NCBI RefSeq assembly: GCF_002216855.1
Contig: NZ_CP022355.1
Span: forward strand, 124,001-188,000
Length of the DNA stretch: 64,000 bases
Reading direction: 5' to 3'
From: Paraphotobacterium marinum
GTDB taxonomy: Bacteria > Pseudomonadota > Gammaproteobacteria > Enterobacterales > Vibrionaceae
Shown one piece after another: positions 1 to 64,000 of this stretch. The first letter of the stretch is position 1. The number at the start of each line of letters is the position of its first letter. The notes under the pieces were generated by a model. That model was given only the letters and a program-made list of their open reading frames with translations, did no database searches and had not been told where the DNA came from. Both the position numbers and the translations under genes were made by a program.

Positions 1-1223
1 CTTTTACCACTTTTATCCAATTCGTAATGACTAGGTGTAGCAGATACAAAAATAGTTTGGGGAGATAAATCTTCAAATTCTTTGAACTTTAAAGGTCTAT
101 TATCTAAAGCTGATGGAAGCCTAAATCCATATTTAACTAAATTTTCTTTTCTAGAACGATCTCCTTTATACATTGCTCCAATTTGCGGAACAGTTACATG
201 AGATTCATCGATAAACATTAGGCCATCGCTAGGGAAATAATCAATTAATGTAGGTGGTGGGTTTCCATCAATTCTGCCACTTAGATATCGAGAATAATTT
301 TCAATTCCTGAACAATACCCAAGCTCTTTCATCATTTCAATATCAAACAAAGTTCTTTCTCTTAGTCTTTGTTCCTCAATAAACTTTTCATTTCTGTGAA
401 ACTCTTGAAGTGATGTATGTAATTCTGACTTGATTGATCTTATTGCTTCTAAAATAGTTGAGCGTGGGGTGACATAATGAGTTTTGGGGTAAATTGTCAC
501 TCTACTTATGTTCTTTTTGTTTAAAGCACCTGTCAATGGATCAAAACTACTAATATTTTCTATTTCATCATCAAAAGATTCAATCCTAAAACAATATTTT
601 TCAGATTCTGCTGGGAATATATCAACAACATCTCCTCTAACACGATAACAGCCTCTTTTTAATTCAGTATCGTTTCTTTCAAGTTGAAGCTCAGCGAGCT
701 TGAGAGTAAGATCTTTTTTAGAAAAAATATCACCTACTCTGAGATGTAATACCATTTTTAAATAGGAGTCAGGATCTCCTAGGCCATATATTGCAGAAAC
801 CGATGCTACAATTACCACATCTCTCCTCTCTAATAATGATTTTGTAGCTGAAAGTCGCATTTGTTCAATATGCTCATTGATTGAAGCATCTTTTTCAATA
901 AAAGTATCTGTCGATGCTACATATGCTTCTGGTTGATAGTAATCATAATAAGATACAAAGTATTCAACTGCATTGTTGGGAAAAAAATCTTTCATTTCAC
1001 CATATAACTGGGCCGCTAGTGTTTTATTTGGAGCCATAATTAATGTGGGTTTATTAAGTGTCTTAATAACATTTGCCATTGTATATGTTTTACCACTGCC
1101 TGTAACACCTTCGAGAGTTTGATATAGTTCGCCATTTACAACACCCTCAACTAATTTTTTTATTGCTTGTGGTTGATCACCTTTTGGGAGTAATTTTGAT
1201 CTTAATTTAAATTCATTATTCAT
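1..1223 (-). CDS. uvrB: UvrABC system protein B (5' part, runs off the left edge)
   Basis: UvrB is the damage-verifying helicase-like subunit of nucleotide excision repair. It is loaded by UvrA and recruits UvrC. About 407 N-terminal residues are visible of a protein that is usually about 670 aa; the C-terminal helicase motifs and UvrC-binding domain lie outside the window. Seen in the translation: Walker [14 protein letters not shown], the DNA-clamping beta-hairpin region [15 protein letters not shown], the Walker B-type motif [10 protein letters not shown], and the conserved stretch ending [11 protein letters not shown]. The ATG at 1223 is chosen because the next ATG (1216) is in another frame and the N-terminus [20 protein letters not shown] fits the family start. 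Reading frame intact over the visible part. The gene is divergent from the tRNA-Asn array. Confidence 0.96.
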
Positions 1224-1313
1224 TATTCAATTACTAAAGTATTATGATACTAACATATTAAAGCATAACTTGATTAAAGAAAAACCAAACAATACTTTTT
1301 CAAATAAAAAATA

Positions 1314-1342
1314 TTGACAAGTTAAAAGACTAAATATATTAT
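1314..1342 (+). promoter_or_regulatory. sigma-70 type promoter of the tRNA-Asn array
   Basis: TTGACA at 1314-1319 and TATTAT at 1337-1342 are separated by 17 bp, a near-consensus sigma-70 promoter. The expected start would be about 1349, a few bases before the first tRNA at 1356. The position directly upstream of the array supports the call. No transcript evidence. Confidence 0.75.
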
Positions 1343-1355
1343 TCTTCCCAGTTTT

Positions 1356-1431
1356 TCCCCCTTAGTTCAGTTGGTAGAACGCCGGACTGTTAATCCGTAT
1401 GTCGCTGGTTCGAGTCCAGCAGGGGGAGCCA
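1356..1431 (+). tRNA. tRNA-Asn (GTT), copy 1
   Basis: A 76-nt cloverleaf: acceptor TCCCCCT pairs with AGGGGGA, the anticodon loop CTGTTAA carries GTT, the T-loop is GGTTCGAGTCC, and CCA is encoded at the 3' end. It is the first of three identical copies. Confidence 0.98.
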
Positions 1432-1442
1432 AATTTAAATAT

Positions 1443-1518
1443 TCCCCCTTAGTTCAGTTGGTAGAACGCCGGACTGTTAATCCGTATGTCGCTGGTTCGA
1501 GTCCAGCAGGGGGAGCCA
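1443..1518 (+). tRNA. tRNA-Asn (GTT), copy 2
   Basis: Identical base for base to copy 1, with anticodon GTT and encoded CCA. It is separated from copy 1 by an 11-nt spacer (AATTTAAATAT) and probably shares the same primary transcript. Confidence 0.98.
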
Positions 1519-1529
1519 AATTTAAATAT

Positions 1530-1605
1530 TCCCCCTTAGTTCAGTTGGTAGAACGCCGGACTGTTAATCCGTATGTCGCTGGTTCGAGTCCAGCAGGGGG
1601 AGCCA
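1530..1605 (+). tRNA. tRNA-Asn (GTT), copy 3
   Basis: Identical to the two preceding copies and preceded by the same 11-nt spacer. After CCA the sequence diverges into A/T-rich DNA. No clear terminator hairpin was seen between it and the next gene at 1744. Confidence 0.98.
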
Positions 1606-1743
1606 ACTCAAACATAAAAATAATCTTTTTCAATTTTCAAAAATTTCTATCGTTCAACTACTAATAAAGTTTTCAAAAAGTCTATGAATAAATACATTTT
1701 TCACTTAAAATAATACTATATTAATAAATTAAATGGTTCAAAA

Positions 1744-2412
1744 TTGTCACAATCTAATAAAAAAATTGTAGAAAAGATTAATGCTATTTTACCACAGACT
1801 CAATGTGGCCAATGTGGTTATAATGGTTGCAAGCCATATGCTGAAGCAATATCAGAAGGTGAATCTATAAATCTTTGCCCACCTGGGAAAGATTTTGTTA
1901 TAAAAGAGTTATCTGATTTGCTGAATGTACCCGCTATAAAACCTAATTATGATAAATCACTATCGGATGAAAAATTTGCCAAAATTGATGAAAGTGCTTG
2001 TATAGGTTGCACGAAATGTTTAGATGCATGCCCAGTAGATGCAATCGTTGGTGCAAAAAAACAAATTCATACCGTTTTCATTGAACAATGCACTGGATGT
2101 GAACTTTGTGTTTCACCCTGCCCTACTGACTGTATATCAATTGTAAAAAGTGACGAGAAAATATCTTATGATATTTTCAAAACTAAACGACTTAATAATC
2201 ATATTTTTTTTGAAAAAAAGAATAAAAGAATAAATATTAAATCAATATCAAAATCAAGAAGTTCAAAAATAACAACAAATAGTAATGAAAGTGACATAAA
2301 AGCAGCTATTGAAAGAGTAAGGGCAAAAAAGAAAAATAACTCATTTTCTAGTAACAATATTGCCATACAAAAAGCAATTGAAAAGGCTAGGAAAGCTCAA
2401 CTAAATAAGTAA
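1744..2412 (+). CDS. rnfB: orphan RnfB-like Fe-S (ferredoxin) protein
   Basis: This matches the RnfB/RsxB family of the Rnf electron-transport complex: an N-terminal 4Fe-4S domain with [12 protein letters not shown] (about residues 18-29) and a later Cys in LCPPG, then two ferredoxin motifs, [12 protein letters not shown] (about 86-97) and [12 protein letters not shown] (about 116-127). The usual N-terminal membrane helix is absent: an in-frame stop at 1711 leaves no room for one. A basic, Lys-rich C-terminal tail follows. The other rnf genes (A, C, D, G, E) are not present; nth follows 12 bp downstream, as it does after the rsx operon in E. coli. The start is TTG at 1744; an out-of-frame ATG at 1733 would join if one A were missing from 1740-1743. 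Stand-alone RnfB proteins next to nth are known in other proteobacteria, so it is probably a soluble electron carrier. The partner is unknown. Confidence 0.85.
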
Positions 2413-2424
2413 AAGGGAAAAACT

Positions 2425-3057
2425 TTGAATAACAATAAAAGAGTTCAAATATTTGAGCGATTCAAGCAAAATAACCCAAAACCTGAAACTGAGCTTAACT
2501 GGACATCCCCTTTCGAATTATTGATAGCTGTAATTTTATCTGCTCAAGCTACTGATGTTTCTGTAAACAAAGCGACCGATAAGCTTTTTCCAATTGCAAA
2601 CACACCTGATGCAATCAAAAATATGGGATTAGCCACGTTAAAAACCTATATAAAAACAATAGGTTTATTTAATTCTAAAGCTGAAAATATAATTAAAACT
2701 TGCAAAATATTACTAATAAAGCATGATGGCAAAGTGCCTGATAATCGTGACGATCTTGAAAAGCTTCCTGGCGTGGGAAGAAAAACAGCAAATGTGGTTT
2801 TAAATACAGCCTTTAATCAACCGACCATTGCAGTTGATACGCACATCTTTAGAGTAAGTAATAGAACAAAGTTAGCATCGGGCGATACGGTCATTAAGGT
2901 AGAAGAAAAACTATTGAAAGTTGTTCCTACGAAATTTAAATATGATATTCATCATTGGCTTATTCTTCATGGACGCTACGTTTGTACCGCAAGAAAACCG
3001 AATTGTGAAAATTGTTTAATACATGATTTGTGTGAATTTAATGAAAAAGTATATTAG
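2425..3057 (+). CDS. nth: endonuclease III
   Basis: DNA glycosylase/AP lyase for oxidised pyrimidines in base excision repair. The protein is 210 aa, the normal length. Visible are the helix-hairpin-helix with catalytic Lys region LPGVGRKTANVVLNTAF (about residues 112-128), the catalytic Asp in AVDTHIFRV, and the C-terminal 4Fe-4S motif C-x6-C-x2-C-x5-C (CTARKPNCENCLIHDLC). The TTG start at 2425 is used because the N-terminus MNNNKRVQIFERFKQNNP aligns with the family start and a ribosome-binding sequence AAGGGA lies just upstream. It forms a short operon with the RnfB-like gene. Confidence 0.97.
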   Translation: MNNNKRVQIFERFKQNNPKPETELNWTSPFELLIAVILSAQATDVSVNKATDKLFPIANTPDAIKNMGLATLKTYIKTIGLFNSKAENIIKTCKILLIKHDGKVPDNRDDLEKLPGVGRKTANVVLNTAFNQPTIAVDTHIFRVSNRTKLASGDTVIKVEEKLLKVVPTKFKYDIHHWLILHGRYVCTARKPNCENCLIHDLCEFNEKVY

Positions 3058-3066
3058 GAGAAATCA

Positions 3067-3480
3067 ATGAAAGAAAAAAACAAATTTCTACACGTAATGT
3101 TAAGAGTTAATGATTTAGACGAATCAATAAATTTTTATCAAAATATCTTTGATTTAAAGTTACTCAGAAAGAATGATAATCAGGAATATAAGTATACGCT
3201 TGCTTTTCTAGGATATGGTAACGAAGACTCTCATACTGTAATTGAGTTAACGTACAATTGGGGCGAGTCTAATTATAAACTTGGTACAGCATTTGGACAC
3301 TTGGCATTTGGAGTTGAAAATATTAAAGATGCAGTAGATAAAGCTAGGGAGTATGGTGTGAAAGTCACGCGTGAGCCTGGTCCTGTTTTAGGAGGAAGTA
3401 CAATTATTGCATTTATTGAAGATCCCAATGGTTATAAAATTGAATTGATTGAAAGTAAATCATTAAAAGAAGAACTTTAA
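3067..3480 (+). CDS. gloA: lactoylglutathione lyase (glyoxalase I)
   Basis: Isomerises the methylglyoxal-glutathione hemithioacetal to S-lactoylglutathione in methylglyoxal detoxification. The 137-aa single-domain VOC-fold protein has the expected metal ligands: His in [13 protein letters not shown], Glu in [10 protein letters not shown], His in [10 protein letters not shown] and Glu in YKIELIE. The conserved [20 protein letters not shown] segment is present. It starts 9 bp after nth with a good AGGAGAAATCA leader and is followed by rnt 4 bp later, so nth-gloA-rnt are probably co-transcribed. Confidence 0.96.
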
Positions 3481-3484
3481 TTTT

Positions 3485-4084
3485 ATGATAAAAAAATTAA
3501 AAGATAGATTTCGAGGTTTTTTTCCAGTTGTTTTTGACATTGAAACAGCTGGATTTAATCCGCAAACTGATGCCGTTTTAGAAATTGCAGCCATTACCTT
3601 CAAAATGAATACAGATGGTACATTATTCCCAAACAAAAAAATTGCAAGAAATATCTTACCTTTTGAAGGTTCAAATATCGAAGAAAGTGCTCTTAAATTT
3701 TTAAAATTAGATAATCCTTTTTCAGAAAAAAGAGAAGCTTTATATGAAGTTGATGCCATTAAAGAAATCTATTCATTAATCAGAAGCGAACAAAAAGCAA
3801 ACGAATGTCAAAGATCCATCCTCGTCGCACACAATGCAGCTTTCGATCAATCGTTTATAAATGCTATTAACATCAGGCATAATCTGAAAAGAATACCATT
3901 ACACCCCTTCTCAACTTTTGATACAGTATCATTAGCCGGTTTAGTTTATGGCGAGACAGTTTTATCGAAAGCTTGTGAAGCCTCCGGAATTGATTACAAT
4001 AAAGAAAAGGCTCATAATGCACTTTATGATGCTGAAGTTACAAGCCAATTATTTTGTAATATTGTAAATAAATTTAATATATGA
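3485..4084 (+). CDS. rnt: ribonuclease T
   Basis: 3'-5' exoribonuclease of the DnaQ/DEDD family that trims the 3' ends of tRNA and other stable RNAs. The protein is 199 aa. Exo I motif PVVFDIETAGFNPQTDAVLE, Exo II LVAHNAAFDQSF and Exo III AHNALYDAEVTSQLF carry the acidic and His residues of the DEDDh active site. The neighbour gloA is the same as in E. coli. It is convergent with grxD. Confidence 0.95.
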   Translation: MIKKLKDRFRGFFPVVFDIETAGFNPQTDAVLEIAAITFKMNTDGTLFPNKKIARNILPFEGSNIEESALKFLKLDNPFSEKREALYEVDAIKEIYSLIRSEQKANECQRSILVAHNAAFDQSFINAINIRHNLKRIPLHPFSTFDTVSLAGLVYGETVLSKACEASGIDYNKEKAHNALYDAEVTSQLFCNIVNKFNI

Positions 4085-4095
4085 AATTATTTGAA

Positions 4096-4416
4096 CTACT
4101 CTTGCAGAGCCGCTTCTTTTAAAATTGGTTGAAGCTCTCCTTTTTGATACATTGCTAAAATGATGTCACATCCACCAATTAACTCACCATTAACCCATAA
4201 CTGAGGAAATGTCGGCCATTGTGCATATTTAGGTAACTCTTGTCTAATATCAGGATTTTGAAGTATATCTACATATGCAAACTTATGTCCACAAGCCATC
4301 ATAACTTGAGCTACTTGAGAAGAGAAACCACAACTTGGTAGTTTTGGGGAACCCTTCATATATAAAAGTATTGGGTTTTCAGCTATTTGTTCTTTAATCT
4401 TATCTAAAGTTTCCAT
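4096..4416 (-). CDS. grxD: monothiol glutaredoxin Grx4
   Basis: CGFS-type monothiol glutaredoxin that binds and transfers a 2Fe-2S cluster with glutathione, often with BolA proteins. It is 106 aa from the ATG at 4416. The active site is SCGFSSQ within MKGSPKLPSCGFSSQ, followed by WPTFPQLWVNGELIGGCDI, the glutathione-binding part. A longer upstream open frame exists but adds an unrelated hydrophobic stretch, and METLDKIKEQI is the family N-terminus. Divergent from sodB, as in E. coli. Confidence 0.96.
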   Translation of the reverse strand: METLDKIKEQIAENPILLYMKGSPKLPSCGFSSQVAQVMMACGHKFAYVDILQNPDIRQELPKYAQWPTFPQLWVNGELIGGCDIILAMYQKGELQPILKEAALQE

Positions 4417-4570
4417 TGTATTTCCTAAAATAATTATTTTTAACCATGAGTATGCTTTATATGATACTACGAAAAAAAAATTAAGCAATTTTATCAAATT
4501 ATAAGTTTTATTTATAAAAAATAATGATAATATTAGACCTTAAGAATAATAAATATTACGGAGAATACTA

Positions 4571-5155
4571 ATGTCTTTTAGTTTACCAGATCTACCTTAT
4601 CAAAAAAATGCGCTAGCGCCTCACATCTCTGAAGAAACAATTAATTATCATTATGGGAAGCATCACAAGACTTACGTTGATAAGTTGAATGCTGCACTGG
4701 AGCAAAATGCGGAATTTTCTGGAAAGTCCCTAGAAGAAATCGTTAAAAATTCTTCAGGCCCAATTTTCAATAATGCAGCCCAAGTTTGGAACCATACTTT
4801 TTACTGGCATTGTTTGAGCCCAAATGGAGGCGGTAAACCAACAGGAAAAATTCAAGAACTTATCGAAAAAAACTTTGGATCCTTTGAAGCGTTTTCTGAG
4901 AAATTTACAAATAATGCCATCAATAATTTTGGTTCTGGATGGACATGGCTTGTTCAGAAAGGAGAAGATGAACTAGAAATTATTAATACTTCAAATGCAG
5001 AAACTCCTTTAACTAATGAAGATGTAAATGTTTTATTGACTGTTGATGTTTGGGAACATGCTTATTATGTTGATTACAGAAATGCTCGACCGAATTATTT
5101 AAGTGCTTTTTGGAATCTTATAAATTGGGATTTCGTAAACCAAAACCTTAAATAA
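4571..5155 (+). CDS. sodB: superoxide dismutase [Fe]
   Basis: Cytoplasmic Fe-superoxide dismutase of 194 aa. Metal ligands can be seen: His in LAPHISEETI, His in WNHTFYWHCL, and Asp and His in DVWEHAYYVDYRNARP. The segment NFGSGWTWLV and the Gln-containing stretch before it are typical of the Fe form. A strong ribosome-binding site (ACGGAGAATACTA) precedes the ATG. An AT-rich Fur-box-like sequence lies at 4520-4531. A perfect 17-bp inverted repeat follows the stop. Confidence 0.97.
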   Translation: MSFSLPDLPYQKNALAPHISEETINYHYGKHHKTYVDKLNAALEQNAEFSGKSLEEIVKNSSGPIFNNAAQVWNHTFYWHCLSPNGGGKPTGKIQELIEKNFGSFEAFSEKFTNNAINNFGSGWTWLVQKGEDELEIINTSNAETPLTNEDVNVLLTVDVWEHAYYVDYRNARPNYLSAFWNLINWDFVNQNLK

Positions 5156-5164
5156 ATTATATTC

Positions 5165-5199
5165 ATTTAGTTCAATTTTAACTTAAAATTGAACTAAAT
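5165..5199. terminator. hairpin after sodB (perfect 17-bp palindrome)
   Basis: Arms 5165-5181 and 5183-5199 are perfect reverse complements around a single C, so the real loop would be a few bases. No T-tract follows on the plus strand, so it may act as an mRNA-stabilising hairpin rather than a classic rho-independent terminator. Confidence 0.5.
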
Positions 5200-5302
5200 A
5201 TGACAATAATTAGTAAGTTACATATAATATAATCATATCTTGAGTAACGGATTGACTCATTTATTCTACTTTGAACGAACAATTTATTTGGATAATACCT
5301 AT

Positions 5303-6886
5303 ATGATCTTTAGAGCTTTTAATCTAACTTTAATTATATTCACGCTTTTTCCTTTTTTAGCTTTTTCTAATGACATAAAAGTATACCCAATAACAACATA
5401 TGATGTTAATACTGTTAATGTACCAGATATTACTAGTGACTCTGGAAAGCTTGAAGCTGTAAAAACAGCAGACTTATCCTTCGGTGTAGATGAGAAAATT
5501 AAGGAAATTTACTTTAAAGATGGAGATGAAGTTAAAAAAGGTGATCTATTAGCTAAATTAAATGATCAAAAAGCTTTAGCAAATTTAAATAGTTCTCAAA
5601 GTGCTTACGATACACAAAAAAGTTTATATATAAAAAAAGTTAAAACCAATAAAGCAGTACCCGGATCAATTTCTCAAACAGAATTACAAACTCAAAAAAA
5701 TGATTTAGAGTTAGCTAAAGCAAACTTAGAGTCTGCTAAAGCAGAACTAAGTAATTATTATATAATCGCACCATTTGATGGTGTTTTGACTAATTTCACT
5801 CAATCAGTCGGAAGTCATATTTCAGCTAATATAACTCTTGTTAACATCGTTCAACTTGACCCGATAAGAGTCAGATATCATATTTCACAAGATTTAGTGG
5901 GTAAAGCAAGTAAAAATCAAAAAGTTGAAGTAAAAGTAACCGCTTTTCCTAATGATACATTCATTGGTCAAGTATCATATGTATCTCCACAAGTTGATGA
6001 GTCAGGTAGAGTTAAAGAACTAGCCATCATAAATAACCCTGATAAAAAATTAGCACCGGGTATGTTTGCTCAAATAACACAAACACTCGGTGAAAACTCT
6101 CCTCAAATAGTAATACCTCAACTATCTGTCGTTGCTGAGAACCAAGAAACTTATGTGTGGATAGTCAACAACAACCAAACTGTCCAAAAACGTGATGTTA
6201 CTTTAGGTGAAAATTTAGATAGTGGTTTAGTTGTTATAACTAAAGGACTTAAAAAAAATGAAATTATTGTTAATACAGGAATGCAACGCCTAAATGAAAA
6301 GGCTAAAGTTAAAATACTTAAAAAATTTAATGTAGACAATTTTGTTGCAACAAAACAAAATACCCAGAATACCCAGAATACCCAGAATACCCAGAATATC
6401 CAGAATACCCAGAATACCCAGAATACCCAGAATACCCAGAATACCCAGAATACCCAGAATACCCAGAATACCCAGAATACCCAGAATACCCAGAATACCC
6501 AGAATACCCAGAATACCCAGAGTACTCAGAATACTCAGAATAACGAGAATACTCAGAATAACGAGAATACTCAGAATACTCAGAATACTCAGAATACTCA
6601 GAATACTCAGAATACTCAGAATAACGAGAATACTCAGAATACTCAGAATACTCAGAATACTCAGAATACTCAGAATACTCAGAATACTCAGAATACTCAG
6701 AATACTCAGAATACTCAGAATACTCAGAATACTCAGAATACTCAGAATACTCAGAATACTCAGAATACTCAGAATACTCAGAATACTCAGAATACTCAGA
6801 ATAACGAGAATAACGAGAATAACGAGAATACTCAGAATAACGAGAATACTCAGAGTAAACAAAATAATAACAATTTAGGCGAATAA
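5303..6886 (+). CDS. RND efflux periplasmic adaptor with (NTQ)n repeat tail
   Basis: Periplasmic adaptor (membrane fusion protein, HlyD/AcrA type) that links the inner-membrane RND pump encoded next to it to an outer-membrane channel. From the ATG at 5303 (527 aa) the protein begins with a signal peptide (hydrophobic [14 protein letters not shown], no lipobox Cys); the longer TTG start at 5240 would bury this signal. The two lipoyl-domain halves are visible ([20 protein letters not shown] and [19 protein letters not shown]), separated by a short helical hairpin, then the beta-barrel and the membrane-proximal domain ([10 protein letters not shown] to NEKAKVKIL). After residue 352 the family fold is over. 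The remaining 175 residues are 55 repeats of a three-residue unit, mostly Asn-Thr-Gln, plus a short end. Such a tail is not part of normal adaptors. No outer-membrane channel gene is nearby. Confidence 0.88.
6359..6853 (+). repeat. 9-bp minisatellite, 55 units, inside the RND adaptor gene
   Basis: 495 bp consisting of 55 in-frame 9-bp units. Units 1-18 (6359-6520) are AATACCCAG (unit 5 reads ATC for ACC). From unit 19 (6521) on they are AATACTCAG, with seven AATAACGAG units (Asn-Asn-Glu) and one AGTACTCAG. The change from ACC to ACT is synonymous and marks two separately expanded blocks. A multiple of three keeps the frame whatever the copy number. Confidence 0.97.
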
Positions 6887-6982
6887 AATATTTACTTATA
6901 TAATATAATCTAGTTTATTTGTAACCTATGCCTAAAGTATGTTTCCTGAGAAATTAATATTAATTAGAAATTAGAGAGCTGT

Positions 6983-9900
6983 ATGAAGTTACCTGAAATT
7001 TGTATAAAACACCCTGTATTTGCAACAGTACTAAGTTTATTAATACTACTAGTTGGTGTGTTTTCATATAACAAGCTAGAAACAAATCTCTATCCATCAT
7101 ACAATACTAAATCAGCAACTGTTTCAGCTAGTATTTCTGGAGCAAGTGCAAAATACTTATCTGACAATGTAGCGGTGCCTCTTATTAATGCAGCCAAATC
7201 TCTACCAGATATAAAGAATTTAGTATCTGATTGCCAACAAGGTTCTTGTAAACTAACAATTAATTTTAAAGATTCTGTTGATTATGTTAGCGTCATAAAT
7301 AAGCTTAGATCCAACATTGATGCTCAAATGGATAACATGCCTTCAACGTTGATTGACAAGCCTACTGTATCAGATGATACGGGAAGTTCAGGTAGTCAGC
7401 CAGATTATTACATTCAAATTAATTATGATCCACAAAAATATAAACCATCTCAAGTTAAAGACTATCTTAATAATAATATAAGAAATGAGCTTTTAAGAAT
7501 AGATGGTGTTGGGGCCCTATGGATTCAAGGAGCAGACGATAACAATGCTAGAGTTTGGCTTAACCCCAATAAAATGTCTGATTTAAATGTTACCCCCGGA
7601 GATGTCACTTTAGCATTGCAAACTGCTACTACGGATGTCAATGCAGGAAAAATATATGGTAAAGATAGATCTTATGCTATTGTCCCAGAAAATACAGTCG
7701 ATAACATTAATGCCATAAAAAACTTAACTATAAAAATTGATGATAATAAAAATCCTATTAGAATTAACGATGTTGCTGATGTAGCCTTAGCCCCTTCTTC
7801 AAATATCCCACAAATAATGAGAACCAACGGGAAAAGAACTCTGTTAATGCAAATTCTTCATAGAGATTCAGCTAACCCAATCAAAGTAGGACATGATATT
7901 GACAAATTTGTAAATGTCACATTAAAAAAACAACTTCCTGACGGTATAAGTGCTCAGTTAATATATAATCAAGGAACATATATAAATAAAATTATAAATA
8001 AGTCCTATGAAACTTTAATTGTTGCCATTATTTTAGTTGCCGCAATTATATATATATTTATGGGCTCATTGCGAATTTCTATTATACCAATAATAACTAT
8101 ACCCGTTTGTATCATTGGAACTTTTGCATTTATGGAACTAATGGGGTTCTCCATAAATATTCTATCCTTGCTAGCGATTATATTAGCTATTGGACTTGTA
8201 GTTGATGATGCAATTGTAGTAGTTGAGAACTGTTTTAGATATAAAGAAAGAGGACTAAGTGCTTATGAATCAGCAATAAAAGGTTCAAACGAAATAATTT
8301 TACCAATTGTTTCAATGACACTAACTCTAGCTATAGTTTTCATTCCAATTGCAATTACAGAAGGTATTAGTGCCGCTTTATTTAAACAATTCGCTTTTAC
8401 TCTGGCATTTTCTGTAATTATATCTGGCTTTATTGCACTCACTTTGTCGCCAATGATGTGTTCAAAACTTCTTACAGTTAACAGCCAATCTAATTGGTAC
8501 AAAAAGTTTAATGTTCAGTTTGAAAATTTAACCAAACAATATGTTGCTTTATTAAAAAAATGTATTGATAAGTTCAAAATATCATTCACCGGAATGATTG
8601 TAATATTCATATTAGGAGTAATTGTTTATCATTATATGCCAAAACAACTTCTTCCTACTGAGGATCTTGGCGTAATTTATTCAAGTGCAATCACACCTCC
8701 ATCAGGAGCTGGTCGAAACTATAATTTAAAATACAGCCCTCAATTAGAAAATTTAATCAAAAAAATAAAAACATTGAAACTAACATGCTTTTTTTAAAAG
8801 ATGGAAATGATCCAATTACGCAAACATTTCTAAAACCATGGGGTACACGCAAAACTAATGCAGATAAAATTGTAAGTGAGCTTAATAATTCTGCAAATAA
8901 TCTAGCAGCGTATGATGCGAGCTTTAAAGTACAAAACATGTCTGGTTTATCTTATGAAACAGGACTTAAGCTTGAAATAACTACGATATCTAGGAACCTA
9001 GAACATTTGAGAGATGCTTCAGAAAAAATAGTTGATGAGTTAAAAAAATTTCCTGGCTTAACTAATGTTAAAAGTTCATCAACAGCAGATCAACTAGAAT
9101 ATAAGCTTGCAATTAACCATGACAAACTTTCATTATCTGGCGTTACTTATGATGAGTTTTCATCAGCTATTAATACTTTTTTAGGTTCCACCAAGGCCGG
9201 GTTTATGAAAGATAAAAACAATAACCAATATAACATCAAAGTGCAAATTGATAAAAATAATCTCGATAATATAGATGTGCTTAATAAGATTTATGTTAAC
9301 GCTTATGGAAATCCAATTCCTGTATCTCAGTTTGTCAGTTTAACACAAAATACCGAAAGTAAACATCAATTTAACTTTAATGGATTGGATGCTACTCAAA
9401 TAACCGCGGATATTGATGCTAACTACAGTCCATCTCAAATCAAAAGATATATCGAAGAAAATATTCCAAGATATTTGAATAAAGATGAGACATTTGAATT
9501 TAACGGTGCAATTAAACAACTTGATGAATCTCAGCAATCTACAGTTATTGTTTTTGTTCTAGCAATCATTTTAATTTATCTAATTCTATCAGCACAATTT
9601 GAAAATTTTATTGACCCTTTAATTATACTATTCACGGTACCATTAACACTTGTAAGCGGCATCATAGCTCTATGGATAGGTGGTTTTACATTAAATGTAT
9701 ATTCTAATATAGGGCTTTTAACTTTAGTTGGTTTGATTACAAAACATGGTATTTTGTTAGTTCAATTTGCTAATTCAGAACAAAAAAAAGGAAAAACAGC
9801 AAAAGAAGCTGCAATAAATAGCGGTACACAAAGATTAAGACCAATTATAATGACATCTATAACAATGATTCTCGGAGCTATTCCACTTTCGTTATCATCA

Positions 9901-10092
9901 GGACCAGGTTCATTAGGTCAAATAAATATAGGTGTTGTTTTAGTATTTGGATTGTTTATTGGAACTTTTTTTTCTCTCTTTATAGTTCCAACAACATACT
10001 TAGCTTTAGATAAGATAAAAAAAATTGATGTTTTAATTGATATATTTAAAAATAAAATTGTATGTAAAATAAAATATTATAAAATTAAATAA
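6983..10092 (+). CDS. RND efflux pump, HAE1 type (frame interrupted)
   Basis: Inner-membrane proton/drug antiporter of the resistance-nodulation-division family, paired with the adaptor upstream. The first frame (6983-8797) has TM1 (FATVLSLLILLVGVFS), the porter domain, TM2-TM6 and the proton-relay helix LAIGLVVDDAIVVVENCFR. The second (to 10092) has the second porter half and TM8-TM12 with GLITKHGILLVQFANSEQKK. The frames join at the A-run 8767-8771: one extra A gives KKIKNIETNMLFLKDGNDP without a gap and a protein of about 1036 aa, the normal RND length. It is therefore one gene with a single-base lesion, either a consensus error or a true frameshift. Substrate unknown. Confidence 0.9.
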
Positions 10093-10111
10093 ATAGTTAT
10101 TGGAGATTAAG

Positions 10112-10336
10112 ATGCCGCAAAAGTCAAAATATCAAACTAATACGGTAGAAAAAATTATGGATGATATTTTATCTGTTTTAGAAAAACATAATTCACCAAC
10201 GGATCTTTCATTAATGGTTCTAGGTAACATTATTACCTCATTACTTGATGAATACCCTTATGCACAAAAAGAAGCATTAACCAAATCATTTTCCAAGGCA
10301 CTTTATCAATCCATACAAGAAAAGAATAATGAATAA
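10112..10336 (+). CDS. yejL: YejL family protein (UPF0352)
   Basis: A small protein of unknown function, 74 aa, always found upstream of yejM in gammaproteobacteria. The conserved core VLEKHNSPTDLSLMVLGNI is clear. The ATG at 10112 is chosen over an upstream in-frame start at 10100 because TGGAGA lies 5 bp before it and MPQ is the family N-terminus. Its stop overlaps the start of yejM by 8 bp, which implies translational coupling. Confidence 0.9.
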   Translation: MPQKSKYQTNTVEKIMDDILSVLEKHNSPTDLSLMVLGNIITSLLDEYPYAQKEALTKSFSKALYQSIQEKNNE

Positions 10337-12046
10337 AAACATATCACATTCAAATCAAATTTCTTTCCTAATTAATTGGGGTCACAGATATACAGCTTTT
10401 AATATAATATATTCCCTTTTAATTGCATTACTTTATTTTTATGCCAATCCATTACCTAACACTAGTATTGGAATAATTTATTTCTTTGTTTCTTGGCTGG
10501 GATATTTTAGTTTTTTTTGTTTTTTATTTTACATAATTTTTGTTTTCCCATTTACATTCGTAATAAAGTATTCGAGAGTTTTCAGAATTTATACTATTTT
10601 TATTTCATCTTTAGCTCTTACCTTTCAATTTGTAGACGTTAATTACTTTAACCTTTACAAAGAACACTTCTCTTTATTTACAATGTTTCAGGAACCCAAT
10701 AATACTATAAGTATTCATTATCTTCTTATCTTTCCAATTCTAATAATTATCAATACGTTAACATCTCAATGGTTATGGAATAAAACTAAAATAAAAACAA
10801 AAAAAATAGAAAACTAACCTTTTCTATTTTCATGTTTTTATTATCTTGCTTTTTAATAAGTAATATTATTTTTGCCTGGGCTGATGCAACGTTAGAAAAA
10901 TCAGTAACAATGCAAAGAAATAGTTTTCCATTAGCAGCACCTCTTACAGCAAAAGATCTATTAATTAAATCAGGTTTTTTAAAAGAAAATCAATATAAAC
11001 TTTCCAAACTATATGAAAAACACGTTGAGAAAGTATCCAAAATATCAAATTTCAAATACCCAAAAAACAACATAACTTATTCACCGAAGGGTAACAATTT
11101 AAATATTCTTTTATTAGATATAAGAGGCCTTAACAATAAAGATTTAGCTGATATACATCAATACCCTTACCTAAGCCTATTTTCTAAAGAAAACATGTTT
11201 TTCAAAAACACTTATGTTGCTTCAAACAATTTACAAAAATCAATCTTTAGTTTATTTTATGGTTTAACACCAAATTACTATAGTGAAATTGATAACTCAA
11301 AAATACAGTCTGTGTTATTTGATACATTAAAAAAATTTAATTACAAAATAAACTTCTTTCTTTCAAGCCCTAGTAAAGCAGATGATTATTATAGAATTAT
11401 TTTAAATAATAAAAATATAAAGTCATTTCATGTAAAAACAGACTCAGAAAATCCATCTACATATACTGATGTTATTAAGTGGTTAGACAGTAACGATAGT
11501 TCATCTTCACCATGGTTTACTTACATTTCATTTGAATTTAAAAGTGATATTGATTCAAAATTTCAACAAATACTTAATAGACTAGATTTACAAAAAACAA
11601 TTGTAATAGTTACCAATTCTGATGTGCCATTTGTAAATGATAGTACCAATATTGATAATTTAAAAACACCATTGACAATTCATTGGCCAGGTATTCATGA
11701 TACAAAGTTTACTTTCAGAGATTCAAATTTATATAGTATTACGCCTACTATTCTCTCAAAATTATTCGAGATAACAAATCCACTAAGTTCATTTTCATCT
11801 GGATGCGATTTATTCGATAGTTGCACAAATAATTATCCAATTTTCACGGCTAGTACAAGTAATATATATCTAATCTTTAAAGATAAATTTATTATGTTGG
11901 ATGAAAAGGCTAATTATTATGCATTTGATAAGAACTCATATCTAAACGTTCAAGAAACTGAAAATCCTGACTTTGATCTTCTTGATGTTTCTTTCGATAA
12001 ATATAATAGTTTTTTTAAAAAGATTAATAATCAAAATGACAAATAA
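10329..12046 (+). CDS. yejM: inner membrane protein YejM/PbgA (frame interrupted)
   Basis: In E. coli YejM (PbgA, LapC) senses lipopolysaccharide at the inner membrane and controls LpxC turnover through LapB; it has five membrane helices and a periplasmic sulfatase-like domain. Here the first frame (10329-10817) encodes four hydrophobic helices; the second begins in the fifth (SIFMFLLSCFLISNIIFAW) and continues through the sulfatase-like fold (NILLLDIRGLNNKDL, TYVASNNLQKSIFSLFYGLTPNYY). Adding one A to the A8 run 10799-10806 joins them into about 572 aa, close to the E. coli 586. The periplasmic part is divergent. Probably one intact gene with a homopolymer miscount. Confidence 0.85.
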
Positions 12047-12058
12047 GATGAAATTTAC

Positions 12059-13890
12059 ATGAAAATATTTACAATTATCAATAATGTTTTTAGATTATTC
12101 TGGAATACATTAAATATTACAAGGCAAATAGTTTTAAATATAATATTTATAATATTTATTTTTAGCATTGTATACCTTTTATATGTTAATAAACATAGTA
12201 AAAGCTCTCAACAAATTATTGAACCTCGCCCTTTGTTACTTAATCTAAATGGGCCAATCGTAGAGCAGCAAGAAAAACAATCTATTTTCAATCATTTCTT
12301 AAGAAGAATAAGCAGTAATAATTATTCCAATGTAAATTTATTTACCTTAACTAAAGTTATCAAAGTAGCTTCAAAGGACAAAAATATTAATGGCTTAATC
12401 TTAAATCTTAAAAATCTTCCTGAAACATCTATAACTCAATTATCATACATTGGTGAGGCACTTAAAGATTTCAAAAAATCTGGAAAACCAATCTACGCTA
12501 TTGGAGATTATTACAATCAAAGCCAATATTATCTTGCATCATATGCAAGTAAAATTTTCCTTTCGGAAGATGGTGCTATTTTATTAAAAGGTTATTCTAT
12601 TAATAATCTTTACTTTAAAAATTTACTTGAAAAATTAAAAATTGACGTTCATGTTTTTCGTGTTGGCAAATATAAATCTGCTATTGAACCCTTTACCAGA
12701 GAAAGTATGTCCAATGAAGCAAAAATAGAAAACAAACAAATTGTTGATCAATTATGGGTAAGTTATTTAAAAGTTATATCTCAAAACAGAAATATAAATT
12801 TATCGCCAAAAGATTTTGATATTGATAACCTTTTATCGAAATTAAAAAATAATGATGGCGATCTCTCAAGATTGTTTTTAAAAGAAAAACTTGTTGATCA
12901 ACTTGTAACTATTCCTGAGTTAAAATCAATTTTAATAAACAAATTTGGTAAAAGCGATGATAAATATAAACATGTAACTTACGAAAACTACCGAAATGAA
13001 GTTTATCAAAATTATATCCAAACTATGGTAACCCCAACATAGCAGTCGTCGTGGCTGAGGGAGAAATTGTTGATAATGATAACATCCCAAATACAATTAA
13101 TGCTAAGGATCTCATTTCTAGGTTAGAAACAATAAAGACTATACCTTCAATAAAATCGGTTGTTATTAGAGTCAATAGCCCTGGAGGTAGCGCATTTGCA
13201 TCAGCTAATATAAGAGATGAAATTCTTCAACTTAAAGCAGCAGGTAAAAAAGTAATTATTTCAATGTCATCTTATGCAGCTTCGGGAGGGTATTGGATTT
13301 CAATGAGCGCAGATAAAATTATAGCAAATGCAAATACACTAACAGGTTCTATTGGCATTTTTGCAATATATCCAACCTTTAAGAATTCTTTAAAAGAAAT
13401 CGGAATTGATTCTGATGGATATTACACAACACCAATTTCTAAAATGAGTCAAACTCAAAACCTAAGTCCAAAAATGAGCGAATTTATACAAATAAACGTT
13501 GACCATGGTTATAAAAAGTTTATTCAACTAGTATCAAAATCTAGAAAAATTCCATTAAACCAAGTTCAGAAAATTGCTCAAGGTAGAGTCTGGACTGGCG
13601 AGGATGCACTTAAAGTTGGACTGGTTGATCAATTAGGTGATTTTGATGAAGCTATACAGGAGGCTAAAGCTTTATCAAAATTAAAAACAGCAAAAATACT
13701 TTGGATGCAAAAAAGCGATAATACAAACATATCCAACTCCTTGGGTATGTTTGTAATGGATAGCATAGGTGTTTCTACCAAAATTAAAAATTTAGTGAAT
13801 ACCAATCTAATACTACAACCATTATTAAGTCTCCAAGATCCCAAAGGACAATATGCACTGTGTATTCAATGTGATGGGTTATATCAGTAA
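12059..13890 (+). CDS. sppA: signal peptide peptidase SppA, 67K type (frame interrupted)
   Basis: Inner-membrane serine protease with a Ser-Lys dyad that degrades signal peptides left after secretion. An N-terminal membrane anchor (IVLNIIFIIFIFSIVYLLYV) is followed by the first repeat with the catalytic Lys region (HVFRVGKYKSAIEPFTRESM) and the second with VNSPGGSAFASANI and the catalytic Ser region SMSSYAASGGYWISMSADKI. The frames 12059-13042 and 13051-13890 join at the C4 run 13032-13035: one more C reads through to NIAVVVAEGEI and gives about 610 aa (E. coli 618). This is the only lesion of the set that is not in an A/T run. Its stop overlaps the ansA start. Confidence 0.9.
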
Positions 13891-14911
13891 TGAAAAAAAA
13901 TAAGAAAAAAATATATATATGTTACACAGGCGGAACTATTGGGATGGTAAGATCTCCCAATGGCTACGTCCCTGCGAAGAACTACATGCATGAACAATTA
14001 TTAAAAATACCAGAACTTCATCGTGATGAAATGCCATCTTTTACTTTAAATGAATATGAGCCTTTAATTGATTCTTCAAATATGAACCCAAATGATTGGG
14101 TTAGAATTGCCAATGATATCTATAAAAACTACGAAATGTATGATGGTTTTGTGATACTTCACGGAACGGATACTATGGCATATACATCTTCAGCATTATC
14201 ATTTATTTTTGAAAATCTAAACAAACCAATTATCGTTACGGGTTCTCAAATCCCTTTATGTGAAATTAGATCTGATGCCCATAATAACCTCTTGACGTCA
14301 TTATTCTTAGCTGCAAATTATCCAGTAAATGAAGTAAGTTTATTTTTTAATAATAAATTATTAAGGGGAAATCGAGCAAAAAAATACATGCTGATGGTTT
14401 TGATGCTTTCGAGTCCCCAAACTTACCACCCCTAATTCATGCTGGCATCAATATTAAAGTAAATAAAAGCCTGATTGATTTACCCAAGAAAAGAAATGTT
14501 CCCGTTAAAATAAACACCTTGTATACACAACCAATTGGAGTAGTAACATTTTATCCAGGAATTTCTACTCAAGTGATCAAAAATACAATTTTACAACCTG
14601 TCAAAGCACTAATCATTCAAACATTTGGTGTAGGCAATGCACCTCAGGAGCCTTCTTTTATTCAGTTACTTAAAGAAGCAAATGAAAACAAAATTTTAAT
14701 CTTAAATATTACTCAATGCTTATCAGGGAAAGTAAATATGGATGGGTATGCTACAGGAAAAGAGCTTCAAAATGTTGGGGTAACTAGTGGTTATGATATA
14801 ACTCTAGAAGCTGCATTAACAAAATTACATTTAATATTAAGCCTCCCCATCAGTTTTGATGAACGAAAGATGCTACTTGCTCAAAACTTAAAAGGTGAAA
14901 TAACTTACTAA
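13890..14911 (+). CDS. ansA: L-asparaginase I, cytoplasmic (frame interrupted)
   Basis: Hydrolyses L-asparagine to aspartate and ammonia in the cytoplasm. The two catalytic Thr motifs are present: YTGGTIGMV (N-terminus) and LHGTDTMAYTSSALSF, then RSDAHNNLLTSL. The frame stops at 14435; one more A in the A7 run 14378-14384 reads NRAKKIHADGFDAF and continues to 14911 (QTFGVGNAPQ, GKVNMDGYATGKEL), giving 340 aa (E. coli 338). ATG 13890 overlaps the sppA stop by one base, as in a coupled operon. The sppA-ansA order is conserved in enteric bacteria. Confidence 0.92.
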
Positions 14912-15174
14912 ATTTTTTTTGTTTGAATAATATCTTCGAACTCAGCTTTGAACTCTGCCCTACTTTTGTGTTTTATTTCTCCATTTTCTTGAATGGAGAG
15001 ATGTTCATTTTGTTTGCCCTTTTTTGCTTGGTAAAGCATAATTAATTGCATCGAAGATGAAACTTGCGCTTCCGTTAGCTTTATTCCGTTTGACCACTTG
15101 CCCGTTTCGACAGCTTCTAAAAGAAGTTCATATACCTCTGCTGTTAATTCTGTATTGATTTTTGAAAAGTTCAT
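14908..15174 (-). CDS. yeaC: YeaC family protein (DUF1315)
   Basis: A small protein of 88 aa and unknown function. It matches E. coli YeaC in TAEVYELLLEAVETGKWSNG and in the LIMLYQAKK segment. The ATG at 15174 is preferred over 15180 because GGGT lies 6 bp upstream of it. It is divergent from gapA, as in E. coli, and converges with ansA with a 4-bp overlap. Confidence 0.82.
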   Translation of the reverse strand: MNFSKINTELTAEVYELLLEAVETGKWSNGIKLTEAQVSSSMQLIMLYQAKKGKQNEHLSIQENGEIKHKSRAEFKAEFEDIIQTKKI

Positions 15175-15313
15175 AAACATACCCGGTTGTAAAAAAATTG
15201 TAATTATAACTTAGATTAAATGAACAAACATAGAATATATATATAATCATAACATTTTTCAATTTTTACTTGAAGTTATTACCAATAAAAGGTAATTTAC
15301 GATTGATTATTAA

Positions 15314-16336
<1,023 letters not shown>

Positions 16337-16362
16337 TCATCCCTTTATTCTTATAATATTAC

Positions 16363-16395
16363 AAAAGCAAAAATCAAATTGATTTTTGCTTTTTT
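16363..16395 (+). terminator. rho-independent terminator of gapA
   Basis: Inverted repeat 16363-16377 / 16379-16393 (AAAAGCAAAAATCAA and its complement), followed by a T-run to 16395. It lies 27 bp after the gapA stop. The remaining 220 bp to prkA hold no gene; I see only AT-rich leader and a ribosome-binding site (CAGGAG) at 16612. Confidence 0.85.
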
Positions 16396-16621
16396 CACTT
16401 CTCAATATTTACACTCAAATCAAGTCATATGTGATTAACGTCTTAAATATACAATTATCCCTCTTGTCTTATAGTTTATAGTATACGTATATTAACAATG
16501 AAGGCTTATTAACATAATTTTACTTATGTGCTTTGGAAACGAATTGTTCATATATTTGCTAAAATTAATATTATAAAGGGATTTTTCGTCATTCATGAGC
16601 AAATAATCTACAGGAGTTAGT

Positions 16622-18555
16622 ATGAGTATTTTTGAGCACTACCAAAAAAGGTTTGAACTTTCTAAGCAGGAAGAAATATCTATACAAGAATTTTTAGAAA
16701 TTTGTAAAAATGACAAATCTGCCTACGTAAATGCTGCTGAGCGATTGTTAATGGCAATAGGAGAGCCTGAATTAATAGATACAGCCAAAGATCCTAGGCT
16801 AAGTCGTTTATTTTCGAATAGAATTATTCAGCAATATGATACATTCAAAGATTTTTATGGGATGGAAGAAGCCATAGAGCAAATAGTATCATACCTGAAG
16901 CATGCTGCTCAGGGATTAGAGGAAAGAAAACAAATCTTATATTTATTGGGCCCAGTAGGTGGAGGAAAGTCATCACTTGCAGAAAAGCTAAAATCTTTAA
17001 TGGAAAAAAAACCTATATATATTTTATCAGCAAATGGAAAAAGAAGTCCTGTTAATGACCATCCTTTTTGTCTATTCAATGCTGATGAAGACAGTAAAAT
17101 TTTATCTGATGAATATAATATCCCTAAAAGGTATCTTAATAACATTATGTCTCCTTGGGCCTCTAAAAGATTACATGAATTTGGTGGAGATATAAGTAAA
17201 TTTAAGGTTATAAAAGTAACTCCTTCTATTCTGGATCAAGTTGGGGTAGCCAAAACTGAACCTGGAGATGAAAATAATCAAGATATTTCATCTCTAGTGG
17301 GAAAAGTTGATATCAGACAACTTGAACATTATGCGCAAGATGATCCGGATGCCTATAGTTACTCAGGAGCTTTATGTAAAGGTAACCAGGGATTAATGGA
17401 GTTTGTCGAAATGTTCAAAGCTCCTATAAAAGTTCTCCATCCATTACTGACTGCAACGCAAGAAGGTAATTATAATGGGACAGAAGGTTTATCAGCCCTT
17501 CCATTTGATGGTATTATTTTAGCTCACTCAAATGAATCAGAGTGGAAAACATTTAGAAATAATAAAAATAATGAGGCATTTTTAGATAGAGTCTATATAG
17601 TTAAAGTTCCTTATTGTTTGAGAGTTTCAGAAGAAGTTAAAATTTATGAAAAACTATTAAAAAATAGTAAACTAGAACATGCACCCTGCTCCCCAAGTAC
17701 ATTAGATGTTTTATCTCAATTTAGTATTCTATCTCGCTTGAAAGAACCTGAAAACTCTAGCATATATTCTAAAATGAGAGTATATGATGGTGAGACATTG
17801 AAAGACACCGACCCTAAAGCTAAATCCTACCAAGAATATAAAGATTATGCTGGTGTAGATGAAGGTATGAGTGGACTTTCAACTAGATTTGCTTTTAAAA
17901 TTTTATCCAGAGTTTTCAATTTTGATCACTCAGAAGTGGCTGCAAATCCTGTTCATTTGTTTTATGTTTTAGAACAACAAATAGAGCGAGAACAATTTCC
18001 TAAAGAGCAATCTGAAAAATATTTGGAGTTTTTGAAGGGATACTTAATACCTAAATATGTTGAGTTCATTGGAAAAGAGATTCAAACAGCTTATCTAGAG
18101 TCTTATTCTGAATATGGTCAAAATATTTTGATAGATATGTGATTTACGCTGATTTTTGGATACAAGATCAGGAATACAGAGATCCTGAAACAGGTCAATT
18201 GTTCGATAGATCTGCTTTAAATAATGAATTAGAAAAAATAGAAAAGCCTGCAGGAATAAGTAATCCTAAAGACTTTAGAAATGAAATAGTAAATTTTGTA
18301 TTACGTGCGCGTGCAAGTAATTCAGGTAAAAATCCAAATTGGACTAGCTATGAAAAATTAAGAACTGTAATTGAGAAAAAAATGTTTTCTAATACCGAGG
18401 AGTTATTACCAGTAATATCTTTTAATGCTAAAACTTCAACAGATGAACAAAAGAAACATGATGATTTTGTTGATAGAATGATGGAAAAGGGATATACACG
18501 AAAACAAGTAAGATTGTTGTCGGAATGGTATCTTCGAGTTAGAAAATCTTCTTAA
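16622..18555 (+). CDS. yeaG: PrkA family serine protein kinase YeaG (frame interrupted)
   Basis: AAA-type protein kinase of the PrkA family, in E. coli part of the stress- and nitrogen-starvation-induced yeaGH operon. The Walker A motif LLGPVGGGKSSLAEKL (about residue 108) is clear, and the C-terminal PrkA domain is encoded after a break: frame one ends at 18142 (NILIDM), and the rest begins near 18139 (IYADFWIQDQEYRDPETG). One additional T in the T4 run 18126-18129 reads GQNIFDRYVIYADFW, and the whole protein is 644 aa, exactly the E. coli length. Conserved end KGYTRKQVRLLSEWYLRVRK. First gene of the yeaG-yeaH-ycgB operon; 12 bp to yeaH. Confidence 0.93.
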
Positions 18556-18567
18556 TAAGGAGTTTTT

Positions 18568-19878
18568 ATGACAAATCTTATTGATCGAAGACTTAATGGT
18601 AAAAATAAGAGTACTGTTAATAGAAGGCGTTTTATACAACGCCATCGAGAACAAATAAAAGATTCTTTAGAAAAGTCTGTAAACAACCGCTCTGTAACAG
18701 ATTTAGAGAATGGGGAAAATATAGAGATTCCTTCTAAGAATATAGATGAACCTATGTTTCATGTTGGTAGTGGTGGTAGCCGAAACATTATACATCCAGG
18801 TAATGACCAATTTATTACGGGAGATAAAATAGAAAGACCACAAAACTCATCTCCTTCTAATGGAGAAGATCAAGCCAGTAAGGATGGTAATGGGAATGAT
18901 AACTTTAAATTTCATATTTCCAAAGAAGAATATCTTGATTTAATATTTGAAGATTTAGAGCTTCCAAACCTAAAAATGAATAATTATAACAAAATAGTAA
19001 AATGGAAATCTTCCCGTGCTGGGTACAAAGTTACTGGAGTCCCAACTAATATAGATGTAGTCAAGTCGCTAGAGAAATCCTTTGCAAGAAGAACTGCAAT
19101 GAATGCTTCAAAAAAGACCGAACTAAAAAATTAAAAGAGGAACTCTTATTACTTGAAAATCAAAATATCCCAGACTTAATTGAACAAAAAAATTATTACA
19201 GCAAATAACAAACCTTAAACAAAAAATTTCACAAACTCCCTTTTTAGATACTGTTGATTTAAGGTTTAGAAATTATGAAAAACGCCCTATTCCATCAAGC
19301 AAAGCAGTTATGTTTTGTCTTATGGATGTATCAGGATCAATGGATCAAGCAACTAAAGATATTGCTAAAAGGTTTTATATTCTATTGTATCTTTTCCTAA
19401 AAAAAACATATAAAAATGTTGAGGTAATATATATCAGACACCATACACAGGCAAAGGAAGTTGATGAACATGAATTTTTTTATTCCCAAGAAACTGGAGG
19501 GACAATAGTTTCAAGCTCATTGAAGTTAATGGTTGATATAATGAAAAAAAGATATAGTTCATCTGATTGGAATATATACGCCGCACAGGCTTCAGATGGT
19601 GACAACTGGGCTGATGATTCTCCCCATTGTAGAAGTGAGCTAACAGAGAAAATACTACCATTTACTAGATATTATACATATATTGAAATTACTAGAAGAG
19701 CACATCAAACGCTCTGGAGAGAATATGAAATTATAAACAAAACCTTTAATAATTTTGCTATGAAAATATTCAAAAGTCCGAAGATATTTATCCTGTTTTT
19801 AGAGAACTATTTAAAAACAATTACCAACAAACTAAATTTTATTTGGAAATTATTTATGGAAAAATACTCAAAACTTAG
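18568..19878 (+). CDS. yeaH: YeaH/YhbH family VWA-like protein (three frame breaks)
   Basis: YeaH is the partner of the PrkA kinase; its exact biochemical role is unknown. The N-terminus [20 protein letters not shown] and the von Willebrand A-like core [14 protein letters not shown] (MIDAS DxSxS) with [15 protein letters not shown] are typical. The frame breaks three times: A6 at 19125-19130, A7 at 19186-19192 and A4 at 19763-19766. Adding one A to each gives one continuous protein of about 437 aa (E. coli 427) that ends at 19876-19878 and includes [17 protein letters not shown] and [18 protein letters not shown]. As the sequence stands, the C-terminal half runs directly into ycgB, an artificial fusion. 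Three single-base losses and no other damage favour sequence error over decay. Confidence 0.87.
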
Positions 19879-21352
19879 CGATGGTCCAGATTGGACGTTT
19901 GATTTAATCAAAGAATATCAAAAACAAATAGACCGAGTAGCAAAGATTTATAAATTAGAAACTTACGATAATCAAATAGAAATAATTACTGCTGAACAAA
20001 TGATGGATGCCTATTCTAGTATTGGAATGCCAATTAATTATAATCACTGGTCATTCGGCAAAAAGTTTATTGAGACTGAACAGGGATACAAGCATGGACA
20101 AATGGGACTTGCATATGAAATAGTAATTAATTCTGATCCCTGTATAGCTTATTTAATGGAAGAAAATACAATAACCATGCAAGCACTAGTTATTGCACAT
20201 GCCTGCTATGGACATAATTCTTTTTTTAAAAATAATTACCTTTTCAAATCATGGACTGATGCAAGTAGTATTGTTGATTATTTACTTTTTGCAAAAAACT
20301 ATATAAATGAATGTGAAGAAAAGTATGGTGTGGTTGCTGTTGAAGAAATTATAGACTCATGTCATGCACTAATGAATTATGGAGTAGATAGATATCAAAG
20401 ACCAGATAAGCTTTCTCTTAATGAAGAAAAAGCAAGACAAAAAGATCGTGAAGACTATCTTCAGACTCAAGTAAACTCCCTATGGAGAACATTACCTCAA
20501 AATAAATCAAACTTTAGTTATCAAGAAAAATCTTTTCCTGAAGAGCCTCAAGAAAATATTTTATACTTTATTGAAAAAAATGCGCCTATTCTTGAATCTT
20601 GGCAAAGGGAAATTATTAGAATTATAAGAAAAATAAGCCAATACTTTTATCCACAAAAGCAAACTCAGGTTATGAATGAAGGATGGGCTTCCTTTTGGCA
20701 TTATACTCTATTGAATCATCTATATGATGACAAAATAGTCAGTGATAAATTTATTTTAGAATTTCTCCATAGTCATACCAATGTAGTATCACAACCAAGC
20801 TATAATAGCCCTTACTATAATGGCATAAATCCATACGCTTTAGGGTTTTCCATGTTTAAGGATATTAAAAGAATATGCGAAAATCCCACTGATGAAGATA
20901 AGTTATGGTTTCCTGATTTAATTGGCTCCAATTGGCTAGATTCGCTTCATTTTGCTATGCGAAACTTCAAAGATGAAAGCTTTATAAGTCAATATCTTTC
21001 CCCTAAAGTAATGAGAGATTTTAAATTTTTTTCAATAAACGATGATGAAAAAAACAACTTTATTGAAATTAACGCAATACATAATGAAGAGGGTTACAAA
21101 ATTATAAGAGAAAACTTATCACAGCAATATAATTTAAGTTCACTTGAACCTAATATACAAGTATCTAAAGTAAATTTAAAAGGTGACAGATCGCTGACTT
21201 TACAATATGTACCTCAAAATCAAATCCCTCTTCATAAAAGTTATAAAGAGGTCTTAAAACATGTCCATAGACTTTGGGGTTTTGATGTTATCCTTGAAGA
21301 ATTACTTCCAAATGGGTCTTACAAAATATTAGATACATGTCCTACTCGCTGA
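19856..21352 (+). CDS. ycgB: SpoVR family protein YcgB
   Basis: SpoVR/YcgB family, 498 aa (E. coli 510), linked by context to the PrkA-YeaH system; the biochemical role is not established. The start is ATG 19856, just before the family N-terminal motif [13 protein letters not shown]. Highly conserved blocks follow: [73 protein letters not shown], and the C-terminal [16 protein letters not shown]. The start overlaps the repaired yeaH stop by 23 bp. The reading frame of ycgB itself is clean. Confidence 0.93.
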
Positions 21353-21464
21353 GACCGATAATTTTTCAAAAAGCAGAATATGGAATTTTTGAGAAATAAT
21401 ATACTTGCATTTTAATTAATTACAGTTAAAATGCACAATAATAGTTTCAAACCCATTCCTATAC

Positions 21465-21985
21465 ATGCCGAATTCATTAAATAAACTAATTAAAAATAGG
21501 CTATTTTGGCTAGTCTTGTTTTCAATATCTCTACTTTCTATTCTATTTGCTATATTTCTACAAAATTTTAAATTAATTTATCCATGCCTCTATTGTGTTT
21601 ATGAACGAGTCGCTGTTATTGGAATAGCTCTAATTACCTTTACTCTAATTTTTTTAGTAAGACAAAAAAAATAAACTTTTTATTGATGTTAGTTTTACTC
21701 ATTACTGCTACGAAAGGTGCTTTGCTTAATATTGAACATATACAGCTTGAATTACACCCTCCACTATTCTCTGCTTGTTCACAAGAAACAAATTATTTTC
21801 CAAAAAGTTTCCCTCTTAATGAATGGTTCCCATCCTTATTTAAAAGTTATGGTGATTGTTCAATGGTAAAGTGGAGCTTTTTCAATATTCCTCTAACTCA
21901 CTGGTTACTCTTATTTTTTATACTTTATATTTTAGTGAGTATTGTGGGTTTAATATCATTAATATTAGATAATAAAAAACGATAA
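21465..21985 (+). CDS. dsbB: disulfide bond formation protein B (frame interrupted)
   Basis: Inner-membrane quinone-dependent oxidase that reoxidises DsbA. The first redox pair is PCLYCVYER in the first periplasmic loop; the second pair is formed by Cys in SACSQET and in YGDCSMVKWSFF. Four membrane helices are visible. The frame breaks at the A8 run 21664-21671: one more A reads LVRQKKINFLLMLVLLIT and gives 173 aa (E. coli 176). Both halves are otherwise well conserved. Convergent with ycgN 2 bp away. Confidence 0.9.
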
Positions 21986-21987
21986 GT

Positions 21988-22410
21988 TTATTCATGTTTT
22001 TCGATTATATGATCTTCAATACATGAAACATCACATTCATGTATTAATCGAACAGGTATTTTCTTACCAATAATTTTGCTTTTAGTTTTTAAATAGTGAT
22101 TTTTAGGTAAATCTCCATGCTCTTTTAGGTAAATGTAAGCGCAACTATCTGGTAACCAATTAAAGTCATCTATATTTTCTGCAGTTAGTTGTATGCATGA
22201 AGAATTGAGGTGAAATCTATTTTCATAATTTGAACACTGCCGAGTCTCTAGATCTAAAAGATTACATGCAACATTAGTATAAAAAAGCTCATTAGTATCA
22301 TCGTCAATAATTTTATGCAAACAACATAAGCCACACTTATCGCAGATAGCATCCCACTCTTGACTGGTCAGTTTTTTAATATCTTTTGTTTGCCAAAAAT
22401 TTTCTTTCAT
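21988..22410 (-). CDS. ycgN: YcgN family cysteine cluster protein (UPF0260)
   Basis: A conserved protein of unknown function with a Cys cluster, CDKCGLCCLHKIIDDD (about residues 24-39), and later Cys in CNLLDLETRQCSNY, consistent with metal or Fe-S binding. The family tryptophan and proline signature WLPDSCAYIYL is present. It is 140 aa from ATG 22410 (E. coli about 153). An upstream TTG is possible but adds only two residues. Convergent with dsbB. Confidence 0.88.
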   Translation of the reverse strand: MKENFWQTKDIKKLTSQEWDAICDKCGLCCLHKIIDDDTNELFYTNVACNLLDLETRQCSNYENRFHLNSSCIQLTAENIDDFNWLPDSCAYIYLKEHGDLPKNHYLKTKSKIIGKKIPVRLIHECDVSCIEDHIIEKHE

Positions 22411-22504
22411 TGTCAACTCATATTAAGTTTTAACGCTAATCTAAAATATATATAAAAAAGTTAAAAAAGTGTTATTATAATATTTTTTCACATATATTTT
22501 AATT

Positions 22505-22909
22505 ATGATAACACACAGTACATTTTTAGGCTATATTCTCTGGATTTTTGGCTTTTTTGGATCACACCGATTTTACTATGGAAAGAAGATAACTGGGACA
22601 ATTTGGTTTTTTACATTAGGACTTTTTTTAATTGGTTGGTTAATAGATCTCTTTCTTATTCCATCAATGTCTAGAAGTGCAACTAATAAATATCGTTATG
22701 GTAAAGTTGATTATAACTTTTGTTGGGTCTTACTTACTTTCTTGGGTTTTTTTGGCCTACATAGATTTTATATGGGTAAATGGATAAGTGGAATAATCTA
22801 TTTTCTAACATTTGGTCTGTTTTTTATTGGTTACCTTTATGATTTATGGACTTTAAATGAACAAATTTCAAAAATTAATATTATGTATAGATATCAAAAA
22901 TATAATTAG
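22505..22909 (+). CDS. membrane protein with two TM2 domains
   Basis: 134 aa, almost entirely two copies of the TM2 domain. Copy one (about residues 7-54) has LWIFGFFGSHRFYYGKKITG and WLIDLFLIP; copy two (about 74-117) has FLGFFGLHRFYMGKWISG and YLYDLWTLNEQ. Each TM2 domain has two short membrane helices joined by a G-x-H-R-F-Y-x-G-K loop. The function of TM2 proteins in bacteria is not known. It is 10 bp upstream of a TetR regulator. Confidence 0.85.
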   Translation: MITHSTFLGYILWIFGFFGSHRFYYGKKITGTIWFFTLGLFLIGWLIDLFLIPSMSRSATNKYRYGKVDYNFCWVLLTFLGFFGLHRFYMGKWISGIIYFLTFGLFFIGYLYDLWTLNEQISKINIMYRYQKYN

Positions 22910-22919
22910 GTAATTTTAA

Positions 22920-23501
22920 ATGGCAAGAAGAAATGACCATACAAGAGAAGAATTAGTTTCCATTACAATTAATGAAGTGAATACTTTTCTAGAAAACAAA
23001 CCGTACCATGAATTAAGCCTTCGAAAGCTTGCGTCGCTAATTGGCTATGTTCCAAGTACTTTAGTAAACATATTCGGTAGTTATGATCTATTGTTATTAG
23101 AAGTGAATGCAAGGACACTTGATGAACTTTTCGTAGATATGGGGAAAGCTATATACGAAGAATCCGATCCACTTAAATCTTTACGAAAAATGGCTTATTG
23201 CTATCTCAATTTTGCTGAAAAAAATCCATACCGTTGGCAGCTCATTTTTCAGCATAAAGTTAATTCTGATAAATTGCCTGAGTGGCACTCTTTAAGAATA
23301 AATAAGTTAATTGAGATTCTAGATAATTTAGTCCATAAAGTTAGACCAAGTTTATCAAGTGATGAATTAACAGAAACAAGTCGCCTTATATGGGCATCCG
23401 TTCATGGAATTACATTGTTATCTGTTGATGATAAGCTTTTCATGAACAAAAATACTAATGGACGAATTTTGATTGATAATTTTTTTAATAATTATTTTTA
23501 A
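22920..23501 (+). CDS. TetR/AcrR family transcriptional regulator
   Basis: 193 aa. The N-terminal helix-turn-helix is seen in LSLRKLASLIGYVPSTLVNIFGSYDLL (about residues 32-58; the usual Tyr of TetR proteins is replaced here by VNIFGS). The C-terminal part with LIWASVHGITLLSVDDKLF resembles the WHG domain found in a subgroup of TetR proteins. It lies between a TM2 gene and an MFS transporter 19 bp downstream and could control the latter. The ligand is unknown. Confidence 0.8.
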   Translation: MARRNDHTREELVSITINEVNTFLENKPYHELSLRKLASLIGYVPSTLVNIFGSYDLLLLEVNARTLDELFVDMGKAIYEESDPLKSLRKMAYCYLNFAEKNPYRWQLIFQHKVNSDKLPEWHSLRINKLIEILDNLVHKVRPSLSSDELTETSRLIWASVHGITLLSVDDKLFMNKNTNGRILIDNFFNNYF

Positions 23502-23520
23502 TTAGGACAAACTCTTTCTC

Positions 23521-24801
23521 ATGGATGCGAATGATTGCAATATCTCTTTTAAAAACAAAACATTTTTGCCCTTTTTTTTAACTCAGTTTTTGGGCGCTTT
23601 CAATGATAATATATTAAGAAATGCAGTAATATTTATTTATATTTTCACAAATACAAATACTTCAACTAACTCACATATTCTTTACACTAATATTGTATTA
23701 TTTTTATTTGTATTTCCAACTTTAGTTTTATCGCCTTTAGCGGGAAAGCTTTCAGATAAATATGAAAAATCAAAATATATTCAATCATTAAAGATATTTG
23801 AAGTTTTAATAATGATCCTTGCTAGTATTTCAATTATTTGTCATTTTTACTATATAAGTTTAATCCCTATTATTTTAATTAGCATTCAATATACTTTATT
23901 TGGTCCAGTTAAATATTCGCTTCCTACAGCACTTTTTAAACAAAAGACTTTAAAAGAAGCTAATGGCTTAATAAATGCATCAACACAGTTTGCTATTTTA
24001 GTAGCATCAATGCTAGCTTCTTTTATCATTGCCGCAAAATTCATTCCAGAATATTTCATATCATGTATCCTAATTTTAACATCTATCTTAGGTTATATAT
24101 CATCAAAATATATACCAACCAACTCACCTAATGATAAAAATTTAACATTGGATTTAAATGTCTATTCTTCCATAAAACAAAATTTAAATTTAATTTATAA
24201 GAATAAAAGGATTTTTTATATAATAATCTGTCTTAGTTGGTTTTGGTTTTTATCAGTTTCTTTTATTAATATATTACCTATGTTAGTTGACACTTTGTTA
24301 AATACCGATAACAATGGAAAAATATTTTCTTTTATCTATATATTATTAATAATTGGTATATCAATTGGATCATTGACTTGTAAGTTCTTCAATAACGACA
24401 ATTCAAAACTAATTTGTGCTTTATCTTTGCTATTTATTTCACTAATATCATTATTTTTAGTCTTCCATAATTCTAATACTTCTGAAGTTAGAAATCTTAG
24501 TGCGGTTTTCTTTAATGGATATTTTCAACATCTTTCGATTTCTATTTTTTTTCTTGGTTTTTGTTTTGGCGTTTATTTTGTACAATTAATGTACCAACTT
24601 GAAATTAGTAGTCCTAGTAAAAAGGTTTCACAAGTTATAGCAGGGAATAATTTTTTAAATGCAATTTTTATGATTTTAAGTGCAATGTGTAGTTCTGTCA
24701 TTCTAAGTTTACTTCAAATCTCAATCATTAATTATCTTGTCATAATTTCATTTATTAATATTTTAGCTGTTATCTACTTGATAAAGTTTTATTCTGATTA
24801 A
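23521..24801 (+). CDS. MFS transporter, LplT-like
   Basis: 426 aa with about 12 hydrophobic helices. N-terminal FLPFFLTQFLGAFNDNILRNA and the segment LFGPVKYSLPTALFKQKTLKEANGLINAST are characteristic of the LplT branch of the MFS, which flips lysophospholipids across the inner membrane for reacylation by Aas. No aas-like acyltransferase is adjacent, so the substrate is an inference from family. Located between a TetR gene and alaA, all on the same strand. Confidence 0.68.
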   Translation: MDANDCNISFKNKTFLPFFLTQFLGAFNDNILRNAVIFIYIFTNTNTSTNSHILYTNIVLFLFVFPTLVLSPLAGKLSDKYEKSKYIQSLKIFEVLIMILASISIICHFYYISLIPIILISIQYTLFGPVKYSLPTALFKQKTLKEANGLINASTQFAILVASMLASFIIAAKFIPEYFISCILILTSILGYISSKYIPTNSPNDKNLTLDLNVYSSIKQNLNLIYKNKRIFYIIICLSWFWFLSVSFINILPMLVDTLLNTDNNGKIFSFIYILLIIGISIGSLTCKFFNNDNSKLICALSLLFISLISLFLVFHNSNTSEVRNLSAVFFNGYFQHLSISIFFLGFCFGVYFVQLMYQLEISSPSKKVSQVIAGNNFLNAIFMILSAMCSSVILSLLQISIINYLVIISFINILAVIYLIKFYSD

Positions 24802-24821
24802 ATAATGCTCTTGGAGATTTT

Positions 24822-26042
24822 ATGGAAAAATTATTCAATACACCCGCGAAATTTGAAAAAATATGTTATGATCTCCGAGGACCAATATTAGAAAAGGCTG
24901 AACAGCTTGAAAGTAATGATGAGAGTATAATTAAATTAAATATTGGGAATACAACTCCTTTTGGCTATTATCCGAGTAAAAACATCTTAAACTCTATTCA
25001 AACACATCTGAGTAAAAGTAGTGGCTATGGTGACTCTCAAGGATTGATTGAGGCTAGATTATCTATCAGTAATTATGTGCGGAAAAAATATAACCATGTG
25101 ATAGACAAAAAGAATATTTTTATAGGCAACGGTGTTTCTGAATTAATATTAATGTCGATGCAGGCTTTTTTAGAAAAGGGAGATGAAATTCTTGTCCCTT
25201 CACCAGACTATCCATTGTGGACTGCATCAATATCTCTTGCAGGCGGACATGCTGTCCATTATACCTGTGATTACTCTACCAACTGGTTTCCCGACTTGGA
25301 TTCAATTAAATCAAGAATATCAAAAAAAACTAAAGGGATTGTTTTAATAAATCCAAATAATCCAACGGGTGCAGTATATTCTAAATCTCTTTTACAAGAG
25401 ATAGTTAAAATCTGTAAAAAACATAACATTATCATTTTTTCAGATGAGATATATGAAAATATTTTATTCGACAATTATGTCCATCATCACGTTGCTTCAT
25501 TTTCTGATGAAGTCCCATGCATAACTTTTTCAGGACTATCTAAGTCACACCATATATGTGGATTTAGAGTTGGCTGGATGATGATAACAGACAGGAGTTT
25601 AAAGTTAAAAAAAATAAACCATGCTTTAAATATGCTAGCTTCCATGAGATTATGTCCTAACATTCCGATGCAATTTTGTATTCAACCAGCATTAGAAGAT
25701 ATTCTGTCAAAGCCAGATTACTACAGAAGTATCAACCATCAACTAGCAAAAAAAAGAGATTTATCTTGGGATTTATTAAACAAGATACCCGGTATAAGTT
25801 GTATTAAACCAAATGGCGCTCTGTATTTATTTCCAAGAATAGACAAAAAATTTTATAATATAAAAGATGATGAAAAGCTTGTATTAGATTTTTTAATTGA
25901 AAAAAAAGTATTAATAGTTCATGGTAAGGGGTTTCATTGGCATAATAATGATCACTTTCGTTTTATTTTTTTACCATCTGAAAGCATTATTCAGGAAGCC
26001 ATCGAAAGATTTAGATGTTTTTTAAAGGATTACAGTCAATAA
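24822..26042 (+). CDS. alaA: glutamate-pyruvate aminotransferase AlaA
   Basis: Fold-type I PLP aminotransferase, 406 aa, like E. coli AlaA (YfbQ, 405 aa), which makes alanine from pyruvate and glutamate. The N-terminus starting EKLFNTPAKFEKICYDLRGP, the Asn in LINPNNPTGAVY, the Asp in FSDEIYENILFD and the PLP-binding Lys in FSGLSKSHHICGFRVGW are all present. A terminator-like hairpin follows at 26053. Confidence 0.92.
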   Translation: MEKLFNTPAKFEKICYDLRGPILEKAEQLESNDESIIKLNIGNTTPFGYYPSKNILNSIQTHLSKSSGYGDSQGLIEARLSISNYVRKKYNHVIDKKNIFIGNGVSELILMSMQAFLEKGDEILVPSPDYPLWTASISLAGGHAVHYTCDYSTNWFPDLDSIKSRISKKTKGIVLINPNNPTGAVYSKSLLQEIVKICKKHNIIIFSDEIYENILFDNYVHHHVASFSDEVPCITFSGLSKSHHICGFRVGWMMITDRSLKLKKINHALNMLASMRLCPNIPMQFCIQPALEDILSKPDYYRSINHQLAKKRDLSWDLLNKIPGISCIKPNGALYLFPRIDKKFYNIKDDEKLVLDFLIEKKVLIVHGKGFHWHNNDHFRFIFLPSESIIQEAIERFRCFLKDYSQ

Positions 26043-26052
26043 ACTAAAAAAA

Positions 26053-26075
26053 TTTAGCCACATTATGTGGCTAAA
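26053..26075 (-). terminator. terminator between alaA and ppiD
   Basis: Perfect 10-bp stem (TTTAGCCACA 26053-26062 and its complement 26066-26075) with a 3-nt loop. On the minus strand it is followed by a run of T (bases 26047-26052 are A on the plus strand), so it best serves ppiD; on the plus strand it may also end alaA. Confidence 0.8.
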
Positions 26076-26096
26076 AACTTTTAAACATTAACTTAA

Positions 26097-27935
26097 TTAA
26101 TTAATGTTTTTAACTTCAATCTTAGCTTTTTCTCTGAGAGCTGTAATTAAAGATGCTTGATTAATATTATTTCTAAGTTGAACTAATGAGTTACTAACCT
26201 CATCTAACGAGTTAATATTACCTTTAGGATAAATAATATTATTAAGTTTTATAATAAATACTGTTCCAGAGTTATTTTTATAATAAGAGTATTTACCCTT
26301 TTCTGCTATGTTGAAAGATGCCTCAACTAATTTTTGATTGCTAGCATTTATATTATTTCTAGAAACTTCAATAGGTGTATTAAATTTTAAAGATTTTTTG
26401 TTATCATTAAGTTCTTTTACATAATCCTGTGCCAATTTATCAGACTTTATGTTTAATGCTTGCTCGAATAACATAGATTTAATCTTTGCTTTAACTAAAT
26501 TAAAATCAATAACCTTCGGGGGTTCAACTTTAGTCAGTCTGAAGACAATTAAGTTTCCATTGGGTAACTGAATAACATTTGAGTTTAATCTGCTTTTCAA
26601 AACAGTAGAACTTAAAAGTGCTTTTTTTGTTCCATTAGAGAGAATTGAAGGTGGAATATTATCAATATCAAAAGGTTTAGTTGTTTCTATCGGAAGACCT
26701 AGTTTTTTCGACGCTGGCTCCAAAGTTTTAGGATTACTGAAAGATAAATTTGAAAGCAATTGTTTTTGTTCAACTATTTTTTTATCAACTTTATCTGCTA
26801 AAATTATTTCATTAATTTCGCTTTTAACTTTTTCTAAAGATTTAATCTTTTCCGGTTTAATATCATCAAGCCTAATAATTTGATAGCCATTTGATACTTT
26901 TATGATTTTTGAAAACTCACCTATTTTATTCAAATTAAAGGCTGCTTTATCTGAAGCGGCGGGTAGATCCCCTTTACTTATCCAATTTGATAAGGTGTGT
27001 GATTTTGAGAATTTATCTTGAGAATACTGTTCTTCTAATTTTTGAAAATCTTGTTTCTCGCTTAATTTTTTTTCTATTTCTAAGGCAATATCTTTCTTGG
27101 TAACAAAAATATAACTAATTTTTATTTCTCGTGGTTCAATGTATTGACTTTTATTTTTCTCATAAAACTTTTGAATTTCTTCATTAGAAACGACCATATT
27201 TTGACTTGCATTTTTTTTCTCAACTTCAATATAAGCTGCAGTAAACTTACGTGGTTCAGTGAAGTCCTTTTTATTTGAATTATAATATTTTAAAATATTT
27301 TGGTCGCTAATTTTTATATTTTTCTTAATTTCATTGTTGTTTAATTGACTTGTGCTTATTAATCTTATTTGATTGATATAATTATTAATCTCTTGAGCAT
27401 CTCCAGGCAAATTAAACTCTGAAGAATTAATATTTTTTAAATATTGTTCTGACAAAAAGCTTTTTTTAATATATTGAGCAAACTCATCAGGTGTTAATCC
27501 TGCTCTTTGAATTAAATTACGATACGTTTGATTGTCAAAAACCCCATTTTTTGAAAATTCAGGCATTTTTAAGATAGCATCTTTAATTTGCGAATTTGTT
27601 ACTACCATGCCATTTTTTTTTGCATTCTCTTCAAGTAAATAATTATTAATTAATTCATTAATAACCTGTAATTTAATTTGTTTTTCATAAGAAGGGTTTT
27701 CTAACAGCGTTTGAAAGTAGTTACCCATCTGTGACTGCATCTGTTTAAGTTGATTTTGATAGGCACTTTCAAATTCTTCTTTACTAATTTTATGATCATC
27801 TACTTTAGCAACATAATTTTGCTTATTACCAACAACATAACTACCAATTCCTGCAAAAATAAATGATAAAATAATCAAAATAAATATTACCTTGATTACA
27901 ATATTATTAGCTCCTGCTCTCAGGTTTTCCATCAT
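26097..27935 (-). CDS. ppiD: periplasmic folding chaperone / peptidyl-prolyl isomerase PpiD
   Basis: Inner-membrane-anchored periplasmic chaperone near the Sec translocon, 612 aa (E. coli 623). N-terminal cytoplasmic stub MMENLRAGANNIVIK, one membrane helix (VIFILIILSFIFAGIGSYVVG), a SurA-like N-domain, a parvulin domain about residues 260-360 (EPREIKISYIFVTKK, KTLSNWISKGDLPAASDKAAF-type core; GEFSKIIKVSNGYQIIRLDD), and a C-terminal domain. Downstream of hupB, the usual place. It has its own terminator on each side, so it may also have its own promoter. Confidence 0.92.
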   Translation of the reverse strand: MMENLRAGANNIVIKVIFILIILSFIFAGIGSYVVGNKQNYVAKVDDHKISKEEFESAYQNQLKQMQSQMGNYFQTLLENPSYEKQIKLQVINELINNYLLEENAKKNGMVVTNSQIKDAILKMPEFSKNGVFDNQTYRNLIQRAGLTPDEFAQYIKKSFLSEQYLKNINSSEFNLPGDAQEINNYINQIRLISTSQLNNNEIKKNIKISDQNILKYYNSNKKDFTEPRKFTAAYIEVEKKNASQNMVVSNEEIQKFYEKNKSQYIEPREIKISYIFVTKKDIALEIEKKLSEKQDFQKLEEQYSQDKFSKSHTLSNWISKGDLPAASDKAAFNLNKIGEFSKIIKVSNGYQIIRLDDIKPEKIKSLEKVKSEINEIILADKVDKKIVEQKQLLSNLSFSNPKTLEPASKKLGLPIETTKPFDIDNIPPSILSNGTKKALLSSTVLKSRLNSNVIQLPNGNLIVFRLTKVEPPKVIDFNLVKAKIKSMLFEQALNIKSDKLAQDYVKELNDNKKSLKFNTPIEVSRNNINASNQKLVEASFNIAEKGKYSYYKNNSGTVFIIKLNNIIYPKGNINSLDEVSNSLVQLRNNINQASLITALREKAKIEVKNIN

Positions 27936-27960
27936 GGAACATTTCCTCTTATTTTAACTA

Positions 27961-27990
27961 AAAAATAAGAGCGCTTTAGACGCTCTTATT
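27961..27990 (-). terminator. rho-independent terminator of hupB
   Basis: 10-bp perfect stem AATAAGAGCG (27964-27973) / complement (27981-27990) with a 7-nt loop. Read on the minus strand, the stem is followed by a run of T. It separates hupB from ppiD. Confidence 0.85.
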
Positions 27991-28047
27991 ATGATTTTAT
28001 AAATTAATTTATAAGCAAATGATAACGTATTATGAAATATATATAAA

Positions 28048-28320
28048 CTAGTTTAGAGAATCTTTTAAAACTTTACCTGCTTTAAAACCTGGTACTTTTG
28101 AAGCTCTAATTTGAATTTCAGCACCTGTTTGTGGATTTCTACCTTTACGAGCAGCTCTATCCTTTACTGAAAAAGTACCAAAGCCAACTAATGCTACTGG
28201 ATCACCTTTTTTTAGGGATTCTGATACAGCTTCCATAAAAGCATCCAAAGCTCGATTTGCAGACGCTTTTGAAAGTTGTGCATCTGTTGCAATTTTTTCT
28301 ACGAGTTCACCTTTATTCAT
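28048..28320 (-). CDS. hupB: DNA-binding protein HU-beta
   Basis: Histone-like nucleoid protein of 90 aa. The family start [11 protein letters not shown], the [24 protein letters not shown]-binding arm region (as shorter blocks [15 protein letters not shown] and RNPQTG) and [14 protein letters not shown] at the end are complete. The ATG at 28320 follows GAGGAATGTT; an upstream frame start adds four non-conserved residues. It sits between lon and ppiD as in E. coli. Confidence 0.97.
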
Positions 28321-28458
28321 AACATTCCTCATTGTTGTAAAAAAGTAATATCAAAAGTTCATTATTAAACCTTTGATATTATCAATATATAGTAAACTTT
28401 TTTTTAATCTCAATGTTTTTTAATATACGTCTAAAAAATTTTTGTTATAAATCACTTT

Positions 28459-30801
28459 TTAGGCAACTTCCATACCCTGGGGATTGTTTATAAGTGCCAA
28501 AGACAAAACCTCATCAATCCACTGAACACATTTTATATTTAAATCAGCTTTTACATTTTCAGGAATTTCTTCAAGATCTCTTTCATTTTCTTTTGGTATA
28601 ATAACTAATTTAATACCACCACGATGCGCAGCTAAAAGTTTCTCTTTAAGACCTCCAATTGGCAAAACTTCTCCTCTAAGCGTAATTTCGCCTGTCATAG
28701 CTACTTCAGAGTTGACTGGATTACCTGTCAAACTTGAGACAAGAGCCGTACACATAGCTATACCAGCACTAGGGCCATCTTTTGGTGTAGCACCTTCAGG
28801 TACATGCACATGGATATCTCTCTTCTCATAAAAATCACTGTTAATACCTAACTTCTCACTTCTCGAACGAACGACAGTCATTGCTGCTTGAATTGACTCT
28901 TGCATCACATCACCAAGAGAGCCAGTATAAGTTAACTTCCCTTTCCCAATCATCGATTCGGTCTCAATTGTTAAAAGGTCACCACCAACTTCTGTCCAAG
29001 CTAAACCAGTAACTTGACCGACTCTATTTTCATTTTCTGCTTTTCCATAATCGAATCGCTGAACTCCTAAATAATCCTTTAGGTTGTCCAACTCAATATG
29101 AACGTTCTTCATCTTTTGATTTAATAATATTTCTTTAACAGCTTTTCGACAAAGCTTAGAAATTTCTCTTTCTAACCCTCTAACGCCGGCCTCTCTTGTA
29201 TAGTAACGAATTATTCCCAAAAGAGCAGAGTCATCTATAGTAATTTCATCTTTTTTCAGACCATTTCTTTCAATCTGTTTATCGAGAAGATGATTTTTTG
29301 CTATATTTAATTTTTCATCCTCTGTATAACCTGATAATCGAATAACTTCCATACGATCCAGTAAAGGTCCTGGAATAGTCATAGAATTCGATGTGGCTAC
29401 GAACATTACGTCTGAAAGATCATAATCAACTTCCAAATAGTGATCATTAAATGCATTATTTTGTTCCGGATCCAAGACCTCAAGTAATGCCGAAGCAGGA
29501 TCTCCCCTCATATCAGATGACATTTTATCAATTTCATCGAGTAAAAATAGTGGATTTTTGACTTCAACTTTTGTCATTTTTTGAATAATTTTACCCGGCA
29601 TAGAGCCAATATAAGTTCGTCTATGCCCTCTTATTTCAGCTTCGTCTCTAACACCACCCAGAGCCATTCTCACATATTTTCGACCAGTTGCTTTTGCTAT
29701 AGACTGACCGAGTGAAGTTTTTCCGACACCAGGGGGTCCAACTAAACATAATATGGGACCTTTTAATTTGTTTATCCTACTTTGTACAGCAAGGTACTCT
29801 AAAATTCTTTCTTTTACTCTCTCAAGACCGTAATGATCTTCATTTAAAATATATTCAGCTTTACTTAAATCTTTTTTAACTTTCGACCTTTTAAACCACG
29901 GTACAGCAGTCATCCACTCTATGTAACTTCTCACGACAGTAGCTTCAGCAGACATAGGTGACATCATTTTAAGCTTGTTTAGTTCTTGTTCTGTTTTATT
30001 CAGAGCTTCTTTTGGCATTTTTGATTTTGAAATTTTATTTTTTAATTGTTCAAATTCATCCGGCACATCATCAAGTTCTCCAAGCTCCTTTTGTATAGCC
30101 TTCATTTGTTCATTCAAATAATATTCTTTTTGACTTTTTTCCATTTGTTTTTTTACTCGACCACGAATTTTTTTCTCAACTTCGAGTATCTCTACTTCAG
30201 ATTCCATGAGTGCCATTAAAAATTCAAGACGCTCTCTAATATCGTTTATTTCAAGAACTTTTTGCTTATCTTCCATTTTAAGTGGCATATGAGCTGCAAT
30301 AGTATCAGCAAGTCGTGACAAATCATCAATTCCATTTAAAGAAGTTAAAACTTCAGGTGGAATCTTTTTATTTAATTTCACAAAATTCTCAAACTGATTA
30401 ATAACAGTTCTTAAAAGGACATCTTGATCTTTTTCATCAATCTCAATTTCATTAACTATTTTTGTTTGACCCAAGAAATAATCATCATCAGATAAATTGA
30501 TAAGCTTAACTCTATTTTTACCCTCAACTAGAACTTTAACTGTACCATCTGGAAGTTTTAATAACTGAAGTATTGTAGCTATCGTTCCAATTTCATATAA
30601 ATTATCTTTTATTGGATCTTCTTCTGAAGCATCTCTTTGAGCAATTAACAAGATTTCTTTATTAGAATTCATTGCTGCTTCTAAACAACGAATAGACTTT
30701 TCTCGTCCAACAAACAAAGGAATAACCATGTAAGGATAGACCACTACATCTCTTAAAGGTAAAACTGGAATGTCATTCACTTCAGAACGCTCTAAATTCA
30801 T
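28459..30801 (-). CDS. lon: ATP-dependent protease Lon
   Basis: Cytoplasmic AAA+ serine protease for damaged and regulatory proteins, 780 aa (E. coli 784). N-terminal substrate-binding domain ([20 protein letters not shown]), Walker [13 protein letters not shown] (about residue 355), Walker [11 protein letters not shown], and the C-terminal protease domain with the catalytic Ser in [11 protein letters not shown] and Lys in [14 protein letters not shown]. Frame intact. The gene follows clpX after a terminator. Confidence 0.98.
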
Positions 30802-30874
30802 ACATTTTCCTACTTTTTAAAATCTAATTAGTTATAATATTGTGCCTATTTTCATTTTTTCAATATAGAAACAA

Positions 30875-30905
30875 AAAAAGTTGAGAATAAAACTCTCAAC
30901 TTTTT
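30875..30905 (-). terminator. terminator of clpX
   Basis: 12-bp stem AAAAAGTTGAGA (30875-30886) / complement (30894-30905), loop 7 nt. On the minus strand the second arm runs into seven T, a classic terminator between clpX and lon. T residues follow on the plus strand as well. Confidence 0.85.
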
Positions 30906-30932
30906 GGTTTTTTAAAAAAATACGTTATGATT

Positions 30933-32210
30933 TCATATCACACTTTGATCATCAACATTTTCGTATATTTTGTAGGGGTTAGACTCACCACTCACAACAG
31001 ATGAATCGATAACAACTTTAGACACATTTTCTTCAGAGGGCAAATCATACATAGTATCTAATAAAATACTTTCAATAATCGAGCGCAATCCCCTAGCACC
31101 AGTTTTTCTTTCGAGAGCTTTCTTAGCTATTGCATTGATAGCATCATCTCTAAATTCTAATTCGACACCTTCTAAACTAAATAAAGTTTTATATTGTTTG
31201 GTGAGTGAATTCTTTGGTTCCGTCAAGATTTGAACAAGCGCCTCTAAATCCAATTCATTTAGGACCGCAGTAACAGGTAGCCTACCAATAAACTCTGGTA
31301 TTAAGCCAAATTTAATTAGATCTTCCGGCTCTACTTTTTCTAGTATTTGACTCTCACTCGAATTTTTATCTTTAATTTTTACCGTTGCGGAAAAACCAAT
31401 ACCTGAAGATGTGGAAAGCCTATTGTCAATTACTTTATCTAACCCAGCAAATGCACCACCACAAATAAACAATATTTTTGAGGTATCAACTTGTAAGAAT
31501 TCTTGTTGAGGATGCTTTCTTCCACCTTGTGGTGGAACTGATGCTACTGTTCCCTCGATAAGTTTTAAAAGAGCTTGCTGAACTCCTTCACCAGAAACAT
31601 CTCTAGTAATTGAAGGGTTATCCGATTTTTTCGATATTTTATCTATTTCATCAACATATACGATGCCTCTTTCAGCTTTTTTAACATCATAATCACATTT
31701 TTGAAGTAGCTTTTGAATAATGTTTTCTACATCTTCACCCACATAACCTGCCTCAGTTAATGTAGTTGCATCAGCAATTGTGAAAGGTACATCTAACATT
31801 CTAGCTAGTGTTTCTGCTAAAAGTGTTTTACCACTTCCGGTAGGGCCAATAAATAAAATATTACTCTTACCCAATTCAACATCATTGCTACCATCATGTT
31901 TAAGATTTTTCAAACGTTTATAGTGATTATATACTGCTACGGAAAGCACTTTTTTAGCGTGTTCTTGACCAATTACATATTCATCAAGATTTTCTCTAAT
32001 TTCTTTTGGTGTTGGTAATTTATTATTTGAGTAGTCTTCAGAGCTTTTTTCTTTAATTTCTTCTCTAATAATATCATTACACAAGTCAACACATTCATCA
32101 CAAATATATACTGATGGTCCAGCTATTAATTTTTTTACCTCATGCTGACTTTTCCCACAAAAGGAACAATAAAGCAATTTACCGTTATTATCTTTAGGAA
32201 GATCTGTCAT
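30933..32210 (-). CDS. clpX: ATP-dependent Clp protease ATPase subunit ClpX
   Basis: AAA+ unfoldase of ClpXP, 425 aa. N-terminal C4 zinc-binding domain ([11 protein letters not shown] and [10 protein letters not shown]), Walker [18 protein letters not shown], Walker [13 protein letters not shown], the pore loop [10 protein letters not shown] and the ClpP-binding IGF-type loop (here [11 protein letters not shown]). Frame intact. In a clpP-clpX operon with 67 bp between. Confidence 0.98.
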
Positions 32211-32277
32211 TAAAAGCCTCTTGTTTTTTTATGTAGTTATATTATTTTATACTATCAACTTAAAAGATTCATATTTT

Positions 32278-32895
32278 TTAAACACGGCGTGTCAAAATTG
32301 AATCAACTAAACCATACTCTACTGACTCTTGGGCTGATAGAAAGTTATCTCTGTCAGTATCTTTCTCAATCACATCTAAAGTTTGACCAGTATGCTCAGC
32401 TAACAATTTATTTAATTTATGTTTAATAGATAGTATTTCTTGCGCATGTATCTGAATATCAGAAGCTTGTCCTTGAAATCCTCCAAGCGGTTGATGAATC
32501 ATGACTCTGGAGTTTGGTAATACATATCTTTTACCCTTTTCTCCTCCTGCAAGAAGAAACGCACCCATTGAAGCGGCTTGTCCCATACATACGGTACTAA
32601 CATTTGGTTTGATGAACTGCATAGTATCATAAATAGACATACCAGCGGTTACTGATCCGCCAGGAGAGTTAATATATAAATAGATGTCTTTTTCAGGGTT
32701 TTCAGATTCTAAAAAAAGCAATTGCGCAACAACCAAATTAGCCATATGATCTTCTACTTGACCAGTTAAGAATATAACACGATCTTTCAGAAGTCGCGAA
32801 TATATATCATAAGAACGCTCGCCTCTGGAGGTTTGCTCTACAACCATTGGGACCAATGCACCCATTTCTGGAAAATTCTCATTGACTTTATTCAT
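32278..32895 (-). CDS. clpP: ATP-dependent Clp protease proteolytic subunit ClpP
   Basis: Serine peptidase of ClpXP, 205 aa with a short propeptide. Catalytic triad visible: Ser in [16 protein letters not shown], His in [15 protein letters not shown] and Asp in [15 protein letters not shown]. The N-terminal [20 protein letters not shown] is conserved. Upstream of clpX and downstream of tig. Confidence 0.98.
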
Positions 32896-32907
32896 AATTA
32901 TCCTTAA

Positions 32908-32942
32908 AAAATTAATGATTCGAGTTTATTCTTCGAATCATT
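32908..32942 (-). terminator. terminator of tig (hairpin between tig and clpP)
   Basis: Perfect 10-bp stem AATGATTCGA (32914-32923) / complement (32933-32942), loop 9. On the minus strand AA and then six T follow. A second hairpin, GGTATAAA 32961-32968 / 32982-32989, lies just upstream without a T-run. Confidence 0.75.
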
Positions 32943-33003
32943 ATATCTAAATTGAATTTAGGTATAAACTCAAAAAAAAGATTTATACCAATCAATATCA
33001 CGT

Positions 33004-34296
33004 TTATTTTTTCATTAACTCATTGAAACTAAATTCTTTTTCAGTTATTTGAGCTGATGATAGAATTTTATCAATAGCTTCTTCTTCTAATGCAAGATTT
33101 TTCATATTATTAAATATTTTTTCATCTTTATTATAATATTCAATTACTTCACTTGGGTCTTCATAAGCGGACGCTATATCAGCAATTAATTCTTTTGTTT
33201 TCGTATCATCTGCTTCAATTTTTTCCTGCTTAATAAACTCACCTAAAAGTAAACCAATACTGACTCTTTTCTTAGCTTGCTCTGAAAAAATTTCATTTGG
33301 AAGTTCAGGAGTATTTTTCATATTACCTCCGAATTGTTGCAAAGCTTGCTTTTTTAGAACTTCTATTTCTTGATCAATTAGGGCTTTAGGAATATCGATT
33401 TCATTATTTTCAAGTAAACCATTAAGAGCCATGTCTTTAATTTTATTTTTTATAGTTTGCTTCAGTTCTCGGTTCATGTTTTTTTCAATTTCAGTTTTCA
33501 GTGCAGCAATACCACCTTCTTTAATACCAAACTTTAAAGCAAAATCATCGTCTAATTTAGGAAGTTCCCTCGTCAGAACATCTAATACTTCAATTGAAAA
33601 TACTGCTGTTTTTCCTTTAAGGTTCTCTGCATGATAATCTTCTGGAAATTGAGTTTCAACATCAAACTTATCACCTTTAATATGTCCGACAATGCCGTCT
33701 TCAAATCCAGGTATCATTTTTCCTTGGCCCATTTCTAATTCAAAACTCTCTGCTTTTCCTCCATCAAAAACTTCACCATCAATTTTACCTTCAAAATTTA
33801 TTTTTACTTTTGAATTATGGTCAACCTTATCATTAGACTCTTTCCATGAGCTTTGTTGTTTTTGAAGAGTTTCAATCATTTCATCTATGTCAGAATCACT
33901 TATGCTACAAGTTGGCTTTTCTACTTTTATTTTATCTAGTCCAGAAATTGTAACTTCAGGATAAACTTCAAATGTTGCTTTAAATACTAAATCAGAATCT
34001 TTTTTTATTTCTTCAGGAGTAAACGTTGGTGCTCCAGCAGGGTTTAATTTTTCTTGCATAATTGCATCAAAAAAATGTTTTTGCATCAATTCGTTTAAAA
34101 CATCTTGTCTTACTGAAGATTCGTACATTCTAGAAACCATTGATAAAGGTGCTTTGCCTTTCCTAAATCCATCAAATTGTTTGTTTTTTGAAATTTTCTT
34201 TAATTCACTAACAATCGTTTTTTCAATAATTTCAGACGGAACAGTGATTTTTAATTGACGTTCTAGCCCTTCAGTTGTTTCCATAGTTACTTGCAT
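33004..34296 (-). CDS. tig: trigger factor
   Basis: Ribosome-bound chaperone and peptidyl-prolyl isomerase, 430 aa. The ribosome-binding signature FDGFRKGKAPLSMV is at about residues 41-54. The FKBP-type PPIase domain (about 150-245, VKINFEGKIDGEVFDGGKAE) and the C-terminal chaperone arms follow. The start MQVTMETTEGLERQLKI aligns with the E. coli start. First gene of the tig-clpP-clpX-lon-hupB-ppiD cluster. Confidence 0.97.
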   Translation of the reverse strand: MQVTMETTEGLERQLKITVPSEIIEKTIVSELKKISKNKQFDGFRKGKAPLSMVSRMYESSVRQDVLNELMQKHFFDAIMQEKLNPAGAPTFTPEEIKKDSDLVFKATFEVYPEVTISGLDKIKVEKPTCSISDSDIDEMIETLQKQQSSWKESNDKVDHNSKVKINFEGKIDGEVFDGGKAESFELEMGQGKMIPGFEDGIVGHIKGDKFDVETQFPEDYHAENLKGKTAVFSIEVLDVLTRELPKLDDDFALKFGIKEGGIAALKTEIEKNMNRELKQTIKNKIKDMALNGLLENNEIDIPKALIDQEIEVLKKQALQQFGGNMKNTPELPNEIFSEQAKKRVSIGLLLGEFIKQEKIEADDTKTKELIADIASAYEDPSEVIEYYNKDEKIFNNMKNLALEEEAIDKILSSAQITEKEFSFNELMKK

Positions 34297-34439
34297 TTTT
34301 AACCTCTAATAACCTGTTCAGGTAAAATATTTGTGTAATTTACTTAAATAAATAGGTTGTAATACTAACATAATTTAAATAAAGATAAAATATCAAACCT
34401 TAGTAACAAGACTTAATATTGAAAAGTGGGTTAATTTTT

Positions 34440-35228
34440 TTACTTAGAAAATCCACACTGAATTAAAAAATTCATAAAACCATACTCTTTCAACCACTCG
34501 AACTGTTCCATCGAGTTTACTAAAAACCTTCCAACAAAATTTACTCCATGTCCTTTCATTGAATAAACTTCATTTTTATATCTTGGAATTAATAACATCC
34601 ATCTTTCTGTTAAAAGTATATTATATGGAAAACACTCAACAAAACCATTTACTGTTGATGATGTATAAAGATCAAAGTCTGACATAACACTCAAATAGTG
34701 ACTGTAAAGTTCTTCTGCATTTAATTGATCTAACAATAATAAATTATGTTTAAAAGGCAGCGCATTGTTTATAATAACTGATTCAAGAGGCAAATCAGTT
34801 TGTATTAATTGCATGTGTCTATGAGATTGACTTGAACCAGCAGCACGTCCAGAATTAAAAAAGCCTAAAATATTTTGACCTTTAATACCCTTCACCCAGG
34901 CTTTAAAATCAGTTAATTTCAGAGCAGTCGTCTGTGGTATATATTTTGTTGCACAGACCAATAAATGAGGAGTTTTTATAGGGAACTTATTCAGTAAACA
35001 GACATGTTCAGGACCAATATTCTCAACAAATAAATTTGTGTTGTATGGAGGCAAAAATGGATCTTTCAAAGATACTTTAGGATTATGTTTAACTTGCATA
35101 TTATCGGTTTGTAGATTGACAATATAGTTCACGCCTTCGATATTAACTTCTATATCAGTTGTTGTTAGAGGTAATAAATCGCCGGAATTAATGCCATAAC
35201 TGGACTTGATTTTTCCAATTTCCCACAC
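34440..35228 (-). CDS. ATP adenylyltransferase / Ap4A phosphorylase-like HIT protein
   Basis: 262 aa. The His-triad-like motif SSQSHRHMQLI (H-x-H-x-Q) with the upstream GFFNSGRAAGSSQSHRH matches the Ap4A phosphorylase (ATP adenylyltransferase) branch of the HIT superfamily, which splits dinucleoside tetraphosphates with phosphate. N-terminal FLPPYNTNLFVENIGPEHVCLLNKFPI and VCATKYIPQT also fit. The C-terminal domain (VNGFVECFPYNILLTERWMLLIPR) is present. The gene stands alone between tig and tRNA-Arg. Ap4A and similar nucleotides rise in stress; the real substrate is not shown by the sequence. Confidence 0.8.
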   Translation of the reverse strand: MWEIGKIKSSYGINSGDLLPLTTTDIEVNIEGVNYIVNLQTDNMQVKHNPKVSLKDPFLPPYNTNLFVENIGPEHVCLLNKFPIKTPHLLVCATKYIPQTTALKLTDFKAWVKGIKGQNILGFFNSGRAAGSSQSHRHMQLIQTDLPLESVIINNALPFKHNLLLLDQLNAEELYSHYLSVMSDFDLYTSSTVNGFVECFPYNILLTERWMLLIPRYKNEVYSMKGHGVNFVGRFLVNSMEQFEWLKEYGFMNFLIQCGFSK

Positions 35229-35291
35229 TTTCTTAATCCTTTTATTTATAAAATAAAGTAACTCTTTAGTATGAAATTTTCTTGAGGAGAA

Positions 35292-35368
<77 letters not shown>

Positions 35369-35400
35369 TTTTAATGAATTATCTTTAAAAGATGAAATGA

Positions 35401-35428
35401 ATTATACTTATAAAAAAAATATCGTCAA
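35401..35428 (-). promoter_or_regulatory. sigma-70 type promoter of tRNA-Arg
   Basis: On the minus strand TTGACG (35428-35423) and TATAAT (35406-35401) are 16 bp apart. The expected start is some 25 bp before the tRNA 5' end at 35368. Confidence 0.75.
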
Positions 35429-35577
35429 TAAGTTTTATTAAAAAAAAAATTAACTGCTCAATATTAAACCATTCGCTGTTCTGATTAAAGTTAGTTAATA
35501 AACACCGAATTATATTTTATAGAATTGATTTTAAATATTTGAGATAATGGTTAATTATTTATTTATTTGGAAAAGGT

Positions 35578-36435
35578 ATGTCAGCAAAATTACTCAGTGG
35601 TACAATGATTTCATCTTGTATCCAAAATGAAATTCAAAATAGAATCGAAGAAAGAAAAATAAATGGTTTAAGACAACCAGGTCTTGCTGTAATTCTTGTT
35701 GGAGATGATCCTGCTTCTAGAATTTATGTTAATAAAAAAATACAACTTTGTGAAAAAGTAGGCATTCTTTCAAGATCTTACTTTCTTAAGGGTTCTACTA
35801 GTAATAATGAAATAACAAAACTCATTAAAGATTTAAATACTGACGATGATATTGATGGTATATTAATTCAATCACCATTACCTGCTCATATTGACTACAA
35901 TCAAGTTGTTGAATTAATCTCACCACAAAAGGATGTTGACGGTTTTCATCCATATAATATGGGTAGGCTAGTTCTAAGGGACCCCTTATTTAGATCTTGT
36001 ACCCCAAAAGGAATTATAACTTTACTTACCAGGTACAATATACCTATAAAGGGAAAACATGCTGTAATTGTTGGTGCATCTAATATTGTTGGTAGACCTA
36101 TGTCTCTTGAGTTACTAATAAGTGGCGCAACAGTAACCGTTTGTCATCGATTTACTAAAGATTTACCTAAATATGTCGAGCAGGCTGATATATTAATTGC
36201 AGCCGTCGGAAAAGCTAACTTTATAAATGGTAGTTGGATTAAAGAAAACGCCATAGTTGTAGATGTTGGCATCAATCGTGGTGAAGATGGAAAAATTTCT
36301 GGTGACGTTCATTTTGATGAGGCAAGTAAAAAGGCATCATTCATAACCCCAGTTCCAGGTGGGGTTGGTCCAATGACTGTTATATCTTTATTGGAAAATA
36401 CACTCTTAGCGTGCGAGATGCGTGAGCATAATTAA
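35578..36435 (+). CDS. folD: methylenetetrahydrofolate dehydrogenase / cyclohydrolase
   Basis: Bifunctional enzyme of one-carbon metabolism that converts methylene-THF to formyl-THF with NADP. 285 aa. Catalytic region with Lys ([14 protein letters not shown]), [22 protein letters not shown], the Rossmann motif [18 protein letters not shown] and the C-terminal [19 protein letters not shown]. The formyl-THF product supports purine synthesis. Convergent with galU, 1 bp between stops. Confidence 0.97.
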
Positions 36436-36436
36436 A

Positions 36437-37324
36437 TTAAGAATTTTTTAATGAATTTTGAAGAGCATTTTTAAATTTATTTCCCAAGCTAGGATGTTTT
36501 AAAGCATACTCTATATTTGCAGCAAAATATCCTGCTTTATCACCACAATCAAAACTATTACCTATCAATTTATATGCATGTATTTCATGAGTAGTTAGTA
36601 ACACTTTAATAGCATCTGTCAGTTGAATTTCATCACCAGCTCCGACAGGTGTATGTTCTAAAATGTTTAAAATTTCAGCAGGTAATATGTATCTACCAAC
36701 AATTGATAAATTTGAAGGTGCCTTATCTACTGGAGGCTTTTCAATTAAATCATTAACAATACAATTACTATTATTATTTAGACCCACAATTCCATATTTT
36801 TCAACTTCAGAATACTCTACTGGTTCTACCATTATTTGAGGTATACCCTTTGCATTATATAAAGATACCATTTCCGATAAATTTTCTTTTAACAAATCAC
36901 AATTATATTTATTGATTAAAACGTCTGGTAAAACAACAGCAAAAGGGTTATTTTTAACCAAATTTTTAGCACACAAAATAGCATGCCCTAGTCCCTTTGC
37001 GTGACCTTGTCTTACAGACATAATTGTTAAGTCCTGAGGCTTTATTGTCTGTATTTCTGATAGTATCTGTCTTTTTACTCTTTTCTCTAAAGTAGTTTCT
37101 AGTTCAAAAGATAAGTCGAAATGATCTTCAATTGCATTTTTTGAAGAATGTGTAACAAAAATAATATTTCTGATACCCGCGGCGTAGCATTCTTCAACAA
37201 TATATTGTATCAGTGGAATATCAACTACTGGTAACATTTCTTTTGGAATTGCTTTAGTTGCTGGGAGCATTCTTGTACCTAATCCTGCAACAGGTATAAC
37301 AGCAGTATCAATTTTTTTGTTCAT
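36437..37324 (-). CDS. galU: UTP-glucose-1-phosphate uridylyltransferase
   Basis: Makes UDP-glucose for envelope sugars. 295 aa. N-terminal nucleotide-binding signature PVAGLGTRMLPATKAIPKEM, then QGHAKGLGHAILCAK, VVLPDVLI and the EKPP motif. The neighbour rssB is the same as in E. coli. Confidence 0.96.
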   Translation of the reverse strand: MNKKIDTAVIPVAGLGTRMLPATKAIPKEMLPVVDIPLIQYIVEECYAAGIRNIIFVTHSSKNAIEDHFDLSFELETTLEKRVKRQILSEIQTIKPQDLTIMSVRQGHAKGLGHAILCAKNLVKNNPFAVVLPDVLINKYNCDLLKENLSEMVSLYNAKGIPQIMVEPVEYSEVEKYGIVGLNNNSNCIVNDLIEKPPVDKAPSNLSIVGRYILPAEILNILEHTPVGAGDEIQLTDAIKVLLTTHEIHAYKLIGNSFDCGDKAGYFAANIEYALKHPSLGNKFKNALQNSLKNS

Positions 37325-37346
37325 AGTAAGTTCTCAAATTTATATT

Positions 37347-38363
37347 CTAATTTAGCTCAATATTAATTTTACACAGCTTTGCACCTGTGTTAAATGTCAT
37401 AGACCAGTTTTTTAAATCTTGTCTTAATTGAAGATTGCTATATATGTATCCTCTACTGGCCTTAATGTTGCTCAACTCCTTAAGACCATTTGTTTCAAAA
37501 TTAATACCATTAGAAAATAATTTTACTTCATAAGATTGAAAGTTTATAAAACCAATAACCGTTTTGAATTTTTTAGAGTCATTCAGTGTTTTAATATGTA
37601 AGCTTTGTTGCTCAATAAATTTATCTATTCCAGAAAGTAAATCTGATTCATTTCTAGATAAAGAATTATAAAGAGATTTTGAAATTAAAACATTTGAATA
37701 ATTTTTTTCTGTAATTATAGTAATAAAAAATGAAACTTCTCCGTTTTGATGCCAATTATAGTCATATAGAAGAGGTATTGAGTCAACTGTATGTAAATAA
37801 TTAAAATTAAAATTTACTTTACCAAAATTTGATTGATGTTTAGGCATTAAATTTCTAATGAGATTATTTGCAAAATCTGGATGTTCATTAAGATAATCAA
37901 CATGTTTTTCTAATTCTTTTAATTCAGATATATCATTTAGAATTGGCCAAGATAACGCTCCATCAAAATCATTAGATGAACGCTCGAGAGTTACTAAGAT
38001 AGCATCACTAAGTTTAGACAAATCACGGATAGGCTTTATAAAGAAATCTTTAACACCGAACTTTAGAACTGTAGCCACATTATTTAAGTTATCAGTTCCG
38101 GAAATAATTATAACTGGCAACATAGGGTATTGAATAGATACTTCTTCTGTCATCTCAATACCATCAAGTAAAGGCATAGCAAGATCGCTGATTAAAATAT
38201 TCGGAATACTTTCTCTTATTTTAATAAGTCCATCTAATCCATCATATGATAACCTAACCTTTGCTCCCATAGAAATTAAATAATCCGACAAGATTTTTGC
38301 AAAAATCTTGTCGTCTTCAATTATCAAAATATCTATGCCTACTAAGCTTTTATTGTTATCCAT
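37347..38363 (-). CDS. rssB: response regulator RssB (RpoS adaptor)
   Basis: In E. coli RssB delivers the stress sigma factor RpoS to ClpXP. It is 338 aa here, 337 in E. coli. The receiver domain (residues 1-125) has IIEDDKIFAKILSDYL, the phosphorylation Asp in ILISDLAMPLLDG, Ser in PVIIISGTDN and Lys in FFIKPIRDL. The rest is a PP2C-like, inactive effector domain (about 190-338), which diverges strongly. The position directly upstream of galU decides the identity. Implies RpoS is kept. Confidence 0.83.
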   Translation of the reverse strand: MDNNKSLVGIDILIIEDDKIFAKILSDYLISMGAKVRLSYDGLDGLIKIRESIPNILISDLAMPLLDGIEMTEEVSIQYPMLPVIIISGTDNLNNVATVLKFGVKDFFIKPIRDLSKLSDAILVTLERSSNDFDGALSWPILNDISELKELEKHVDYLNEHPDFANNLIRNLMPKHQSNFGKVNFNFNYLHTVDSIPLLYDYNWHQNGEVSFFITIITEKNYSNVLISKSLYNSLSRNESDLLSGIDKFIEQQSLHIKTLNDSKKFKTVIGFINFQSYEVKLFSNGINFETNGLKELSNIKASRGYIYSNLQLRQDLKNWSMTFNTGAKLCKINIELN

Positions 38364-38377
38364 AAAAATTAATATAT

Positions 38378-39895
38378 TTAATTAGATTCATTATAAAGTT
38401 CAATATTTGCTAAATTAATAGAAATCTCTTTTTGTTGAACCGAATCATCATTCCTTAATTGATCGATATAAGATAAATAATCTTTAGTGACATCATTTGT
38501 TATATAATTTCCATTAAATACTGAACATTCAAAGTTTTCTATATGATCACTCTCATTTTTAACCGCTTCAATCAAATCATTTAACTTTTGAAAAATTAAA
38601 CCATCTGCACCAATTAAATTACTTATTTCATCAAGATTTCGATCGTGTGCAATTAATTCATTAGCACTAGGCATATCTATACCATAAACATTTGGGTATC
38701 TTATTTCTGGAGAAGCTGAAGCCAAATATACTTTTTTGGCTCCTGCTTCTCTAGCCATTTCTATAATTTGTTGAGATGTTGTTCCTCTTACAATAGAATC
38801 ATCAACTAAAAGGACATTTTTATTATTAAACTCCGATTGAATGGCATTTAATTTTCGACGCACAGATTTCTTCCTTAATTGCTGGCCTGGCATTATAAAT
38901 GTCCTTCCAACATATCTATTTTTGACGAAACCCTGACGGTATGGCTTATCTAAGACCTGTGCAATTGCTAAAGCACTATCGCAAGATGTCTCTGGAATAG
39001 GTATGACTACATCTATTTCAAGATCTTTGAATTTCTCTTTAATATGCTCCCCTAGCTTATAACCCATGTTCACTCTTGCGCTATATACAGATATACCATC
39101 TATAACCGAATCAGGTCTAGCAAAATAAACATACTCAAAAATACAAGGGGATAACTCAGTTTTTGGTGCGCATATTTTAGAATGGAAAGTGCCATCATTT
39201 TCAATATATATCGCTTCACCAGGTTGAACATCACGCTCAAAATTAAACCCAACAGCATCAAGAGCCACAGACTCAGAAGCAACCATATATTCGATAACTC
39301 CGTTAACTTCTCTTTTACCCAAACATAATGGTCTAATACCAAATGGATCTCTAAAAGCAACAAGGCCCTTATTAATAATTAATGATACAACTGTATATGC
39401 ACCTTTTATAACTTTGTTTAAATCAGTGACGGCGTCAAATACTTCTGTTGCCTCTAATTTATTTTCAGATCTTTTTTCTAAGAAATAGGCAAAAACATTT
39501 AATAATATTTCAGAATCAGAAGTTGTATTCACATGTCTTTTAGCTTCGTCTAATAATAAATTTTTAAGCTCCAAAGCATTAGTCAAATTTCCATTGTGAG
39601 CAAGGCTTATTCCATATGGAGAGTTAACATAAAAAGGCTGTGATTCTGCTGCGCTGGAATTTCCTGCGGTAGGATATCTAACATGACCAATTCCGATATT
39701 ACCCTGCAGTCGTTGCATATGTTTCGCTTGGAAAACATCACAAACTAATCCATTAGCCTTCCTCAATCTAAAGAACCCTTTATCAATTGTCATTATTCCA
39801 GCAGCATCTTGACCACGATGTTGCAAAACTATTAAAGCATCATAAAGAGATTGATTTACCGGAGTGTTTCCAGTAATTCCAACTATACCGCACAT
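38378..39895 (-). CDS. purF: amidophosphoribosyltransferase
   Basis: First committed step of purine synthesis: PRPP + glutamine to phosphoribosylamine. 505 aa. The catalytic Cys follows Met ([10 protein letters not shown]), with the glutaminase motifs [12 protein letters not shown] and [11 protein letters not shown], and the PRPP motif [18 protein letters not shown]. Complete. Downstream of cvpA, 19 bp apart, as in E. coli. Confidence 0.97.
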
Positions 39896-39914
39896 GAAAT
39901 ATATTCCTCACTTA

Positions 39915-40412
39915 TTACAAATTTTTTGTGTTTGAGCCCAGTTCACTTGACTGGTGAAAAAAATTTTCTAACCATTTAATAATACCATCAAAATGTGGTA
40001 ATAATATTGAATTTTTAATGTCGGAAGAATGAGCTAGATCAGCAAATTTGTCAACAAATATTACTAAAATCGATACAAATAGGACACCCCTAACAATACC
40101 AAATATTACTCCCAAAAAACAATCCATACTTGATAGCCCTGAAGAAGCAACAAAATTTTTTAGTACATATCCTATTAACATCCCAACAAAAATTATACAA
40201 AAAAATACAATAGCCATTGATACAAAAGTTTTTAAAGCTTGATTATCAATACTTGTCATATAAGGTAAAATCAAATCATAATATTTAAATGCAAAATAAA
40301 AGGCCAGTACCCATGTTAGTAATGATAAAGTTTCTCTAATAAAGCCTCTAAAAACAGCAAATACAATTGATAGTGCAATTATAAAAATAATTGTATAATC
40401 AATCCAGTTCAT
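39915..40412 (-). CDS. cvpA: colicin V production protein CvpA
   Basis: Inner-membrane protein of 165 aa with about four helices. The N-terminus NWIDYTIIFIIALSIVFAVFRGFIRETLSLLTW is typical in two parts (NWIDYTIIFIIALSIVF; FRGFIRETLSLLTW). Involved in bile-salt/envelope resistance in enteric bacteria; molecular role unknown. In the purF operon. The dedD gene, usually between folC and cvpA, is missing: folC ends 32 bp upstream. Confidence 0.88.
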   Translation of the reverse strand: MNWIDYTIIFIIALSIVFAVFRGFIRETLSLLTWVLAFYFAFKYYDLILPYMTSIDNQALKTFVSMAIVFFCIIFVGMLIGYVLKNFVASSGLSSMDCFLGVIFGIVRGVLFVSILVIFVDKFADLAHSSDIKNSILLPHFDGIIKWLENFFHQSSELGSNTKNL

Positions 40413-40444
40413 ATTATACCTCTATAAGATTTATTTAAAACACA

Positions 40445-41700
40445 TCAAAAAGATCTTAAAATATCACCCACTGTGAAAAATGAACCAAAACAAATAATAA
40501 GATCTTCGGGCTTACACATTTGAGTAAGCTCTGTGTAATTCTGAAAAATATTCCCATCATTTAAGGTAATATTCACCATTTTATTTGACGGTAAAAACTT
40601 TGATATTTCTTGCTTGCTAGCTCCCCTATCAACATAATTTAACGAAACCGGCAACCAAAAGTCGACATGTGGGTTGATTTCATTAATAACGGATTCTATA
40701 TCTTTATCTTTTAGCATACCTATAAGAGCATATGTTTTTCCATTTTTTTTATATTTTGATATATTTTGTGCTAACAAAGAGGCTGATTTATGATTATGAG
40801 CCACATCAAGAATAACATCAGGGTTTTTCTTAATAGCTGAAAACGGCCAGGTAATTGAGCTTTTAATATACCTCTAATGATATCTTTGTTTTGAAGTTGA
40901 GGGGCAAGCACTATTGAAGCCATTATAGCTGAATAGGCATTTTCAAGATGGAGTTTGGGTAGTTCTCTGAAAAAAATCTTTCGGTCCTGAGTTTCCCATT
41001 CAAATTGATTCATATTAATTAATTTTCCATGAAAGTCCCTTTCTGCTTGATAAATATCACAACCTAAAGCCTTTGCTCTCTCATTAATAATATTTGGCAA
41101 AAGAGGCTCTCCTAAAATTACAGGAGATTTTTCTTTTATAATCCCGGCTTTTTCAAAAGCAATTTGTTCAATGGTATTACCCAACCAATCAGTATGGTCT
41201 AACGAGACATTCGTGATAATAGATAAATCTGAATCAAGTATATTTGTGGCATCTAGTCTACCTCCTAACCCCACTTCAACAAAGGCATAGTCTAAATCAA
41301 GCTCACTCATAACCAAAAATGCTGATAATGTAGTGAATTCAAAAAAGGAAAGCGGAACATCAGCTCTATGGGATTCAATAATTTTAAAGGCACGAATCAT
41401 ACAATCGTTAGTGATATTTTTACCGTTTATACGAAGTCGTTCATTAAAATCAACAAGATGAGGTGAACTATAAACAGCTACTTTTTTATCAAGATTTAAA
41501 AAAACAGATTCTAAAAAAGCACAAGTGGAACCCTTACCATTGGTTCCACCCACTAAAACAACTTTTTTTGCTAACGGTTGAAGACAAAGTTTTCTATAAA
41601 CAACTGAAATTCTATCAAGACCTAGATCAATTTCACTTGCAGTTAAGGTTTGAATATAACTCAGCCACTCATTATAATTCATAGCATCGAATTTATTCAT
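40445..41700 (-). CDS. folC: dihydrofolate synthase / folylpolyglutamate synthase (frame interrupted)
   Basis: Adds glutamate to dihydropteroate and to folates. ATP-binding GGTNGKGSTCAFLESVFL and LGGRLDATNILDSDLSIITN are in the first frame (41700-40771). The rest (DVAHNHKSASLLAQNI to FGSFFTVGDILR) is in another frame (to 40445). Adding one base to the T5 run 40824-40828 (A on the coding strand) reads GRFQLLRKNPDVILDVAHN and gives 418 aa (E. coli 422). One gene with a homopolymer lesion. FolC is usually essential, which argues for a sequence error. Confidence 0.92.
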
Positions 41701-41706
41701 ATAAAA

Positions 41707-42549
41707 CTAGTAATCCATCAACTTAGATAAAATATTATGAATTTTAGTACGCATATCTTTTCTTGAAACAATCATGTCTATTGCACCATGTTCAAGCAAG
41801 AACTCACTTTTTTGAAATCCTTCCGGTAATGTTTCTCTAACAGTATCTTCTATCACACGTTTGCCAGCAAAACCAATTAAGGCATTTGGTTCAGCAATAA
41901 TTACATCTCCCAACATGGCAAGACTTGCAGAGACACCACCATAAGTTGGATCTGTCAAAACAGATATAAATGGTAAATTTTCATTTGACAATTTTTCAAG
42001 AACTGCACTTGTTCTTGCCATTTGCATCAATGAAGCGACTCCTTCTTGCATTCTTGCACCACCGGATGCTGAAAAACATATAAACGGACACCTTTTTTCT
42101 ATAGCATATTCTGCAGCTTTAACGAATTTAGCGCCTACAACAGAACCCATTGAACCGCCAATAAAACTAAACTCAAATGCAGAGACAACAACTGGATGCG
42201 AATTTAAATTACCTGTAAAACTTAACAAAGCATCTTTTTCACCGGTTGATTTCTGCATGGAACTAATGCGATCTTTATATTTCTTGGTATCTCTAAATTT
42301 TAAGCCATCTACGGCTTGAAGATCAGAATTTAATTCATTTAAAGTTCCTTTATCGAGAAAACTTGTAATTCTGTCACGAGCTTTAATTCTCATATGATGT
42401 CCACATTTAGGGCATACATATAAATTTTTTTCTAAATCTTCTTGATACAGTACTTGTTCACATGAAGAACATTTTGTCCAAACCCCTTCCGGAATTGATG
42501 CTTTTCTGGAAGATACAATATTATTTTTAATTTTTTCAAGCCAGCTCAT
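41707..42549 (-). CDS. accD: acetyl-CoA carboxylase carboxyltransferase subunit beta
   Basis: Carboxyltransferase beta subunit that makes malonyl-CoA, 280 aa. N-terminal zinc finger with [23 protein letters not shown] (Cys pairs CSSC and CPKC) and the crotonase-like domain with [20 protein letters not shown] and [15 protein letters not shown]. Six bp upstream of folC, as usual in this cluster. Confidence 0.97.
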
Positions 42550-42614
42550 TATTGACCTTTTTGTTATTTTTTAAATATTTAATATATTCGTCAATTATAT
42601 AGCATTTTATATAA

Positions 42615-43397
42615 TTACGAAAACCCTAAGGGAATAATTAATTCAGAACTTATACCAAATTCTTCAGGATATTCTACTCCCACCAAATATAATCCATTAG
42701 GCTTTGCAGTAACACCTGCCTTGTTTCTATCTTTAACTCTAAGTAATGAGTTAAACCATTCAATTTTCTGTAAACCTTTACCTACGTCTATAAGACTACC
42801 AACAATATTTCTAACCATATGATGTAAAAAAGCATTAGCCGTAATGTTAATAATCACATATTCTCCTTGCCTCTTAACAGAAATTTTCTGTATATTTCTG
42901 AATGAAGAGTTGGATTGGCAAGATGATGCTCTGAATGAACTAAAGTCATTTTCACCTAACAAAAGTTGTGATGCATCATGCATTTTAGTTTCATCCAATT
43001 TTTCATGAACATGAGTAAAACCTTTATTCCAAATAGATGGCCTCAGTTCACCATTGTAGATTATATAGGCATAGCTCCTGTTCAAAGCTGAAAATCTGGC
43101 ATGAAAATTATCTGGTACAATTTGAGCCCATTTCACAGAACAATGAGGAGATAAGTGACTATTAACACCAAGTGACCATGATCTGGCACTTCTAGAATAT
43201 GTTGAATCAAAATGAATCACTTGAAAAGTAGCGTGGACTCCTGTATCGGTTCTTCCAGCACAAAATACTTCTATTTTTTCATTTCCAATTAAAGAAATAG
43301 CTTGCTCTAAATCTTCTTGGACTGAACGACAGTGCTTTTGCTTTTGAAAACCACAGAAAGTACTTCCATCATATTCTATACCTAAAGCATAACGCAT
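42615..43397 (-). CDS. truA: tRNA pseudouridine(38-40) synthase
   Basis: Modifies U38-U40 in the anticodon arm. 260 aa. Catalytic Asp in FCAGRTDTGVHATFQVIHF, N-terminal ALGIEYDGSTFCGFQKQK, and ANAFLHHMVRNIVGSLIDVG. The start MRYALGIEYDG fits the family. Between fimV and accD. Confidence 0.97.
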   Translation of the reverse strand: MRYALGIEYDGSTFCGFQKQKHCRSVQEDLEQAISLIGNEKIEVFCAGRTDTGVHATFQVIHFDSTYSRSARSWSLGVNSHLSPHCSVKWAQIVPDNFHARFSALNRSYAYIIYNGELRPSIWNKGFTHVHEKLDETKMHDASQLLLGENDFSSFRASSCQSNSSFRNIQKISVKRQGEYVIINITANAFLHHMVRNIVGSLIDVGKGLQKIEWFNSLLRVKDRNKAGVTAKPNGLYLVGVEYPEEFGISSELIIPLGFS

Positions 43398-43454
43398 AGA
43401 TTTACCATATTATATAAATAAGCAAAACACGATATCATTAAACCTCAATTAATT

Positions 43455-44561
43455 TCAATCTATTTTTTTTAGCAGGTCCAATGCTTCCTTTTTATAGATG
43501 TCATTATTAGATTTAATGACATCTGATAAAAGTTCAACAGCAGCTCCTTTATCTTTTAACTCAATGTACATTTTAGCCAAATCTAACAAGTGTAAAATAT
43601 CTCCATCATCGTCAACATCACATGCTTGTATGCTTGGTAAAATATCTGATAAAGAGTTTTTTACTTTTTTAAAGTTTTCATTTTTCTTATTATCGCTAAG
43701 AATTACGTCTTCTGAAGAAACTGCTTGGGTAAAATCGGATTGAAAGTCATCAATTTGTATTACTTTTTCATTTTTTATGTTATGAAGTTCTGTTTTTACA
43801 TTAGCATCTGATAAATTCGATTTATTAAAAATATCAATATTGTGTTCCTTTTGAACATCATACTTTGATCTATCTTTATTTATATCTGAGATATTATTGT
43901 TTTTATTAAAAGGTGCTTCAGGATAGTGTTCATCTTCCTTTTTTCCTGAAAAAGAAGGAAATGTTTCATCATTTTGTTCACTTATCTCACCAACATCAAA
44001 AGATATTTTCTGATTTTCAGTATTTTGATCTTTATTGTTTTTATTAAAAGATGCTTCAGGATAATGTTTATCTTTCCCTTTTCTAGAAAAAGAAGGAAAT
44101 GTTTCATCATTTTGTTCACTTATATCACCAACATCAAAAGATATTTTCTGATTTTCAGTATTTTGATCATTAGGAACAATGCTTCTATGCTTCTGATTTA
44201 TATCAAATAAATTTTGATTAGTAAAAACTTCTGGCACAATTAGCTCTTCTCGATTATCAAAATGAATATTGACGTTATTTTTTAATCTTTCATTATTAAC
44301 TTGCTTAACGCCTTCGGTCACGAATGATGGCTCAAAATTTTGTTGCATACTAGGAATAACATGTTGTTCGTTCGTTTTTTTTTCCTTTCTGTTTTGTTTA
44401 TTATTTTCAGCTGAGCGCGTTGGAAGAAGCAATAATAATATAATCAAAATAATGGAAATAACCAAAATCCCTAATAAAGTAATTGATATAAAATCATGGT
44501 TCCCTTCAAATAATGATTTAATCCAGTTTAAAAATTGTATAAAAAATTCCAAAATTTTCAC
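43455..44561 (-). CDS. FimV-like membrane protein (short form)
   Basis: 368 aa. One membrane helix near the N-terminus (about residues 24-46, ITLLGILVISIILIILLLLL), a long, polar, low-complexity middle section, and a C-terminal segment of about 50 residues (DGDILHLLDLAKMYIELKD, KEALDLLKKID) that matches the FimV C-terminal/TPR-like domain. The large periplasmic LysM part of typical FimV (polar-hub protein, often over 600 aa) is absent. The middle contains a 46-residue direct repeat. The location between asd and truA is that of fimV in other gammaproteobacteria and supports the call. Function in this reduced form is unknown. Confidence 0.72.
   Translation of the reverse strand: MKILEFFIQFLNWIKSLFEGNHDFISITLLGILVISIILIILLLLLPTRSAENNKQNRKEKKTNEQHVIPSMQQNFEPSFVTEGVKQVNNERLKNNVNIHFDNREELIVPEVFTNQNLFDINQKHRSIVPNDQNTENQKISFDVGDISEQNDETFPSFSRKGKDKHYPEASFNKNNKDQNTENQKISFDVGEISEQNDETFPSFSGKKEDEHYPEAPFNKNNNISDINKDRSKYDVQKEHNIDIFNKSNLSDANVKTELHNIKNEKVIQIDDFQSDFTQAVSSEDVILSDNKKNENFKKVKNSLSDILPSIQACDVDDDGDILHLLDLAKMYIELKDKGAAVELLSDVIKSNNDIYKKEALDLLKKID
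43893..44168 (-). repeat. two-copy 138-bp direct repeat within the FimV-like gene
   Basis: Copies 44168-44031 and 44030-43893. Both encode 46 residues beginning DQNTENQKISFDVG and differ at a few positions (for example D/E after FDVG, and RKGKDKHYPEAS versus GKKEDEHYPEAP). In-frame duplication. Confidence 0.92.
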
Positions 44562-44585
44562 CTTACTATTAAATAAAATAAATTA

Positions 44586-45599
44586 TTAAAGGTATTGATT
44601 TATCAATAACTCAGCTATTTGAACACTATTTGTAGCAGCGCCCTTTCTAATGTTATCTGCTACTACCCATAGGTTTAATCCATTTTCATTATCTAAATCC
44701 TTTCTGAGTCTACCTACCATAACTAGGTCTTGATTTGCTCCATGCGTAACTTGCGTTGGGAACTCATCATCTTCAAAAAATTTAATGTACTGCGAATCTC
44801 TCATTAAATCTTTAACCTGTTCTATATCAAAAGGATAGTTCGTTTCAATATTTACTGACTCTGAATGACCAAAAAAAACAGGAACACGAACACAAGTTGC
44901 ATTTACAGAAATTTCAAAGTCATTTAATATCTTTTTGGTTTCCCAAACCATTTTCATTTCTTCTTTGGTATACCCATTTTCCATAAAAACATCGATTTGA
45001 GGAATACAATTGAATGCAATTTGGTCAGAAAAAACATTTTTTTCTAGTTCCTTTGAGTTCAATAAATTTGCTGTCTGACCAGCTAATTCGTTTATGGCAC
45101 TTTTTCCAGCTCCTGAAACTGATTGATATGTAGAAACATTAATTTTGTCTATCCCATATAAATCATAAATTGGTTTTAAGGCAACTAACATTTGTATAGT
45201 AGAACAATTGGGATTAGCTATAATATTTTTGTTTGTATATGCTGACATATCTTCAGGATTTACTTCAGGGATAATTAAGGGAACTTGATCATCGTATCGA
45301 AATTGAGAAGTATTATCTATAACCACAACGTTATTCATAGCAGCAATGGGTGCCCATTTTTCTGAAACTGAACCACCGGCAGAAAAAATGGCAATTTCAG
45401 CTTTATTCCAATCAAACTCTTCTACATTTTCAACTCTGATAGACTTACCTTTAAACTGTAGAGTTTTTCCCGCACTATTTTTAGATGCAAGCAAAAATAA
45501 ATTTTGTACTGGGAAATTTCTTTCCTCTAACACCTCTATTATCATTTCACCAACAGCACCAGTAGCACCTAAAATAGCAATATTATATTCTTTAGTCAT
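44586..45599 (-). CDS. asd: aspartate-semialdehyde dehydrogenase
   Basis: NADPH-dependent step in lysine, threonine, methionine and DAP synthesis. 337 aa. N-terminal ILGATGAVGEMIIEVLEERNF, the catalytic Cys in NPNCSTIQMLVALKP and the His in PVFFGHSESVNIET. The start overlaps the pdxB stop by 8 bp, so pdxB-asd are coupled. Confidence 0.95.
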   Translation of the reverse strand: MTKEYNIAILGATGAVGEMIIEVLEERNFPVQNLFLLASKNSAGKTLQFKGKSIRVENVEEFDWNKAEIAIFSAGGSVSEKWAPIAAMNNVVVIDNTSQFRYDDQVPLIIPEVNPEDMSAYTNKNIIANPNCSTIQMLVALKPIYDLYGIDKINVSTYQSVSGAGKSAINELAGQTANLLNSKELEKNVFSDQIAFNCIPQIDVFMENGYTKEEMKMVWETKKILNDFEISVNATCVRVPVFFGHSESVNIETNYPFDIEQVKDLMRDSQYIKFFEDDEFPTQVTHGANQDLVMVGRLRKDLDNENGLNLWVVADNIRKGAATNSVQIAELLINQYL

Positions 45600-46743
45600 A
45601 TTCTAATACCGTAAACCCTAATTTCTTTAATTTATTTATATCTTGACTTTTCTTTAAACCCCTAACACAAATTGAACTAAATTCCCTTCGTTGAGCATAG
45701 TTTTTTCTGAAAAGGTCAAACTCTTTACCGATATCATTTTTAGATTTAGTAATACAAAGAGTTTTTGAAAAATCTGAACTTTCTTTTTCAACATTATACG
45801 CAAATTCAATTAATTGCATAATCTTTTTATTATTCACTTCACCATCAATAAAAAAATCTTTTTTAACAGTGGGCAACAACTCACAAAATTCATATTTCTT
45901 ATCGTAACCAAAATATCCGCAAAAATCATCATAAATCATCCACGAACCTTTAATTTTCCCCTCTACTGAATAACCCGCAATATGAGGAGTAAATAAGTCT
46001 ACATAAGAAAGTATTTTTTTATTTATGAAGGGCTCGTTTTCAAAAACATCTAAAGTTAAATGAAATTTGTTTTTTATGTCTCCACCTAAGAAAGCACCTT
46101 CGTCAATTACATCTCCTCTAGAAGCGTTTATTAGAATTGTATTTGCTTTAAGATTATTTAGACGATTCAAATCAAATAAATGGTATGAAGAAAATTTAGT
46201 GTCATGAATTAAAGAACAATGAAGACTTATAATATCAGCATTCTCACAAATATATTCAATATCACAAAACTCTCTATGATCTCCTTTTTTTTCTATAAGA
46301 GGATCACAAATAAGAACATTTAAGTTTAGTGTTTTTAAAAGACCGTAAAGATATGAACCAACATTACCCATCCCAACTAACCCAATAACTTTATCAGTGA
46401 AATTGAAGTTATATTTTTTTCCATAATACATAATTACTGCCAGGACATATTCAGAAACAGCTATTTTATTTGATCCAGGTGCTGAAAAAAAGGCGATGTT
46501 TTTACTCATCAAGTAATTTATATCAATATGATCAATACCCGCCGTACAACTTCCAACAAATTTTATTTTTTTAGCATACCGCAATAAATTTTCATCGACT
46601 TTAGTTACTGATCTTACAAGTAATACATCAATATTTTTTAGATCTTCGGCTTTTATATTTCTCCCTGGTTTGAAAGTAACTTCTCCATAATCTTCAAATA
46701 GCTTTCTTCCATGAACAATATTTTCATCTATTAAAATTTTCAT
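45592..46743 (-). CDS. pdxB: erythronate-4-phosphate dehydrogenase
   Basis: Second step of pyridoxal phosphate synthesis (DXP-independent serine route). 383 aa from the ATG at 46743; an upstream start adds nine non-conserved residues, and MKILIDENIVHGRKLFEDYGE is the family start. 2-hydroxyacid dehydrogenase signatures: LVRSVTKVDENLL, FVGSCTAGIDHIDI, IGLVGMGNVGSYLYG, NASRGDVIDEGA and FTPHIAGYSVEGK with the catalytic His. The C-terminal dimerisation domain is present but divergent. Confidence 0.93.
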   Translation of the reverse strand: MKILIDENIVHGRKLFEDYGEVTFKPGRNIKAEDLKNIDVLLVRSVTKVDENLLRYAKKIKFVGSCTAGIDHIDINYLMSKNIAFFSAPGSNKIAVSEYVLAVIMYYGKKYNFNFTDKVIGLVGMGNVGSYLYGLLKTLNLNVLICDPLIEKKGDHREFCDIEYICENADIISLHCSLIHDTKFSSYHLFDLNRLNNLKANTILINASRGDVIDEGAFLGGDIKNKFHLTLDVFENEPFINKKILSYVDLFTPHIAGYSVEGKIKGSWMIYDDFCGYFGYDKKYEFCELLPTVKKDFFIDGEVNNKKIMQLIEFAYNVEKESSDFSKTLCITKSKNDIGKEFDLFRKNYAQRREFSSICVRGLKKSQDINKLKKLGFTVLEYD

Positions 46744-46840
46744 AGAATCAGTCTCCACTGTAATTGACATAAAATTTAAATTATAATCATTGTAACAATA
46801 TATAAATATTCTAAATAGTTCCTGTAAGAGAATTTACTTA

Positions 46841-48820
46841 ATGAAAGACAAAAATCCTGCAAATATATCTTTTAAAAACTCTAAACCATACTCAAAACAA
46901 TTTGATGATATTTATTATTCTTATGGAGATGGTGTTGAAGAAAGTAACTTCGTCTTCTTTGATAATAATGACTTACCAAATAAATGGAATTCTTGGAATA
47001 AATCTCACTTTGTTATCGGAGAAACTGGTTTTGGTACAGGACTTAATTTTTTACTTGCTCTAAAAAAGTTTAAAGAGTACATAAAACAGAATAATCAAAA
47101 AGTTTTGAAAAAGCTTTTCTTTATTAGTTTTGAAAAATATCCTCTTTCACTCAATGATTTAGAGTTAATTTATAAAGATTCAGATCTCAAAGATCTTGCC
47201 AGCGAACTAATAGAAAACTATCCCTGTAAAACTAATGGCTGTCATCGACTTAAATTTTTTGATTCAAAAGTAATTTTAGATTTATGGATAGGAGATATTC
47301 ATGATAGCTTATCGAGTATTTGCAATTTCCAAAATGGCTTTGTTGACACTTGGTTTTTAGATGGTTTTTCTCCAAATAAAAATAAAGATATGTGGAGTAA
47401 AGATTTATTTAAAAAACTAAATAGTTTGTCAAACCAACATGCCTCTTTTTCGACCTTTACCGCATCGAGTTTTGTAAGAAGAAACCTTGAAGAATGTAAT
47501 TTTGAAATTAAAAAAGTTAAGGGGTTTAGAAACAAGCGTGAAATGTTAACTGGAAAAATAAAAAATAAATATATATCAGAAAAGTCTACAAATGAATTTA
47601 CTTGGCCACTGTTAGAAACTAGAGAAGTGGCTTTAATTGGTGGTGGATTAAGCTCTATACTTTTAGCAAAATTACTCGTTAATAATGGAATTAAAACCAC
47701 TATTTATACAGAAAACAGTACATTAGCAACTGGTGCATCAGGAAATAGCCAAGGAGTTGTCTATCCCTTAATCAGTCCAAGTAATGACATCCTAACAAAT
47801 TTCTTTATATCAGCCTTTAGTTTTTCATCGAATGAAATAAAAAGAACATTAAAAAATGATAAAGAGTCTTATAAGACTTGTGGTGTTTTACAAATAGACT
47901 GCCCATCCAGAAGTACAAAGAAAATCGAAAATTTTGATTGTGACGAATCTATAAAAATAAATCTCTCTGAAAAACAAACTAACTTAACAACTGGATTAGA
48001 TATTAATCAAAAAAGCATATTTTATCCCGGTGGATTATGGGTTTCTCCTAAAAATTGGATTGCATCCATTTTATTAAATTTAAAAACAAGTAAATTATTT
48101 ACTGTCAAATATAATAAAAAAATATCATCTATAGAATATTTAAATCCAAACGATATTAGACTAAAATCTGACAATAACACAAACTTTCATCATGAAGCTT
48201 GTATTTTTACTTGTGGTCCATATATAAAAAACTTTTCACAACTAGAAAACATACCCATATGTCCGGTTAGAGGACAGATTTCATTAATCTCACCGAAGTA
48301 CATAGCCACAAAAGAAGATTCCTATAAAATTCAATACAATAAAATAAATCATGTTCTATGTTACGACGGTTATATAACTCCACCAGATCCAAGATCAGGA
48401 TATCAATCTTTGGGTGCCTCATATAAAAGAAATAATCTAAACACCAGTTACTCAGAAAAAGAACATTCAGAAAATTTAAATTCAATAATTCAGTCAATTC
48501 CAAATGTAAACTGGGACAATTACTTTGAAAATAAAATTAAAGATTATAACGTGGGCATCAGGGCAACATCTCGGGATCATTTTCCATTTATTGGACCTTT
48601 ATTAAATAATTTACCATACGATAAAAACATAGCTTCTAATTTTTATCCTAACATTTTTCTATTTACTGGTTTAGGCTCTAGAGGGCTTACTTCAGGTCCA
48701 TTATTAGCTGAAATAATGGTTTCTACAATTCTTGGTGAACCAATACCATGTGAATTAAATCTTCTAAAAAAAATATTTCCCAATAGAAAATGGTTAAAAA
48801 TGATATCTAAAAATTTATAG
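46841..48820 (+). CDS. mnmC: bifunctional tRNA mnm5s2U methyltransferase / FAD oxidoreductase
   Basis: Final steps of the wobble mnm5s2U34 modification. 659 aa (E. coli 668). N-terminal methyltransferase domain (residues 1-240) with FVIGETGFGTGLNFLLALKK and TWFLDGFSPNKNKDMWS. C-terminal FAD domain from about 263 with VALIGGGLSSILLAKLL, STLATGASGNSQGVVYPLI, and GLGSRGLTSGPLLAE near the end. A ribosome-binding site precedes ATG 46841. Complete and in one frame. Confidence 0.95.
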   Translation: MKDKNPANISFKNSKPYSKQFDDIYYSYGDGVEESNFVFFDNNDLPNKWNSWNKSHFVIGETGFGTGLNFLLALKKFKEYIKQNNQKVLKKLFFISFEKYPLSLNDLELIYKDSDLKDLASELIENYPCKTNGCHRLKFFDSKVILDLWIGDIHDSLSSICNFQNGFVDTWFLDGFSPNKNKDMWSKDLFKKLNSLSNQHASFSTFTASSFVRRNLEECNFEIKKVKGFRNKREMLTGKIKNKYISEKSTNEFTWPLLETREVALIGGGLSSILLAKLLVNNGIKTTIYTENSTLATGASGNSQGVVYPLISPSNDILTNFFISAFSFSSNEIKRTLKNDKESYKTCGVLQIDCPSRSTKKIENFDCDESIKINLSEKQTNLTTGLDINQKSIFYPGGLWVSPKNWIASILLNLKTSKLFTVKYNKKISSIEYLNPNDIRLKSDNNTNFHHEACIFTCGPYIKNFSQLENIPICPVRGQISLISPKYIATKEDSYKIQYNKINHVLCYDGYITPPDPRSGYQSLGASYKRNNLNTSYSEKEHSENLNSIIQSIPNVNWDNYFENKIKDYNVGIRATSRDHFPFIGPLLNNLPYDKNIASNFYPNIFLFTGLGSRGLTSGPLLAEIMVSTILGEPIPCELNLLKKIFPNRKWLKMISKNL

Positions 48821-48830
48821 ATATAATTAT

Positions 48831-48855
48831 CTAATTAATAAAATTAGTTATTTTT
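48831..48855 (+). terminator. weak terminator after mnmC
   Basis: Short 6-bp stem CTAATT (48831-48836) / AATTAG (48842-48847) followed by a T-rich stretch. An AT-only hairpin, ATTAAAAAT / ATTTTTAAT, lies just downstream. Weak by stem length. Confidence 0.35.
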
Positions 48856-48934
48856 ATAATTAAAAATAAAATTTTTCATTTTTAATTTAAATTAAAGCAT
48901 AATATATTAAGTTTTTTTTTCAAATTAATATATT

Positions 48935-49573
48935 ATGACTCTTTTAATTCTTTATATTATTGGAATAGTTTCTGAAGCTATGACAGGTTCTCTTTCTGCG
49001 GGTAAAAGAAAAATGGATTGGTTTGGTGTTATTTTAATTGCATCCATAACAAGTCTGGGTGGAGGTACAATTAGAGATATTCTATTAAATCATTATCCAT
49101 TAACATGGGTTAAACATCCTTATTTTTTAATTTTAACTTGTCTAGCCGGTATATGTGCAACACAGATACCAAACTGGATTACAAAAAATAATAAATTATT
49201 TTTAACATTAGATGCAATTGGTTTAATCACATTTACAATTATTGGCTTTCAAATAGCATTAGAGATTGGATGTAGTCCATTAATATGTATAGTATCAGGT
49301 TTAATCACTGGTGTATTTGGTGGATTAATGAGGGATATATTAACACAAAACCCTCCGATTGTTCTTTATAGAGAGCTTTATGCATCAGTATCTATTCTTA
49401 CATCTGGGATTTATTTATTTTTAATTAACACAAAATTAAACCATGATTTAGTTATTATAATTAGTTTTTTTTCAGGTTTAATCATACGTCTACTTGCAAT
49501 TAAATTTAATTTAAATCTTCCAACTTTTAGCATAAAAGAAATTAATGGTAATTCTAAATTTAAAGATAAATAA
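48935..49573 (+). CDS. TRIC/UPF0126 family membrane protein
   Basis: 212 aa with about seven hydrophobic helices made of two repeats of the UPF0126 (bacterial TRIC-type cation channel) domain: repeat 1 has SGSLSAGKRKMDWFGV-type motif (seen as GSLSAGKRKMDWFG) and SLGGGTIRDILL; repeat 2 has GLITFTIIGFQIAL and GVFGGLMRDILTQNPP. E. coli relatives are YadS and YicG. Some TRIC homologues conduct K+; a specific role is not shown here. No obvious operon partner; 225 bp to aroC with no gene seen. Confidence 0.85.
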   Translation: MTLLILYIIGIVSEAMTGSLSAGKRKMDWFGVILIASITSLGGGTIRDILLNHYPLTWVKHPYFLILTCLAGICATQIPNWITKNNKLFLTLDAIGLITFTIIGFQIALEIGCSPLICIVSGLITGVFGGLMRDILTQNPPIVLYRELYASVSILTSGIYLFLINTKLNHDLVIIISFFSGLIIRLLAIKFNLNLPTFSIKEINGNSKFKDK

Positions 49574-49798
49574 ATTAGTATACCAAAAGCTATTAATCAG
49601 GAAGACTTAAAATATATCTTTCCAGTTTTTTTTCACTTAAGTATGGGCTTGTAATCTTGAGTGACGGTCTTATTTTGAAAAGATAACCTATTAATATACC
49701 ATGAAAGTTTTCACTCTCTTTACATTTTTAATAAACATATTTTAAGCTATCTTTATACTTTTAAACTCAAACTTCTAATTATGTATAATTTTAGTGAT

Positions 49799-50860
49799 TT
49801 ATAATTTATTTTGAGCTTTGTGCCTTAAAATATGATCCATTAAGACAATTGCGACCATACTTTCTGCAATTGGAACTGCTCTAATTCCCACACACGGATC
49901 ATGTCTACCTTTTGTTACAATTGTTTGGGTATTTCCATGTATATCAATAGTTTGCCCTGGTATAGAAATACTTGATGTAGGCTTTAATGCAATATTAAGC
50001 AAAATATCTTGTCCACTAGATATACCACCGAGTATTCCCCCTGCATGATTCGACAAAAAACCATCAGGTGTCATTAAGTCCCTATTTCTATCCCCATATT
50101 GTTCTATTACAGAAAATCCATCACCTACTTCAACTCCCTTAACGGCATTTATGCTCATCAGTGCATGCGCTAAATCCGCATCAAGTCGATCAAAAACTGG
50201 CTCTCCAAGACCTACAGGGACATTTTCAACAATAATTGTATTCTTTGCTCCTACTGAATTACCTTCTTTTTTTAATTTTCTGATTAATAAATCTAACTCT
50301 TCCACTTTATCTGGATCAGCACAAAAAAATGGATTCTTATTTATAAATTCTTTTGTTTTTAGATCTAATTTAATGTGTCCCATCTGAGAAAGAAAACCAT
50401 AAATTTCAATTTGAAAATTATTTCTTAATATTTTTTTTGCAATTGCACCAGCCGCTACTCTCATTGCGGTTTCTCTTGCTGACGAACGACCTCCTCCACG
50501 ATAATCTCTTATCCCATATTTTTTATAATAGGTAAAATCTGCATGACCTGGCCGAAAAAGATCTTTAATATTAGAATAATCTTTGGATCTCTGATCTTCA
50601 TTTTCAATCAGAAGCCCTATTGATGTTCCAGTCGTTTTACCATTAAAAACTCCTGATAAAATTTTAATTTTATCGCCTTCTCTTCTTTTGGTTGTGTAAT
50701 TTGATGTGCCTGGCTTTCTTCTATCAAGTTCTATTTGAATATCGTCCTCACTAATTTCAATATTTGGAGGAACACCATCAACAATACAACCTAAAGAAAT
50801 ACCATGACTTTCTCCAAAAGTTGTAACCTTAAAAATTTGTCCAATAGAATTACCTGCCAT
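49799..50860 (-). CDS. aroC: chorismate synthase
   Basis: Last step to chorismate; needs reduced FMN. 353 aa from the ATG at 50860. N-terminal [20 protein letters not shown], the signature [40 protein letters not shown] and [15 protein letters not shown] are all intact. GAGGAA lies just upstream of the start. It overlaps the prmB stop by 11 bp, so prmB-aroC are coupled as in E. coli. Confidence 0.97.
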
Positions 50861-51797
50861 CATGTTCCTCACTATATAATTTATTTAGCTCTAAAAATTT
50901 TGAAAGCTCATCTTTTTTCATTATAAAAACACCATGCCCACCTTGCTCAAATTCCACCCAATTAAAATTAGTGTTAGGAAATTGATCTAACATATGTACC
51001 ATTGAATTACCAACCTCACAAATCAGAAGACCATCATCATTAAGGTGTTTTAGTGAGTTTCTTAAAATATTTTTTACTAATTTGAGACCATCTGCGCCTG
51101 CTTCTAAAGCAAGACGTGGTTCATGAATAAACTCTTCTGGTAAAGAGTCCATATCTTCTTGATCGACATAAGGAGGATTAGTTAAAATAAGATCGTATTT
51201 ACTATGACTCAAGTTTTCATACAAATCGGAAATGATTGGAAAAACACGATCTTCTAAATTATAAGCATGAATATTTTCTTCACAAACTTTTATTGCTTCT
51301 TCAGAAATGTCAACTAAATCAACTTCTGCATTAGGATACTTTAAGGCTGCTAAAATACCAATACATCCACTTCCTGAACATAAATCTAAGATATTTGATG
51401 GATTTATGGCATAGTCAACATCTAATTTTTTTTCAATTATCTCACCTATTGGGGATCTTGGTATTAAAACATGCTCGTTTACAAAGAACTCATGGCCTCT
51501 ATAAAAAGCTCGATTTGTTAAATACGGTACAGGCACTCTTTCATTAATTCTTTTTATAACTTTCTCAAGAATAAGACTTTTTTCTGTTTTAGTTAATTTT
51601 GATGATAAAAAAGAATCAGGTAAATCAAAAGGGAGATTAAGCAAGGAATAAACTAAATACTTAGATTCATCCCAAGGATTATCTGTGCCATGGCCATAGA
51701 ATAAGTCACTACTATTAAAACGACTAAAAGTCCATCTTACCATATCCATTAGAGTCTCTAATTCATCGACCACTTCATGTATAAAAATTTTATCCAT
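50850..51797 (-). CDS. prmB: 50S ribosomal protein L3 glutamine methyltransferase
   Basis: SAM-dependent N5-glutamine methyltransferase of L3. 315 aa. SAM motif [20 protein letters not shown], catalytic NPPY in [14 protein letters not shown], and GGHGVFIM at the end. N-terminal helical domain typical of PrmB. Between rluF and aroC with overlaps on both sides. Confidence 0.93.
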
Positions 51798-52524
51798 TTT
51801 TTATATTTCCTTTATATTCCGGACTATTCTGGGAGTCTAATAATGATAATTGTAACCTCTTTATTTCTTCTTGAGTTAAATTTCTCCAATCACCCTTAGG
51901 TAAATCCCCCAAAGTAATATTCATTATTCTTATTCTTTTTAATTTAAAAACTTTATAATTGAGCGTTTCACACATTCTTCTTATTTGACGGTTTAGTCCT
52001 TGCTTCAATATAATTTTAAACACATGCGAATTGATTTTTGATATTTTACAAGGTCGAGTAACTGTATTAAGAATATGAACTCCCTTTTTCATTTTTTGTA
52101 GAAATTCTTTCGTTATTTCTTTATCTACTCTGACCAAATATTCTTTTTCATGGTTATTGGTAGATCGTAAAATTTTATTTACGATATCGCCATCATTTGT
52201 TAGTAATATCAATCCCTCAGAATACTTATCTAACCTACCTATCGGAAAAATTCTTTCATTATGATTTATATGAGAAATCATATTCGTAGAATCTCTTTCA
52301 TCAGTGGTAGATGTAATACCTCTTGGCTTATTATAAGCAATATAAACTTTTGAAATATTTGAACTAATAAGTTCATCATCTATATAAACTTTATCACCTG
52401 TTTTTAAAAGCGTACCCTTTTCAGCTAAGAGGCCATTTATTTTTACCCTACCAGCATCAATTAATTTATCTGCTTCCCTTCTTGAACAAAATCCACTACC
52501 ACCAATATATTTATTAAGTCTCAT
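51790..52524 (-). CDS. rluF: 23S rRNA pseudouridine(2604) synthase RluF
   Basis: 244 aa (E. coli 290). An S4 RNA-binding domain at the N-terminus (RLNKYIGGSGFCSRREADKL) and the RsuA/RluF catalytic domain with the Asp in FPIGRLDKYSEGLILLTNDG, then EYLVRVDKEITKEF and GLNRQIRRMCETLNYKV. The run NKILRSTNNHEKEYLV is closer to RluF than to RluB or RluE, which is why I choose RluF. Overlaps prmB by 8 bp. Confidence 0.85.
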   Translation of the reverse strand: MRLNKYIGGSGFCSRREADKLIDAGRVKINGLLAEKGTLLKTGDKVYIDDELISSNISKVYIAYNKPRGITSTTDERDSTNMISHINHNERIFPIGRLDKYSEGLILLTNDGDIVNKILRSTNNHEKEYLVRVDKEITKEFLQKMKKGVHILNTVTRPCKISKINSHVFKIILKQGLNRQIRRMCETLNYKVFKLKRIRIMNITLGDLPKGDWRNLTQEEIKRLQLSLLDSQNSPEYKGNIKNG

Positions 52525-52647
52525 GGTAAAAAGTAGTTCCTCAAAAACAAAAAATAATTATGTCTATTCTATCTTATTCGATTTAGTATTAAAATTGATT
52601 TTTTTGTGGAAAAAATATCCAAAGAAACAAATATTAAAAAAAAACTG

Positions 52648-52675
52648 TTTACACATGAAAATTTTTTGATATTAT
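52648..52675 (+). promoter_or_regulatory. sigma-70 type promoter of tRNA-Tyr
   Basis: TTTACA (52648-52653) and TATTAT (52670-52675), spacing 16 bp. The expected start is a few bases before the tRNA at 52690. Confidence 0.7.
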
Positions 52676-52689
52676 GCTCTTATCAATTT

Positions 52690-52774
<85 letters not shown>

Positions 52775-52816
52775 TCTTTTTTCTCTTTTTTTCCACTCAC
52801 TTTGGATTTAGAAATC

Positions 52817-53623
52817 ATGAAAGTTATTAGTTTTAATATCAATGGTATACGAGCTAGACTTCATCAATTAGAAGCTCTAATTAAAAAACATGAGCCTGAT
52901 GTAATTGGTCTTCAAGAAATCAAAGTTCATAATGACTCTTTTCCCGTAGAAGCCATAGAGAATATGGGATATTATCCTGATTTTAATGGCCAAAAAGCTC
53001 ATTATGGAGTTGCCTTTTTAAGCAAGAAAAAACCTATAAAATCAATACATAGCTTCCCAAGTGATGATGGCAACGAACAAAAAAGAATAATTATCCATAC
53101 CTATGATTTTAATGGAAAAGAAGTAACGATTATTAATGGATATTTCCCTCAAGGTGAAAATATTAAACATGAAACCAAATTTCCATTAAAACGAAAATTT
53201 TATGCTGATCTCAATAACCACTTAGAAGAATACCATACGGCAAGTGATAACTTGATTGTGATGGGTGATATTAATATTAGTCCTACAAATTTAGATATTG
53301 GAATAGGCGAACCAAATGCGAAAAGATGGCTACGTACAGGCAAAACTTCTTTTCAACCTGAAGAAAGAGAATGGTTAGAAAAACTTCAATCTTGGGGCTT
53401 ATATGATTCCTTTAGAGAAAAATATCCTGATGTGGATGATAAATTCTCTTGGTTTGACTATCGTTCAAAAGGTTTTCTAGATAATCGAGGATTAAGAATA
53501 GATGTATTGTTCGTTACTAAATCAATGTTAAATATATTAAATGATTCTGGAATTGATTATGAACTTCGTGGAATAGACAAGCCCTCTGATCATGCTCCTG
53601 TTTGGAGTACTTTCAATTTATAA
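52817..53623 (+). CDS. xthA: exodeoxyribonuclease III
   Basis: AP endonuclease and 3'-phosphatase/exonuclease of base excision repair. 268 aa from the ATG at 52817; the longer open frame upstream runs across the tRNA-Tyr gene and is not real. Active-site Glu in VIGLQEIKVHND, NGYFPQGE, MGDINISPTNLDIG with Asp/Asn, and the C-terminal GIDKPSDHAPVWSTF with Asp-His. Likely first gene of an operon with ycaO. Confidence 0.96.
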   Translation: MKVISFNINGIRARLHQLEALIKKHEPDVIGLQEIKVHNDSFPVEAIENMGYYPDFNGQKAHYGVAFLSKKKPIKSIHSFPSDDGNEQKRIIIHTYDFNGKEVTIINGYFPQGENIKHETKFPLKRKFYADLNNHLEEYHTASDNLIVMGDINISPTNLDIGIGEPNAKRWLRTGKTSFQPEEREWLEKLQSWGLYDSFREKYPDVDDKFSWFDYRSKGFLDNRGLRIDVLFVTKSMLNILNDSGIDYELRGIDKPSDHAPVWSTFNL

Positions 53624-53644
53624 TTAATAATTGAGGTTGTTATA

Positions 53645-55375
53645 ATGCAAACTTTTATTGATGGAAAAGAATGTTCACTGGAAGACACAATTTCAAGCTT
53701 TAAAGAAAAGTTAAAAAGATATGGGTTCGATATTGAAGAAGTATCATGGCTTAACCCAGCAAAAAATATTTGGTCAGTTCATATCAGAGATAAAGAAGCT
53801 CCAATGAACTTTACTAATGGAAAAGGTGCAACCAAAAAAGCAGCTTTAGCTTCTGCTTTAGGAGAGTATTTTGAGAGATTATCTACTAACTATTTTTACG
53901 CTGATTACTTTTTAGATTTAGATGAAAGTAATCCCTTTGTTCATTATCCAAATGAAAAGTGGTTCAAAATACCAGAAGACAATATCATTCCTTCTGAAAT
54001 TTTATCAGAAGAACTTCTCAAGTTTTATGATCCAACACTTGAACTTTTAGCTTCTGATCTTATTGATCTCCAATCAAGTAACATTGAAAAAGGGATATGT
54101 TCAATTCCTTTCACAAATATTGTGACGCAAGAAAAAGTTTATTTTCCAGTTAATCTTATTGGTAATTTATATGTATCAAACGGAATGTCAGCAGGAAATT
54201 CTATAGAAGAGGCAACTGTTCAAGCACTTTCTGAAATATTTGAAAGGCATATAAAGAACATAATAATCAAAGAGGCCCTGTCATTACCAGAAATTCCACT
54301 TAACATCTTAAAAGAATACCCTGATATACTTCAATCTGTCAAAGATATTGAGAGTAAAGGATTTACCTTAAAATGTTTTGATGCATCTCTCGGCGGGAAA
54401 TATCCAGTAATATGTTCAGTTTTAATTGAAAGGAAGAGTCATACGTGTATTTCTTCATTCGGTTCTCATCCAAAGTTTAAAGTTGCATTAGAAAGAACCG
54501 TCACAGAATTGCTCCAAGGAAGAGAGCTGTCGTCAATATCAGCTAATTTATCTGAACCTACATTTAATAAAGAAATTGTATCCGATATTCATAATTTAGA
54601 GCTACATTTTATCGATTCAAGTGGGTTGCTTCATTGGAACCTATTCAGCCAAAACGATTCTTTTGATTTCATCCACTGGAATTATGACGGAAATACCGAA
54701 GAAGAATTACAAAAACTAATATCAATACTAACTGGAGAAAACTTAAATATTTTCATTGCAGAATATAATCATTTGGATGTGAATTGTTGCAGAGTTATTG
54801 TGCCAAGTTGGTCTGAAGTTTATCAACCCGAAGAGTTAATAGAATCAAATAACAACTCTGCTATTTCTTTAAGAGAGACAATTTTTAATTTACCAAACCT
54901 TAATTTAAGCTCAACTGAATACGCATCACTTTTTGAACAATTAGAGTCGCTTAATTTTGATGACAATAAGCCAGTTTTTGAGCTACTAGGATTCATTCCT
55001 CCTAAAAAATCAAAGTGGAAGGAATTAAGATTGGGCGAACTGAAGGGAATGGTGGCGCTTGCTGGTGGCGATTTATTTCTTGCTAAAGAATATGTTGATT
55101 GGTATTTGTCTAATAACTTCTCAACGGACTTAAATATCTATAAGTGTCTAAATGTAATTATCGATATCTATATTAACGACGAAGGGGAAATCAATAATTT
55201 TAAAGATGCATTATCTGAATTTTTTGAAACAGAGCTAATTGAAACTTGTATTGATTTAATAACGGGTAAACAGAGGTTTATAAATCTATCCACAATTATT
55301 CTAAAAGATCTTCAAGATTATCAACTATTATTAAATTCATATAATAAACTTCAAAGGGCTAAGTTAGAGTGTTAA
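53645..55375 (+). CDS. ycaO: YcaO protein (ribosomal S12 methylthiotransferase accessory factor)
   Basis: 576 aa (E. coli 586). YcaO ATP-binding domain in the N-terminal two thirds: NFTNGKGATKKAALASALGE, YVSNGMSAGNSIEEATVQALSE and FERHIK, plus CRVIVPSWSEVYQPEELIE, then a helical TPR-like C-terminal domain (LGELKGMVALAGGDLFLAKE) as in the E. coli protein. YcaO helps RimO in S12 beta-methylthiolation in E. coli; the ATP-dependent role is not fully known. The absence of any precursor peptide or second modifying enzyme nearby argues against RiPP biosynthesis. Overlaps the next gene by 7 bp. Confidence 0.88.
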   Translation: MQTFIDGKECSLEDTISSFKEKLKRYGFDIEEVSWLNPAKNIWSVHIRDKEAPMNFTNGKGATKKAALASALGEYFERLSTNYFYADYFLDLDESNPFVHYPNEKWFKIPEDNIIPSEILSEELLKFYDPTLELLASDLIDLQSSNIEKGICSIPFTNIVTQEKVYFPVNLIGNLYVSNGMSAGNSIEEATVQALSEIFERHIKNIIIKEALSLPEIPLNILKEYPDILQSVKDIESKGFTLKCFDASLGGKYPVICSVLIERKSHTCISSFGSHPKFKVALERTVTELLQGRELSSISANLSEPTFNKEIVSDIHNLELHFIDSSGLLHWNLFSQNDSFDFIHWNYDGNTEEELQKLISILTGENLNIFIAEYNHLDVNCCRVIVPSWSEVYQPEELIESNNNSAISLRETIFNLPNLNLSSTEYASLFEQLESLNFDDNKPVFELLGFIPPKKSKWKELRLGELKGMVALAGGDLFLAKEYVDWYLSNNFSTDLNIYKCLNVIIDIYINDEGEINNFKDALSEFFETELIETCIDLITGKQRFINLSTIILKDLQDYQLLLNSYNKLQRAKLEC

Positions 55376-56268
55376 ATAAATCTGATTATCATTTGTTGTT
55401 TAGCAAAGTACATGAAAGAGATTCCGGTCTAAGGTTTAAAAAAAAATACCTTAATTTTTTGTTGAGGACTTATCTTTATCGAAAGTCCTTCAATTACCTA
55501 AAATCAAACGTGGATAGAACTTTTTTTTATTACAATCCTCATCTACTAGAGAAAATATTTAGGCCCTACTTAAGTTTAAAGAAATCAAATTATGAAAATG
55601 CTAAAATAATCTCCTCACATTATGGATATCTGGAAAGTAACTTTAAATATAATGAGTTAAATCTAAAGTTATCTAATGAAGGGATTATACTTTTTGACTT
55701 TGAGGTTGATGAGAGACTATACACGACAAAGTTAATTTATGATCCAAAATTTCGAAGAGAAGGAGAACTAACTCTCCAAATACAAGATGATAAATGTGAG
55801 CCTATTTACTCATTATCTTTTTGTTTTAATAATTCAGATAACTTAAATATTTTGATCGGCTCTCTTCAGGGACCTGAAAGTTCTCCCAACACTAACGGAT
55901 TAATAAAAAAGTTAACGAAACAGTTATATGGCCTTAGGCCAAAAGATTTAATGATTAAGGTTTTGATTGGAGTTGCTAACACACTCAATGTAAAGGAAAT
56001 TTTTGCCATTTCAAATAAATATCATGTGTTTAATACTAATAGATATAAATCTATACATGTTTCTTCAAATTATGATAATCACTGGTCCAGTATTTCTGGT
56101 AAAAAAGTTACCGAAGATTTTTTTGTATTACCTAATACCGACTTACGTAAAAATCCTGAAGATATTTCGAGGAATAAAAGAGCTATGTATAGAAAAAGGT
56201 ATGCGTGGCTAGATCAAATGTATACCGATATTAGAAATAACCTGAAAATGTATTTAAATGAGAATTAA
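55369..56268 (+). CDS. VirK/YbjX family protein (DUF535)
   Basis: 299 aa. The family core is recognisable in HLLEKIFRPYLS, ILIGSLQGP, AVANTLNVKEIFAIS-like (seen as GVANTLNVKEIFAISNKYHV) and the basic C-terminal KRAMYRKRYAWLDQMY. VirK of Shigella and YbjX are linked to virulence and envelope stress, but the biochemical function is unknown. The GTG start at 55369 overlaps the ycaO stop, so translation is probably coupled. It contains no signal peptide. Confidence 0.78.
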   Translation: MLNKSDYHLLFSKVHERDSGLRFKKKYLNFLLRTYLYRKSFNYLKSNVDRTFFYYNPHLLEKIFRPYLSLKKSNYENAKIISSHYGYLESNFKYNELNLKLSNEGIILFDFEVDERLYTTKLIYDPKFRREGELTLQIQDDKCEPIYSLSFCFNNSDNLNILIGSLQGPESSPNTNGLIKKLTKQLYGLRPKDLMIKVLIGVANTLNVKEIFAISNKYHVFNTNRYKSIHVSSNYDNHWSSISGKKVTEDFFVLPNTDLRKNPEDISRNKRAMYRKRYAWLDQMYTDIRNNLKMYLNEN

Positions 56269-56271
56269 ATT

Positions 56272-57090
56272 TTGACTCTTTACTCATGCCCAATATGTAA
56301 ACTACCTCTTTATCAATTAAGTAGCAGCCTAAAATGTGATAATGGCCATAACTTTGACTTTGCTAAAGAAGGTTACATTAACCTACTAAAACTTAACAAT
56401 AAAAAAAGTATCTTGCCTGGTGACAATAAAGATATGATTTCTTCCCGAAGACTTTTTCTAGATTCGGGCCACTTTGACAAAGTTATCTTGGAAATTATCA
56501 AAATTATTGAATATTATAAACCGAATCATACAAAAAATATTTTAGATTTAGGTTGTGGAGAAGGCTATTATACAAGTTTTTTTCAAAAAGAATTTAATGA
56601 TATTAAGTTTTATGGATTGGATATTTCTAAATATGCTATTAAGCTTGCTGCAAAAAAACATAAAAAACCTGTTTTTTTTGTTGCTAGTTCAAAAGATATA
56701 CCTTTGCAAGAGAAGTCTATAGATGGGATTATCAAAATATGTGCCCCCATGTTTGTAGATGAAATTTCTAAAATCTTAAAAGAGGAACATATAATTGTAT
56801 CTGTGTCTCCAGGCAATAATCATTTAATTGAAATTAGAAATTTGTTATATAAATCCATCAGAAATAATACAGAAAAATTAAATAAAATAGTGGATGTGGA
56901 TTTAATTCATACTAAGGAAGTTAAGCTAGATATGTCATTGAATCCAAAAGAACTTCAAAACCTGATTAACATGACTCCATTTAAATGGAAAATAAACAAT
57001 AAATTAGAAAAGTTGCTCATGTCAAATAATATGTTTAATTGCACTGCACATTTTAAAATTGAAGTGCTAAAATTAAAACCATCTCTTTAA
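56272..57090 (+). CDS. rlmA: 23S rRNA (guanine(745)-N1)-methyltransferase
   Basis: 272 aa (E. coli 269). N-terminal zinc-binding motif YSCPICKLPLYQ and CDNGHNFD (Cys3-His type), then AKEGYINLLKL, and the SAM motif ILDLGCGEGYYTSFF. MTPFKWK near the end is conserved. TTG start, 3 bp after the DUF535 stop, so it belongs to the xthA-ycaO-DUF535-rlmA group. It converges with yfbV, overlapping by 18 bp. Confidence 0.92.
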   Translation: MTLYSCPICKLPLYQLSSSLKCDNGHNFDFAKEGYINLLKLNNKKSILPGDNKDMISSRRLFLDSGHFDKVILEIIKIIEYYKPNHTKNILDLGCGEGYYTSFFQKEFNDIKFYGLDISKYAIKLAAKKHKKPVFFVASSKDIPLQEKSIDGIIKICAPMFVDEISKILKEEHIIVSVSPGNNHLIEIRNLLYKSIRNNTEKLNKIVDVDLIHTKEVKLDMSLNPKELQNLINMTPFKWKINNKLEKLLMSNNMFNCTAHFKIEVLKLKPSL

Positions 57091-57516
57091 CATATCTTTG
57101 TCTAAATTTTGACAAGCGCACTTAAGAATCAAACCTAAATCTTTATACGTTAAATTTCCATTATTTTTAGAGAAATGATAGCCCTGCTGAGTTAATTTAT
57201 TTGCTATGTCTCTATACCATTCAATCAATGAGTTAGGAAGCCTCTTTTCACTTCTATGAGCTAACCAAATTAAACCTTGACAAGGAATTAATAATGAGAT
57301 GATGGACGTTAAAACCAATACACTTATGTTTATATCATCCCTGAAATAAAAAGCCATGCATATTGATAAAATTGCCACTCCAGGCATACTCTTCAGAGCA
57401 AATTTAGTTGCAATTATAACTCTGATGTCAGGAAAAATTCCAGCTAATTCTTTTCTCAGTGGCCACTTATCTAGATAAGATAATCCTGTACTTAACTTAC
57501 TTATAAAATTTCTCAA
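57073..57516 (-). CDS. yfbV: UPF0208 membrane protein YfbV
   Basis: 147 aa (E. coli 151), two membrane helices (VAILSICMAFYF and VLVLTSIISLLIPCQGLIWLAHR) and the conserved WPLRKELAGIFPD N-terminus. Function unknown; in E. coli it helps keep the terminus macrodomain from spreading. Divergent from ackA, as in enterics. Confidence 0.9.
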   Translation of the reverse strand: MRNFISKLSTGLSYLDKWPLRKELAGIFPDIRVIIATKFALKSMPGVAILSICMAFYFRDDINISVLVLTSIISLLIPCQGLIWLAHRSEKRLPNSLIEWYRDIANKLTQQGYHFSKNNGNLTYKDLGLILKCACQNLDKDMLKRWF

Positions 57517-57672
57517 AAACTATACTCTAATGAAGATGAAAATAAGATTTTTTATTATTTATCTGTTATATTATACTCGTTTAATAAATAAAAAAAATTG
57601 CTATCTTTTAAGCCTAATGATTAACACCATTTTGTCAACAATTTTTATAAAATATACATAGGTAAAATCTAT

Positions 57673-58875
57673 ATGTCCAAACTCATTTTAGTTCTAAACT
57701 GTGGCAGTTCCTCGTTAAAGTTCGCGTTAATTGATCCTATAAATGGTCAAGAACACATGACAGGCCTGGCTGAATGTCTTCATCTTCCGGAGGCAAGAAT
57801 TAAATGGAATTTAAACAAAAAGCATGAAGCGCCTCTTAATCAAAACTCTGCACATTTCGAAGCAATCCAATTCATCGTTGACGATATATTGGCGAGTGAA
57901 CCAAATCTTTCGAAAAATATATTTGCCATAGGTCATCGCGTGGTTCATGGTGGTGAGAAATTTACAAAATCTGTTCTCATTAATGACGAAGTCATTGCTG
58001 GAATTCAGGAATGTTCTAGCTTAGCTCCTCTTCACAACCCTGCACATATAATTGGAATTGAAGCTGCTATGAAGGCATTTCCCAACCTTCCAAATGTAGC
58101 TGTCTTTGATACAGCCTTTCATCAAACCATGCCTGAATCTTCATTTTTATATGCTCTTCCATATAATTTGTATAAAAATCATGGAGTAAGGAGGTATGGA
58201 ATGCATGGTACCTCACATTTGTATATTGCTAGACAAATGGCAACAAAATTCAAGAAACCAATTAGTGAACTGAACATTATAAGCTGTCATTTAGGCAATG
58301 GTGCATCTGTTTGTGCCATAAAAGATGGTGAGTCTGTAGATACATCTATGGGCATGACACCTCTTGAAGGTTTGGTTATGGGTACTCGTTCAGGAGATAT
58401 TGATCCTGCTATAGTTTTCTTCCTTTATAATCAGTTAGGTTACAGCGTTGAAGATATAGAAAAAACACTTACAAAAGAGTCTGGTCTTTTAGGATTAACA
58501 GAAAAATCTTCTGATTGCAGATATTTAGGAGAAAATTATGATAAGACTGAAGATGCTAAAAGAGCAATGGATGTAATGACACACCGTCTTGCCAAATATA
58601 TTGCTTCTTACTTCACTCTTTTTGATAAAAAAATAGATGCGATAACTTTTACTGGTGGTATAGGAGAGAATTCCTTGCTAACTAGACAAAAAACGTTATC
58701 AAAACTAAGCCTCTTAGGAATAAAAGTTGACGATGATTTAAATAGTCAATGTCTTTTTGGCAATCAAGGAATTATAACTTCTGAAGATAGTCAAATTCCA
58801 TGTTATGTAATTGCCACTAATGAAGAGCTTGTCATTGCTGAAGATACTCTGCATCTGGCAAACATCAAAAATTAA
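57673..58875 (+). CDS. ackA: acetate kinase
   Basis: Acetyl phosphate + ADP to acetate + ATP. 400 aa. N-terminal [87 protein letters not shown] and [13 protein letters not shown] are intact. Operon with pta (11 bp spacing). Confidence 0.98.
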
Positions 58876-58886
58876 GGGAGGTAAAT

Positions 58887-60995
58887 TTGTCTAGAACAAT
58901 AATGCTTGTTCCTGTTGGGAATAAAGTGGGCCTAACTTGTGTTAGTCTTGGTGTAATAAGAGCAATTGAACAAAAAGGTACAGCTGTAACTTTTTTTAAA
59001 CCAATTGATAAGTTTACGGGTGGTCATCCTAAAGGCAGTACAAATAATATTTTAAAGACACAAAAAAATATTAAACAACTCCCCTCACTATCTCTCGATT
59101 ATGCTGAGACAATGATCAGCTCAAATTCTTTAGATAATTTATTAGAGGAAGTTTTAGAGTCTTTTAACAAAATTAAAAATAAGTCTGCAATTAATATTAT
59201 TGAGGGTATCGATAATGAAAACAACTCTTCATTATCACAAAAAATCAACTACCAAATATCCAAAACTTTAAATGCAGAAATAGTTTTTGTTACATCTCCA
59301 TATGAAACAGATGAAGATAAAATATTAAACCAATTAGATGTTATACAATCAAGCTTCGGGGGCAAACTTAACTCTGCCATTAAAGGGTTTATTATAAACA
59401 AATATGGCCAACCAGATTTTGATAATACCTCATCATCAATTTTTTTGAATAATAATAGTAACGAAGCCATTCATGAAAAAGAAAGATTTATAAATGCTCA
59501 AATTCCCTGTATTGCAACAATACCATGGAATCCAAAGCTATTTGCTCTAAGACCTATTGATTTAGCTCAACAATTAGAAGCTGAAATATTAATATCCGGA
59601 GAAATTTACGATCGAAGAATTAGAAAAATTGTGTTTTGTGCTCGCTCTATTTCAAATATGATTGATACTTTTTCAGCAGACTCACTACTAGTTATTCCAT
59701 CCGACAGAGCTGATGTTTTGGTTTCAGCTTCTCTAGCTGTTATGAATGGTATTAAGATAGGTGCAATTTTGTTAACTGGAAATTATGAAATACCTAAGTC
59801 TGTTCTGCAGTTATGTGAACAAGCTTTCAATTCAGGATTAACGTTACTTAAAATTAATTCAAATACATGGGAAACATCTTTAAGATTGCAACACATAAAA
59901 TTTGAATTACCCTCTAATGATAAAGTCAGAATTGAACTGGTTCAAGAATATATTTCATCTAAAATAAATCCAAAATGGTTAGAATCATTAAATAAAAACA
60001 TCGATTCTATAAATAAACTTAGCCCACCTGCCTTCAGATATAAGCTTACGGAGCTAGCTCGTTTAGCTAATAAAAAAATCATTCTACCTGAAGGAGATGA
60101 GCCAAGGACAATTGCAGCAGCAGCAATCTGTGCCGAAAAAAATATTGCTCAATGTGTACTGCTTGGAAATAAAGAAAATATAAAAAGAATTGCTAATCAA
60201 CAAGGCATAAACCTCCACAAACAGATTAAAATCATTGAACCACAAAGTGTTGCTGAAAATTATGTTAAACGTTTGGTTGAGTTAAGGAAAGCTAAAGGAA
60301 TAACTGAAGTTGTTGCAAAAGAACAACTAAAAGATACCGTCGTTTTAGGTACTATGATGTTAGAAGCAGGAGAAGTTGATGGGTTAGTTTCAGGGGCAAT
60401 TCATACAACAGCAAATACTATAAGACCTCCATTGCAAATTATCAAAACAGCTCCAGGTTCATCTATTGTATCCTCTATCTTTTTTATGCTATTACCGGAT
60501 CAAGTGCTAGTTTATGGTGATTGTGCAATTAATCCAGATCCAACTGCGGAACAATTAGCTGAAATTGCAATTCAATCAGCTGACTCAGCCAAATCATTTG
60601 GAATTGATCCTAAAGTTGCAATGATATCATACTCTACAGGAACTTCCGGTAAAGGAGCAGATGTCGATAAGGTAAGGCTTGCGACTGAAATAGCAAAAAA
60701 TAAACGTCCTGATTTATTAATTGATGGTCCATTACAATATGATGCTGCAATAATGGAAAATGTAGCTGCTTCTAAGGCCCCTAATTCTCCAGTGGCAGGA
60801 AAAGCAACTGTCTTTATCTTTCCAGATCTTAATACTGGAAACACCACTTATAAAGCAGTGCAAAGATCAGCGGAATTAGTTTCAATAGGTCCTATGCTTC
60901 AAGGAATGAGAAAACCTGTAAACGATTTATCACGCGGTGCTCTAGTAGATGATATAGTTTACACAATCGCCTTGACTGCTATCCAAGCAACCTAA
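58887..60995 (+). CDS. pta: phosphate acetyltransferase (long form)
   Basis: Acetyl-CoA + Pi to acetyl phosphate. 702 aa (E. coli 714). Three parts: an N-terminal P-loop-like domain, now with degenerate motif [19 protein letters not shown], a DRTGG domain (about 215-335), and the catalytic PTA domain from about residue 380 ([20 protein letters not shown] to [20 protein letters not shown]). TTG start at 58887 with GGGAGG upstream. Pairs with ackA and nifJ in overflow or fermentative ATP formation. Confidence 0.96.
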
Positions 60996-60999
60996 ATTA

Positions 61000-61027
61000 T
61001 AATGAGTCCATATAGGAGGACTCATTA
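61000..61027. terminator. hairpin between pta and the converging NTF2-like gene
   Basis: Perfect 10-bp stem TAATGAGTCC (61000-61009) / complement (61018-61027), loop 8 nt. No T-run, so a bidirectional stop signal or RNA-stabilising hairpin rather than a strong terminator. Confidence 0.5.
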
Positions 61028-61037
61028 CAATTGATAA

Positions 61038-61514
61038 TTAGCCGCTAAATGGTATAGATGAGTGATGTAAAATTATTTTGACTTTTCCATCCTCATTTTT
61101 TTTGTAACCAAATGTGTACTCAACAGTCACAACACTTCCTGCAGAATCAGTAAAGTCATATTCTCCCATAGCAATAACAATATCGCCATCATCGAAGATT
61201 TGATGATTTTTAAAATCAATTTTTGACCATCTAGATAAAGCAAATCCCTTGTCTTCTGAAAAAGCTTCATCACCACCGACAAAATATGATAAGGCACCCT
61301 TTTTAGTTGGTCTAAATGGGCTAGATTTAGCTTTGGTCGGCTTAAATAAAACCTTACCATCACCGAAATTATAACCATAAAGCTCATCAATAATTGAAGA
61401 AGCTAGGGATTTGTAATCTTCATTTTTAGCGTATGACTCACCTATTAAAATAAGTCCATCAGCCCAAGATTTTTGCGCTAATTCTAATTCTAGAGATGTA
61501 ATTTTTGAAGTCAT
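61038..61514 (-). CDS. NTF2/SnoaL-like protein, cytoplasmic copy
   Basis: 158 aa from the ATG at 61514; a TTG at 61565 would add a short hydrophobic stretch. It is a paralogue of the gene at 61619. Both share LFKPTKA, F(R)xTKxxALSYFVGG, EDKGFAL and KIILHHSSxP. The predicted single-domain fold of alternating strands with an N-terminal helix fits the NTF2/SnoaL superfamily; relatives are sometimes labelled phosphoribosyl-AMP cyclohydrolase in databases, which the sequence does not support. No signal peptide with this start. Function unknown. Confidence 0.62.
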   Translation of the reverse strand: MTSKITSLELELAQKSWADGLILIGESYAKNEDYKSLASSIIDELYGYNFGDGKVLFKPTKAKSSPFRPTKKGALSYFVGGDEAFSEDKGFALSRWSKIDFKNHQIFDDGDIVIAMGEYDFTDSAGSVVTVEYTFGYKKNEDGKVKIILHHSSIPFSG

Positions 61515-61618
61515 TTGATTCAACCTATAAGTAATAATTATTTTTAAGATAAATATTATACACAAAAAATTGACATGACAATATCAAATATTAACTCCAA
61601 AGAAAATCAACTTTAATC

Positions 61619-62170
61619 TTATTCACTATAAGGTAAAGAAGAGTGCTGTAGAATAATTTTCAATCCATCTTTCTGGGTTTGAATGTAACCAAATGTATAT
61701 TCAACCTTCGCAGAATTTCCCTTAGTATCAGTGAAAACATAGTGACCCATAACGATAGCCAAATCATTATGAAAAAAAATCTGATCATTTGTAAATTTAA
61801 TATCTTTCCATGGTGCTAAAGCAAACCCCTTATCTTCATCAAAACTATCATTACCACCAACAAAATAAGATAACGCGCTTTCCTTAGTTCTTCTGAAAGG
61901 ATGAGTAGAAGCCTTAGTTGGCTTAAATAAAACTATATTATTGCCGTAATTAAACGCATACAATTGATTGATTAAGTTCAACGCTAATTGTCTGTAGTCA
62001 CCTTTTTTTTCATATTCGGCTCCAATATTAATTAAACCTTTAGCCCATTCATTCTGAATACTTTCAATTTGATTTAGAGTAATTTTGTTACTTTTGTTAC
62101 TTTCAGATAAAGCTTTAAAACTGACACATAACATTAATAAAGTAAAAATAACATTATAAAATTTAAACAT
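61619..62170 (-). CDS. NTF2/SnoaL-like protein, secreted copy
   Basis: Paralogue of the preceding gene, 183 aa from the ATG at 62170 (62179 is an alternative). It has a signal peptide: MFKFYNVIFTLLMLCVSFKALS, written here in two parts as FKFYNVIFTLLMLCVSF then KALS, with the cleavage site near ALS-ES. The mature domain shows LFKPTKASTHPFRRTKESAL, SYFVGGNDSFDEDKGFAL and LKIILQHSSLPYSE, like the other copy. Thus one copy is exported and one is probably cytoplasmic. Function unknown. Confidence 0.62.
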   Translation of the reverse strand: MFKFYNVIFTLLMLCVSFKALSESNKSNKITLNQIESIQNEWAKGLINIGAEYEKKGDYRQLALNLINQLYAFNYGNNIVLFKPTKASTHPFRRTKESALSYFVGGNDSFDEDKGFALAPWKDIKFTNDQIFFHNDLAIVMGHYVFTDTKGNSAKVEYTFGYIQTQKDGLKIILQHSSLPYSE

Positions 62171-62300
62171 ACCATACATCTCTAAAAATAAAAATTATAC
62201 AATTATGTATTACAGAAACTTGAATATAACAAAAGACATATACCAGTAATTTTCATATCTGTAACACTTTTGAGACTTTAAGTATCTAAACTACAGATAT

Positions 62301-62330
62301 AAAAAAGAGAAATATATTAAATATTTCTCT
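62301..62330 (-). terminator. rho-independent terminator of nifJ
   Basis: 10-bp stem AGAGAAATAT (62306-62315) / complement (62321-62330), loop 5 nt. On the minus strand the second arm is followed by a T-run (plus-strand A at 62301-62305). Lies 33 bp after the nifJ stop. Confidence 0.85.
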
Positions 62331-62362
62331 CCCATAGATTATTATTTATGAAGTAAGCAATG

Positions 62363-64000
62363 TTAGCTTTCTGTTTTTTTGTGTAATTTTGCCATCTCTT
62401 GTATTTTAGTCATTTGCTCTTTCGCATACTCTCTTGCTTTCTCTTTGAGTTCTTCCGCTGCATCAGAGTCAATGTTTTGTAATCTACTAAACCTACCTTC
62501 GTTATCCATGATAACATCAACGTCTTTTTGATAGATTTAGAGTCTAACTGCATACCGGGTTTATTTTTAGATTCATTTTCAGGATCAAATCTATACAACG
62601 GCCACATCCCAGAATCAACAATATTCTTTGTTTGTGTTACAGATTGAGATAGATCATAACCATGTGCTTCACAAGGACTGTAAGCAATAATTAAAGATGG
62701 ACCTGGATATGCCTCTGCTTCTTGAATTGCTTTAACAGTCTGATTTAACTGAGCACCCAAAGCAACTTGAGCAACATAAATATGACCATACATGCTCATA
62801 GTTAAACCAAGATCTTTCTTAATTTGTCTCTTACCTTTTGCGGCAAACTTAGCTATAGCACCTAATGGAGTAGCTTTAGATTGTTGTCCTCCAGTATTTG
62901 AATAACACTGTGTATCCATAACTAAGACATTTATATTTTCATTCATTGACAATACATGATCTAAGCCACCATAACCTATATCATAGGCCCATCCATCTCC
63001 GCCTATTATCCATATACTTTTTCTTATCAAGTCACTACTTACTTCTTCCAACATCTTCAAATTTGGATTATTTAATTTAGAAATCTGCTGACATAATTGT
63101 TTAATATTTTTTCTTTGCTCGGCTATTTCTTTTGCATTTGTTTGATTATTATCAAGAATAAGCTCAACTAAATCATCACTAAATAAATTTGAATATTTTT
63201 TTAATAATGATTTTGCTCTATCAAATTGATAATCCACAGATAATTTAAAACCAAAACCAAATTCTGCTGTGTCTTCAAACAATGAGTTAGCCCAGGCAGG
63301 TCCCTGCCCTTCTTTATTTTTTGAGTATGGTGTAGTTGGTAAGTTCCCACCATAGATTGAGGAACATCCAGTAGAATTAGCAATAAGAAGCCTGTCTCCA
63401 TATAATTGAGTGATAAGTTTAATATAAGGAGTTTCTCCACAACCAGAACAAGCTCCAGAATATTCAAACAAAGGTTCCATCAATTGAGATGTTCTCACAT
63501 CAATTCTTTCTATTTCATTTGGTTTTTTTTCTTCTAACTTAAGAAAAAAATCATATTTTTTAGCTTCAGTCGCCACATGTTCGAGCTGATTTTTCATATT
63601 AATTGCTTTAATGCCAGGATTTTTTCGATCTTTCGCAGGGCAAATTTCAACACATAAATTACAACCTGTACAATCCTCTGGTGCAACTTGTAATATATAC
63701 TTCTGTCCTTTCATATCCCGAGCTTTAACATCTAAACTTTCAATATTACTTGGTGCATTATTTAGAGAATCGCTTTCAACAACTTTAGCTCTAATTGCTG
63801 CATGAGGACATATAACAGTACAATAATTACATTGGGTGCATAAGTTTGATTGCCAAATTGGAATTTCATCAGCAAGATTTCTTTTTTCCCATTTCGTTGT
63901 GCCTGTTTCCCATGTACCATCAACTGGAAAAGCACTTACTGGAAGAATATCACCTTTACCTGCTAACATCATTGCAGTAATATTTTTCACAAAATCAGGA
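62363..64000 (-). CDS. nifJ: pyruvate:ferredoxin (flavodoxin) oxidoreductase, C-terminal half (frame interrupted, runs off the right edge)
   Basis: Oxidatively decarboxylates pyruvate to acetyl-CoA and CO2, reducing ferredoxin or flavodoxin. About 545 C-terminal residues of a protein near 1180 aa are visible. Two 4Fe-4S motifs are seen (CTQCNYCTVICPHAAIR and CTGCNLCVEICPAKDR), then YSGACSGCGETPYIKL and the TPP-binding region IIGGDGWAYDIGYGGLDHVL, and MDTQCYSNTGGQQSKATPLG. The frame breaks at the T5 run 62525-62529 (A on the coding strand). One more A reads SIKKDVDVIMDNEGRF, and the frame continues to a TAA at 62363-62365. The gene's N-terminal domains lie outside the window. Confidence 0.93.

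Follow-up and report, generated by a model that had tools for sequence, protein, structure and literature searches.

Why does the gene of an RND periplasmic adaptor in Paraphotobacterium marinum end in 55 copies of a nine-base unit, and does the pump notice the resulting tail? We examined the gene within a 64-kb stretch of DNA, called the window here, and compared it with relatives from other Vibrionaceae. The features of the gene were as follows.

5303 to 6886, plus strand: RND periplasmic adaptor gene, 527 amino acids, ATG at 5303 and TAA at 6884-6886 (TIGR01730, HlyD_D23, sequence)
5303 to 6340, plus strand: conserved region comprising a start like a signal peptide and the adaptor fold (34-44% identical to relatives, which occur in 62 other Vibrionaceae genomes)
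6359 to 6853, plus strand: array of 55 nonamers encoding an (NTQ/NNE) tail of 165 residues (TRF, unit reading)
6359 to 6520, plus strand: first block, 18 units, 17 AATACCCAG (NTQ) and one AATATCCAG (NIQ) (unit reading)
6521 to 6853, plus strand: second block, 37 units, AATACTCAG, seven AATAACGAG (NNE) and one AGTACTCAG (STQ, the first unit) (unit reading)
6854 to 6883, plus strand: tail end, with sequence that recurs at the 5' edge of the array (sequence)

The array of nonamers

TRF was run on the window, and its top score of 705 fell on positions 6359-6854, with a period of 9, 55.1 copies, 92% match and 0% indels. Reading the array unit by unit gave exactly 55 in-frame nonamers at 6359-6853, near-identical and arranged head to tail as in a tandem repeat. 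There were 46 NTQ units (29 AATACTCAG and 17 AATACCCAG), and the other units were seven NNE, one NIQ and one STQ. A previous sequence-only reading had described 495 bp of 55 in-frame units, mostly NTQ with seven NNE, and both methods confirmed it. Its inventory held for NTQ and NNE; the NIQ and STQ units and the order in two blocks had not been mentioned. It had also stated that the unit does not disturb the frame, which was correct since 9 bp are three codons.

The codon types of NTQ were split by block. The ACC type lay early, and the ACT type and the NNE units lay later. Of the 46 NTQ units, 17 used ACC for Thr, a codon with a 10% share elsewhere. All Gln codons of the array were CAG, a codon that made up 15% of Gln codons in the other genes of the window. 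The uniform CAG codons and the arrangement of the variants in blocks are what one would expect if a founder unit had been amplified. Nothing indicated strong selection on the peptide, because NIQ, STQ and NNE changed residues and only the ACC/ACT difference was silent. AAACAAAAT was present at both edges of the array, where the tail-end peptide recurred on the 5' side, and it is a plausible remnant of an earlier tail. No homopolymer above 3 was found within the array and no indel, so its frame is credible, more so than the exact count of units.

The background of repeats was taken from 464 kb of the P. marinum genome, consisting of the window and 20 sampled stretches. In this sample, 45 TRF rows scored at least 50. 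Apart from the nonamers, a single array had at least 50 copies; its unit was 105 bp long and it lay within a giant open frame. The nonamer array was thus far beyond chance. The 105-bp repeat (L259, 13187-18646, chromosome II) had 52 copies; the minus-strand open frame around it spans at least 2291 codons and probably encodes a giant repeat protein. Other repeats were also recorded. In L244, a perfect 8-bp repeat, ATATTGAG, was present in 9.5 copies at 8013-8088 (chromosome I 408013-408088), between genes resembling ribosomal protein S9 and a Rieske iron-sulfur subunit. The window contained three tandem tRNA-Asn genes at 1356-1605 (87-bp unit, 100% identity). It also contained a 138-bp in-frame duplication at 43893-44172 (two copies, 92% match) in a short gene on the minus strand, 43455-44561, the end of which matched the FimV C-terminal model.

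The adaptor fold and its tail

The first 346 codons from the ATG at 5303 encoded the RND adaptor, and the array shared their frame. The profile TIGR01730 matched residues 32-338 (E 3.6e-62; 210.2 bits against a cut-off of 94.9) and HlyD_D23 gave a second domain match (E 7.1e-22), which bore out the earlier view that a normal adaptor fold precedes the repeat. The ORF lister had placed the start at TTG 5240. The ATG at 5303 is likelier, since it gives 527 amino acids with a hydrophobic N-terminus resembling a signal peptide. The calculated mass of this protein, signal peptide included, is 59 kDa. A single-sequence structure model of the adaptor was of low confidence overall, with a mean pLDDT of 33, and was confident only in the coiled-coil hairpin.

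The tail after the fold was 188 residues long. Three other adaptors of P. marinum ended 4-13 residues past the fold, and the other adaptors examined ended 4-32 residues past the matched part. The last 177 residues had 65% Asn + Gln, a GRAVY of -2.6 and a net charge of -6. The tail had been called prion-like; the Asn/Gln-rich composition stood, and the prion label was a reading of that composition.

The tail in Vibrionaceae relatives

The adaptor fold alone was searched against 297 Vibrionaceae genomes at E <= 1e-55. Matches were found in 63 genomes including P. marinum itself, that is, in 62 of the 296 others, and the relatives were 34-44% identical. Longer stretches were read for eight relatives, and in each the pump gene was directly downstream of the adaptor. 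Three of them (L192, L193 and L194) had the common order grxD, sodB, adaptor, pump, and the same upstream neighbour was present in P. marinum.

4571 to 5155, plus strand: superoxide dismutase gene on the upstream side, belonging to the common gene order (also next to the adaptor in L192, L193 and L194)

In 67 aligned relatives, the region after the fold was a length-variable, low-complexity tail of 9-141 residues with a median of 57. All 67 had a tail, and it was longer than 25 residues in 61. Order-promoting residues made up 14% of the tails versus 32% of the cores. The tails diverged rapidly: at core identities of 0.8-0.9, the tail identity averaged 0.37. Pooled pN/pS was 0.31 for tails and 0.04 for cores (148 pairs, which are non-independent). 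A tail pN/pS below one, together with the retention of a tail by nearly all relatives, meant that some constraint exists. From these sequence comparisons, the family tail appears weakly constrained rather than free.

The tails of the relatives were not Asn/Gln-rich; the abundant residues there were Glu, Thr, Ser, Lys, Ala and Pro. This meant that the Asn/Gln richness in P. marinum was a result of the unit that happened to expand and not a property of the family. The 65% Asn + Gln over 177 residues and the strongly polar GRAVY would fit a tail that aggregates or behaves like a prion and has a role in the cell, but the composition of the relatives' tails argues against it, and we regard such a role as hardly credible.

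These results also bore on three expectations of the sequence-only reading. No adaptor family with such a tail had been known to it; this did not hold, as relatives of this very gene have length-variable low-complexity tails, several with in-frame repeats. Binding of the tail to cell wall or pump had been suggested, and the fast divergence of the tail sequence argues against one specific binding site. A search for the tail in related genomes had been proposed. It returned tails at the same place in 67 relatives, but these were shorter and their composition was not Asn/Gln-rich.

Tandem repeats in the tails of relatives

Several tails carried tandem repeats of their own. A 6-bp (Ser-Thr) repeat was present in 7.3 copies in L166, and a 6-bp (Pro-Gln) repeat in 5.2, 6.2 and 10.2 copies in L229, L231 and L230, respectively. 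A 15-bp repeat of 2-4 copies was found in the tails of several relatives, and L241, a relative from another family of the order, had Asp/Ser/Pro-rich tail repeats. Of 68 genes, 24 had tail repeats at a TRF score of at least 30 (13.8 kb of tail sequence) and 14 had core repeats (69.8 kb of core sequence), counts that are not phylogenetically independent. Since the repeat units differed among relatives, we argue from these sequences that the tail of this adaptor family is generally permissive. The adaptors of L229, L230 and L231 differed mainly in the number of (Pro-Gln) copies (5, 10 and 6), which is a direct case of copy-number change between species.

NTQ repeats were also looked for outside the gene. 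The DNA pattern of three NTQ units was found in one of the 297 Vibrionaceae genomes; in other genomes, the stretches that matched numbered at least 120. The longest run among the matches examined had 14 units and lay in a short open frame in which no gene could be recognised. These repeats were rejected as homologues, as they look like convergent short runs. Separately, a 9-bp repeat of the AACACTCAA type was observed in Pseudoalteromonas L050 and L076, with 14 and at least 11 units. Its flanks were near-identical in the two species, and the short open frames were not gene-like.

Overlap of the tail with the pump gene

The tails of many relatives terminated in NEAS, NEAT or NEAA. The DNA at this end read aATGaagct..cctga, and the start codon of the pump lay inside these codons. 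NEA[S/T/A] was considered as a binding motif and rejected on this ground; the location of the pump ATG meant that the motif was a by-product of the overlap. The pump start and the adaptor stop overlapped in 63 of 67 relatives, by 14 bases in 55 and by 1 base in eight. Translational coupling may keep the tail open as far as the pump start in these relatives. In P. marinum the overlap was absent, and a gap was found instead.

6887 to 6982, plus strand: 96-bp gap from adaptor stop to pump start (63 of 67 relatives overlap here instead)
6983 to 10092, plus strand: partner RND permease, split by a net one-base offset near 8758-8797 of the sequence as deposited (ACR_tran in both halves)

The main rival explanation was that the tail serves the adaptor subfamily as a flexible tether or spacer, whose presence, rough length and polar composition are selected, with repeats as a quick means of lengthening. 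It takes this place because all relatives keep some tail and because the tail pN/pS is below one. The presence of a tail in 67 of 67 relatives, longer than 25 residues in 61, was consistent with a tether, as was the appearance of different repeats at the same place in different lineages. However, tail length spanned 9-141 residues and the sequence was poorly conserved. The overlap with the pump start alone could hold the frame open in relatives, and it accounted for the sole conserved end motif. A tether is thus possible but unlikely.

The permease frame and the assembly

The RND permease adjoined the adaptor, and both of its halves matched ACR_tran (E 1.2e-138 and 4.1e-91). Aligned to the pump of a relative, the split was seen as frames 1 and 3. 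Within 9.4 kb (8758-18140), five genes were split in total, namely the RND permease, DUF3413/sulfatase, signal-peptide peptidase S49, asparaginase and prkA, and their second halves were offset in the same direction. Some of the frame breaks were away from homopolymers. The net one-base offset in the same direction in all of them was better fitted by a consensus fault than by five independent pseudogenes. We suspect a fault in the local consensus, such as might occur at a contig end, as the possible cause; real pseudogenes are the alternative.

These data were relevant to a decaying locus, in which the pump is in fact non-functional and loss of selection on the operon allowed the tail to grow. 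The permease frame was split while six other RND pumps of the genome were full length, and the overlap of adaptor stop and pump start was missing. However, the adaptor fold was intact and open over 527 codons, and four other genes up to 18.2 kb shared the net one-base offset. Decay of the locus was considered rather improbable.

They were also relevant to the assembly. The genome of P. marinum NSCS20N07D has 2,593,992 bases, in contigs of 1,426,504 and 1,161,949 and a small third. Sequencing used PacBio RSII alone, from a 10-kb library, and HGAP 3.0 (PMC5649133). This single technology and the start of the suspect stretch about 2 kb downstream would allow the array, or its length, to be an assembly artefact. 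However, 495 bp is far shorter than the 10-kb library fragments, the variants were ordered and the frame was kept free of indels and long homopolymers, although the exact unit number may be off. We judged an artefact to be very unlikely.

Proposed origin and role of the tail

We consider it likely that the array arose by clonal slippage amplification in a pre-existing tail that was weakly constrained and probably disordered, and that the pump is little affected. One 9-bp unit would have been expanded clonally, presumably by replication slippage or unequal recombination. The site of expansion would be the C-terminal tail already present in the adaptor subfamily, which follows the last folded domain, varies in length among relatives and could tolerate in-frame growth. 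From its composition, the tail is very probably disordered. Since the unit has three codons, its expansion would leave the frame intact. Long stretches of identical units and the block-wise variants would reflect a founder unit amplified in successive rounds. If the protein is exported, the 165 extra residues would form an unfolded polar extension in the periplasm, and pump function would change little. The array looks like an extreme case of ordinary growth in a tolerant protein end. Against slippage in a tolerant tail stand the tail pN/pS below one and the retention of the tail by nearly all relatives. In addition, disorder was judged from composition, and the pairs and repeat counts were not phylogenetically independent. 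On/off (phase-variable) switching by slippage was also considered and rejected, as the 9-bp unit lies inside the reading frame.

Strain-to-strain length variation of the array is plausible, the comparison covering a single genome of the genus. A further proposal was that the disordered tail of the subfamily is reset repeatedly by different in-frame repeats as a tunable appendage, with P. marinum as the extreme and with pump behaviour of strains varying with copy number. We regard this proposal as doubtful. If P. marinum isolates do differ in copy number, the array would offer a ready means of typing this pelagic genus.

An apparently isolated oddity becomes a family pattern, in which the same adaptor end gained different tandem repeats in different lineages. 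This pattern is more interesting than the P. marinum array alone. The repeat-bearing tails form a natural comparison series for asking if tail length, where the tail is disordered, matters to a periplasmic pump. The NEA case is of interest as an apparently conserved C-terminal motif created by overlap with the next gene. A search of a limited body of literature with a limited set of terms found no description of low-complexity or disordered RND adaptor tails or of a family pattern of growth by repeats.

Comparison with known systems

The nearest solved relative by sequence was the RND adaptor chain of PDB 6vej (E 1.2e-34). The P. marinum adaptor shared the fold, the gene order with an RND permease and the signal-peptide-like start with TIGR01730 adaptors. 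Unlike the short ends of the other adaptors examined, its 188-residue tail was mostly repeat. The closest precedent for the array is Bucl8, an efflux channel of Burkholderia pseudomallei and B. mallei, in which 6-38 Gly-Ala-Ser units with about 100 alleles vary between isolates (PMC7682875). Both are efflux components with an in-frame tripeptide tandem repeat in the C-terminal part. However, Bucl8 is an outer-membrane channel and not an adaptor, and a conserved end of 72 residues follows its repeat. Its Gly-Ala-Ser units form a collagen-like triple helix outside the cell, whereas NTQ cannot form collagen because it has no Gly; Gly at every third position was absent from the NTQ, NNE, NIQ and STQ units alike. 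In Legionella pneumophila, 7 of 26 intragenic tandem repeats differ in copy number between strains (PMC2639597). These also lie inside genes, but the genes and units are other ones. Tandem repeats that stay in frame are a familiar feature of bacterial genes (PMC2639597), and Bucl8 is an efflux component on record with such a repeat (PMC7682875); here the component and the unit are different, and the tails of the family have gained repeats more than once.
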